Source: Anadara kagoshimensis (lineage: Eukaryota > Mollusca > Bivalvia > Arcoida > Arcidae). Taken from it: a DNA stretch of 64,000 nt. The stretch spans positions 34,128,245-34,192,244 of the forward strand of contig CM037862.1 in assembly GCA_021292105.1 (NCBI GenBank). The letters run 5' to 3'. Of this stretch, positions 1-64,000 are shown piece after piece. Numbering within the stretch: position 1 is the stretch's first letter; every line of letters begins with the position of its first letter. Both the position numbers and the translations under genes were made by a program. The notes below the pieces were generated by a model, which worked only from the letters and a program-made list of their open reading frames with translations, did no database searches and was not told where the DNA came from.

Positions 1-2345
1 TTTTAGCATTTCTCAAGCATAATCAATGGCTCACTGTACACTTACCCCTGTTTTTTTTAGCATTTTCCAAGCATAATCAATGGCACATATTGTACACTTA
101 CCCCTGTTTTTAGTATTTCCAAAGCATAATCAATGGCTCACTGTACACTTACCCCGGTTTTTAGCATTTCCCAAGCATAATCAATGGCACATATTGTACA
201 CTTACCCCCATTTCTAGCATTTCCCAAGCATAATCAATGGCACATATTGTGCACTTACCCCTGTTTTTAGCATTTCCCAAGCATAATCAATGGCATATAT
301 TGTACACTTACCCCTGTTTTAGCATTTCCCAAGCATAATCAATGGCACATATTGTAAACTTACATCTGTTTTTAGCAGTTCCCAAGCATAATCAATGGCA
401 CATATTGAAACTTACCCCTGTTTTTAGCAGTTCCCAAGCATAATCAATGGCATATATTGTACACTTACCCCTGTTTTTAGCATTTCCCAAGCATAATCAA
501 TGGCACATATTGTAAACTTACCCCTGTTTTTAGCATTTCCCAAGCATAATCAATGGCATATATTGTAACTTACCCCTGTTTTAGCATTTCCCAAGCATAA
601 TCAATGCACATATTGTAAACTTACCCCTGTTTTTAGCAGTTCCCAAGCATAATCAATGCACATATTGTGCACTTACCCCTGTTTTTAGCATTTCCCAAGC
701 ATAATCAATGGCACATATTGTAAACTTACCCCTGTTTTTAGCAGTTCCCAAGCATAATCAATGGCACATATTGTAAACTTACCCCTGTTTTTAGCAGTTC
801 CCAAGCATAATCAAGCACATATTGTACACTTACCCCTGTTTTTAGCATTTCCCAAGCATAATCAATGGCACATATTGTGCACTTACCCCTGTTTTTAGCA
901 TTTCCCAAGCATAATCAATGGCACATATTGTAAACTTACCCCTGTTTTTAGCAGTTCCCAAGCATAATCAATGGCACATATTGTAAACTTACCCCTGTTT
1001 TTAGCAGTTCCCAAGCATAATCAATGGCACATATTGTAACTTACCCCTGTTTTTAGCATTCCAAGCATAATCAATGGCACATATTGTAAACTTACCCCTG
1101 TTTTTAGCATTCCCAAGCATAATCAATGCACATATTGTAACTTACCCCTGTTTTTAGCATTTCCAAGCATAATCAATGCACATATTGTAACTTACCCCTG
1201 TTTTTAGCATTTCCCAAGCATAATCAATGCACATATTGTAAACTTACCCCTGTTTTTAGCATTTCCCAAGCATAATCAATGGCACATATTGTACACTTAC
1301 CCCTGTTTTTAGCATTCCAAGCATATCAATGGCACATATTGTAAACTTACCCCTGTTTTTAGCATTTCCCAAGCATAATCAATGGCACATATTGTAAACT
1401 TACCCTGTTTTAGCAGTTCCCAAGCATAATCAATAGCACATATTGTAAACTTACCCTGTTTTTAGCATTTCCCAAGCATAATCAATGCCACATATTGTGC
1501 ACTTACCCTGTTTTTAGCATTTCCCAAGCATAATCAATGGCATATATTGTACACTTACCCTGTTTTTAGCATTTCCCAAGCATAATCAATGGCACATATT
1601 GTAAACTTACCCCTGTTTTTAGCAGTTCCCAAGCATAATCAATGGCACATATTGTAAACTTACCCCTGTTTTTAGCAGTTCCCAAGCATAATCAATGGCA
1701 TATATTGTACACTTACCCCTGTTTTTAGCATTTCCAAAGCATAATCAATGGCACATATTGTAAACTTACCCCTGTTTTTAGCAGTTCCCAAGCATAATCA
1801 ATGGCACATATTGTAAACTTACCCCTGTTTTTAGCATTTCCCAAGCATAATCAATAGCACATATTGTAAACTTACCCCTGTTTTTAGCATTTCCCAAGCA
1901 TAATCAATGCCACATATTGTACACTTACCCCTGTTTTTAGCATTTCCTAAGCATAATCAATGGCACATATTGTAAACTTACCCCTGTTTTTAGCAGTTCC
2001 CAAGCATAATCAATGGCATATATTTTACACTTACCCCTGTTTTTAGCATTTCCAAAGCATAATCAATGGCACATATTGTAAACTTACCCTGTTTTTAGCA
2101 GTTCCCAAGCATAATCAATGGCACATATTGTAAACTTACCCCTGTTTTTAGCATTTCCCAAGCATAATCAATAGCACATATTGTAAACTTACCCCTGTTT
2201 TTAGCATTTCCCAAGCATAATCAATGCCACATATTGTACACTTACCCCTGTTTTTAGCATTTCCTAAGCATATCAATGGCACATATTGTAAACTTACCCC
2301 TGTCTTTAGCAGTTCCCAAGCATAATCAATGGCACATATTGTACC
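1..2345 (-). repeat. 53-bp minisatellite built from a phosphatase exon end plus its 5' splice site
   Basis: About 45 imperfect head-to-tail copies of a unit of ~53 bp; the array is cut by the left edge of the window. Read on the minus strand, each unit is 45 nt of coding sequence ([10 protein letters not shown] then M or L, then LKTG) followed by 8 nt of intron beginning GTAAGT. The copy at 2298-2342 is the authentic end of the phosphatase signature exon; the rest lie in the intron just downstream of it. Two unit types alternate irregularly: GAACTG (Leu, like the true exon) and GAAATG (Met). Single-base changes and 1-3 base losses occur between copies, so this is not a simple assembly collapse. 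No associated CRISPR-like spacers are present. Confidence 0.95.
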
Positions 2346-5300
2346 TGTTCTTCCACAACCAGCACTAAAATAAAACAAATTAATAAGTTATTGACATTAT
2401 CGTCTTTCCATCCTCACAATGATAATGATAAACAGTGGGAATAATTTTTAAACTCAACATGAATGTCGACACTGCCAAAAATGACACCCAGAAGAAGGTA
2501 CACCCACTATTAATGTATATAACTTTCTTGTGAGATTTTAATTTTGGCTATACAATGTTCTGACATGCTTTATACCTTCATGTTTTGTATTTGTAGAAAT
2601 TGTAGACAATGTTTGTAAAATGACTTTGGATATAAGGTAATATTTTATAAACCAGAAGTAGATGTCAAATAATTGTATATATGATCACAACCAAAGTAGG
2701 GAAGGGAGGGAAGGCAAAACAATTGATACTGATATGACTAGATGTATCATTATAGAACAGTAATTTATGTATTTTATATCAGTTTTGTAGCAATTAATTC
2801 CATTGACTAATGGGCAACCAAGTGACACAAACTAATGGCGTGTATGAACCGACCTAGCAATACACGAGCTGACATTGGACCAAGCAGGCAATAAACAGTT
2901 ATGCGCCTTCAACGAAAAGCCCCTATGGTCATAATTGGGTTTGGTCCAATGATATAAAAGATATAGCTACTTATGTACAAGGCACTATGAAGATTTATGG
3001 ACATTCCATTGGCCCTGCCTGCAGGTCAGGCTGTATCAAAGTGATGGTCCATATCCTGGCTCTTGACCAGTCCATAAACCTTCATATTGCCCTGTGCATA
3101 AGTAACTATAGCTGAAGTACTTGATAAACACATTACTATTTTTGTAGCTCCTGATGGTAACTTTATGTCATTACATATGAGCACAGTTTTATATAATGAT
3201 GGTGGAGATTGCCAAAAAAAACATGTGGTGTATGGGGGAAAATTTTTGTTTCATTATTAAAGATTTTGTTTTGTTATTATATTTCATATAGATAATTTTA
3301 AGTCATTACAATATATCATACTTATAATCAAAATGGCTTGGTCAATTAAACTCATAATCAATGGTCATTTAACACATTGAAAAGTACTATAAACATGATT
3401 AAATATATATACATGCATATTTTTTTACACTTTCTATTTTTTATATTTAAGGTGTCTAATTACAGAGTATTTTCATGCATGACATGATGAAATTATAACT
3501 CTGTAGGCTCTAAATCTTGGAGGTATAATTGTGAAAAGCACTGGCCTATGTATCACTGTGCATTTCATCAACTAGGTTAATATCCCACTCAGGCATATCC
3601 TAGTGTGAGAATGTTGTCAGTTAAGTTAGGTTAGAGGTTTTCTCCAGGCACTCATGTTTCCATCCAGAATTCAAGAACTAACTGCCTCAATATAATAGAG
3701 AGAGTCTTGACCAGAGCATAAAATATCATTACTCCATTCTACTCCACATACACACAGATCTTCTAGCTTAAAGTGTACTTACCTACAATGAACAACAACA
3801 GGGGCAAAATCTTTGTCCCGTTGTCGCATAACACGCATCTTAGCTATCATTTCAAGGATAACGTCCACATCATCTGGGATTCCATGATCAGGCCAACCTG
3901 TGTATTGGAACTGTGTTATCCGTAACGGTCCCTCAGTTCCTTTGTACACATCCATACATCTTTCTATACAATCATCAGCATTGGCTAGGTTACTCTCATT
4001 TACCTAAAATGTGAAATACACTGCTTAAATACATGTTATGTTTCAAATATTGGTAGCCAAAATAAGTATCTAGCTAATAATTTCTGAGAAATTCTAGAAA
4101 AAAGTAACCTATTTCAGCTAATGTGTGAAAAAATACTTTAAAAACAACAATATTTCACAAATTTAAGAAATTTGGCAACAGGGTACTTATAATTTGAAAT
4201 TTGTGGAAATCTAGATAATAGATAGCGAAAGTCAGCAAGAAGATTTCAGAAAATTCTGATTTACATCATAATATTTATTATGAACAACAATTCTTCAATA
4301 ATTCAAAGTACTTTAATCAACAGAACAATTTATAAATCAATGTAAAAAGTGATGCAAGATGGTTGATTTTGGAGATGATGTGTGGTGTAGACATGTCAAA
4401 TACATTATAAACCAAAGCTCAGGCTTAAACGGGAATTACACCATGATTTAAAGATCAAAACTTAAACCTAAAATGGACTCATAAGAAGGGTATTCTGATG
4501 CCGTTACAGAAATCTGAAATAAATTTTTTATCATTAAATATTATTATTATATTATTATTATTACCAATTTAACTCTGATATCATTAAATGTTGCCTCTTC
4601 ACTAGCATTTTCAGGCCAGTAGCATGCACATTTTTTCTGCAAGAGAAAAATTGAATTTTCATTTAAAAAAATCAAAGCTAAGTAAGCTAATGTGGAATTG
4701 ACTGAGCTGCTTAATCAAAACAATATAGTGCAGCATTTCTGTTCCAAAATTTGCCATAATATGATACTAGTTTCTAACCTCCCATTTAGAGAGTGAAGTG
4801 GAATGGAGTTATGGTTTTTCATGCCCCTGTCAAGATTCTTTCATTCATATTGAGGTTGTTAGTTCTGTGATGATGCAGGAAACTCAAGAGTGCCTTGAGA
4901 AAACCACCAACTTTAAGCAAGCAATTAAATTACAAATTTCTTCACACTGTCATTGTCTATTGAAAGTTCTGGTTTCATGAACCATTCCAGAACTGAACAC
5001 CTGAATAAAGTGGATTTCCTCCACAATTTCAGAACTGAACACCTGAATTAAGTGAAAGTTTCTTCACTAGGTGTCAAACAAGATCATTTCACTCCACATT
5101 TCAGAATAAATCTGGTTGTAGGCAGTTCCACTAGATAACTCATCTGTATGGGTTGGTCCATTAACTTAACATTTGACACTAACACTAGTGCAGATACTGG
5201 GATTACAATTATAACTCTTTTTCACTTTGTTCTGGTGAGCTCACAATGTACAGTAAAACCTCGATTCATCGCCACAATTTGTTCAGTCAAATTTTGGCGT

Positions 5301-8300
5301 TATAAAGGGGTTTGGCGATAAATTGAGGGAGGGTCATGAAGAAAAACATAAACAAAATGGATTTTGGTACTTCAAAAAAAAGTGCGGCGATAAGCGAGGT
5401 GGCAAAGTTATCGAAGGGCATTATAACAAGGTTTTACTGTATGTATATTTCCCATGTACACTTAAAAAAAGAGCTTGCCTGCACATCTGTTCCCATCGAT
5501 AAAATATCATAACCAAATAAGCTAAATTTTGTCAATCAAAATTCTTTAGTCAAACCATTTATTACTGGACTCTTACTCTTTCACATCGGAACTATACTAC
5601 ATTCTAGACAAGCTTTAATAAATTTTACCTTTCCCATTTCAACTTCTTTACATGCCATAATAACAACCTTGACCTTGTACTGCCATAACATCCTCCAGTA
5701 ATCATTAAGTGTATGTGGTAATGGACCTTGTGAAGCAATATAGGCGGCCCTGCCCATAGGACCCTGCATTGTAATAAAAAGAAAATTGTAAATTATAATC
5801 TAATCAAATGACATTGGACTAATGTGAGGTACACACTAAGAATTTTGTAGAGCAATTTAGGTTGCTCAACTCACATGCAGCACAGGATGTTGTTAGAAAC
5901 ATGTCAATTAATTCAAAAATGTAATGCATAATTTAGGGTCAATGTTACACAAACTGCGAGCACAAGGGTGAAAATAGGATGATGAAAATAATCAAATTTA
6001 AACTATCATAACGACAAATATCAACTTTAACACTCACTGCTTAGAATGATGGCTAGTTCAGTGGTTGAATATGTACATGCTCACAAGTTTTGTTTCCTTA
6101 TTTTTTCACAGTCCCTGACAAAACAGTTGTTTCCTAGGCATTGCTTCTAAATATCAAGAGTCCAAAGGACTCCAATAATGTTGAAATAAGAGCCTAAATT
6201 TTCAAGTATCCAAAATTCATTTTTTGGCTTTATTTATAATCATGGCTATCTACACTTGATTTTAAATATCACTATTATATTTCAAGTGAGTGGGAGTACT
6301 CTTAACAATAGGAGGAAGATACATTGAAGAAAAAGAAGGAAGTTACTGTTACAATATTCATTAAACAAGGGGCATGAAATTTCCTGTTGTCACAATTGTT
6401 ACCAATTTGGTCAACTTTAAGAGACCTTTATCATAAAATTGTGTCAATGTATTTGTAAGTGTAATTTATAAATGTTCCTTGATTATCAAACAACATTATA
6501 GGATTCTAATGCAAACATTTTGATTGGACCTTGACTGCAGTTCTGTTTTGCTGTTGGAGTTAAGATGTCACATGGATTCTAGATTAAGATTATGTCATGT
6601 ATTACTGTATTACTGGAACATACAAACAGTAATGACCTAGCTACTTGGCCTTTAATTTAAATATATAATATGTTTATTGAGGGAACACAGATGTTTATTT
6701 CCACTAATTACAAATTTTAACATTCACTGCTTAAAATGACAGCTAGCTCAGTTGCTGATGTTATGTATGCTCTCAAGTTCTTCGACATAAAACATGGATT
6801 TTACTATTGCAAATACCAGTTACCTGGCTCTGCACGAGTTACCAGGTAGACCTCAATTTGTGACCGTAAAATCCATGTTTTTATAGTCATAATTCTTCAA
6901 ATACAAAACAGTTATTTCCTAAATTTACATGTTGAACATAGTGACCTTTACACCAAGAGTGGCGCAATTGGTGACAAATTATATCAAATGTGCAAAAGGA
7001 ACTTTTGTTAATACTGTTCACTGCTTTGTATTAGCACAGACATATTTAAGCGATTTTTCTCAATACAAGTGATTAGCACATCTTTATTTTAGAGCACCAA
7101 CTATTTGTTTGTACTCAGAGTCCCTTATGGGTAATTTTAGCACATTTATATTTTACCGGAAAGATCTTGCTAGAAGCAAAAGCGCTAAAATAAAACAGCC
7201 ACTAAAATTTCACAGTGTACAGTACCAGATTCTTCAACATATGTATAATATGTCCCAATAAAGACAACATTTTTCCACTGTATAGAGATATAGAGTATAT
7301 ATTAATAGAAGATGCACATAATAAATTTGTTTTGACTAAGCTCAAATAACTGAAAATAACAAAAAATTATTCAAATTTGTTAGTTTTCTTAAGGAAATTT
7401 CCCATGTTACACTGTCACAAACACAATGACACTAAAAGTAATATCTCTGCTTTCCACATCAATCACTCAAAATTATATTTATATATACTGTATATATAAA
7501 TATAGTATTGTGTAGGTGGTCACAATGAAAGTTTACTGTTTAATATAGGTTCAGGACAGAATGACAGGGTCATATTTATTATGCTGTCAAATACAAAATC
7601 AGTTATCCTCAATTTATGATTTTTTCAGTAGTATTTAACAATAAACTGACATTAAAAATTTAAATTGAACATGAAGTTTTACTTTGATACAGATCTTCAA
7701 ATACTTATAAAAGCCATCATGCTTCAGAGAGTTTGCAATATCCTGATCATGTTGATAGACAAACTAATAAGAATTCTTAAAGTAATTGACACCTTGCTAA
7801 AATTACTCTTTATAATTTGAATAACTTGTAAATGAAAGTCTATATAAAGGATGGTCTAGAGGTGTCTGTTCCTTGGGTATTTCTGTCCATGATATTATGT
7901 TTGCATGTTTAACTTCCTCAGATCACAGGAAATTGCAGGATTTTATCCTACATTTTAAAACTTTTCTAGGGGAGCACACCCTCATACCTCCCTAGTTCTT
8001 TCATCCACATCAATAGACAATTGGAATCCCCCTTTCCCAATATTCCAGGGTCTGTCACGGTTATATATGATGTATGTATATACAAACCTCAATAAAGCTA
8101 GCATTTATATAATCAGATCCCTCTGTATTTGGTATTTCATCTAAAGTTACCCTGTGTGAATCATCTGTAAAAAAAATATAAAAAACAAGAATTACACCTA
8201 CATGTACTTATATGATCCATCATTTTCCAAACTTGATGGTGAGGTTAGCATAATGTGGGAACATTACATCAATAACTCAAAAGTGGTTACTGGAATTCAA

Positions 8301-11300
8301 TTTTAACTTTAAATAATCACTGCTGTCTCCACTTAGCAGATGAATGAGGCACTGGTAGCCAAATATCTACAACAAAGGTGTCAGAGGAACACTTAATTAA
8401 TTTTGTAGGAAGCAGCAACTTGTAGGACACAAAATCTGTAATGTACCAAATGTTTTGTCAAAAAAATGAAAGTTTTATTAATCGTTCAAATACTCTTATG
8501 GGTTTTCCCTATCCAAAAGGAGTCTACAGAAGTTTCTGTTAGGCTAATTATGATTTAGGCATTCCAGATAATGAAAAATAGTCAATGTTTTGAGTGGCTA
8601 ACCGCATAATTTTGATCTTAAGGTATTTAAGTTTGTTTTGAGATCCATTTTCTGTTCAATTTTTGTATTAAGTCTTAGATTTAAGACCAATTAGATTTAA
8701 GCACAGTGTTGAAATACCAATAGTATAGCAGAATTAAAAAATTCAGTCTTTTGAATATTAAAATATTGAATCTTGATTGCATGTCAGAGTTGAATGTTGA
8801 CAGTATGCCATAGAAGAGTTCAAGGAAGTCTATTACGCGTAAATTAGTTTTCATTTTGTGGTTATTAAGAGTTAGTTTAAACATGAAATACTAAGTTAGC
8901 AAATATTTATCATCCTAGAAATTAACCCTGAATGGCAGAACTTCCCCCACAGAACTCCCAACAATGAAATTGACATTCACATGATTCATGTATACTGGGA
9001 AATTATAAAAAATGCTGATCACAAGGCCTGCTATCCCACTGTTGATATCTAAAAGTTTGAATATGTATCAATGATTCTAATTCACATGACTTTGACTATT
9101 TAATAATGATATTTCTGATAATTTATTAAACTTCCTTGACAATTCTTCCTTAAAATGATAAGAGAAATGCATATTAAAACAATGGAAGAAACTCAATTAA
9201 TCAATAGAAGTACCAAGAATGATGACTATACATAAAGTCTATGACTAAATTAGTACCCGGCTGTACAGGTGGCCCCAGTTTCACAATCATTCCTTAGCTA
9301 AGATTTTCCTTAACTTAAATTTTACGAAATTTCAAATCTTTATAATTTTGTTAATTTTAAAGATATTCAGGAAGTCAATTTTAAGATCACTTCTAGGTTA
9401 AAGTATCTGCATTTAGTTTTGACAAAAATATTCACCAGTTGTTCCAAAAAGAGATTACCAAACTTTGCTAAATTTAAGTTGAGGAAAATCTTAGTTAAGG
9501 AATGATTGTGCAACTGGAGACTGGTGATGTATCCTGCAATTCAACATGTTCACCAGTTCAGCAGTATTTTATTCACAGTGACTATACATTGTACACATAT
9601 ATGGCAACAGATCATTAATTACATTTCCCATGATTATCAGTAATATCTTACAAAAGAACTGATAATTATTACATTCACGTTCATTTCCAGTGCGCAGTAT
9701 TTCCAATGCGCACTAATCTTTTATGTTGAGTTGGACTTTAAGTAAAATCTAGGTAACAGCAAAGTAATGTCTACACTGTGTTACCGGTATCCCAGTGTCA
9801 GTATAACATGACTTGGGGAGTGGTCACTTTTCTGTGGCATACTCAGTGAGCTAGCACCTTAAAGTCACCCTGAGTGCACACTAGAACAAGGCAGACCATA
9901 CAGCACACTGGCACTTCAAACACATACACTAACTTGTTCATAGATTATTGATTAATCCATAAAGATTAATAAATAATTCTCGTCATGAATAGCTGACAAA
10001 AATGCTAATGTGATGTTAAGGAACATTCAACCAACCAAACAATCTACACAGTGTTATGTCATACAAAAACCAACTTACTGGTTGGTATATAAGTATATAA
10101 TGTACATGATATATGTAAACTCTTAACTGAAATATCTTGAGAGTATTAAAACCTGGACAAACAGATGACAGAAAAGTGGACTAAAATATAGGTCAATCCT
10201 TATAAAGTACCAAGTGTACATACATACACTTTGTAGTGAATTTAGTTCATTCCTCTGAGAATTACATGAACAAAGCACATACAGCACATATTTTGATTCT
10301 AGCATTCTGTCTTCTAAAAATTAGGATACACACTGGAACCACAATTTATTTAAATGGTTAAGATGATCTCAGATATCTATATAGGGTCTGTAACCAAGAA
10401 ACTACCAGTACATATGATTTTTATTTGGCCCAATTCTATCAAATTTTAAACCTACTCATGTAACAGATAAATAAAGATTATTTATGGTTGATTACATGAT
10501 AATCTGTATAGGACAGTTAAAAAGAAAGAAGACTGTTAAATTTTTAAACTATCGGTATAATGTACATATATGATAAGTAACACTATATAACTTCCTGGAT
10601 ATTAGATATAAAGGAAAAACCTATCACATGACTGAGCTAGCCAGATATTTTATATAATTTTATTGTTCAGGGGTTCAAAATAATGTTTCGTAATGGAAGG
10701 TCCGGACATTTTACCTTTAATTTTGGCAGGTCCTACATAAAAGTTTTGAAAGTTCAATATCATCCATGAAAGGTTCACATGCAATTATGTTATCATACAG
10801 AAAAACTTAAAAGTAGCATTATCCTGGCAAAAAATGGCAGGTCTATTGGACTGTTGCAGTTTAAATATCAAGAGTCCAAAAGTAAAATCAATAGATGCCA
10901 GTCTTTGGACCTGGGGAATTTTTAACCCATGTTTTTTGTTTACTTATATTACAGGTACATCAAACTGCAAACATGTACATATATATAGTCAGCAAAACTA
11001 ACAAACAAACAAAAATTATAATGTACATTATGAAATGTATTCCATTATCTACTGGAGTTTTGTTTGACACAAGTTTCTTACATACCAGTAATTGTTCTAG
11101 GCTTTGTCTGTGTTGCCAAATGCAATTTTTTTGAAAGATTAGTTCCAAATTTAGACTTCGGGCTATTATATTATAATCACAGGGAATGTATATGAATCAA
11201 TGTTATAGGCACACTAAATGGGGGGAGGAGTGAAGTAAAGAGTTTTATGATTCTTTCACTATTTTCTTGATGTCGAGGTGGAGGAAACCAAAGTGCTGGA

Positions 11301-14300
11301 AAAACCACCCAACTAAAATTGTCAAGTGAACTGACAAACTTTCTGCTTGGCCAATGATAGACTAGTTGCCAGGTCAGGCAACAGGACAGAATTATTGTCA
11401 GGACAGACAAGTTGCCAGTAAGAGAGGAGTTGAATATGCAATAATTTCTGTTTATAGTCTATACTTACAAGGTACAATATCTCTGTATCTATTTTTCTTT
11501 ACATTGTATGGCAGTTTACCAAATGCAGCTGGAAATGTCTCATCTTCCTTATTCTTTGAAGCTAAATCCCTCAGAACCTGAAGAGATAAAATAATAAATT
11601 CCTGCATTGAAGACCTTGTTTTCATACAAATTGGTTTGTTCATAAAACTCAAGATTATATCAATTATGTTTACATTTCAATAATTTTGTTTTGAAACTTA
11701 GTTTGAGACAAATGATGATCATTATGACTACATTTATATTACTGGTAGCAAAAATTCCAAATGGTTACTAATTTTTGAGAAATTCTTTCAAAAAGTAACT
11801 TTTTAAGAAATTTGTTGAAAAATATCTGACCTTAAAAAGAGCTTTAAATATCACTGATCACATTTGTGACATCACTTGCATAATGAATACACACATCATC
11901 ATAATTTATTGGGCTGTTCTATTCACCTCACATACATGTTATATACATCAGCAATTTAACTTTTTAATAATTTGCCAGGATTAAACAAGAGGCCCATGGG
12001 CCTGATACGCTCACCTGATAACTAATGCCTAGCTAATAGATTTAAAGAAAACATACATACTAAACCCCAAATAGATTTAAAGAAAACATACATACTAAAC
12101 CCCAATGACTTTTTTTTATTACATCATGATAACCGTTGTATCAATACCTACAACATTCTAGTATACATGCCTATAAAAAAAGTTAATAGTGTTCAAGATA
12201 ATTAACCATTTCAGTATTGTTTCACATTTGTGACCTTGACCTTTGAACCCATGACCTTTTTCTATACATCAAAATGATCGTTGTATCGATACCTACAACA
12301 TTCTAATATACATGCCTATACAAAAAGTTTATATATTTCGAGATAATTAAACATTTCCGTATTGTTTCGCATCTGTGACCCTTGACCTTTAAACCCATAC
12401 CTTTTCAAATCAAATGATTGCTGTATCAATACCTACATCATTCTAATATACATGCCTATACAAAAAGTTTATAGTTTTTGAGATAATTAACCATTTCGGT
12501 ATTGTTTTGCATCTGTGGCCTTGACCTTTGAACCCATGACCTTTTTCTTTACATCAGAATGATCATTGCATCAATACCTACAACATTCTAATATACAAGC
12601 CTATACAAAAAGTTTACAGTTTTTGAGATAATTAACCATTTCGGTATTGTTTCACATCTGTGACCTTGACCTTTGAACCCATGACCTTTTTCTATACATT
12701 GTATCAATACCTACAACATTCTAATATACATGCCTATACAAAAAGTTTATAGTTTTCGAGATAATTAACCATTTCGGTATTGTTTCGCATCTGTGACCTT
12801 GACCTTTGAACCCATGACCTGTTTCTATACATCAAAACGATTGTTGTATCAATACCTACAACATTCTAATATACATGCCTATACAAAAGTTTATAGTTTT
12901 CGAGATAATTAACCATTTCGGTATTGTTTCAAATCTGTGACCTTGACCTTTGAACCCATGACCTTTTTCTATACATCAAAATGATCGTTGTATCAATACC
13001 TACAACATTCTTATATACATGCCTATACAAATTGTTTATAGTTTTTGAGATAATTAACCATTTCGGTATTGTTTCCCATCTGTGACCTTGACCTTTAAAC
13101 CCATGACCTTTTTCTATACATCAAAATGATTGTTGTATCAATACCTACAACATTCTGATATACATGCCTAAACAAAAAGTTTATAGTTTTCGAGATAATT
13201 ACCCATTTCAGTATTGTTTCACATCTGTGACCTTGACCTTTGAACCCATAACCTTTTTCTATACATCAAAATGATCGTTGTATCAATACCTACAACATTC
13301 TAATATACATGCCTACACAAAATGTTTATAGTTTTCGAGATAATTAACCATTTCGGTATTGTTTCGCATCTGTGACCTTGACCTTTGAATCCATGACCTT
13401 TTTCTATACATCAAAATGATTGTTGTATCAATACCTACAACATTCTAATATACATGCCTATACAAAAAGTTTATAGTTTTCGAGATAATTAACCATTTTG
13501 GTATTGTTTCGCATCTGTGACCTTGACCTTTGAACCCATGACCTTTTTCTATACATCAAAATGATCGTTGTATCAATACCTACAACATTCTAATATACAT
13601 GCCTATACAAAAAGTTTATAGTTTTCGAGATAATAATTATAATCAGAGGTAAAAAAAATTAGGTCACGACCTTCACAATTGACCTTGACCTTTGAAGATA
13701 TTAACAAGAAGATGTCAAAACTAAAAACCCCATGTCATTATCTGGTCAAATAGTCAAGTTATAACAATTTGAAGCTATTTTACGATTTTTTTCAAAATTA
13801 AACGCAAAAACGCGTAACCTATTTTTTATCCGAATTTTACAAAATGAACAAACTAAAGGCTTAAGACCCTAGAGAAGCCAAATATCACATCAGATTTTTT
13901 CTCCAATCAGTACTTTCGGACCTTGACCTAGTTATGGTAGCCATGGCAATGCCAGGAACAAATCTGAATTGCACCGGCCCATATATACTTCTGACAAAGT
14001 TTCATTAAAAACTGTCCAGTAGTTTCAGAGGAGAAGTCGAAAATAGGTGTTAACGACGCACACACGCACACACTCACATACACACGCTGTGCTATGCCAT
14101 AAGCTCACATGACCTTCGGTCAGGTGAGCTAAAAAAGCTATCCCAGTAAATCCAATGTTCAATCAGAAATGCAGTCTGGAGGACATTCTAGCACAAGTTT
14201 TGTAAAACAGGGGCCATGTTTTCAAAACATGGGGCAACATTATAACATACCAGTAGCTCAATTTAAATTTTGTTTTATTTGATTGAAAAAGATCAGTATT

Positions 14301-15791
14301 ACCATAGGTCAAAGAAAAATATGAATGAGGAAGATAGAACTGGATTTATTCGAAACCTAACTAATGGTACTAGTAAAACAAAAAATATGGGGAGGCTAGG
14401 TTTGTCCCACAGACAGACAGTATTGTTTCACAGACAGTATTTTGTTGGACAAGGGCACCTACAAAATTGGCCACTGTCAATCATTTGTAAAATCACAAAA
14501 TGTTCAAAATACAAAAATGAACTGTTAAAGAATACAATGTCATGTCATTAATGATTTAGCAAGCTCATATTATTCAGTTTGCTTTGCACAGCAAATAAAT
14601 GTCATATCTTAAGAGTTCAAGGCATCAGCAGACAGAAAAAGAGAGAAGGAAGTAAATATAAGCTATGTAAAGTAGCAGTATACAATGTGATTAAAACAAT
14701 AGGTCTGACTGTAAACACTTTATTGATTGATTGATTGAATGGGGTTTTACATCCCAGTCAATAATACTTCACTTATATGGAGACATCACCACCTATAAGT
14801 GAATGGACAGAAAGTTTAACCTTTGCAGTGTGCTCAGGGCAATGTGCAAGAAAGGTTTTCTAATATTTCATATCTGCTGTGACACGTGACATCAGTCTGT
14901 GGGCTTCCTCCAAAGGACCTTGTGACTTTCATTTCTAAATGCAGAGTGCTTGGCGAATGAACTGTCACTACCTATTTTCAAGTCTTGGTCAGACCCAGCC
15001 AAGTTCAAACCTCCCACATATGAAGCGAGCAATCTACTGAAGTGGTTTCAAACCCTTTATCCAATTGGTTCCTCCAATGCATCATGCAATCAATAACCTG
15101 TAACATTGTTTGGCACAAACAGTTTGGAAAATGTCTATGTTCAAAATTCTCAGTATTTGGTCGATTATGTGTGGGAACATTTTTATTGGAAAACATTAAC
15201 TGATGCGATGTGATTTAATATCAAATGGGAACAATAGTTGTTCTGTGCACATGTTAAGGATGGTACATGCACACTGGCAAACTAATTCATTTCAACTTGA
15301 ACTTAGCTAGATGTTTCACAAAGCAAACCCACGTAAACAAAAAAAAAACAACTTTCCATTTGGAGCTCAGAGTAAACCAAAACTCTTCTAAAATTAACTC
15401 TGTGTAAAAAGAACACCTGTCTAAACTGAACCCTGAGAAAACAGAACACCTATCTACTAGAACTGCTACAATGTATACTGAACCCAAGTAATCCATTTCC
15501 TTAATTTCGTTGGATGGTGTTTGGTTTAGACTGACATTATTTACTGTATTTTTTATATTTAAATTAACAAATAAACACATAAATAAACAAATTCTGGTAA
15601 CATATTTATAAATAAGACTCATAGTGAAAGTGCCCCCCCCCCCACCTTAGCACACCTTTTTAACTATCCATACTTACTCTATATTCCTTATGGAAGCCGT
15701 TTCCAGATGGATCTTCTTCATTTTCCAGTTCACTAACATGGTTTATAAATTTCTGGAGACACGCCTGTAATTTATCTGTCCGATTATCCAT
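1..15791 (-). CDS. PTPN12/18/22-like (PEST family) non-receptor tyrosine phosphatase, 5' part
   Basis: Removes phosphate from phosphotyrosine; cytoplasmic by family. Seven coding exons are seen (transcription order): 15678-15791, 11469-11577, 8088-8164, 5629-5763, 4565-4636, 3783-4003, 2298-2364; together 795 nt, 265 codons, with frame kept across every junction. Visible landmarks: KNRYRD pTyr-loop region (residues 66-71), [29 protein letters not shown] loop (206-208), signature HCSAGCGR (241-248, catalytic Cys242), then [13 protein letters not shown]. Wording such as [11 protein letters not shown] and EMGKKKC is typical of the PTPN12/18/22 group; which member cannot be decided because the tail is outside the window. 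The start ATG at 15791 gives an N-terminus of the length expected in the family. Donors are mostly GTAAGT; exon 3 uses GTTTGT. Introns hold most of the repeats listed between 2.4 and 15.6 kb. Confidence 0.9.
2298..2364 (-). CDS. Phosphatase signature exon (catalytic loop), source of the minisatellite
   Basis: 67-nt exon after a TTTTAG acceptor. It completes the Ser codon split from the upstream exon (HC-S) and encodes SAGCGRTG, then [15 protein letters not shown], ending GGG before GTAAGT. It holds the P-loop Arg248. Its last 45 nt and the first 8 nt of the intron are the repeat unit of the array that starts right after it. This copy has the acceptor and P-loop; the repeat copies have neither. 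Confidence 0.92.
3590..3725 (+). repeat. Degenerate SINE-like fragment
   Basis: Contains the run 'tgtgagaatgttgtcagtta' followed by a 'ttctccaggcactcatgtttcc' -like stretch. A related stretch occurs near 60080-60160. I recognise this pattern as a common bivalve tRNA-derived SINE body, but this copy is heavily worn. It lies in a phosphatase intron. Confidence 0.4.
5251..5439. mobile_element. Tc1/mariner-type MITE
   Basis: 189-bp non-coding element with ends CAGTAAAACCTCGATT and ...CAAGGTTTTACTG in inverted orientation, flanked on both sides by TA (5249-5250 and 5440-5441), the target-site duplication expected of Tc1/mariner elements. There is no transposase ORF. It lies in a phosphatase intron. 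Similar CAGTAAAACCT or CAGTCAAACCTGTCT starts occur near 56073 and 51420. Confidence 0.75.
6010..6920 (+). repeat. Two related SINE-like copies and a hairpin
   Basis: Two stretches, about 6020-6140 and 6708-6925, share a body running from 'cactgctta-aatga' through 'gctag-tcagt-g' and 'atg-tctcaagtt' to 'cagttatttccta'. The tRNA-like start 'agctagctcagttgctg' suggests a tRNA-derived origin. In the second copy a hairpin (arms AAACATGGATTTTAC and GTAAAATCCATGTTT, about 6789-6880) is inserted, itself with inner arms TTACCTGG/CCAGGTAG. I cannot name the family. Confidence 0.45.
9274..9519. mobile_element. MITE with ~45-bp terminal inverted repeats
   Basis: Left end CAGTTTCACAATCATTCCTT and right end AAGGAATGATTGTGCAACTG are inverted copies; similarity continues inward through 'ctaagattttcct-aacttaaattt' and its complement. 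It is about 245 bp with no coding capacity. Single-end relics with the same 'caatcattcc..actaagattttcc' start are at 17144-17175 and 20825-20860. Confidence 0.75.
9770..10060 (-). repeat. Interspersed repeat, inverted relative to the copy at 30268
   Basis: Read on the minus strand it begins 'tttggttggttgaatgttcc', then has 'aacatcacattagca', 'gtcagctattcatgacgag', 'ggattaatc', 'cactcagggtgactttaa' and 'gctcactgagt'. The same order of blocks is found on the plus strand at 30268-30545. This is a widespread mollusc repeat as I recall it; class (SINE or DNA element) is not clear. Confidence 0.6.
11982..14135 (+). mobile_element. Non-autonomous tandem-core element, copy 1 (possibly Helitron-like)
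   Basis: 2.15-kb element starting TAAACAAGAGGCCCATGGGCC and ending GGTCAGGTGAGCTAAAAA. Near the left end is the palindrome GGCCCATGGGCC and GCTCACCTGA; near the right end is a TGACC-TTC-GGTCA hairpin and TCAGGTGAGC, an inverted copy of the left motif. The middle (about 12110-13635) is ~10 tandem units of ~145 bp. No ORF of note. The 3' hairpin followed by CTAA resembles a Helitron 3' end, but the 5' end does not start with TC, so the class is left open. A 36-bp duplication sits at 12036-12104. It lies in intron 1 of the phosphatase gene. Confidence 0.8.
12110..13635 (+). repeat. Tandem array of ~145-bp units, each with nuclear-receptor-like sites
   Basis: About ten units, each carrying TGACCTTGACCTTTGAACCC. 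On the opposite strand this reads GGTTCA-A-AGGTCA (a DR1-like pair) followed directly by AGGTCA, and it contains TCAAGGTCA, the extended half-site bound by the FTZ-F1/NR5A and ERR families. Presence of the sites is seen; any binding is inference. Confidence 0.85.
14722..15055 (-). repeat. tRNA-derived SINE-like copy
   Basis: The tRNA-like head lies at the right (minus strand 'gattgctcgcttcatatgtgg'), the body contains 'gaaatgaaagtcacaaggtcc', and the tail is a TCAATCAATCAA repeat at the left. A sister copy is at 16672-16953, and fragments are near 22085 and 24385. It lies in intron 1 of the phosphatase gene. Confidence 0.65.
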
Positions 15792-15875
15792 GGTTTGACT
15801 TCTATGTAAACATACTACCGTTATTTACAGACGAGGAAGTGATTGTTTTCGTACGATCGGATGACCCCGTGATAT

Positions 15876-15883
15876 CACGTGAT
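15876..15883. promoter_or_regulatory. TCACGTGA E-box upstream of the phosphatase start
   Basis: A perfect palindromic E-box inside ATCACGTGATC, about 85 bp before the phosphatase ATG. This is the type bound by USF/MITF/TFE bHLH-zip proteins. The same 11-mer occurs at 52604-52614 between CDK20 and its neighbour. Function is inferred from position only. Confidence 0.35.
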
Positions 15884-16671
15884 CACCGAGACAAAAATCT
15901 TTTGTAATCCAGTTTAAATATTTTTAAATACACCTCGTGCCACTTAGAAACTATCACTTAAATTATTTTTAAATACTAGTATATAACTTTGAATCATCAT
16001 CGTCGTCATCATCATCATCATCATCATTATTAACAAAAAAAAATCACCATCATCATCATCATTATCTGATTATTATTACTATTGTTAACAAAAATTTCAA
16101 TTCAAGTAAAAACTTTTATTTTTTATTTGATTGAAATTTCAAAATATAAAGTTCCTGAAACTTATGAAAGGTCTGTTCATAGAAAAACATAACTTTGTTA
16201 TTACTTCAACTGTTCAAAAAGTCTTAAATTAAGTCCTGCGCGTTTTAAGTAGTTTTTGATGAAACAAACTGTGAAAAGGGAAGATAATTTGAAATATTAA
16301 ATACGAGGTTTTATGAATTTTCATAAATTCTCTCTAAAATCCGTTTACCAGACACGTCCAGATTCTAAGGTCACACAAAGTTAAAAGGGGAAAAACCGCA
16401 CAACTAAGTCTAAAAACAACCATCATTCAAACTGTCATGTGCAGTCTTAAATTTTTATAGAATAACGGATTCAAAAGTAGCACAATCACGACAATACTAC
16501 TCATGCTACTTTTGAAATGCAATAAAAACGACATCACAATTCTATCATTGCAGTAAAAGAAAATATTGTTCATTATTCGGAACAATGATTAAAAAACAAA
16601 CATACATATATTTGAAAATATAAGTTGTTTTTTTTAGGAAATTTGAAATATTTATATTTAAGTGAATACAA

Positions 16672-16953
16672 CCCTATCAGAATTACGTTCCAGTCAAGAA
16701 CATTTCACTTATATCGAGGCGTCACCAGCTACATGTGTCAGAAATTTTAACCTCAGGTGCTCAGGACCGAATGTGCAGGAAGACTTCTTTAAAATTTCAA
16801 GCCTGCCGTGACACCCGTGACTTTCATTTCTAAATGCCGAGTGCTTGGCGAAAGAACAGTCACTACCTATATAGCTATTTTCAAGTCTTGGTCATACCCA
16901 GACCCACGCCCTCTCACACACAAAGCGAGCACTCTACCACTGGGCTACCGTAC
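16672..16953 (-). repeat. tRNA-derived SINE-like copy
   Basis: On the minus strand the head reads TAGCCCAGTGGTAGAGTGCT, a good pol III A-box region, followed by a worn B-box region, then a body shared with the copy at 14722 ('gaaatgaaagtcacgggtgt', 'ggtgacgcctcgatataagtg'). Confidence 0.65.
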
Positions 16954-16984
16954 GTAGTGGTGTTAGTAGTTAAAGGCCTATTGT

Positions 16985-17155
16985 AACTAGACCTAAATTT
17001 GATGGACCACAATCATTTAACTAGACCTAAGTTTGATGGACCACAATCATTTAACTAGACCTAAGTTTGATGGACCACAATCATTTAACTAGACCTAAGT
17101 TTGATGGACCACAATCATTTAACTAGACCTAAGTTTGATGGACCACAATCATTCC
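16985..17155 (+). repeat. 34-bp tandem repeat, five copies, abutting a MITE end
   Basis: Five near-identical copies of a unit containing ACTAGACCTAAGTTTGATGG and ending CCACAATCATT. The last copy runs straight into CCTTAACTAAGATTTTCC, which is the end of the MITE family at 9274. The repeat therefore includes the outer ~11 bp of the MITE end plus flanking host DNA. Confidence 0.85.
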
Positions 17156-17391
17156 TTAACTAAGATTTTCCAAATTTTGCATATTTTGACAATCTTTTTT
17201 TCGGAATTACAAATTAACAGTTTTCACAAAAACTTAATACAAATGTTAAGTAAATCATGTAAGATGTATATAAGTGAATCACTCTTATCAAGTTCACAAC
17301 AAAGACAAATATACCGGTCCATCACAATCCACAATCCACAAAGCAAAATAAAATAGTTGAAAACTTACAAATTAAGGGATACATGAAGTAC

Positions 17392-17454
17392 GTTACTTAT
17401 TCAACATTGCAGCGTTCAACATTGAATAAGTAACAGTTACTTATTCAACATTCG
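17392..17454. repeat. Inverted repeat (hairpin)
   Basis: Arms GTTACTTATTCAA and TTGAATAAGTAAC around a short loop, followed at once by a third arm copy in the first orientation. No coding content. Confidence 0.7.
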
Positions 17455-19591
17455 CAAATATTTTCGTTTCATTTATAAAACATCCAATAAAACAAATTTT
17501 ATCACATTTCACGATTAAGTGTCACTACCAAGTATGGTTACCCTCAGTGCCTCGGAACACATTGACTTATAGGTTCAATGTAAGAGTATATTTCATATAG
17601 ACGGAAAGTAAAGTGCCTGAGCAAAGTGAAGCTTTCACTGTGCTGGGAATTTCGAAATATCATTTTGTTTAAGTTAAACACGCAAACTTCCACCTGGTAT
17701 AAGCGAGTACGACCGGATCCTCCGGAAGGGTAAGTCTATCCCTGTCTAGTACGTCTACTAGCTACACGTGTAAAAAGAAAATTGAGAATGGGTGGAACAT
17801 GGAACTACAGAAAATCTAGGATTTTCGCGTTCAAACTTAAGGGCACTTTTGTTTTCGCGTCGGCGATAATAGAACATTATATATCTTGTCAAAATCAAAT
17901 ATTCGGGTTTGTTTTTTCGTGTGTTATAACTGTCGCATACTCACGAGAAAATTTTCCGATCCACAGTATAAGACGTCAAATATATCCAGGATAGTTTTGG
18001 ATACTGTAACGAGGAATACCACTGATTTTAATCAAGATACCAGACTTTGGACACAGTATTACTGGTGCGGTGAAAGTACAATTTACTATGGTCAGTACCT
18101 GCGTGATATCGGTCACACCGTGGACTACCTCGCAATGGGGGAGATGGTTATGGTGAATGGGGGCAATGATTTGAAGCTAGGATTTAGTTTAGTTTAAACA
18201 ATATTTTTATTCAATGAATATCATTTTACAAAGTTGTAGATTACAAAGTATAAATTGGGATTCTGAAATAAGAATTAAATTCTTATATTAATCAGTCTCC
18301 CACAACTGCATATATATAATAATATAATTTTGGACATATGGGTTCAAACGATTTCGTTCTCTATTAAAATGGCATGACAGCTATAGCTTTTCAAACAAAT
18401 TCTAACTTTTTGAGAATTAAGAATTTATGGTTGAAGTTTTTTTTTTTAAATTTATTTGTTACCAGGCGTGATTATTCAAATCCTTATGTCACCAACAATC
18501 CAATATTTAGAAAATAACACCGTTCCTTATTATGTACATGTATATCGAATAAGGAGAGTGTTATTTATTAATATATCAAAATACACATTGGTTTTTAAAA
18601 CAAACTTTTTATATAAATAGTAGAAAAAGTATGGCCAATGGCATTGGCTTGTCCGCATTGCAATTCAAAATCTTTTATTATACATTCAAGATATTTAATC
18701 GAAATAAAAACGTTCAACACACAATATATTTCGTTTTTTCCCTTTTTTATTTATATACATTATATACAATATAATACAATGAAATTATATACAAAGTCAT
18801 GTGTTTTACAATAATTCCTATTTTCAAAACCTCACAAACCACTTTGAAATGTAACGAATCTTTCCTGTCACTAGATTTGAACTATAAGAACTGGAATCAT
18901 AGCAGATCTAAATCTTTACGCCTTACCCCCCCCCCCCCCCCAAATAAGAGTACTGGTTCTTTAGGTGAATCAGTCGTATTTATTATGTAATTTTTTTCAA
19001 ATTGAATAATTTGCATATATTGAATAAAATTACATTTTATATTAAGGGATTGCCTGTCCCTTAGAAGTTTACTGTTTCATATACGCAAATGTATATCATC
19101 AATATACTCTTTGATAAACTATATGAAAGATGGGCTGACTGTTTTGTCTAGAATAGTATAGGCTAGTATACTGAATGTGCATCAAATCCCAGGTGAAATT
19201 AATAAACTAAAGCTAGGAAATATCAAAAGAAAAATATTTACAAAACTGTATATGACAATTTAAGTTTAAAAAAAAATTTCTAAAATCAGCATATGACACA
19301 ATAATGTTAAAATGAGTATAATATACAACGAAGACGTTGTATACATATGAATTTGCATGCCACGCAATATCTGGATTTTTCATATTGCAGCAACAACATC
19401 GAGTAATTACAGAGGTTATCAATGTTACAAAAACATATATTAAAAAATTCTATGTATGAATATGTCATCATTTTTTTATAATTCTTTTAGCGAAAATCTC
19501 AAATGACTGAGGTGTAAGCCTGAAAATTCTAAGACTAAAATCAAGATTTTTCATATAAAGTGTTTTGTCTATTTTGATCCTATAAAGAAGT

Positions 19592-19851
19592 CTATCCTAC
19601 AATTTCGTGTACTGGTGATACATCAACATGGTTCTGTGGAAGTAAAACGTGGTCTATAACATGTATTACACCGTTTGTTATGCTGATATCTGCTTGTATC
19701 ACTTTGGCGTTCTCAATCATAACATTACCTAGAAAATACAAATGTTGTGTCTTAGTAACAGAAGAAGTAAGAGCAACAAGTGTACTCAATTACGGTATGC
19801 TTCTTCAAAATGACATTAACGACAACGAATATAGATGGAAAATAATAAAAT

Positions 19852-19913
<62 letters not shown>

Positions 19914-22654
19914 CCACTTCCCATACCAAGCATCGCCTATACGAGGAGATATTGGACCTTGTTACACACCTCAATGTCGTTTATGGTCTCGTGCTGCCAT
20001 ACATCTGTTCAAAGTTTGACAAAAATCGATCCATGGATATGAAACTTAAGGAGCGGACACTATATATCATGATACATGTACGTGGGTTATTGAACAAACA
20101 TTATATATTATTAAAAATGCTTTATTTACAGAGAAGGCTATAAAAAGTTGATTGCAACAGCAAAAGGAGTATCATAGCATTATTTAACGTATAAAGGTCA
20201 TACAACTTCGGCTGTTTAGCTTTTCACAATTTCCACCCCAATGCACCATTTATAATAATCGTCTCCACATAAAAGGAATACTCTTTATTGGAACCTAAAA
20301 CAGAATTTAAACGATTCCAACTTGTCTCCAAGAAACCTTTTTAATTGTCATATACTGTGAAATCATTAATTTTCGTGAGTGCCCGTTTTCATTGTTATAG
20401 AGGACACTGGCCAACGAATTTACACATCAACGAAATAGTATAGGTTACAAACAACCACAAAACACGAGTTTTCACCTATATATGAAATAGAATTTTTCTC
20501 TCTTAGAATCGCAAAATTGGACACCACGAAAATTTAATGATTTCACGGTTATATAATTATTACATCAATACCTAGTACCTACCGTCTTGTATGATAACTC
20601 TAACATCTTTTCCGTTCAGTGTTTGGATATTTTCGTTTCTAAGACCAGCACTGTAAAATGTACCTTTTATTATGTGGTAATTCATCAAAGCTGAAATGAA
20701 AAGAAATGATATCGAGGTCTTGACAAAGATAGCTAAATATACCTTATAGTAAAAAACAGCATACTATATATTAAAAATGTAAGACGCAAGAATTTTGAAC
20801 ACGTACCGCTAGCTCCGGGTTTTCAATCATTCCACAACTAAGATTTTCCTTTTTCACGCAATTTTTGAATTGAGTATTACTTTTTGCAATCGTTAATGGT
20901 ATTACAAACACGACAATATGAATATCTTGAAAAAAAAGCAGTTATTCAAATTGAAATTTAGCTTAGCTTAATTTAGTTTAGTGAGGGTTAGCTATGAAAT
21001 TATTGTCAAAATTATACTAGAATTTTACCTTATAAGTTATAACTTTAATGTTGAAAAAAACACCGAACAATTTAAAGTTCCCAGGTGAACTTTCACTTGG
21101 GAAGTGAGCCCAGGTGATGTTTTATATCTTATAGATTTTTCTCTCATGAAATGATAAACCGTTTTATTTTCAAAAAAAATTGCACATGTATCTAGACAAA
21201 AGACACTGTGTTAAATGTTTTAGTCAGAACAGTGAAGACTTCGAGTGTAATTAGAGACTGACCTTTAGAATGTGTCACGTTCAAAAATACATCATTTAAA
21301 TAACCAGCTGGTAGTGCATAGAATGCTGCATCTAAAGGTGCAAATATAGTAAGTGGTCCGCCTGAAATTACAACAAAAAGGTAGATTTTATAAAAACCGT
21401 TATAATACCAATACGATGTAGTTATTACTTTATACAAGTTTAATAATAGTGTACTTAAATAATCTCGTCTGGGTACGCTGTGTAACTGGCAATTTCAACA
21501 TCTGTTAGCCGAGAAAGAAGCGTCAATTGGATACCGTAAAGCAAAGGAAGGAAAATGCTAAATCTGCAGAGAAGCAAAATAAATATTTATCTGGACATCT
21601 TAAAATTGACTAAATCATTTATGATAGTCTAAATGCAATGACTGGTTATAATACCTTGTAGCTCTGTGGCAATATTAGCCCGTATAGCGTTGTAAGTCAG
21701 CTGTGTAAAGTTAGGTTTACTGGCTAGATATTGGAGCGAACTTTCTTCCGGTATTGGGAACATTACTCTATCAATCAAATGGATTACACCATTGGTGGCT
21801 TGTAAGTCAACTGTGATTATTTTACTTCCGGTAGCTGTCACAACCTGAGGAATAAAGAAAAATGGTGTTTCATTAAATAGAACATGATTTGAAGTTACAA
21901 GCTTGAAAGAAAAACTATATACATTATTTTTCAGGAAGCAGAACACCGTAGGATAGATGCCGCATCATAAACATGCCGGGGTTAACGTTCCTGACAATAC
22001 TGTTCTACTCATCCCAGTAGCTATAAGTAAAGTGTCTTTGTAGTGTTCAGACTTATATAATGGAGACAGGCCTTTCGGGTTTTATAGGTTTTAAGGTGTC
22101 TTCCGAAGGCCCCATGACTTTCATTTCTAAATGGCGAGTGCATGACGAAAGAACAGTCACTACCTATTTAGGGACAATAGACGATGCTAGAAAAATAATT
22201 CCCTTAGCTTCAATATGTAAGAACAGAATTCAAATGCACAATGTAACTAGAGACAATGAGGTGATCAGGGGGGTAGCTGGGTCCGAGATATCGTGTAGGC
22301 ACAGACGAACGATGTGAAGAGTGCCGATGGGAGTGGGTGCGGGAGGAGGAGGAGTTGGGGGGGGGGGGGTTTGACCCCCGACAAAGAGATGGGGATTTTT
22401 CGTTGTCGTAGACCTTTGTCGTTTGGTTCGTCACCAGTATAATACTATGTGTCCATTTAAATGTATGTTTCCATCTTAGGACGAAGGAAAGCAATACAGA
22501 CAAAGTCGAGATATCTTTCAAAAGTGTTTTTGTACCGTCTTCATTATCACAGAAATAATGTTAGTGTTAGTAAAAAATGCTTCTATGCCCGAGTTTCTAA
22601 AACATGAAACATCTGCTTATTGACGAGTTTATGTCGGTTCTATTTTGCTTTCGA

Positions 22655-22697
<43 letters not shown>

Positions 22698-25600
22698 GAA
22701 GGATTGGTTATTTTGTACTGTGTATATAGCGCACGACAATGTGATTTAAGCACCACAAAGCGAGTGTACATCGATCACAATATGCATGCGAGACTGTGTG
22801 CTAAGTATTACCACGCGTGTTTGTGTTAATACCGAAAATGCGCGTATGTCTGTATGTACGTGTATATTTGTGTTTATCACTAAATAGTGTGTGTGTGTGT
22901 GTTTTTTTACGATCTCTCTCTCTCATAGTGTGGAAGGGTATATTTGCATATGTAGCCCAATATGCGTTCACCCCCTGTGTGTGCGTGTGTGTGTGTGTGT
23001 GTTAATACTAGACAAAGATGTTCGTGAAACGAGATCCATTGAATTATTTAAAGAACTAAGCATGCAAATAATTCACCAAAGAATCCATTATCACAAATCA
23101 ATTTTAATGTTCAAAGCTGTAAATGACATATCTCCATCATATATTTCTGATTTATTTAAATCTTGTTCTGATTGCAACACATATCAACTTCGATCTAGCC
23201 ATTCTAACAATTTATTTTTATATAGACCTAATTCAGAATTACGAAAATCATCAATTTCATACTCAGGTTCAATAGTTTGGAATTCATTACCAACACAATT
23301 AAAAAATGCGACGTCTTTGAAGAATTTCAAAAAGTTATATCAAAGTACTTTTTTTTACATATTAATTCGATAATATTATATTATCTTAACATTTGGTTGT
23401 TTAATATATATATACACTTGTACATAGTTTTATACTTAGCATATGTTTTATATTTTGCGTGATTATTATTTTAATTATTTTTAATTACTACATGTAAAGA
23501 AATGTTATTTTGTATTAATAGTATATAATCACTCATATTAGAGGGCCTTATGTAAGATTGGCTCAGTCCAAATAAGCAACCCTCGAAAAATAAAGTCATT
23601 ATTATTAGTGTGTGTGTGTGTGTGTGGCGAGGTTTCGTGAAAATATACTTTATTTGTTCTATTGTTCTGGATCAAGTTGGATTTAAATGTAATTTACCCT
23701 ACAGGTAATTATATAAATCGTGCATGTCTTCGATCCGGAGCTGTGTTCACTATTCATTAAAACATTTTGTGGTATGTAAGAGTTACGTGGAATGCCATTA
23801 CCAAGAATAATAGAATAATTTTAATTGTATTTAACTAAATTCTTCAAAAAGTTAAGCTATACTGTGAAGAAACTTCTATATAAAAAATAATATTTTTTTT
23901 TTCTTTATATCAAAATTTAACATAAAATATAACATGTATCTACAAAGTTGATTTTAAATACATTACTAAACGACACCAGAATGAAGTGATTCCAGATATC
24001 GTCATAAACCAACATTACTCAGTGTTGATCAATTTTGTTTCCCGTGCTGTTCTTAACAGAATAGTGTAAGATGTCGGAGCAGTCTCCGATATCAAACGGG
24101 AAGGTGGTTCATTATATACGTGATGGATATTTTGACCACTCGCCCTTTCGGGGGCGCTCTCTCAATTCTTATACTATTTCTGACTTTTTACTTTCCTGAT
24201 TTCTGTCTTGTATTGTACAGTTGGTGTTCTATTGCTTACAATAGCCATCATCTGCCCCTGGACTACTATTGCCTAGTGGTTTAGGGTTAAACTCTCCTGG
24301 GCTACGGTTGCCTAGTGGTTAAAGTCTTTAATCACAGGGTGCCTAATAAACCCTGCTGTTTAATGGCATCAGCGCAACACCGACAAAATTTCTGCACCTT
24401 AGCCTATAGCTGGTGACGTCTCGATGTAAGTATAATATTCTTTACTGGTATGTAAAACGCTATCACTCAACTTAAGTTTTAAACGTATATATCTGTTGCC
24501 AATTTGCTCCTCAAAATAATGTACGAAAGAAACTTATCAGGAGTTGAGCAACACATGTGATGAAGAACGGCTGATAAATTGCTGATGTGGAGTAAAAGAA
24601 CGGACTATCCTCTTTCCTTGGAGTTAATCTCTGGCGTTTTTTATTTTTTTAATTTTTTTAATTTATTTTATACTTGTTCAAATCATTATCATTAATAATC
24701 CGTCCTCTGGCCGATACTGGTTGCCATGGTACCAATATGCATACGCTTTGTAAAAATTAGTTTGTAGCAGATCGGGAGGCGTGGACCACACGAACATTAA
24801 GAGTAATTTATATGTAAGAATATGATTTTTTGTGTGACTAAAACAATATACAACCAATCGACCACCCTTCTTATCCATGATATTATTAATCTCTGAACTA
24901 GTGTGTGAACTAATTTTCACCATTAATACGCCTTGACTTAATATAAAAAGCATTATGTAACAGTGTGTATGTGTGCAGGGGCGAAGCTGGGTCCGAGATA
25001 TCGTGTAGGCACAGACGCATGATGGGTAGAGTGCCGATGGGAGTGGGTGCGGGAGGAGTTGGGGGGGGGGGGGGGGTTTCCGGGAAATTTTAAAATATTA
25101 AATAGAAAAACACGCAATTCAGAGTGTTTTAATGTCTTTATAACACATTGTATCATCTATGCTATAAAAACTTTATACCGAAATCGTTAATTAAAAGATT
25201 TTTTTCTTATTTCAGTGGATTGCTGTCAAATGATTTTTCATAGCAGGATGTTTCTCTGATTTGTGTTTTTGAAAACTCTTAGTGCCTCGCCATAGTCTAT
25301 GTTAGATGCGGTAGCTCAGTTGGTTCAGTGCTCGCTTCGTATGTGGAAGGTCGGGGTTCGAATACCGGCCAGGCAGAGTGGCAGTCTTCAGCAATTATAG
25401 ATGAAAGTCACCGATCCTTTGGATGAGATCTTTAAAAAACCCTTGGCACGGTAAGCGTGACACGCGAAACACACTCACTGCACATTTCCCTACACGCACT
25501 AGAAACTTGTATTAATTAAATTAAATTAAATTTAATTCTTAATACATTGACATATTTGTCAAAATAATGTGTAGGCACGTGCCTTTTGGCCTTAAGGCAG

Positions 25601-28032
25601 TTACACCCCTGGTGAAAAAAGAAAGAAAATATTATGTCCTGTTACTCTATGCAGCGGATATTCCCTGGCATTCGCCGCACAACAACCAGAAAAGATTACC
25701 TACCCTTCCATTGTCATAATCATTCAGTCTTATCTTCTTGCCGGGAAATAGAGATGGCAAAAGCAAGTCATTTTTGACAGCAGACGACATGACGTTCCCC
25801 GACACCACGTGATATTTCAGCACATTTGCCAGTAGTGAATGGTCAGTAAGTATACCTCTCAATGTGTCTGCTGGTACGTGTGCAAATGCTGAATCTACTG
25901 GGGCAAATATGGTAAAATTGCCTGAAATTAAAACAAATTATACTTCTTACTTTACGACATCATAACATATAATGATTTTATACGAAAGGCTACATTTTGA
26001 ACTTGATGACAGACGTGATGACTTCAATTTTTCTATTGTCATCTTTCCATGTTAACTTTTCTATGCAGCAATATACCAGCTTTTTCTGTAATGGTGTATT
26101 TGTTTCCCAATTAATACACTATGGTAGAGCTTGTTCCAACTACGGAAACTTTGTACAACGAAGCAGGCTCTTTGCATACAAATTGTTGCTCCAGGGATAT
26201 TGCAAGCCTAGGCTTATCAGGACCGGCCCTCAAAAAGTTTCATTTCACAGTATTGTTGATAAGTTTGATGTCTCTGTGTGCATGATAGCCCTGGATATAT
26301 TTAACGTCCCATAGTTCCATGTTCCTTTCACATAATTTTGATTACACAAGTGGCGGTTGTAGCTAGCTAAGCAGGAGGTGCTTACCCTTCCGGAGCATCC
26401 GCCTCACTTCCCCGATTGAAATTCACGTGTCTAATCTAACTTGTCAGTACCAGTGAAAGTTTTTTACTTTGCTTATGAAATGTTAATTCGGACATGGATT
26501 AGTATAATTGTTTGGTTTTGATTTATTAAGGTTTTGTTGTTTTTTGGGGACAAATGCATGGTTGTAACATAGGTTTGGCTAAGGGCCGCCACAGAACTGA
26601 ACTCCTACTCCTGTACTCTAGCCGGAAATTTGATAATCAGTGGTCATGTTTTGCTGCTTAGTTCGATTGGTTTTTTTTTCGGTTGTGTTGGCTATATATA
26701 TATCCAAGTGTCTTTTATACAAAGCCACGGGTTATCAGTGGTTCTAACTATATGGTTATCTCATTTCTAATTTGTTTGTTGTATCGTATCATTTTATGTG
26801 TTGTACTGGTCATTGGCAAGTATGTGCCTTGCAAACATTTTTCATTATTACAAAGACATTTAAGTAACGGCCTCTACAGAAACCACATATATACGAAATA
26901 TCCAGATATGAATTTATAGTAGATGTAAACGGTTTTACAAGGTCTTGGATTTGGACCACATTCGCAATACTGTAACACTTGTATATGTTGAATAACACCC
27001 ATGGTGCCAAGAAAAATGAACTTTAAGGACATGTGGTATTTATAACTTTTCTGTTTGTTTAAATCTGAAGCAAAGGGTATAATTACCAAAGTGGTCTTTA
27101 TATAGAGATAGTGATTACATCAGGTTTTAATATCTATAGTATATTTTTAAATTTGTTTGTTACAACTCCAATGCCAACAGGAAATAGAAACTGCTTTAAA
27201 ATATGTCGTGCTGACACGGTAGCGGGATTGACGTCAAATCCATCAATTCATATTAGATGTGAAAACAATGAAATATGTCATTAATTGCCCTTAACGGAAC
27301 TTACTTGATATTTAACACATTGGGAAATTAATATTTACTACATATTTATCAATAATTATTTGCTTAACGTCAACTATAATAAAACTGTTTCCGCTCTATA
27401 TATGCCGTGCTATTTGATTAAAAATCAAAGTATTTGGTAAAATGCAATTTGTATCACATCTGCAGGAACCAACAATGACATTTTTACCTTTTGACTTTAT
27501 TAGCAACTATTATATCTGTCACTCAAAGGTCACGATATTTAATCAGCGACTGTTTTGTGGAATGTTTCAACTGAATAACATAGAAATAGCCACAAAAACA
27601 ACTTTATGTATAAAACAGAAATATAAACTCCATAAAGATATCACTGATTATAAAACCAGACATAATGATGGCAAAACAGTATCCACTGATTCGGGCAGAC
27701 AGTGGTACGATATCCAGTGATTCCGGCAGACAGTGGTACATTATCCAGTGAATCCGACAGACAGTGGTACGGTATCCAATGATTCCGACAAACAGAAGAC
27801 AGTTTCCAAATGCTAGCCCATTTATATTGATTCTAATAATAAATCTAACATTTTGACAAATACACTTACCCCCATGTTTGATCGTGTTTGTGAGCCCGGC
27901 CTGTTTGATTAAGTTGACAAGTGAGTGAGCTCCTGAATTCTGTGCTAACTCAATGAGGTCCATGCCTTCAACCAGAGTTTGATAAAAACTCGCCAAAATT
28001 AGAAAACTCGCGATTTTAATTATAATCCTCAT
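19592..28032 (-). CDS. Secreted protein with two fasciclin (FAS1) domains
   Basis: FAS1 proteins (periostin/TGFBI/fasciclin type) are extracellular adhesion or matrix proteins. Six coding exons (transcription order): 27870-28032, 25704-25921, 21655-21844, 21263-21361, 20583-20690, 19592-19728; 915 nt, 304 residues, frame kept at each junction. Residues 1-23 form a signal peptide (basic MRIIIK then a hydrophobic core). FAS1 domain 1 spans about 25-165: FTIFAPVDSAF, LKYHVVSG, then ITVDLQATNGVIHLIDRVMFP. Domain 2 spans about 168-293: LTIFAPLDAAFYALP, MNYHIIKG, then ADISITNGVIHVIDHVLLP. There is no EMI domain, transmembrane segment or obvious GPI signal after domain 2, so it should be a free secreted two-domain protein. 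The start is the only ATG ahead of the signal peptide. Confidence 0.9.
19857..19910 (+). repeat. (CT)n microsatellite
   Basis: About 27 perfect CT repeats in the last intron of the FAS1 gene. It creates spurious Ser/Leu open frames. Confidence 0.98.
20353..20550. mobile_element. Small MITE
   Basis: About 198 bp with inverted ends ACTGTGAAATCATTAATTTT and AAATTTAATGATTTCACGGT. Non-coding. It lies in the intron between exons 5 and 6 of the FAS1 gene. Confidence 0.7.
22085..22180 (-). repeat. SINE-like fragment
   Basis: Shares 'catgactttcatttctaaat' and 'gaaagaacagtcactaccta' with the copies at 14722 and 16672; both ends are missing. Confidence 0.6.
22265..22385. repeat. G-run-associated interspersed repeat, copy 1
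   Basis: Contains 'tagctgggtccgagatatcg', 'gtgtaggcacagacg', 'gtgccgatgggagtgggtgc', 'gggaggag' and a G run. The same order of blocks is at 24975-25076, so these are two copies of one element. Both lie in the FAS1 intron between exons 2 and 3. Confidence 0.75.
22656..23002 (+). repeat. Cluster of (GT)n microsatellites
   Basis: (GT)n runs at 22656-22696, about 22886-22902 and about 22976-23002 with degenerate GT-rich DNA between. A further run is at 23609-23626. Confidence 0.9.
23003..23612 (+). mobile_element. 3' end of a LINE (non-LTR retrotransposon)
   Basis: The open frame to 23373 encodes a C-terminal segment with ILMFKAVNDISPSYISDLF, YQLRS and SGSIVWNSLP. As I recall, this is the pattern seen after the reverse transcriptase in many invertebrate LINEs (xxWNSLPxxI followed by a FKxxL motif). 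It is followed by a short 3' region with 'aataaagtcattattatta' at its end, typical of a LINE tail. The 5' part, including the catalytic core, is absent, so this is a 5'-truncated copy inserted in the FAS1 intron between exons 2 and 3. Confidence 0.75.
24060..24190 (+). repeat. Interspersed repeat shared with 59905-60020
   Basis: Shares 'tcggagcagtctccgat', 'cgggaaggtgg', 'cgccctttcgggggc' and 'tctctcaattctta' with the plus-strand stretch at 59905-60020. Family unknown. Confidence 0.6.
24385..24478 (+). repeat. SINE-like 3' fragment
   Basis: Contains 'gctggtgacgtctcgatgta' and 'ggtatgtaaaacgctatcac', the complement of the tail half of the copy at 14722. A tRNA-like start 'gttgcctagtggttaaagtc' lies just upstream near 24307. 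Confidence 0.5.
24975..25076. repeat. G-run-associated interspersed repeat, copy 2
   Basis: Second copy of the element at 22265, same strand, with a longer G run. Confidence 0.75.
25306..25510 (+). repeat. tRNA-derived SINE with intact A and B boxes
   Basis: Head with A box TAGCTCAGTTGG (25312-25323) and B box GGTTCGAATAC (25355-25365) spaced as in a tRNA, then a body with 'gatgaaagtcaccgatcctt' and 'ggatgagatctttaaa' and a TTAATTAAAT-type tail. It is in the FAS1 intron just downstream of exon 2. It is called a SINE because the arms around the head do not pair into an acceptor stem. Confidence 0.75.
27679..27802. repeat. 31-bp minisatellite, four copies
   Basis: Unit contains TCCAGTGATTCCGGCAGACA followed by GTGGTACG. 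Four copies, the outer ones diverged, in intron 1 of the FAS1 gene. It causes an artificial open frame that continues the signal-peptide exon. Confidence 0.85.
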
Positions 28033-28748
28033 TTTGAAATTTTACGATTTGATCAGACGCCTAGTAGGTTTACTTAGAAATAACTAGAATTTTAAGTCGG
28101 CGGATTTAAATACAATTTGATAATTTATATAATTGTAGTGTTATCTAGTCACGTTCAAAGACATAATGCCATCAAGAGAAACGGACATGACCCACGTGTT
28201 CAGAACGTATACTGATAATGTAAGGGTCTAACACTCGGTTCAAAAACCATACATATGATTTTGGTCCAAGGCTCTTCGATGTCATGCATGTTATCGATCT
28301 TAAGCCATTTTTATTATTAATCTGTGTTTAAAAGTTTGATTTATACATTTTGTTGTGTTGCAGCTTTGATTGCTCTTGTCAATGCCAAATTAATTTCAGA
28401 CTAATTTAGACTTGAGGTGTTTTGAAATCATTGTATTTTATGACCTCTCCTCTTTTGTTATTACATTGCATTCAGTACTCATTTTCATTTATAAATTATA
28501 ACGAATGCGATTTTCATTTTTTTCGTAAAACAAAGATACTTCAATAGATGTATTACTTGTAATATTTCACGATGTAACATTGTTTTAGGTTTAGGTGCCA
28601 TGTCAACAGTGTAGATTTAAAACTTTTAATCCAGTGTTTTCGAATCCCGTGGCCATTTTCAAAAGCTAATGTTATGAGCGTTCACAATTCTTTGAACGTT
28701 CTGGTCTATATTAAAATAGACTTATAGTCGTTATGTAGTTTATTTGTT

Positions 28749-31700
28749 TTAAATTGTGTTATTTGAGTTTTCTTTATTTCTTTCATAGCTCTGGATTTCA
28801 TTCTCTTCGGGGGTTTCGTCATTTTTCTCTTCGGGGTTTTCGTCACTTTTCCCTGTAGGGTTTTGGTCACTACTCTCTGTAATCTCCGACTGCTGGTTAT
28901 TGGCGATCATAGATATTGTTACTTGACCATTTTTCTCCAAAGCTTTCGCCGCTTTCTTTTTTTTCAAATCTGTTTTTCTGGATACTGCGCCATATATCGG
29001 CCACTTTGACAAAAACAAGCGACATTAGAAGGGCAGAAGCGAAAGTCAGAAAAATTGGCGCAACAATACCAGCATCTGAAAAAAAGATATAGATTAAGCA
29101 TGTATTTAACAATAATCACAGTTACTTAAGTCACACCACAGAGAAAAATCTGACTGTAAAAGAAAATTTTAAAAATTAATACGAATCAAATTAAAAAACA
29201 TCCCACTTTGCACCAGTATTTGTAACGGATTTATAATCATCTATACACCATTTTCAATATAAATAGCAAGGATTTTATTGGTCTACATGTATTTGGCGTG
29301 AGGTAATTACTACATGCCTAAAATTACTTTTTGTTACATATATTGTATACTATATATATAGCGAAAAATATACTACATGTGACGCGTCCTTACTAAATTT
29401 GGCGTACGGTTCTTTTTATTACATATTGCATAGTTTCTACATCTAAGTACATATAAGGGTTCGACTTGACTCCCCGACAACCTGTCGCCACAGTAATTAT
29501 ATTTTGCCACATAATTTGACATAAATAGCAATTTATAGTCAAATATATTGATTTGCAAGCGCAATGTGTTCCGGACATTTTATATCTATGTTATTCAGAG
29601 AGAAAAAAACTGATTAAATACCCATTGGCCAGTTTAAATATAAAAATACTAGTACCCGTGGATTTTTTCCACATTTGTACGTTTTGTCTTGGTAGCTTAA
29701 AGTGTAAGAAAATCTGAATGAGCACTTACGATCATAAGTCTTCTCAGCAGTAACCCTCAGCTTGAAACTAGACTTAGATTCGTTTTTGGATGAAGTATTA
29801 TTCGCTTTCCTTCTTTGGTCATCAACTTGTATGTCAAAATACTGGTTAGAACCAGCACAAACCTTTTTGGGTTTCTTGTCCAAACACGAAAATGTCTACA
29901 AAGATGGTGAAACAGCATCGTATAAATGCAAACACAAGTACTTTATTGAAACAAACCACTTATTTGGGCAGTGTACAGACAATGCAATATAAATTTGACA
30001 TGAAGATGCTTGTCTTTCGAATTGCCTTAATATTAAGAGAGAGACCCATTGCAATGTGTAAATACAGAAAATGGAGTATACCAGCGGACCATGTGATCAA
30101 TACCTCTTAACGTTTGTGCTGGACGTTTTGGAAAACGTTTACGTCGAAATTTCCCGGAGTAACGTCAAAAACTAAAAAAACGTGAATTGAAGCGATTCAA
30201 TCCCCAATGGAAATAATTGTTCCGCAGAAACGTTATGGGATATCAAGTGGTATGCTGGTGAACCCCGTTTAAAGTTTGGTTGGTTTGTTAAATGTTGCTT
30301 AACGTCACATCAGCAATTTGTCAGCTATTCGCGACGAGAACTATTTTGTTAATCTCTATGGATTAATCTATGAACAAGTTTTTGTATGTATGTGAAGTGC
30401 AGTGCGAGTGTGTTTTATGGTCTGGTCTGTACTAGCGCGCACTCAGGGCGACTTTAACGTGCCAGCTCACAAAGTCATTACGTCGCAGACAAGCGTCCCA
30501 CTCTCCCAGTCACATTATACTGATACCAGGTGAACAAGTAAAGGTCAACAGCAAGGAAAGGATTCCCGTTTAAAGGGCTTCTTATGTGTCAAGAGGTAGA
30601 ATCAAAATTTTAAGGATTGCGGAAATAAAGTTCGGCATTATACCAGGAACAAAACGGTTTAAATGTTTTGTTACAAAGTTTTATTTACTTTTTTCTATAA
30701 GTCCTGTTTGAAACCAAATGAATTTACATGAGCTATTATTACCATTACCCATTTGCTTATTATGCATATACGTGAAATGACATCCATTGGCTATATATAA
30801 CTTCTATAGCCGTATAAGGCAAACAAATAATAGCGCGCCAGCATTATTCAGTTTCCGTACTTCCAAACCATTTTAAATCAACTCAAGCCCTATTTTTCAA
30901 ATAACATTGCAATACAAGCACATGTCACCTACCATATTAGGCTCACTGCTGTAACCAAAGTAATATCCCAAACTTATTCCACAGTCTTTGACATCGTACT
31001 CCAATGTTTCCACGCATATTTTGTATTTATCAAGTACATAGAAACCTTTACCAAGGAAACCATATTTACAGCATATGATTGGCTCGCCACTGTAGACAAC
31101 CTCAAAGTACTCCAGCGCGTCTAGGGTGTAGATTTTGTAGGAGGTACAGAACGCCAATGAGGACTCGGAGCAGCCGTCGTTACCAAGTGATGTTTCAACT
31201 GCAAACAATTTGTAAACTTATTTCAACATGCAAGCAACATCCAAACAAAATACAAATTTTAAAATGGTTTTTCTTCAAACACTTTTACTGTACATGTATA
31301 TATACATATCCATTATCTTAATGGCTCATTACTACAACTATGTAATGATTATATTTCGCGGAGGTTTTAATTCCGCTGTATTCACGATCAAGTGCTTCTG
31401 CGAAAATAAAACCTCCCCAAAATAAAGTCTGTATACGCGAGTTTCTAGAACGCGAAAATAACAAAGTGAATAAATCCACTATCGCCAAACCGCTTGGGTT
31501 TTTAATCATTTCCTATAAATAATACAGGTTGGGCAATTCAAGCAAAAATACATCCAATACAGTATTATTCCTGGCTTATAGATACACAAACTCGATAAAA
31601 ATATAAATATAAACAAGAGGCCCATGGGCCTGATACGCTCACCTGATAACTAATGGCCAGCTGATAGATTTAAAGACAACATAAATACTAAACCCCAATG

Positions 31701-34030
31701 ACTTTTTTCTTTACATCATGATAACCGTTGTATCAATACCTACAACATTCTAGTATACATGCCTATACAAAAAGGTAATAGTTTTCAAGATAATTAACCA
31801 TTTCAGTATTGTTTCACATCTGTGACCTTGACCTTTGAACCCATGACCTTTTTCTATACATCAAAATGATCGTTGTATCGATACCTACAGCATTCTAATA
31901 TACATGAACCATAAAAAAGTTTATAGTTTTCAAGATAATTAACCATTTCGGTATTGTTTCGCATCTGTGACCTTGACCTTTAAACCCATGACCTTTTTCT
32001 ATACATCAAAATGATTGTTGTATCAATACTTACAACATTCTAATATACATGCCTATACAAAATGTTTATAGTTTTCAAGATAATTAACCATTTCGGTATT
32101 GTTTCACATCTGTGACCTTGACCTTTGAACCCATGACCTTTTTCTATACATCAAAATGATCGTTGTATCGATACCTACAGCATTCTAATATACATGAACC
32201 ATAAAAAAGTTTATAGTTTTCAAGATAATTAACCATTTCGGTATTGTTTCGCATCTGTGACCTTGACCTTTAAACCCATGACCTTTTTCTATACATCAAA
32301 ATGATTGTTGTATCAATACTTACAACATTCTAATATACATGCCTATACAAAATGTTTATAGTTTTCGAGATAATTAACCATTTCGGTATTGTTTCACATC
32401 TGTAACCTTGACCTTTGAACCCATGACCTTTTTCTATACATCAAAATGATTGTTGTATCAATACTTACCACATTCTAATATACATGCCTATACAAAATGT
32501 TTATAGTTTTCAAGATAATTAACCATTTCGGTATTGTTTCACATCTGTAACCTTGACCTTTGAACTCATGACCTTTTTCTATACATCAAAATGATCGTTG
32601 TATCAATACCTACAACATTCTAATATACATGCCTATACAAAAAGTTTATAGTTTTCGAGATAACTAACCATTTCGGTATTGTTTCACACCTGTAACCTTG
32701 ACCTTTGAACCCATGACCTTTTTCTATACATCAAACTGATCGTTGTATCAATACCTACAACATTGTAATATACATGCCTATACAAAAACTTTATAGTTTT
32801 CGAGATAATTAAGCATTTCGGTATTGTTTCGCATCTGTGACCTTGACCTTTGAACCCATGACCTTTTTCTATACATCAAAATGATCGTTGTATCAATACC
32901 TACAGCATTCTAACATACATGCCTATACAAAAAGTTTATAGTTTTTGAGATAATTAACCATTTCGGTATTGTTTCCCATCTGTAACCTTGACCTTTTAAC
33001 CCATGACCTTTTTCTATACATCAAAATGATCGTTGTATCAATACCTATAACATTCTAATATACATGCCTATACAAAAAGTTTATAGTTTTCGAGATAATT
33101 AACCATTTCGATATTGTTTCACATCTGTGACCTTGACCTTTGAACCCATGACCTTTTTCTATAAATCAAAATGATCAATGTATCAATACCTACAACATTC
33201 TAATATACATGCCTATACAAAAAGTTTATAGTTTTCGAGATAATAATCATAATCAGAGGTAAAAAAATTAGGTCACGACCTTCAATTTTGAAGATACTAA
33301 CAAGAAGATGTCAAAACTGAAAACCCCATATCATTATCTGGTCAAATAGTCAAGTTATAACAATTTGAAGCTATTTTACGATTTTTTCAAAATTAAACGC
33401 AAAAACGCGTAACCTATTTTTTATCCGAATTTCACAAAATGAACAAACTATAGGCTTAAGACCCTAGAGAAGCCAAATATCACATCAGATTTTTTCTCCA
33501 ATCAGTACTTTCGGAGAAGAAGATTTTTTAAGATTTTTGCACCCCTAGGTCACCTTGACCTAGTTATGGTAGCCATGGCAACGCCACGAACAAATCTGAA
33601 TTGCACCGGCCCATATATACTTCTTACAAAGTTTCATTAAAATCTGTCCAGTAGTTTCAGAGGAGAAGTTGAAAATAGGTGTTAACGACGCACACACGCA
33701 CACACACACGCTGCGCTATGCCATAAGCTCACATGACCTTCGGTCAGGTGAGCTAAAAAGGTCGATTACTTCGGACTTTGATAATAAAATCAAATTAATA
33801 TGTGTTAATGTCATGTTAGGGAATATCTGAATATTTACATGTACGTCAGAAGATCAGCTTAAAACGAATGACGATATCTATAACTTGGTGACTCAGTGAA
33901 GAATTAAAATGTGCAGTATGTGTCATTATGATACCAGTACTAGAAACATACCTATTGTTGTGTAAGAGTCCATTTTATTCATGTTCACCCCCAAAACAAA
34001 GAGGGAAGCAACCAGGCTTATACAAAACAT
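28749..34030 (-). CDS. Small single-pass membrane protein of unknown family
   Basis: I do not recognise the family. Four coding exons (transcription order): 33952-34030, 30933-31198, 29730-29895, then a last exon from 29075. Frame is kept at each junction. Residues 1-20 or so look like a signal peptide (MFCISLVASLFVLG). The ectodomain (about 27-172) is Cys-rich in its first half, with sequons NMT, NNT and NES. A hydrophobic segment (IVAPIFLTFASALLMSLVFV, about 174-193) is followed by a basic stretch, so type I topology is likely. In the frame used upstream, the protein ends at 28897 (229 residues). Just before this, at an A8 tract (28952-28959), a second frame opens and runs 68 codons to 28749 with an acidic, Pro/Glu-rich tail (NPTGKSDENPEEKNDETPEE). 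Which end is real is not settled. Intron 1 contains the 2.15-kb tandem-core element. Confidence 0.7.
30268..30545 (+). repeat. Interspersed repeat, plus-strand copy
   Basis: Starts 'agtttggttggtttgttaaa', then 'cttaacgtcacatcagcaat', 'gtcagctattcgcgacgag', 'ggattaatc', 'gcactcagggcgactttaa', 'gctcacaaagtca'. It is the inverted partner of 9770-10060. It lies in an intron of the membrane-protein gene. Confidence 0.65.
31610..33759 (+). mobile_element. Non-autonomous tandem-core element, copy 2
   Basis: Same ends as copy 1 (TAAACAAGAGGCCCATGGGCC to GGTCAGGTGAGCTAAAAA), almost the same length, and ~10 core units. Copy 2 has ~30 bp near the right end that copy 1 lacks ('gaagaagattttttaaga', about 33514-33550), and lacks a short stretch copy 1 has near 13680. 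It sits in intron 1 of the membrane-protein gene, antisense to the gene. Confidence 0.8.
31690..33245 (+). repeat. Tandem array of ~145-bp units with nuclear-receptor-like sites, copy 2
   Basis: About ten units with TGACCTTGACCTTTGAACCC or close variants (some TAACCTTGACC). One pair of neighbouring units is repeated almost exactly as a two-unit block (compare 31860-32000 with 32150-32300), pointing to recent unequal exchange inside the array. Confidence 0.85.
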
Positions 34031-35254
34031 TTTGATAAATGTATGTATCTGTCGAAAAAAATCGTTTTAACGTCAGTTATAGGTTAAAATGTAAGTTAAC
34101 ACTTTCAATAAACTATATATTAATAATTCATATGCTGTAAATCATTACAATTAGCCGCGAAACTATCTGGCTCTATATTCTAATTGAGTTACAAATAACG
34201 TCTTGTAAATACATAATGTCTGCATATATTTATCTCCATTCAGATTGTCGGGACCGCGTTGACTTAGTCAGTTAGTGGTTAAAGTGTTGGCTTTCAAGCC
34301 CAAGGTATCTTACCTCTTTGGATTCTACATCGGGCGATCCCAAGGAATGCTGTGGGTTCGACCATTGTTAACCGCAATCGAGAACTAGATTTTTCTTGTA
34401 CCTATCATTAATCGTCTTGAAACAAATGCAAAACTGGAATTCATCATATATATTTTCAAAAATATTGGAACAAAGCTGCTCAGAGGAAAATTCGATTACC
34501 TGAGAACTTGTAATCAAGAACTTACCCGTGAAATCTTGAATGTACACGCAACCGTATTCTATAGTATGGAACTAAACGACCTCAGTCTTTTAAAACAGGA
34601 ACAACGGATAATGAAAAATAAATATAATTATTAGACATGTTTTGAATTTTTCTGACGATCTCTATAAAAACTACAAATAAGAAAGACGGGAATGAGTGAA
34701 ACATATAAAAGTGTAGGATGATTAAGATGCGAATGTAACCTGCACTGATACATCTGAAGATAAATATAAAAAAACACTTTGGAGACTTTACTTAGCGGTT
34801 AAAAATAGAAATAATTTTACACGTGATTGTGAATAATAAGACTTCCGCATTTGTTAAAGATGGGGCCTTACATAACCCACCCACAGAACAAGATAAACTC
34901 GTATACATTCGTGGGTGTTTGAATTCTAAATATCTCTGTTGTCAAGTGACATGTTATTCTTACGGCCAATGTCAATTTCACAACTCATAGAAACTAAACT
35001 TTAATTTACTGTTTATGTTAAGATCGTGAATGTTGTTTCCTTTCAAGTTTTCCAGTAATCAATTTCAATTTCGCAACAACTAACCAAATCAAATATAAGT
35101 TTAAAGAAAATGAAATTGAATATGATACTGTATATGTTTACATCGTGGTGTCAATTTCCTTTGAAAATTCAATATTTAAACTTCCGAATTTTTCGTCTAA
35201 ATTAAAAATTTCTATGTTGCCAAGAAAACATGCAAGTTCAACTTCACAACATAT

Positions 35255-35384
35255 ATATGCCATGTGCTACTTTTGAATTTTTATGAAATAATACATTCAA
35301 AAGTAGCACATGACATTAATTGTCATGTGCTACTTTTGAATGTATTATTTCATAAAAATTCAAAAGTAGCACATGACATATATG
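35255..35384. repeat. ~130-bp near-perfect palindrome of two inverted short elements
   Basis: Two ~57-bp elements, each with arms CATGTGCTACTTTTGAAT and ATTCAAAAGTAGCACATG, placed in opposite orientation around an ATTAAT centre. The second (35321-35378) is the reverse complement of the first (35261-35315). A lone copy is at 53491-53547, and worn relatives are near 16436 and 45170. Confidence 0.9.
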
Positions 35385-36789
35385 TAAATCTGATGGTAAT
35401 TATATAATCGAACACAATGATAGTCTGCAACCTAATTATTTCTTCTCAAAATTCCATATACATGTATTTCAAGTGTAGCGTAAAAAACGATAATTTATAT
35501 GAAATTTCAACCAAACTAACGGAAATGAAACATTGTTATTTGTATCGTGATGTCGATTTCCTCCCAAATTTCAATTTATATGACTTCCTTACTGTAGTAT
35601 TTAAGGAATGTAGGTATCTTCCATGCCTAGGATGTTGATTTCATAACCACATTTAAGTTCCATTTTCACTTGTAAACAACTTTTACATGATAAATTTATT
35701 TTGAACCAAAATACATCAAATTGGCATGTAATTAATAAGTTTAAATTCCTATACTTCTGTTTCTTAAAGTACTGTTGACAAGATATACTTTTATTTCTGA
35801 CGGACGGGTCCCACTGGTGATTTTGGTTTGGTTTTCATAAGCAAAAATTTAAATCCTCATGTTTTACAATATTTCTATCAAGTGTAGACATAATATGTTT
35901 TAAACAGACATGTTAGTAGAATCTTGACATTGGTTAATTATATTTTGATGTAGCCAAATTTCTGTACAATAAACTGTCGTTGTCTGAGGTTAAAATTAAA
36001 AAGCAATTTCATGAGCTTGTTAAAGTGTGCTGGGTATGCAAACAGGTTTATAGAAACAGAAAGATGGAAGCACACCCGACTTTAGATTGATGTAGGCCTA
36101 ACTTTAAATGATTTTGTATTTTAAAAGATATTTAACTAAACACTATTTAAGTAAGCCTCGTCCCATTTTGCTGGGGGTGACGACAGAAAAATGTTGAGCA
36201 GAAAACATTTTTTAAGATTTGTAACTTGCCAGTGAACAAGTAAATCTGGAATAAAACAAATAAGCCTCATTTAAGAACAGAAATTTAAAAAAAAGAGAAA
36301 GTGGAACTGGGTTGGCCACACTCAGAAAACTACCAAACAACATCATACGGTAAGCATAAGAGTGGAATCCACAAGAAAACTGGACAAATAGGAAGACTAC
36401 AGCAGAGTTTGCAGTGACAGCAGAATTCAAAACGGCAAAGCTATCTTGGGGAGAAATTTAAATTAAGAACAATGTACAAAATCGCTCAAATGGAAAAATA
36501 TTGTGTTGGCCTTTTTTTTCGAGGAACTATATGATTGAATTCTAAATGCGACAGAAGAACTCTGAATAAAATTTAGCTTATTTAGAATGCAAAAAATTAT
36601 TGCTAATAGTCACATACTCCATCATTTAATCTCGCCTGCTCTACTTTCAATCTTGCATTCTTAAGGGTACGTAGTCAATTCATAATTACTAAGGCATGAT
36701 CAGTCAAATGAACGAATTTTTCTATATCAGTACATACTCGTATATAATGTTAGCAACGGAAGCTACAATAATAATTTCTTTGTCTTTGC

Positions 36790-37510
36790 GCAATGTGTTT
36801 CTTGTCAAAAATGATGTTTAAAAAGAATATCTTATCTATTTTATCTTGTATCCTACGGTAAAGAAATACTTTACGCTTAAATCAACCTTGTTGTCATTTT
36901 TTTATTTGAGTGCCATTTAATACCATTAGTATGCTTTATGCAGTATCCTGTGCTTTTAAAACATGTGTTGTGACCAAATATTTTGTTTTCAAAGGATCTT
37001 TTTTTCTGTTTAAGATAAAGAGATGCTTTACTCTGAAATCAAATCTTCCACAGGCAATATTGCCGTACTTTTTGTTTTAATTGCAATTGGCCTATGCTCT
37101 CCTCAGCAGCCTGTGCCTTTGAAAAATGTGTTGTGACCAAATTTTGTTTTAAAAGAATAATTTTTTTAGTTAAAGAAATGATTAAAGCTTAAATAACATT
37201 TTTCCAGCAGCCATGTTGTCATGTTTTTAATTCCATTTAGTAACAGTTGTTTCTATGTTCCGCTTAGCATCCTGTGCTTTTGAAAAAATGCAGTGTGACC
37301 GAATTTCGCAGTATGATGACAATGCCAGACTGATTGAACTTACAGTTCCCCCCACTCCTTGCGATTTACATCCTTTGAAATATGATGTTTTCAAATAAAG
37401 TCCCCATAAATTCCTCGCATTTTTTCATCAACTACTTCTTGTTTTAAAAAAAGACTTATCGTTTTAGTAAGAAATGTTTTACACTTAATCAAATGTATCA
37501 ACCTCCCACG
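36790..37510 (+). repeat. Degenerate tandem repeat, ~165-bp period
   Basis: Blocks recur in order about every 165 bp: 'cctgtgctttt-aaaa-atg', 'tgtgaccaaat-ttttgtttt', 'aaagaaat-ctttac-cttaaatca' and 'catgttgtcat-ttttt'. Clear starts are near 36948, 37108 and 37270; 3-4 copies with 15-25% visible divergence by eye. Confidence 0.6.
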
Positions 37511-37976
37511 CCTACAGCAAATAGGAGCTCAAATATTTTGAAGAGAAAAATAAGATAAAAAATAACAAAAATAAATAAATAAGTTTGGGTGTCAAAAGCA
37601 CTCCGTGTTTATAAGTTTAAAGCCATTATAATGTTGTTCTGTTATGTAGATAGTAAAGGGTAGGGTACACTGTTTGTATCCGGTCCTGTGATAATTTGTT
37701 AATTCTAGAAGGTCTGTCGACACAAGGTACACAGTGATAACGAAATTCTACACGATCAAAACCCTATATATACCAATATACATAGCCATGTTCTCTTTCT
37801 TCAGTGAAAGCGTGACATTGAGACCCAGACATACGTTACACTTCTCCATCTTGTTAGAGCTGCATTTAAACAACAAGCATCGGCATTACTTTTTTCGTTT
37901 TTCAACAGTCGCAACTAGACTTTAAGCACCTATAGGACAACCATTAACTTTAGCATTCCCAGTCATACAGTGCAGC

Positions 37977-40900
37977 ATGAATCTTTTAGGTTTAACATTA
38001 GTTTTATTGTCTGTGACAATTGCAGCGGCAAATGTACTCAAAGTTGAATGTAAAGATAAATTTGGAATTGTTATGGATGAAAATTGCCAGAGAAAATGGC
38101 AATGTGTTTGGGGTAACCCTGTCTTAATGCCAAACTGTCCACTAGGAATGGTTTATAACAGATTAGGCGCTTGTGTTGTAAAAGGCGTCGGTGGTTATCA
38201 AGATTGCAAGATGGACGGGAAAGGTTAGTAAATTCTGATAGTTTATTAAAACTTGGTTTTAAAATCACGCCTATGCATAAATAATTAGTAAACACTCAAG
38301 AAAAAATCTTTATCATTTCTCGTTAAAATTCTAGCATTTTAATCTTAGGCTTATTACATTATAAGTTTTCATTTTTGCTTAAAGTTTGATTATCTTTTGG
38401 TTATAATGTGAAGATTGAAGATTGTAATTGTCTTTGTATCATGAAGGTACAGAGGTTTAACGCTATGACAACCTATACACATTGACAGTATTGTTATTCG
38501 GGAAACTTTGGTGTTCGTTTTATTTTTTGCGTAATTTCAAGAAGTAACAAGACACGAAAATTAAACTTTAGCTAATATTTTATTCTTAAATACATTGTAA
38601 TTCGCTTGTTTTTAATGTGAACTGGAGATTCTCTGCTGCGAAAATAGAAAAATACTAACGGTTACACCCAGTCAATATTATTTAACTTATGTCCAGAATG
38701 ATAGAAGTAATTGGATTGCTAGTACAGGAAAAGACCGATCTTCACCAAACAAACAGACAGACTTTCTTCCACAAATATCTGTCAATCTGGGATTCGAACA
38801 AATTTAAGGCGACAAAGAACGGTTGTGATCCGCAAGTCGGCGCTTCAGACAACGTTTTCAATCCGCAACCGGGGCCAATAGGATTGTGAATCATACATGC
38901 CTACAGAATCAATTCGGCCCCCAAGAGGGGCTTTATCAATCGGCTATTGTTCAAAGCCCTCGTCGATTAAAAGACGGGTAATGTAGCATTATCATCATGA
39001 TTATAAACTACTGTGCATAAAGGTCATTTTGAACATGGAATATTGTAAATTACGTTTTCAATAAAGACGTGCTTGCAAAAATTAACAGCGTATATTTATT
39101 CATTATTCAGAGACCTAACTAAAAATTATATTTTTGTCAATGCTGCATGTGTATATAAGAAAAATCACATTTTTGACAGAAAATATGTTTTCCAGCTAAT
39201 CATTTGAGCCTCAAATTACAAATGAATGTTGGGTAAAAATTTACCTTTCACCTGCGTAATTGAAAAAATTCACACCTTACATATAACCATAAGATAATGA
39301 AGCACCTAATGGGAGTATTTATACTTAACCAGTTTGATATTCTTGAAAAAAAATGGCAAAATTTATGGTATGTACACACTCACATAGACCGATTTAAAAC
39401 AAAACATATTTTTTCCACTTAGATCTCTCTTTTCTGTGCTGAAATATAATTAATATTTTAACAAAAAATTAGAATTAAATATTTAATCGCAATATACCCA
39501 TGTTCAAAATAGCCTTTATGCACAGTAGTCCGAATTTTCTGTCCAAGACTTTTCGCCTGACTATCGATTTTCGGACTATAATCATACATGTATAAACAAA
39601 ACCCGATGTATCGTTGTAGCACCAGAAGTAGTGGCACCTGTAAGTGTTTGTTCCAGTTCCCCTTGTAAAAATGGTGGGACGTGTAACGATTGGCAAGATG
39701 GAAAATCCTTCAGTTGTACCTGTAAATGGGGTTTTGTAGGAGAAACATGTGAACAAGGTAATACTTGTGTATCTATATACCTTCTTTATCTAAAACATTA
39801 ATTGTACAACATTATCTTTTACAGTTCAATTTAAACTCATCTTTTACAGTTTGTATGCTCTTGTGTTAATGCCAGAATATCAAAAGGTCACATATAAGAA
39901 TTTTAGTTCCATGTCAAAATGGAGGGACGTTTAGTTTTGTTTTGGACATAGATTGATATGTTTGTTTTGGATTTTATCTGCATTCAACTGTGCATATAAA
40001 TTGCAAATAATAAATAAATAAATAAATAATATAAACTTTTGTAGTTTTAATTAGTGATAGTTCGCAAGTGAATTGTTTTGACTGCTTATAAGATCATTTA
40101 ATTCCGATTTGAATTTATGTATACGAAACGTATGTCTTATTCAATTCGTCGTCTTCTCTTCTGTTTTGTACATGTATGGTGTTTGTGTGTTTCAGCAACA
40201 ATAACTGACCCCTGTGCCAGTGGGCCTTGTAAGAACGGAGCAACGTGTAACCCATGGTCAGATGGACAATCATATTCTTGTACGTGTCCTTGGGGTTATC
40301 TGGGAGCAAGATGTGAAGAAGGTTAGTAAAAGCCGAAACTAGACGTCTTTTGAATGTTTGACGTTATTGAAATGGCAGTTAATTGAAACCCAATTTAATA
40401 TCGTGAAGAATTATTTCCATGATTACAAATACTTTTAATTGATTCATTTGTAGATTACTAGAATGTGTTGCAAAACGTTATTCCAGCAGTATTTTGGTTC
40501 TAGAATTTATTTTGAATCGCGTTTACAACTTTATAATATGAACATGTCTGTTCTAATCCGCCATCAGTAACACGCAATGCACAGATTTTAATTGTCTACC
40601 AGACGGATTCCGACAACCAATCGTGTCATCATAAAGTTTCGAGTTTGACTTGATAGTTTGCAATTCAAGATAGAAATGTTCAATGCATTGGATTCTGTGC
40701 ATTTAATTCGTGAGGGGATGGCTCGCTAATTCCTCACCTACTTTAATTTCTTGATGGTCTGCGTGCTTACTTCATTTGTCATTGTTTGAAATTTCCACTG
40801 TGGTTTTAGAATTGGACGTATGATTGTGCGGGATTATTTAGTGAACCTGAAATATTTTTACTTTCAGAACTCATGCTGAGAGCCACACTAACTCCGTGTA

Positions 40901-43064
40901 TGAGCTTCCCTTGTAAGAATGGAGGGTTATGTAAAAACTCTTTTGATGGGAAAAGTTACGAGTGTATCTGTAAAGATAAATATAGTGGCGTGAATTGTCA
41001 AAAGGGTAAGTTTTTGAAACTATAATATATTCTTTAAACAATTAAACAATTCGAGCAAAGCAAAATTCGAAAGTATTTAAATGGATCAACAATTCAATAT
41101 AGTGAAATAAATTCGAGCAAGAAAAGCTTCAATTAACGAATAAAGAAGGCTCTAAAAATATTTGATAGAGCAGAACAAGAGCTCTGTTACGCCACATAGC
41201 GGTGTTGCCGCATAAACGCGCCCAACACGTCTATGCGGGGAATTCCAACGCATAAAGAGGTCCGCCACGTTTATGCGGCGGCGTTCAACGCATAAAAATG
41301 TGTTGCTTATATGCGGCGCAAGGCTGCCTTTTTGACGCATAGCGATGGCTGATTTTAACGAGTTGGTATGAAATTTAAAAAGAAATGATATCTCGACAAA
41401 AACGGTGGTGGTGATATAAATTATGACGACGACGGTGACAATTGAGAATTTATGTTGTTGGTGTTGTTGATAATGGTAATAATAATACGAGGATGGCGAC
41501 AGGAATGACGAGAGCGCGACGACGATGTTACCGTCGTCGTGCCGACGGCGGTGGCGATTATGACTGTTGATGATCGTTAAATTGTGATTTTGGCAGAATT
41601 TCGACTTTTGATTTAATAATAATAATAATAATAATATAATAATAATAATGATCATCACGATGGTGGTGGTGATTTATGTGAAGATGGTAATAATGATGGA
41701 GGTGTAAATGCAGGTGATGATAGTAATTGTTTTCTTTATGCGGCGGAATGTAGCTTTTTTGCCGCATAAAAGCTTTCTCTTTATGCGTTGAAATCCCCCG
41801 CATAGACGTGTTGGAACACGTTTATGCGGCAACACCGCTATGTGGCGTAACAGAGCTCATCAAACCACTTACTATCTGTTACTAGACGCTTCCTAGCAAT
41901 GCAGTTAAGTCGTATTTAAAAAACAAAATAAGTTAAAGGTAAAATGTATTACATGTTTTCTGAACACCACCGTATAAGAAACATACAGGTATGCACCGAC
42001 AATAGTAATATCAAACCTAGCAAAACCATGCTGTGCAGACCCTTACTTTTTGTCAAAAATGAGTCATTTCTGAAGACTGACATTTATAGTTATTTTTCGG
42101 GGGAAAAATAAAATAGAAAAAAATAAATTTGGAGACATGCACCTTGAATCGAGAAAATGAAATTGAAAGCAAGGTTTGCCTGTAGTCATTATATATATTA
42201 ATTTATAACAGAGTTATCTGTAGAAGAGAGATGTAAGAATAACTCATCACTTGTATTTCCACATCCCGAAAACTGCCACCAATACTACAACTGTAGCATG
42301 AAGTACAAGAAAATACCGATGTTCTTTGAGCAGCATCTGATTGAATGTACATACCCACTCCAGTTTTCTACAGAAACCAACAGCTGTAAAAACTACACAG
42401 AAGTCCAGTGTAACGGTCGAAAGGATGAACCCGAAGGATGTAAGTTGTTTAAAAAAATTTATGTTTTTTTCCTTGAACGAGTAGTATTTTGTTAGACGTA
42501 AAAAAAACAAAGGGTGTTCATAACTGAAATGCGGTGAACATATTTACAAGCTTTGGGTAAGTTATAAACTTCAGTCTACTGTTGAATTAACAAAAATAAC
42601 AATATAAGAAAGATATAGAATTCATAATATGTGCAGAAAATTGTTTGAAGTTGGAAAATCTCTCTTGAAAACATTTTTCTTTACAAGATGCAGTTAAAGT
42701 TTATAAACAATTCATATTTTCATTTTATATGAAGTCATTATTTAACCTTAATACTAAAATGAAATGAATTTAAGACACAGATTTGCCATTGATAAGTAAA
42801 TCTTTATTTGCAAATCCTTTTATATTTTCAATTTCAGGTGGATATTTGAAGAACGTATGTCCAATATCTTCCTGTGAGCCATGCTATATAAACTTTCCAA
42901 GCTGTAAGAACTACGTCGACGGACTCCACGAACACTCCTACAAACTGAGACCATGGTTCATGATATGTAACAAGGAAAGAGTGGTAGCCACAGGACTGTG
43001 TCCTTATAACAAGGACGCCCGGGCACAGTCGAACCCGATAGACGGAAAGTGCATAACGGAATAG
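37977..43064 (+). CDS. Secreted chitin-binding (CBM14) and EGF-repeat protein
   Basis: Six coding exons: 37977-38223, 39620-39757, 40196-40321, 40868-41005, 42212-42439, 42838-43064; 1104 nt, 367 residues. The signal peptide is [18 protein letters not shown]. Exon 1 then has a six-Cys CBM14/peritrophin-A pattern (about 25-80). Exons 2, 3 and 4 each encode one EGF-like domain ([36 protein letters not shown], each ending with a C-x-C and a final Cys). Exon 5 has a second CBM14 domain (about 223-290), and exon 6 a Cys-rich, CBM14-like tail (about 298-364). Every intron is phase 1, so each domain is an exchangeable exon. CBM14 binds chitin; the order suggests an extracellular matrix, shell-matrix or mucus protein, which is inference. 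No transmembrane segment. Exon 2 has two in-frame acceptors 6 nt apart (39620 or 39626). Confidence 0.88.
41189..41859. mobile_element. ~670-bp MITE with long (~90-bp) terminal inverted repeats
   Basis: Ends GAGCTCTGTTACGCCACATA and TATGTGGCGTAACAGAGCTC are inverted copies. Similarity continues inward through 'gcggtgttgccgcataaacg', 'aacacgtctatgcgggg' and 'caacgcataaagag'. Inside, TTATGCGGC / GCCGCATAA words recur many times. The middle is rich in GAC/GAT/ATA trinucleotides. It lies in intron 4 of the chitin-binding/EGF gene. The open frames in it are low complexity. Confidence 0.85.
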
Positions 43065-44945
43065 GTCAGCAGAACTGGTGAACAGTGGAATGGAATATCT
43101 ATTTCCATAAAATACTTTGAAAGTTGTTTCATCACTCATTTATGATAAATATTTTACATCCGTTATTTTTGAAATTGGACTATAATACCGTTTTGTCCTT
43201 CTCTATTTGCTCTTGTTTTTGGACACTATATCTCTTTTGTAAATTCTGTGGCCCCCAGTATCTTTAATAATGGCCAATGAAGCTTTAAAACTCGCAAACC
43301 AACCTTTCTTCTTGGGCAATATAAACATTCCATGTCGACAATGAAGATTTCTACAACCAATTCAATTTGTTTATTATTAATTTATTGGAAAAAAGTGAAT
43401 GGTCAATGCTCTAAAAATGCTACTACACACCATTACGCCAGACGACGCTCAAAGCTGAGAGAATATAATTAATGTTTGAAAAGTGTGATGAAGTGGTGAT
43501 ATCGTAACTTTTTTTTCTAAATAAAACTGCTTCAAAACACTTTCGCAAGTTTTCTTGGTCGCTGGCCGAATCTTGACAAGCTGCATCGACATGCATTCAT
43601 AGCCTACTGGGTCTTGTTCTTTGGTGTGGCTTCATTAGCAAGTCTAATTTCTTAAAAAAAATACCTATTATTAACAAGAACGACTATATTTATGTACGAG
43701 ATACATATTAAATAGATGGTGACAAGATGATATTATGGTCCTTGTTATTTATTTCAAAGTTTTGAAAATGTAAATAATTAAATGAATAAATTATTTATGA
43801 ATCATGAATCATTTGCAAACTAATTGCTTTTATCGTTGATCACTGTGTAATAATATAATCCCTAAAATCCCCAACAAGAACTGTATTTCTCAAACTTTGC
43901 ACTCAATAGCTTAAGCATTGGCAAATAGACAAATGTACAAAACTTCTAAGCTTTTACATGCCAAGTACAGAAAAGTCCAGCAAAAACAAAGTCGGCCATA
44001 ATCGCAAGCTTTGGACCGCTGCCTTCTGAACACACCTCGTGGTCTACTATTAACACATACTCACGATGTGTAACCTGATAACCTATTATCTGTATAATAC
44101 ATTGTACATTACGATATTTTATGTGGATGTATGCGTCTTCAATGATATAAATTGGATAAATAAATCAAATGAAATGTCAAAAAATGAAATGGCATTAACC
44201 AATTGCAACAAAAACGGATGCGGTTACAAAATATATTGGCACTTATTGAAAGAGTGGAGTAATGGTGTTTTAGGCCCTAACTAAGATTGTTTTACTTATA
44301 AACAGGGAGTCAGTCCGGTTTGATGTAAAAAAAAATTGTAACTGGAGTAAGCGAACCGATAAACCTTCTCATTCTAAGATCTTCCTAAGTGAGATAAAAA
44401 CCTAGGTGCTGAGAGGTACTTTAATCTGTACTTGCTAAATGATTTGCCAAGTATATTATTTCAACAACACCTTTTTAAAAAAAATCAAAGACAGGCTTTT
44501 TAAACTAAAACAAGCGGGTATAGGAAATTGTTTATATTTAAATACTAGCAGAAGTTTAATTATACTGAACTTCTAATACTATGACTTTTAAATTTGTTTT
44601 GCTCTATAATTAGAACTCAAAAAATACTCTTGGAGAACCCCAAAAAGAGCAAAATCTTAAGATGACAAGCTTGCAAACAACCAACCCCCCTCCCCCAAGC
44701 AAAATCCTACTAGAATTCAATTTCAGAGAGGGAATGTGGTTAATTTGGAAATAATTGTTTTCTTTGTGCAGTGTTAAAATCCAAGGCTATTAAACTTCCT
44801 GAATTATTAATATAACAAACCTGTCAATATTGAACATTTTATTGTGTTTTGGGGACATTTAAATAAATAAATATGTGTAAACATTGTAAATCTAAATATT
44901 TAATTTACAAACACATGTAAACAAATAATAATGATGTATATGTAA

Positions 44946-45011
<66 letters not shown>

Positions 45012-45576
45012 CACAATTCTGAAACATATATGGACGGACTTGTATGCACTAATACCATAAAACATCATGCTATAAAATAAATATCTTAAATTGAGATTTT
45101 TAAAATTCAATTTAGATTAAAAAAAATTACTAGTGCGTGTGGTATATTGACTTTCTTTATAAAATGAAACATTTAAAATTAGCACATGACTGTCTTATTT
45201 TATACTTAAATACTAGGTATGTCTGTGTTTGATTTACCATCAACAGAAATTCAAAACTAGCACACACCATTTTGAATGTCTCATTTTACATAGATATTCA
45301 AACACAATTACCCATGTACTTGTATTGCAGAAAGATACAATACCCTTCATGTACATGTATATACAACCGAAAAATCTGTATTTGGACTGATTTATAAGTC
45401 TTGTTGGTCAACAAGTTAACTATGGAGGATGAATGTCCTTGACCTTGGGCTAAAGTTATACATTGTAAGTCTTATTGAACTTTGCTCTTCAGATGAAACT
45501 TGTACACATGATCTGTGAAATGTCAGAAAATATCATTTAAAATTGCTACTCAATACATGATTTTATGTCCAATTAT
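43065..45576. other. Intergenic region between convergent genes
   Basis: Between the 3' ends of the chitin-binding/EGF gene and CDK20. It has a possible poly(A) signal AATAAA at 43520-43525 for the first, a (CT)n(CA)n microsatellite at 44948-45009, and a worn copy of the AAAGTAGCACATG family at about 45170-45290. Nothing coding is supported. Confidence 0.6.
44948..45009 (+). repeat. Compound (CT)n(CA)n microsatellite
   Basis: Perfect CT run followed directly by a perfect CA run. Confidence 0.97.
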
Positions 45577-48500
45577 TCATTTCATTTTCACAACATGCGG
45601 AGCTAAAAATTCTGGATCGATTAAAGTCTTCTCTAAAGGTATATCTGGATTGTAATCATGACCGGCTTGTCTGCGTGCGATACCACGTTTAGTTCTCTGG
45701 GGTATGGGTAACTCTGAATGATGTGCAGGTAATGGTTCAGTGAAGAAGTAGGGATGAAGTAATGCCTCTTTAGCTGATAACCTTTGTTTTGTTGGATAAA
45801 CTAGAGATTTTTTGAGAAGTTTCAAGGCTTCTGGGGATGCGTCTGGAACAATCTCCTCCAATGGAATGGGATCATTTTCTGGAAATGTTATTTTATTGTA
45901 GTCTGGTAAATCAGAGATTCCCTGAAAGAACAATAAAAGATTATTAAATATGGAAGTAGAAAAATAAAATTTGAATGAGGTCACTACTTTGACAATTTAA
46001 ATCAATTTTGTACCAATCACAGTTTTTGAATAACATTCTTTAACGATACTACTTATTGATGTTACAAAAATAAGTAGGACAAGGTTTTTCATTGTTCAAA
46101 ATTTATTACAAAGGATTTCAAAACATTATGTTTGCAATTGTATTTCCAAAATAATTTTTTCCATTCTTAAGTTCCTTGCAATTCTGATATATTCTTATAA
46201 CAGTCACAACACTATAGCAGTCATTTTTTAAGTAAAAAGGTAATTATATACAAAAGTTGATTACACTCAAATAAGATTGAAATAATGCTGAAGTAGATAA
46301 GGGCAATATTAGGCCTAAATTTTATTTAAGGGACCAATGGAGAAAGGACATCTTGTACATGCTGTATATTGAATACTACATATCCCATATCATAAACAGA
46401 TTGATTTTCAACATTGTTTACTATTTAATCATACTATAAGGAAAGTATACATACTGGCCATATTTTTTCATTTGGTGTTCCAAGTACTCTTAACACACAA
46501 CATAACTGTTCTATGTCATTTTCTCCCTGAAAAAGAGAGGGAATGTCACAAGATATGATAAACCTTAAAAAACCTATATTTCCAGGTACAAGTAAAATAA
46601 AGCATTATTAGAAACCATACTAAATTATGTCTGTCATATTGGATACCAACATAGAAAATCAAAAGATTTCAAATGAGACTTTCTCTACAAGCCCTATATG
46701 CAGCAAAAATAATTACCTTATACCAGTGATCAAAATGACACATAATAACTTTTGTTAAAGTATTCTTTTAACTACTGATCTGGAGCATTTTTGCTCAATA
46801 ATTATAAGAGGTTTTGAAAGCAAGATCGCCTGCCAAATGGTATAAGTAATCATTGAAAGGGTCATAACTCCTAGAAAAAAATCATTGAACCAGATCATAA
46901 AAATAATACGCATATCTACACCTCTTACTGATTATCATGCAAAGGTTCATTAATACCTAATTGTAATGGAGAACTGCCACACACAAACACACTGATGGAT
47001 GGATGGACTTGGACAGATGGACTGCATTTCTATATTCTGTGGCTGATTTTTCAGCTTAGGACATTTTTCGTGCGTTGTAAATATTAAAGGAGGGACATAT
47101 ATACTTACCGGAAAGAGTGGTGAATTATTTAAAAGTTCTCCAAATATGCAACCAACTGCCCTGTAATTAAAAAAATTGAAATAATGAAATTTTCATTTGT
47201 ATTGTAAATGCATAAAATAAACTAAGTTGACTCAAATATTTTTGTTTCTGTTCAAACAATCTTTTTTTTGTAATGTATGCGTTCAAACAATCTTGGTTAT
47301 TTTTTAGATCTTTTATAGTAAAACATTATTTTAAAGTATACTGTCATATTATATACAACTCTCTGAAATTAAACATTTTTAATAAAACACTTGAAAATTA
47401 AAAATATTTTCCTTAAGCATACTATACTATTCATTACTAATACAGTTATTTTACCTACCATAAGTCGACGCCTTCATCATATTTTCTAGCTCCATACAGT
47501 AATTCTGGGCTCTGTACCATCTAGAAAGAAAAAGTAAATGGGATACTAAGCATACTGAAACACAAAGTACTTTCTCTATTGAAAAATCTAAATACCCATG
47601 TCCACAATAAATATACTCATATTAATTTATAACTGTGAAGTTTCAGAAAATGGCAAAAACACTAACAGTTCTTTCCTTTATTTTACTATGCTTGTTGATA
47701 TAGACACATGCCTCAGCTTTTAATTTTATATATGCATCATTACATAACCCATCTCAATGATAATAGTGTTAATCAGCAATTTTACTGTTATTTTCTTGTT
47801 TATCTCAAGAAAGTTCATGTGGTGCATGTTTTTGTGCATTTTATAAAAATCTGCTTTTTGCTTGTATGCACTTTTGGTGATCTTTGGAGTGCTATTAAAC
47901 TCGGCAACGTCACAGCTAAACATCTCCAACTACTCTGTCTATTAAATTGTTAGCTAGTCTACCAGTAAAGGCCTACACGAAGCATGTCACATGTGCAGTC
48001 TTCCAAATCAAACCACAGTAGTGTGATTGATTCCTTGAGATTTGAAGTTTATATATAATTAATGACTGCACCACTCAATCACAAGTACCTATATTTACAG
48101 ACAGTTGTAACGGTATAAACATCTACAAACCTTGTGGCCACTTGATGACTGTAAAGTCTATTTCCCTCATTCTGAAATACTCTAGCCAATCCAAAATCAG
48201 CTATCTTTAGATGACCTGTTGAACTTATCAGAAGGTTAGCTGGCTTCAGATCCTGATTAAATATCAAAAGAATGTGTTAAATACATGATATTATCATATT
48301 AATAATAATAGCCTTGGTTACTCTTTTTTCTATCCAAACAGCGTACATATAATATAATAAATGCCATTGTTGCCAAATATTTTTATGACATTATTCTACA
48401 CACTGGTATAAATAATTGCTACGACTGCCTTGTTAGGAAAGTGACTGAAAACTGAGCAGTTTGCATCATATACAAGACCATTATGATGTCATTAAAATAT

Positions 48501-51396
48501 TTTAATATTTTACATGTATTTTGACTAAAAAATACTGCCCCTGTTAACAAAGGTCCAAATTTTCAATGCATTTTTATCAATTTTCTTACTAAAATATGGT
48601 ACAAGTACAAAAGAAAAACTTTCTTTCCAAAATAACCCACAACAATTGAATATTGATACAACTAGAGTGGTTTACATCTCAGTCAAAATGTTTTACTTAC
48701 AGTACATCGAGGTGGTTATTTCTCAGATAATTGGGGTAAAATGGAGTACCCAGAGAAAAACAATGACTTTAGCAATTGAACTTATAAAAGTTTTCAAACT
48801 ATGATCTGCCTGGGTGGAATTCGAACCTAGACAGTGAGAGGTACTATGATCTGTAAGCATACATTTTAGGCTCTTTGACAACCAATCTGGGTATCAAGAA
48901 AGGATGTAAGAGAGACATTTTCCTAAATTGACATAATTTTATACACTGCAAAATTATTAAAAATTCTTGATAGAGGATCAATGTATATATTACTATATAT
49001 ATCATACCCTGTGCATGATATTATTTTCATGACAGAATGCCACTCCCTTCAGTAACATCAGCATGTAAGATTTGACTTGAGCTTCTGTCAGTGGTCTGTC
49101 TGAATTTCTGATGACTTCAGACATATCAGACAACATGTACTCAAATGCCAGTACCAAACTACTTCCATGAGGGAAAACTTCTCGCAGTTTTACAACCTAA
49201 AAATAAGAAAGAAGGTCGATATACAGTGAAAAAAATTGATAACTGTAATGTTATTCTTAAATACCAATAGCATGGATAACTCATCTCATCTTATCACAAA
49301 AATTTTCACATGAAATATATGTTAATTCCACATGAAATTTACATGAATAAAATCTGCCTGTATTTTCTGTGTCTGTTCAAATCTGAGAGTTTTATAATCA
49401 AATCTTTAACAATTTTGTAATTATTTTGAAACTTATCCATGGTTTATCTCAGCATGGTCTTTCAAATGAGATGCAAAACAATAAGGTTAAATGTCTGTTA
49501 AATGTTAAATGCATGTACCTAAGGTACTTTTGTAGCTTTATAAACTAGAGTAGTCTCTTGAGAACAAGTACTGTTCGTCTTTATGTACCAGCTCATGTTT
49601 CATTATATCATGTATAATGACAAATAACTTAATTAAACTCGGACAAATACTAGTATTCTGATCAAATATGAAACTTGTTTTATATTTACAAACTAAATGA
49701 CGAGTTCAAAATTGTACAACAAGAAATTTGTGAGTAGTTAGTATACCCTGGGTTTTAACTTAAACCATTGATAATAAATGTAAAAAAATCTAAGTCGGTA
49801 AACAGGAAGCAGATGTCTGGCAGACTTAAAATCGATACTTGTGGCATGGGACTTCATACTGAACTCATTTACAATATCTCAAGTGGCTGTGTTTAGTAAT
49901 TACTGAGAAAACTGTTACCATTTTTTGGACGGAAGAAAGAACAGAAGTAAACCAGTATACCCTTTTCTTTGAAGCGGGTATTTGGGGTATAACAAAATCA
50001 GATATGGTCAAAAACTCTTAGTAACTGTTTTGTTTATCCCATTTTCAGACCCTCTTTTATACTGTTTATGATGACAACATGACTATCAAAATTAACTTAC
50101 ATATGGATTGTCCTCTATCTCTTGTAAAGCCTTGATTTCTCTGTAATTAAAGATGAAATAGAAATTAAAAACTTCCTAGATCAACATGTAAATCTGCATT
50201 TAATATGGTATCAGATAATTTTTCAAAATCAAAGGTCTTGTATAGCAGCTCGGACAGCAGTCCCTCTCCTATCACAGGGAGTCTTGAGTCGGAGTCTTAG
50301 TGGCTTAGTGGTCTAAAGCCTAAGCTTATAGATCATCATACCTTTCACTACCAAGGTTTTAATCCCTAGTTTTGAAGAAACTGTCAGTTGACTTGCACAA
50401 GATCTAAAGTTTTATTCCAGACACTTGGGTTTCCACTACCATTCCAGAACTTGCCACCTCAAAATAACAGAATTACAAGTATTAACTAGGATGGAAATCG
50501 CCATTCTAACCATAAAACACAATGTCAAAAGATTAATATCAAAACAAAAGGGACTGGTTATAGTTAGTATTAATTATATATAAAAAATTATCTGAATTTT
50601 ACCTCAATGCAGTATTTGGTATGCCTTCATCAAGTTTGCGTAGTGGAACTTTTTTCAAAGCCACAACTTCACCACTCTATGAAGAAAAGATTAATAAAAT
50701 AACAATAGAATAAATAGTAAATACACTTATGTTTACGCTGTCATCTATAAAAATCTAACATACACATTAGAATATTAAATAGGGATTTGAACTGTACGAT
50801 TTGACATTAAAAAATATAACAGAAATTGAATTTTGGACTGCAAAAACTACTGATAGTTAATATCTATAAACATTGATGGATTCGATGGCTACTATATTAG
50901 TCACCTAATTCAAAGTCTCTTTTTTTAACTGGGTTATGGTAAGTGTTTTTAATGAAAACGAACTTTCAAATACATGTAGTATTTTTCTTTGTGCTAATAA
51001 TTTCCCATAATATATGAAAGTTACAGGCCCTAATACAGAAATAAACTAGAACTGTCTCTTAAGAGCCTCACCCACAACATTTAATGTTTTCCCACGACCT
51101 TGACCTTTCCTAAATGACCTTGGTTCAAGGTCATGACACACCTTTGGACCATGAAGATTATTCATGTGAAGTTTTATGACAGTTTTCCAAAGCAGCTACG
51201 AGATATGACCGGGACACAATTTTACATGGACAGACACAGTGATTCCTTTATACCCCCCTCAAACTAGTTTGTAAAGGGTATAATAATGGAAAGCTAAAAG
51301 TAAATGATCTGAGATACATACCTCTATATGTTTTGCCTTTAACACAATACCATGGGCTCCTTCACCAATCCGTCCTAATATAGTATACTGATCCAT
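45577..51396 (-). CDS. CDK20: Cyclin-dependent kinase 20 (cell cycle-related kinase)
   Basis: CMGC-family Ser/Thr kinase, also called CCRK; in vertebrates it acts on cilia and in cell-cycle/Hedgehog control. Nine exons (transcription order): 51322-51396, 50603-50676, 50101-50140, 49008-49196, 48131-48252, 47459-47520, 47109-47160, 46455-46526, 45577-45921. Landmarks: GEGAHG glycine loop (11-16), VALKK with Lys33, HRDLKPAN (125-132), DFGLA (145-149), [21 protein letters not shown], then LPDYNKITF and the CDK20-specific [12 protein letters not shown] tail. Predicted length is about 343, close to human CDK20. The sixth exon is 62 nt where 63 are needed: by conservation the reading should be WYRAPELL but a C run (complement of 47504-47508) has one C too few, so frame breaks there. 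Everything downstream is clean, so a sequencing error or an allele is more likely than an old pseudogene. Confidence 0.9.
46780..47040. repeat. Worn interspersed repeat in a CDK20 intron
   Basis: Contains 'caaggtc-taa-ctcctagaa'-like text ('gggtcataactcctagaaaa'), 'aggttcattaatacctaatt', 'ctgccacacacaaacacact' and 'gatggatggatggactt'. I have seen this pattern of blocks in bivalve introns; family not named. Confidence 0.35.
49735..49995 (-). repeat. Interspersed repeat with GGGTATA ends
   Basis: Starts 'agtataccctgggttttaac' and ends 'gaagcgggtatttggggtat'; the ends are roughly inverted. Located in a CDK20 intron. Confidence 0.45.
50270..50480 (+). repeat. Degenerate SINE-like copy
   Basis: A tRNA-like head 'gtggcttagtggtctaaagc', then 'ggttttaatccctag', then a body 'aagaaactgtcagttgactt' and 'cttgggtttccactaccat' similar in order to the body at 60080-60160. 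In a CDK20 intron. Confidence 0.5.
51045..51290. repeat. Interspersed repeat with GACCTTGACC and an inverted TGACCTT motif
   Basis: Contains 'cacgaccttgacctttccta', 'tgaccttggttcaaggtca' (a near-perfect inverted pair of nuclear-receptor half-sites) and 'tataccccc' / 'gggtata' ends. In intron 1 of CDK20. Confidence 0.5.
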
Positions 51397-52604
51397 TCTG
51401 AAATATTAAACAAAATACAGTCAAACCTGTCTACAAAGACCATCCAAGGGAACTAGTATAAGTGGTTTTATGGGCAAATGGCCCTATTAACATGAATAAA
51501 GTGCAATTGTTATAAAATTCACAATGCCAAAAAATGTACATTTTTCGAAAGTTGTAGGTAAAAATTCCCAATTCAGCAATTGACACCTGCATAAAACTTG
51601 TGTCATGAACTGATAACTGTTTAAATATTGAATATACAATATATAATTCTATCTATACTACTGCATTGCATGCGCAAGTGCTCTACAGTCAGATCGCGCA
51701 GGGGCTATGTGTTTTTTGGTGGCGACCTGTAGAGTCAAAATGAACCAAAGCGTATCTTGTCATCCTCAGTCTCTTGATACTGCGGCATGAATCTTGACAT
51801 CATAAGCTAAACAGCTGAAAACAACCACTTGTTTATATAATTTTTACCTACTGTATGGGCTCGTAAGGCGTTTTCGCTCACCAGGTGTTTCCGATCACTT
51901 ATGTAAATTCCGAATGGCAAGCATGCGCAGTCAAATTTTTTAGGCGGTATTGTCTATTTATAACGTCAGAAGCACGTTTTTTCTACTAGTGTAAACAAAT
52001 AGTCAAAAGTACTTTCTAGGAAGGTAAAATAACTCACATTCTGTCCATGTTGATAAAAACCGCCATTTTTGTTATTCCCGATTTTCTTGTATCACAATAT
52101 GTCCAATTTCTTTTGATCTAATCATTTTAATACAATCCAGTGTCGTCTGTTTACTCTCAAATATCAGTTCATGTGACGTCATCAGTTATAGTCTATTTCA
52201 AGAAAACTGAGGCTGCAAAGTGGCACCATGTGTTATAGCATAATTGTTATATATGGGGAGCAAGATTATACAACACTTGGTTCTATAAATGCAATTCAAC
52301 ACCATAAAGTGATAACCGCTACCCGCTCCATGCTTCACAACACATTCTCAACAGATTTTTACAGTTAAAACTATTGATGTTGCATCAGTATATATATTTT
52401 TATAATATATATAGACATATGTCAATATAAGGTTTCTAATTGTTATGAAATCGATGGATGACGCACAAATGGGTGAATGGTTGCTTGAATATTACTTAAC
52501 TTAGGATTTACATGAGGTAAGATATAATGTTCATGTTTCATGTTAACACTAGCCCCTTTTGAGCCTCAAAACACTTTTACTTTCTTGTGTAATACGCCAC
52601 TACA

Positions 52605-52612
52605 TCACGTGA
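52605..52612. promoter_or_regulatory. TCACGTGA E-box between divergent genes
   Basis: A palindromic E-box inside ATCACGTGATC, the same 11-mer as at the phosphatase start, followed within 15 bp by CCGCCATTTT. About 1.2 kb from the CDK20 ATG and 1.5 kb from the other ATG. Function inferred. Confidence 0.3.
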
Positions 52613-53490
52613 TCGGATTCACCTTTCCGCCATTTTGTTTACATAAAAATGGGGACCGGTAGGGATTTAGATAAAACATGCTGTGTAATGCTTTGATTGA
52701 GCTTTTGTCAGTATAAAAACATCCATAATAATTAGTATTAACTACGCTGATGTACATTTGATTCAGTTTTATTTAGCAAGCTAAAAATTATTCCAAAATC
52801 CACTAAGTGATCGAAATCCCCTAAGTCCTCCATACTCCTGATCTGTTACAGAAATAGATCCACGTCACTGTAGGTGCTCTAAAGTCACATCGTGGTTGTC
52901 TGACTTTCACTAATTTAGATCTACATAGAAATCATCTAAAATATTTTGAAAATCCTCAAATTATTTATCTTGAGAAGAATGTTGTCAGGAAAGCCAAAAT
53001 GATTCCGCCCTTCTTAACAAAAGGTTACCTTGGAAGGGAGTTAACTCTTCATGGGATTTCACCTTAGTAGATCCTGCTTATAGTTAGAGAACCAATACAT
53101 AATAACAACTTATACCCACTAAAGACCGAACTTCCTTAAGTCAATAGTTAATTATACCACGATGATATAGAAAATTCATTAATTTTCGATAATACACGTA
53201 GGCCATGACACCATTTAAATCATAGCCGCCATTACTACGTTACACCAGCGACATGGCCCTGTATGAAATACGCGATAATTCAGTTTTCTCCAAAACACAT
53301 CGAATAAAAAAATTATAATTAAGTAAGTCTAAGAACGATAGACTAATTGTACATTGCATGATTTTTAATTTAAGAATATTCAGTTTATTGACCCGGAAAT
53401 TATTGTGAAACTCGGGACCAGTGTATTAAATGTGCGCTGTTGGACATAAGATTAAAGTGTACACTGAACTTATATCAATCATGTACAGCT

Positions 53491-53547
53491 GTCATGTGCT
53501 ACTTTTGAATGTATTATTTCATAAAAATTCAAAAGTAGCACATGACA
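53491..53547. mobile_element. 57-bp inverted-repeat element, lone copy
   Basis: Arms GTCATGTGCTACTTTTGAAT and ATTCAAAAGTAGCACATGAC around GTATTATTTCATAAAA. Practically identical to the second half of the palindrome at 35255-35384. Confidence 0.85.
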
Positions 53548-54149
53548 CAGCGGCAAGTGACCCCCTGTGTGTCAACGTGGGAGTTGTTGACAAATAAAAA
53601 CTTAAAACAAACAAACACGCAAATAAATACATAAACATCTCATTTTATCAAGAAATAGAGCATAAAAGGCGAGATACTGCCGACATCTGAAAGGAATATT
53701 TACACTTATTAGAACTAGAACTGATAAAATAATCGTAAGTGATAAGACATTTAAAAAGAAACAAAGAATTATATTTTAAATTACGGGTTTATTTTGAATA
53801 TTAAATGATAAATCATTTCCTGAATAAATAAACAAATTTTGTTTTCGTTTTCTACATTTGTCACAGTACAAAAATTGATATAAATATTTTGTTACGTTGT
53901 ACACGTGGATTCATAATTTAAATGATTGTCAAGTTGAAATATGATTCGAGTACATCTTTTCAGTACCATCGTAAAGTGAATTCAAATACGTACTCCTGGT
54001 GGAATCGACAGTGGTGTGACTTTTACGACGAGTCCCGAGTGTGTCGGAAATGAACGTCCTACTGTGACGTCACATCCATTGTCCGAATAGCGCAAAGCCT
54101 AAGCAACCAAATTGTGCAGAAATGTGACAACTCATGGTAAGATGGAAAG

Positions 54150-55762
54150 ATGACCACGATATCGCTAAGAGAACAAATAAATGGTCGGCCTAGCACCCCT
54201 AGAAGTACCACATGTGTTCCAGTATGTCATTACAGACAAAAAGTCACTAAGGTATGTAAAAGTCTTAAAATAATTTAGGATGGAACAAATTTTCTTGATT
54301 TATTTTTCTCGGAAATACGCCCAATATTCATGCACTACTCAAATATCTATGAGTTTTATTTATCTATTTATTTTCATTTATGAGGAAATTATTTATAGAA
54401 CAAAGCTAAAATGTAAACTATTTTTTTTTAAATTCCAGATCCGGAATGTAATTGCGATATCAGTTTTAGAATTTTTAAAATCTAAGGATGCTTAGCCATA
54501 TTGTAAATTATTGATCTAAATAATGTTGAAAAATAACATGAAAACGTTCCTCAACAAGTTAGAGATTCCTGTATTTATTTTACTTTCTGTTGCAAATTAT
54601 ACACAAACATGAATAAATTTAAATCATTGTAATGTTGAAAATGTTGAAATATTTGCGTTTTGAATAAAAATATTAATTATAATTTATAATTAGTCATCAA
54701 CTGCTGCATGATTTTTCAGCGAAAATGTAAATACACATACAAACGTTTTTGCTAAAAAAAATAACCTTAGTACTTAGTATTTGATTTAAAAAATAATGTT
54801 GCCATATTTCAACACCGTTTATATTATTTTCTACTTAGGGATTTCACTTATCAGGTGTCCACAATGTCTCCTGCAATTTGTTACCATTGGCCGGGGTTTC
54901 CTTACTTTCCCGGGAAAACAGCTACATCGAAAACAACAAATCGGCAACCCTCCAGAATGAGGTGAGTTGGGCACGACAGTGAACTTGATACTGGGAAATT
55001 ATCGCGTAACTGATGAATTTATTTTTTATATGGTATTTTCAGTTTTGCGTCGGATGATGCCCAGTGCAAAAGTTAATTATATCAAAATAAATCTTCGTGA
55101 AAATTATCGATTGAAAGAATTTTAGCGTCTTTTCACTCTTGCGAATTAACTCGAAATAAACGATCGCAATATTTTCACGATTTATAGTATATTACAGATA
55201 TAGTCTTTTTCATTCATTTCAGTTAGTCTTTATATGCGTTTGTGTTTTCTTTGGTGGTATTTCATTAGTTTGTATTGTTTCATGTTCTAGGCTGGTGTTT
55301 TTTTTATTCGCGACCAAGTAGTTGAATGTTATAAACAGATTACCTCTCGCTCAAATGTCCACAATAGTCGTTTAAATGTCCACTGAGTTTTTTAATTTTC
55401 ACTCAAATGTCCTGCGCCCACACGAACAAGCAAATTAAAGATATAACAATTCAGAGAGTTGAATATTAAATAACCAGTTGGAACAATTTCCTACATACTG
55501 CATGGAAAAATATGAGAGCGGTTCTTTGCATGTTTTGTAGACACGGAAAAAAACTCCACAAAATAAAATGTTCAATGCTATATTTAATTTTGAAGGAGGT
55601 ACCGGGTGATATAAAAGTTAACACAGATACAAGATCAGGCAATGATGGTAGCCCACAACATAATGCAGTTGAAAATATTACTATTAAAGAAGGAGATTTA
55701 AGCATTGTCGGAGAAAGGCTGAACTCATTATCAAGTTTATCGTGTTCTTTTGTAAGTATTAA

Positions 55763-55805
<43 letters not shown>

Positions 55806-58800
55806 CGATGATGATGATGATAATGATGATGATGAATAAATAACAGTGTGTTGAGGTATTTGCATATCAAAATGATTTAATTGATAACTTCTATGACTGC
55901 CACTCCGCTAATGTTTACAAATGTCCAATTAGTAATTGACAGAAATATTACGATTCAATTGGTTATATTTGGAAATTGGTAGCACCTATCAAGCCAGCCA
56001 GTGGTCAAATGTCAGCTTAAAACAATATTGGTCACCTAATATGATATAGATATCCTAAAACTGAACAATTATTGCAGTAAAACCTGCCTCTTAGACTACC
56101 TTGATTTAAGTCGTGTTCTTTTCGAAAAAAACAGACACTAAAACATTGTCTGTTTGTTTAAACAGGTTTGGGGACCAGAGATTATTATAACCCCAGCCCG
56201 TAAACAATGAAACAACGTTAACAGTCTGTCTTTTCCAATATCATGTCTGTTCCATAACTTCAACATCTATTAATTGGATTTTGATCAAACGTATACCAGT
56301 GTCATATACCATTTTTTTTTAAATTTAATCATAAAATACATTTAAAAAAATGGTATATGACACCAGCAATAAGCAGGATACGATGTATCATATTCCAAAT
56401 TTAGGTCAAGGAGAATCACACAGTCAAAATTTAGATATGGTACCATTAGCAATGTTGGGGACGGTTTTTTTAATCACTCAAGAGACTATTCTAGTTTGAG
56501 GTAGTCCGTAAATGAAATTGATTTGTAACGAGTATTCTACCCTTCTATCTTGAAGTTTTTTTCATGAGACCTAATTTCTATAGTGTCGATTCTATTTTAT
56601 CGTAGATATTATGTTGCCATGTATAAACTACCTTAAATGTATTAATAAGGTTTCTTATTTATAGGGAACCACACCACTAATAAGAAATCGAAAACATACG
56701 CCGGATATAGAAAAACCTGAAATGGCACCAGTTGGACCAGATGCACTCTCAGGAAAATCAATCAGCAGCCTTGAATGCAATAGTCCTGTTCTCACCCCGG
56801 GTGTCCCACCATGTTCACCTATACCTAATTATTCATCATCACCTATAAGGCGATTTGCTTCCTCACCAGTAAAACAATTTACTTTAGATGGAGTTAAGAT
56901 TTGTGGATTAGCGATGTCTAAATCAGTATCACAGGTAACTAAACTACAGTACTTACACAACAGTATGACCTAAATGTTGAATGAATTCCTAATTTTAAAA
57001 CGGACAATTTTGCTCACCTGGGCAAATGTCACATGGGCTTATGATATAAAAACAACGTGCTTCATGATATAACCTATTTTCGACCTCCTTAAAACTTCTG
57101 TTCAGACTTCAATGAAATTTGGTCAGTAGGACATCATTGAATTCGGTGCAATTCATGTTTCATCACATCGTCGCCATAGTGACTAAAACTAGGTTACTGG
57201 GTCACAGTGGATAATTGTTTTAAAACATTATGACAAGTGTAGCCAATATCTGATATTTAGACTCTCTAAAATCTTAGATTTTTATTTCGAGAAACGTTTC
57301 GTTTCGTTTTCGTTTTTGTGTTAAATTTCGAAAAAAATCCGAAGAAATTGAAGAAACTTATTAATTTTGAAGGTCAAAGGTTAAATGAATGCTTTTTCAA
57401 TCACGTTATTGTGCTTGTCCACCAAAACGTATGCCAGCTTTTTTATGTTTTAGCCCCGGGATTTTATTTCCGGTAATGTAAGAAAAGTGACTTACTGTTG
57501 TGATAAATGTGAGTTAAGAATGGCGGAACACGAGGCTTTACTTCTCCAAAGATCTAACTCTGTAAGCTACCATCGGTATACCCCCAGTAGCTGTCAATCA
57601 AATACATCACCAATCAAAAACTCTCTGGAACACAGACAGTCGTCCAATGAATTGTATGACCTCAAAGACTTGTCACAGCTACTTAAATATGGCCGTGAGC
57701 AACAACAGAACAAAGAAGAATATATACAAAACAGATTACAGCAAAAACAATCAGAAAACAGAGTACAAAGTAAAGGTGATTCACATGCTAGCGATGAGTT
57801 AAAGCGCGATAAATCCAGGCACAAAGAAGTGATGAAGCGTCAGCAATCCAAACATTCACAAGATACGTCATCGTCAGGGCAAAAAGGTATTGTTAAAACA
57901 CCATAACTCGGAATCTGTTAAAACTGATTTTTTTTTATTTGCTTTATTAGATGAATTTGGGCATCGGCGGCCAAATGATCAAAAGTGCTTCCCTGTTCAT
58001 AGATAACCACGGCTTTCAATATCTAAGTTCGAAATACACTCGTCAATGGTAGCTGTACGCCCCTATCTCTGAGCTGATTGTCTCGATATAAGGGAAGACT
58101 GGCGTAAAATATTATTATATCTCTCAATTCATTTTGTGAGGCATGGTATGCATGTCCCAAATTATCAACGCCTATTTATATACACATGTATAGGTCTATA
58201 GAAAACACATATATGTATTTGTTTATTTGCTTGCTCCGTTTTCAAACGGAACTATATAAAACATTAGCATAACTGCTGTTGCCGGTTGCAGCATATTAGC
58301 ACTTATTCAACTTTTAGTAGACTTTACATGAATGCGATCAACTTGATTTAAGTATTGATTTTAGAACCGTCAATTTTGTAAGTTTCTTTTGCTTTGTCCG
58401 AATAAAAATTAGTACATGTATTAAAACTATCACCAAAATATAAGATATTTCTGATATCCTCTTTTTAAATTCATCGGTATAGTAAATCTATCCATTATGT
58501 ATAACTGTAGTTATCTGTCATGTTTAGGTGGAAAAGATAAGAAAAGCGAAGAAATTCAAAAACAAAAGAAAGAAGAACCAAAAGTGAATAAGAAAAACAG
58601 TGAAAATTTAAAAACGGAAAAGAAAAATTTTGATACAATTATCGCGGAAAAATCGATAACTGATGATAAAAATACGAAGGGTAAAGTACGAATTGATAAA
58701 GAAACGCAGACTCCGGGCCAAGAGCCCGAACGAAAAGAAACCGGCGCAACCGGAAGTGAAAGTTCTAAACGCTACCACTCGGACTTTGAACATAAACAAA

Positions 58801-59411
58801 AAGAAGATCCAACAAAATTTGAATTTAAGTCGGAGAAGTATCAAAGTGATAGCAATTTAGAAATGAAAATGAAGATGTGTCGTGAAGAATTAAGAAGTGC
58901 TTCAAATATGAGAAAATGTCATAGTGATATGTTTTCTGAATCGGAGGCTTTGCAAAATCTTTTTTCTACCTTTAAGGAAAAATTACTCAGATTACCTAAA
59001 ATACTAAACAATTTAAAGTTGTCAAATGATGCAATTTCGTTAAATTCGAGTACAACGGAGGATGCAGTGTCCAGTTCGGAAACCAATGGAGAACATTCCA
59101 GTGATAACAGAAGATTGAATTACCGCGATTGTTCCTCTCGATTGATGGGGATTACATCAAGGTATGTCTCTTATCAAATGGTAACATCCCCCCACTGCTA
59201 AACTGCTAGTATGTATTTTTATTCTTGATGAAAGATTGACTATAGTGATTCTAAGGAAATCCCCGGGAGCGCGCCATTCCCCAGGCAGGGCTAGGGATAG
59301 ATGCAGCTACATACTTTTGAACTGTGAGTTCTCCCCTATTTTCTTTAATAGAGTTATACTAATTAATGAAAGACCTCAGTGATCATTCCTGAAGGTTTTA
59401 GATTTCCTGGA

Positions 59412-59460
<49 letters not shown>

Positions 59461-62400
59461 AATGTGTGTTATTGTTCTATTGAATAGTAATTAAAGCCCA
59501 ATACAACTACAGGGGCGTAGCCAATGGGAATTATGTTACTTGGTGCAGGGGCGTGGCATTTGGAAATTATGCGACTTGATGCCTAGGGCTATCGTGATAT
59601 TTGGTCAATTGAGATTTTTATTTATTGTTTTTATTTTGTATTTTATTTAATAAATGAATAATTCAACGTGTATAAATAAATTAAAATCTAGCAAAAAATA
59701 AAGATTTTTATACCGGATTTGATTTCATTCAATTTAAAAAAAAGTACAATGCATTCAATTGAAATAATTGAAGGGTATCCTTTCAAAACACCACAGTGAA
59801 GGCTTTTCACGTTAGTATTTATGAGTTCCTTATTTCTTAATCAGCAAGTAATTCCTTCCCATGATAGTCTGTATGAGACCGTTAGTTACAACGGTTTCAA
59901 TGACTGCACTGTCGGAACAATCTCCGATGTGGAATGGGAAGGTGGCTTGATTAGTCAAGTAACGATCTACCTACAGCCCTTACGGGGGCAAACTCTCTCA
60001 ATTCTTCACCCCTTTCTTATTACTGACCAATTGGTCTACGACATCCCTTCTCGCAGCCGGGGCTCGAAATCCTATGGGCCTCATGTGAGAAAGTTTGTCA
60101 ATTCACTTTTCGAAGGCGTTAGTTCCTCCGGACAATCCGCCTTTGTAAAAGTGAAAGAAGGACTCTCATGGGCAGTGGTGCATCTACCACTCTCAGCTAT
60201 TGGGAGTTCAGTAATGGACTAGGGATTTGTTTGCAATTCCTAACAAATGAACAAGATTGAGTGGTGTTGTAAATGGGATTTTTATGTTTCTGTACAGTGT
60301 GTGTGTGCATTGTCATGTATCAATTTTGATTTTTTTTTTGTATAATTTGAAAACAACACTACTACAAAGTTACTATTTGTCATGTACTGTTTTGAATGTA
60401 CATTATTGAGTATTATTAGTAGTAGTATGTTCTATAGAACTTTAAAAGGAAATACATTAATTGTGAAAAAATGTTCTAAATAAGGAGATTAGCGAATATT
60501 TTGCAAAAATATAAATCAAAATTTTTATCATCAGTCTGGTTTGTTTGCAGATGGTCATCTAGTCGGTCATGATGAAGTCAATTTTGCCCTTCATCGCGTC
60601 AAGTGGCTAACTGTCCAAGCACTTTAGTCTATGCGATACATGTATTATAAAGGATAAAACAAAATGCTAAAACATTATTAACACACTCGTAAAATAAACT
60701 GCCGGTAAGACAGACACCATTTCAGAAGAACCAGTCGACAGTGTCTCAGTTCAAGTCTAATGTTCTTTATTATTGCCGAATTAAGTATTTTATTGATACA
60801 AGTAAATAAATAGGGGATTAGGTATTTTGTTAATACAAGTACGTAATTTTCCGTTGTCACAGTTATTTGAAATCACGGATTAAGTATTTCGTATGGACGA
60901 ATGTCATTTTAAAAAGAGGAATTAAGCATTTCGTATTTACGAATTAGCAATATGAAATTACTTATTAAGTTTTTCGTATATACGAATTAGTAATTTGAAA
61001 AATAGTTTGAAATGACGAATTAAATATTTTAAATATTTCGTATATTCAAATTACACTAAACATTTGTTATTTTCAAATTGAACATCTCGGCCTTGGTATC
61101 ATCAACACGATAAGCAACACATCTTTTTTTCAATTATATCTGATCGAAAGTTCTCAAAATAATTTATTTCATTTAAGAAAATGATTTTGTTTTATTTTTT
61201 CATATATGTAGTATGGTGTTTTAAGAAAACATTTTTTTGGCATTTTACAGAGAGAAACTACAACAAATCCTACAAGATTGTGATGATTGTATAACTGACA
61301 CACCTGGGAGTTTCCTACCAGGTAAGAATTAATCACAATATGAGATTAAAAAAAGACTCTGGAAAATATTTGATGGACAAGAACCACACATATGCTCGGT
61401 ATGATATATAGGAGCTGTTTATCTAGTCAGTCATGATCACTTCCTTCAAAGTACACAAGTGCATCCCATTTATATATAGTAAGCAAACAGACTCCCTATC
61501 CTCGCAAATTAAACTGTATTTTAAGATTGGATATCACAGCAATTATACATTCCATGAATATTTTCTGTATTAAACGGTAGAAAAGACAAAAATGCTTCAA
61601 GAGGTACGCCATCAGTTATTTTACAAGACAAAGTGAAATGTCTTATTAGATGTTTATATGCAATTTTGAGAAATAAATCAATAAACGAAATAACGCGCAC
61701 TTTTTATAAATCTTATGACCAAACTACATGCTGTTGTATTCGAGAGTTGTTGTTTGTATTTTCCCTACTATTGACACTTTAATGAATTTATGCTCGATGT
61801 CCTCCAAAGTCGTCAGTTTTGTACCCAGTTGCACGAGTGTGTGTTTTTCGTGTGTTTCATATAGTATTTACACTAATGTTTGATGTGTTAGGCTTATTCC
61901 AAAACGTTGATAAACAACTAAAGTTCCTAATGAAGCATGTTTTCAATTGAATTACAAAAGAAAATGTTTTCAATGTTTAAACATTGCCTTAAGTAGTCTG
62001 ATGGTTTTTAAATGTGTTCAAAGATAATGAGCTTACTGAATCCGGAAAATAGAGATCCTAACAGCCAATATAGATAATAAAAACTATAATGAAATTACAA
62101 GAATTTTTTCGTGTTTAATGCCTCAAATAAACATCGCTCATCTTTTTCTAGATATCTCTACACCGTCACGTGACCTGTGTTACACTGCAATGGTCGATAA
62201 AAGGTACAATAGATGGAAAAATAGGAAAAGGAGGAAAGCAAAAAGATACTCGCCAACACCAGGAGACAGCTCATCAGAGGAAGAGAAGGTCGGTGGCGCA
62301 AACAATACAGCAACGCCAATAGAAATGGAAAGCGAGCAAAGAACATACATGAGAATCAGAAGGCGGAAAAGGTTACCAGACGAAGAAACAAATCCACATC

Positions 62401-64000
62401 CGGTGGAATACAGTGAAGAGTATTTACATTACGATGGAAGTGCGGAGGTGACTACGTCATCGTCGTCTGATAAAGATGGAAGGCATTCGCAGTTCCAGGA
62501 GTTTGCTAAATATCGGCAGTATCAGAAGCAACAACAGTTATCAAAGACCGGGCACAGTAATTCCTCCATCGAAAGTTCAGCATCTGATAAAATTAACGTG
62601 ATATTAAACGACAAAGGTATTTCTGCCTTATCTACTAGTAACTCACAAAATTTTCTTAATAGAACCAGTGCTAGTGACGTCCAGCATTATTACACCATGA
62701 CATCTTTGTCAGTTCCTAGTATACAGGCATGTAATTAAAAGTCCATTTCCCACGTTTTAAAATAATGTTGCTAAGTTCCATAATAAAGAATTATCAAAAA
62801 GTTTGTCAAAAAAGTAATTTCCATAAACTAAATATGTTTATTTTTAAGTAGCTTTTCAGATTTTGTTCCAAGACAGCACAGCAACCCTTTTCCAACGTGG
62901 GTGTAATGGTTGTATCGTTGGATGACCTTTTACTTTGGATTTACGACGCTGGGTTTTTAATTCATAACGTTGGTACGATGTCGATGTTGGACAAACGTAA
63001 ATTCCAATGTAGGATATAATTTTCAACATTAGTTTAACGTTGCACAATTGTCAAAAGCTGTTATTAACTGATACTGTATACTGCGTCGACAAATGAAATT
63101 TCAATTTTCTTTTTAAACTAAGTTTGCATGAATATTTATTTATATTTTGTATTTATACAATCATGTATTATTAAAGAAATACATGGAAATGCATTATCCT
63201 TGGAAATCAATTTAACCTTTTATATAATACGCTTAGATGAATGGAGAGCCTGGAATGAGATGAGGGTTGAGATGAAAGTTGAGAAGAAAGCTGTTGTGGC
63301 AGAAATAGAACCCGAAAACCCCACATCGTATTTCAATAATAAACCGGTGGCTCCACCTCTGATTTCAAGTGATATTGTTGAAAGCCCTTATGTTGCTGCC
63401 AAGGGTGTACCGCCACAACTTCCATCAGTCGATGATAAAGTGAAAACGAAACCACCACCGGTCCCAATTGAAAGGTAACACGCATATATTTTATTGGTAT
63501 TTCAAAGCATTGAGAGCGCAAATTCAAATGCAAATTCAGAATTTTCAGAACAGAAAACAATGAAAGTATTCTGAAACCGTTACTTATATAGAAATAAATT
63601 AATAACTTTTCGGTAATTGATAATATGATATTCATAGAACACTACCTATTTTTCAAATGTTATAATTATATAAGCGAACAGTGGTATATAAGTTGACTAT
63701 ATTTTACTTAAGTTTAGTACGTTTAGCCAGGCCATTTTGCAATAATAGCAAGTTAGTCGGGTTTTTGTTTTTGAATTATGATAGACAGTTTTTAGAATAC
63801 ACAAATGTATTCATTTTGCAGATCTTCTAAAAACCTGAGGATTGAAAACGAAACTCCTAACAAAATTGAAGCCAAGTTATCAAATGAAAGTTCGAATAGA
63901 AAAGTGAAATTCTCAAGAAAACTCGATGTTACCACTGCAAATGACCATGGTCTATTCACCAACAAAATAGATGTCAATAGTCAGAAATCGGCCGGAAACA
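54150..64000 (+). CDS. Long serine-rich, mostly disordered protein of unknown family, 5' part
   Basis: Not recognised. Ten exons fit together in one frame: 54150-54251, 54839-54961, 55596-55751, 56665-56934, 57454-57886, 58528-59161, 61251-61321, 62152-62616, 63237-63474, 63822 to the window edge; about 890 codons so far. The start ATG at 54150 is chosen because the earlier ATG at 54134 meets a stop in its own frame. Composition: Ser/Pro-rich stretch (about 150-200, with SSPIRRF and SSPVKQF), Gln/Lys-rich stretch (about 280-330), Lys/Glu-rich stretch (about 362-420), three short similar motifs RYHSDF, KYQSDS and KCHSDM (about 442-495), a strongly basic run KRYNRWKNRKRRKAKR (613-628) followed by an acidic Ser run SSSEEE, and a Pro-rich part near 720. 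A CCDKC motif lies near 232. The basic run followed by SSSEEE suggests a nuclear, CK2-phosphorylated protein, which is inference. No catalytic domain seen. Confidence 0.72.
55763..55834 (+). repeat. (ATG)n microsatellite
   Basis: Mostly perfect GAT/ATG triplets just after the donor of the third exon of the unknown gene. On the minus strand it gives a false poly-His frame. Confidence 0.97.
56300..56362. repeat. Short inverted repeat element
   Basis: Arms TGTCATATACCATTTTTTT and AAAAAAATGGTATATGACA around an AT-rich loop, flanked by CCAG on one side and ACCAG on the other. In an intron of the unknown gene. Confidence 0.7.
57005..57390 (-). repeat. Old relative of the tandem-core element, right-end part
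   Basis: Read on the minus strand it matches the right part of the elements at 11982 and 31610 in order: 'aacctagttttagtcac', 'atgaattgcaccgaattcaa', 'aaatttcattgaagtctg', 'aggtcgaaaataggtt', ends 'tgacatttgcccaggtgagc'. It lacks the tandem core and is much more diverged. In an intron of the unknown gene. Confidence 0.65.
59415..59457 (+). repeat. (CT)n microsatellite
   Basis: Perfect CT run in an intron of the unknown gene. Confidence 0.97.
59905..60225 (+). repeat. Composite SINE-like copy with an accidental open frame
   Basis: The first half (to about 60020) is shared with 24060-24190. The second half has 'cagccggggctcgaaatcct', 'cctcatgtgagaaagtttgt' and 'gttcctccggacaatccgcc', a bivalve SINE body as I recognise it. 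The 133-codon frame from 59821 crosses both and is not protein-like. Confidence 0.6.
60865..61085. repeat. Degenerate repeat of ~60 bp with TTCGTATATACGAA palindromes
   Basis: Three to four copies of a block with GAATTAAGTATTTCGTAT followed by ACGAATTAGTAATTTGAAAT. Most units hold a TTCGTAT/ATACGAA inverted pair. In an intron of the unknown gene. Confidence 0.7.

Follow-up and report, generated by a model that had tools for sequence, protein, structure and literature searches.

How is a 5' splice site chosen when dozens of near-identical, evenly spaced donors stand behind one acceptor? The window analysed here, a stretch of 64,000 nucleotides from Anadara kagoshimensis (C6:34128245-34192244 of the 1.115-Gb genome that was searched), offers a natural test, as the natural donor of a tyrosine phosphatase's catalytic-loop exon is part of a tandem array whose units retain an intact donor. 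The test comes in two lengths, with exons apparently intact in both. Were the choice to follow donor number, so many transcripts would go to later donors that hardly any phosphatase could arise; otherwise it is position relative to the exon that decides, rather than donor strength.

Results

The phosphatase gene and its array

The gene that carries the array lies on the minus strand (Table 1). Its product contains the catalytic loop HCSAGxGRTG and matches Pfam Y_phosphatase (PF00102) with 108.8 bits, against a cut-off of 20.9, and the preceding, loop and next exons splice in phase. The loop exon directly follows ..TTTTATTTTAG, and the exon beyond the next one reads, by eye, EQYMMAHIAIRDLF... 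Among the best 60 of 248 PDB matches, PTPN12 (113.7 bits), PTPN22 (111.7) and PTPN18 (83.0) stand above the other chains of about 300 residues, which reach 70 bits or less; seven two-domain receptor phosphatases rank above PTPN12 and PTPN22, with scores of 117-122 bits that draw on two stretches (54-63 bits each in the three alignments inspected). Judged by these bit scores the predicted protein is PTP-PEST-like, nearer to PTPN12/18/22 than to other single-domain phosphatases, and its likeness to that subfamily, with PTPN12 and PTPN22 as the best single-domain matches, concerns the catalytic domain, the part that was traced.

The first-pass annotation had described a minisatellite of about 45 copies of an exon end together with its 5' splice site, and both methods applied to the window recover it: TRF reports a period of 53, 44.8 copies and 93% matches, and cyclic alignment resolves 44 full copies, with a further, partial one truncated at the window start. 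Outside the window the array runs on to C6:34128062, for a total of 48 full copies plus 10 nt. Alignment of the copies also bears out the proposed composition of the unit on the sense strand, where the exon's final 45 nt plus 8 intronic nt (GTAAGTTT) are repeated head to tail; the exon part of copy 1 ends ..GCTTGGGAACTGCTAAAGACAGGG. As had been proposed, the copy behind the acceptor is the real exon (window 2364-2298, 67 nt) and the others are copies of its donor. That every copy carries a donor likewise holds, GTAAG being intact in 48/48 full copies here and in 31/31 of a shorter version described below; from exon start to next exon there are 49 and 32 GTAAGT sites, respectively, one relic donor beyond the array being counted in each. 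The word GGGGTAAGT occurs 43 times within the 2.9 kb between exon start and next exon and once elsewhere in the 164-kb stretch (both strands).

The intron after the loop exon measures 2.8 kb and the array makes up ~89% of its length, so the earlier premise of a long intron in need of protection was wrong. The annotation's idea that the array might shield the intron from early polyadenylation, in the manner of a U1 telescripting element, starts from that premise; a word count finds neither AATAAA nor ATTAAA within the array and two AATAAA past it. Nothing in the window reached the gathering score in an Rfam scan, and a tRNA search returned none.

Table 1. Features of the phosphatase gene and its array (window positions unless a C6 coordinate is given)
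Feature	Position	Strand	Basis
53-bp minisatellite, window part (exon end + 5' splice site)	1..2342 (TRF: 1-2343)	minus	TRF, cyclic alignment
Intron part of copy 1 (GTAAGTTT); donor 1, in frame in both versions	2290..2297	minus	
Loop exon, 67 nt; last 45 nt = copy 1 of array	2298..2364	minus	
Acceptor of loop exon, pyrimidine-rich tract (..TTTGTTTTATTTTAG)	2365..2386	minus	
Preceding exon (..WPDHGIP.. to ..VVVHC)	3783..4003	minus	edges read from sequence
Earlier exon	4565..4636	minus	edges read from sequence
Earlier exon, YIASQGP motif	5629..5763	minus	approximate edges
Earlier exon, YINA motif	8088..8165	minus	approximate edges
Earlier exon, KKNRYRDI motif	11470..11568	minus	approximate edges
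Next exon, 78 nt	C6:34127747-34127670	minus	

A second version of the locus

When the genome was searched with the array and its flank (common words being skipped), one other place was found, C6:32358852-32360658, in which acceptor, copy 1, 3' flank and next exon are all as in the first and the array has 31 full copies. All exon peptides (7/7) are present in both versions, with one residue changed in one. An exon-by-exon protein search that scored 150 of 176 candidates found no third close copy of the gene, the next match having 60 bits against 167. The possibility that another, unexpanded copy of the loop exon is the one used is therefore unsupported, since both close gene matches in the genome bear the array and no copy without it was found among the candidates scored.

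The two versions most likely represent two haplotypes strung side by side in one scaffold, a reading that the sequence neighbourhood suggests. All three probes tried found a partner at a distance of 1.67-1.78 Mb, which lay backwards for two of them (C6:33.92 to 32.16 Mb and 34.48 to 32.70 Mb) and forwards for the third (33.50 to 35.17-35.22 Mb), and partner offsets that point upstream or downstream are the pattern expected of two blocks placed head to tail. By comparison, a tandem duplication of megabase size that left two paralogues, whose length difference would lie between genes rather than alleles, is unlikely. Their position on one contig in the same orientation, ~1.77 Mb apart, would suit such a duplication, as would the chained alignment blocks around both places, which total 102 kb and mismatch at 3.0%; the placing of the probe partners resembles haplotypes in one scaffold instead, and some other genes and one array are likewise twinned on one contig. 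On the annotation's suggestion of length-variable alleles, the arrays have 48 and 31 copies at two places on one contig that are most likely haplotypes.

Differences among the copies

Copies 35-48 of the long version pair one to one with copies 18-31 of the short version (3 differences in 742 columns), and its copies 8-14 equal the short version's copies 4-10. What the long version has in surplus, 17 copies, is placed toward the exon side and in the middle; its copies 2-7 resemble 8-13, which by eye reads as a six-copy higher-order repeat. It is very improbable that copy number or copy differences are noise from read errors in a repeat, an artefact that the annotation had named as a danger, since two assembled versions have common flanks and an ordered series of variant copies, even though 24 of the 32 single-base gaps of the long version crowd into its copies 15-34 and the short version has seven such gaps in its 31 copies. 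These gaps may be read errors or real, and the exact copy number and the small gaps, including the one behind the in-frame donor 3, are in doubt.

Copy 1 is identical in both versions and has a G at position 39 that is absent from every other full copy. The exon part is free of indels in 29/48 copies of the long version and 25/31 of the short version (25/79 copies have an indel), and an in-frame stop interrupts 5/54 of the indel-free copies, two in the long and three in the short version. Six indel-free copies in each version, copy 1 among them, spell the exon peptide. As the other copies show stops, missense changes and indels in their exon part and copy 1 is the same in both versions, only copy 1 behaves as coding sequence. 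A minisatellite can thus arise from the end of a coding exon and leave the coding copy unchanged.

The donor hexamer has no substitution in the 79 full copies, an outcome with a chance of 0.03 (by columns) or 0.05 (by variants) if that hexamer had been named beforehand; when variants are placed at random, 61% of placements should leave an invariant run of six somewhere in the unit. The invariance is thus a weak hint of constraint.

Consequences for splicing

Scripted joining of all 49 and 32 donors to the next exon leaves an open frame for donors 1 and 3 of the long version and for donor 1 alone of the short version. This agrees with the expectation that use of later donors would mostly break the frame, and it narrows the statement that the first few donors could give readable longer exons, which stands for donors 1 and 3 of the long version and fails for the others. 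Donor 3 would add 35 codons and is in frame because of a one-base gap in copy 2. Reading through from the loop exon, the frame is open to window 2151 and meets a stop at 2148-2150, in keeping with the limit of 2148 given before.

The window part of the array contains 95 AG dinucleotides, and the highest pyrimidine share upstream of any of them is 0.60, against 0.71-0.75 for three real acceptors of the gene. No AG of the array is therefore preceded by a tract like those of real acceptors, and the units do not look like exons. GAAGAA, a word typical of exonic enhancers, stands in the first 22 nt of the loop exon, the unrepeated part. Pairing with U1 is predicted at -10.3, -12.9, -10.0 and -6.7 kcal/mol for four donor-type strings of the copies and at -12.1, -8.2 and -5.1 kcal/mol for three other donors of the phosphatase gene. 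We infer from the arrangement of the sequence that splicing takes place mainly at copy 1, because only this copy lies near the acceptor and the unrepeated 22 nt, and it alone preserves the frame in the long and the short version alike. A transcript spliced now and then at a later donor would be a frameshifted mRNA that is probably decayed.

Other arrays in the gene and in the genome

Behind the next exon, too, stands an array, built from the final part of that exon, its donor and a (GA)n tract, in which 15 copies, the exon included, fit a fixed word in both versions (13 with GTAAGT and two with GTACGT); a 27-bp array of 3.2 copies within the same intron also contains AAAGGTAAGT. In a census of arrays with a period of at least 15 and at least 2.5 copies, 24 were found in 164 kb around the long version and 29 in 150 kb around the short version, and the same three arrays contain GTAAGT in each, all in the sense of the phosphatase gene. 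A 73-bp array downstream resembles repeated acceptors, with no exon beside it by eye. Taking one unit per array, the arrays sum to 1.0-1.5% of the sequence, and with minisatellites this abundant, chance alone should place many donors inside one. If ~1-1.5% of donors are caught in this way, it is somewhat unexpected that the exon immediately following should have such an array as well. Turnover is fast: in another intron of the gene, 2.7 kb off, a 42-bp array reaches 42.7 copies in the short version, and between the same flanks of the long version there are 71 nt, less than two units (window ~4984-5054).

Genome-wide, three GGTAAGT words separated by 20-50 matched 8412 times and the reversed word 2962 times, and CAGGTAAGT (gaps of 15-45) gave 685 against 255 for its control; counts for the anagram GTGGTAA and for its reverse were 4644 and 5275, and matches inside one array are not independent. 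Among the matches listed for C1 up to 14.5 Mb, the donor word occupies three places and the anagram eight, four of them single matches; among those listed from C1 to C3:42.8 Mb, the perfect donor word occupies ten places (nine without a twin) against two for the control. Outside arrays, GGTAAGT and TGAATGG are about equally frequent (25 and 28 vs 28 and 27). In view of the anagram controls and the non-independence of matches, we do not claim a genome-wide excess of donor arrays.

Three C1 arrays with their flanks were inspected among the matches listed, and one ends an open frame while two are ambiguous. The open frame has 222 codons and terminates at unit 1 of a donor array with a 43-bp period; its translation has no Pfam match up to an E value of 1 and no convincing PDB match (best 0.037).

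Discussion

Donor-bearing minisatellites known from other genes

The closest likeness is the VNTR in intron 18 of ABCA7. In the report on it (PMC5954066), the 25-bp units carry a donor, the first being the exon's own, and retention of one unit through the second donor amounts to ~2% of isoforms in the tissues compared, shifts the frame and is unchanged with array length; expression falls, and exon 19, the next exon, is skipped, as the array lengthens. Both arrays stand at the start of an intron and consist of units with a GT donor whose length is no multiple of 3, so that use of the second donor shifts the frame. The ABCA7 array has many lengths, and the phosphatase array two assembled ones. 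They differ in that the ABCA7 unit begins at GT without exon sequence, whereas the phosphatase unit includes it, and in that the length effects and isoforms described are measurements on ABCA7.

The human IFI6 (6-16) minisatellite has a 12-bp unit in 26 copies and makes in-frame additions of four residues. Two of its downstream repeat units serve as alternative donors, according to PMC4526556, which cites the original paper (Turri et al. 1995), as do PMC3618361 and PMC2572611. The two systems share repeat units that give splice donors to the preceding exon, and the phosphatase unit differs in being 53 bp long, mostly out of frame and placed within the coding sequence for a catalytic domain. 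Tandem genomic duplication as a source of introns (PMC4974935 and others) likewise spans a splice signal; it makes a new intron, whereas here an existing one is lengthened by the array. That model does not apply, since the units lack an acceptor, as their pyrimidine shares indicate. A literature search at the level of titles and abstract beginnings noticed no published report of the phosphatase array. The array is of the ABCA7/IFI6 kind with a longer unit that includes catalytic-domain coding sequence, and forms no new category; this kind of donor-bearing repeat is rare and already known.

What the array does

We consider it likely that the array is a near-neutral minisatellite which captured a splice donor and is spliced mainly at copy 1. 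Arrays are common here and turn over fast, as the 42.7 copies against less than two units between the same flanks illustrate, which supports this interpretation. Harm is improbable so long as splicing does not shift to one of the later copies; a long array may reduce output or lead to loss of the next exon (78 nt, 26 codons in frame) from the mRNA, as reported for ABCA7.

Quite unlikely, on the features of the sequence, is a functional bank of decoy donors that would hold U1 snRNP and give length-dependent unproductive transcripts, its alleles tuning phosphatase output. The unsubstituted donor hexamer of the 79 copies, the predicted U1 pairing of the copies beside that of the gene's other donors, the existence of two lengths (48 and 31) and the relation of ABCA7 array length to expression and exon 19 skipping (PMC5954066) would all be in its favour. 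However, the donor invariance is only weakly unusual, donor arrays show no clear excess over word controls genome-wide, and second-donor use in ABCA7 is given as ~2% and independent of length. A broader proposal, that 5' splice sites recurrently become donor minisatellites in this genome and that array length sets the productive mRNA per allele, draws on two neighbouring phosphatase exons and the end of the C1 open frame, and we regard it as decidedly improbable.

Origin of the array

For the near-neutral minisatellite favoured here, a starting point can be proposed at short direct repeats, as the annotation had done. A break point of that sort fits; the matching word it had noted after each donor is merely the beginning of the next copy, and independent evidence for a matching word lies past the array, outside the window. 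The unique intron beyond the array contains GGGGTAAGTATACAATAAAC in both versions, and the last full copy has GTAAGTAT, being the sole copy in either version with an A at position 52. TACAATA starts in the exon one base ahead of the unit and recurs after GTAAGTA in the unique intron. When this relic donor is set at the exon end, the two TACAATA words are 53 nt apart, and the 53-nt register of a 7-nt repeat fits a first duplication at TACAATA.

The 68 nt in the middle of the piece from the last full copy to the relic donor match the unit no better than shuffled letters (133/300 shuffles score as high). A decayed 49th copy is thus not recognisable in this middle part; the relic rests on its two ends, and part of the origin story is missing. 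The TACAATA in the intron might also be what is left of a copy rather than an older word. The unexpanded ancestor would have had the loop exon followed by GTAAGTATACAATA, with an intron beginning GTAAGTATACAATAAAC. A single tandem duplication at TACAATA microhomology, spanning the exon/intron border, may have founded the array, with unequal exchange then adding and removing copies, chiefly toward the exon and in the middle part.

Arrays in and around the phosphatase gene

The PTP-PEST-like phosphatase gene carries a second donor array, a tandem repeat whose units contain a 5' splice site: the 78-nt exon that directly follows the array-filled intron has its own end, donor and a (GA)n tract repeated in tandem, with 15 copies counting the exon itself, in both the long and the short version of the locus. 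A 42-bp array in another intron of the gene is expanded in one version and has fewer than two units in the other, with shared flanks, and this contrast catches an array in the course of either arising or disappearing. The segments C6:32.16-33.50 Mb and 33.92-35.22 Mb form collinear blocks with a spacing of 1.67-1.78 Mb, which are probably haplotypes that the assembly kept separate; further twins are possible on C3, C15 and C19.

Each version also has a 73-bp array, whose units contain CTAAC and frequently TTTTACAG or TTATACAG as well, resembling a branch point with an acceptor. The 27-bp array is intronic in the phosphatase gene, away from any known exon. Two 145-bp-unit arrays in the window share a near-identical unit; mobile elements with a tandem core offer a comparison for such a pair.

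Locations of the arrays (L004, L007 and L035, extracted DNA stretches; C1, C2 and C6, contigs)
Feature	Location	Remarks
Next-exon donor array, long version	C6:34127681-34126772	within L004
Next-exon donor array, short version	C6:32358472-32357576	within L007
42-bp array site, long version	about window 4984-5054	<2 units
42-bp array site, short version	C6:32363155-32364947	42.7 copies
73-bp array	C6:34104306-34111740	101 copies
73-bp array	C6:32343431-32344100	9 copies
27-bp array	L004 7739-7824	3.2 copies, 100% matches; units with AAAGGTAAGT
145-bp-unit array	window 12105-13634	10.7 copies
145-bp-unit array	window 31698-33244	10.7 copies
43-bp donor array and open frame	C1:14506200-14509278	L035 = 14506200-14507000
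C2 donor array	C2:63662926-63663310	among listed matches

Donor arrays elsewhere in the genome

On C1, a 222-codon open frame, for which a Pfam search returned no match, reaches a 43-bp donor array (TACTGTCATATGTATATGTTTGG/GTAAGTTC..) and terminates within that array's first unit; the array accounts for at least about 50 of the matches listed. In the C2 array (units ..TTCTTCGTCACAG/GTAAGTG) the acceptor abuts the donor; recursive splice sites likewise join an acceptor straight to a donor.
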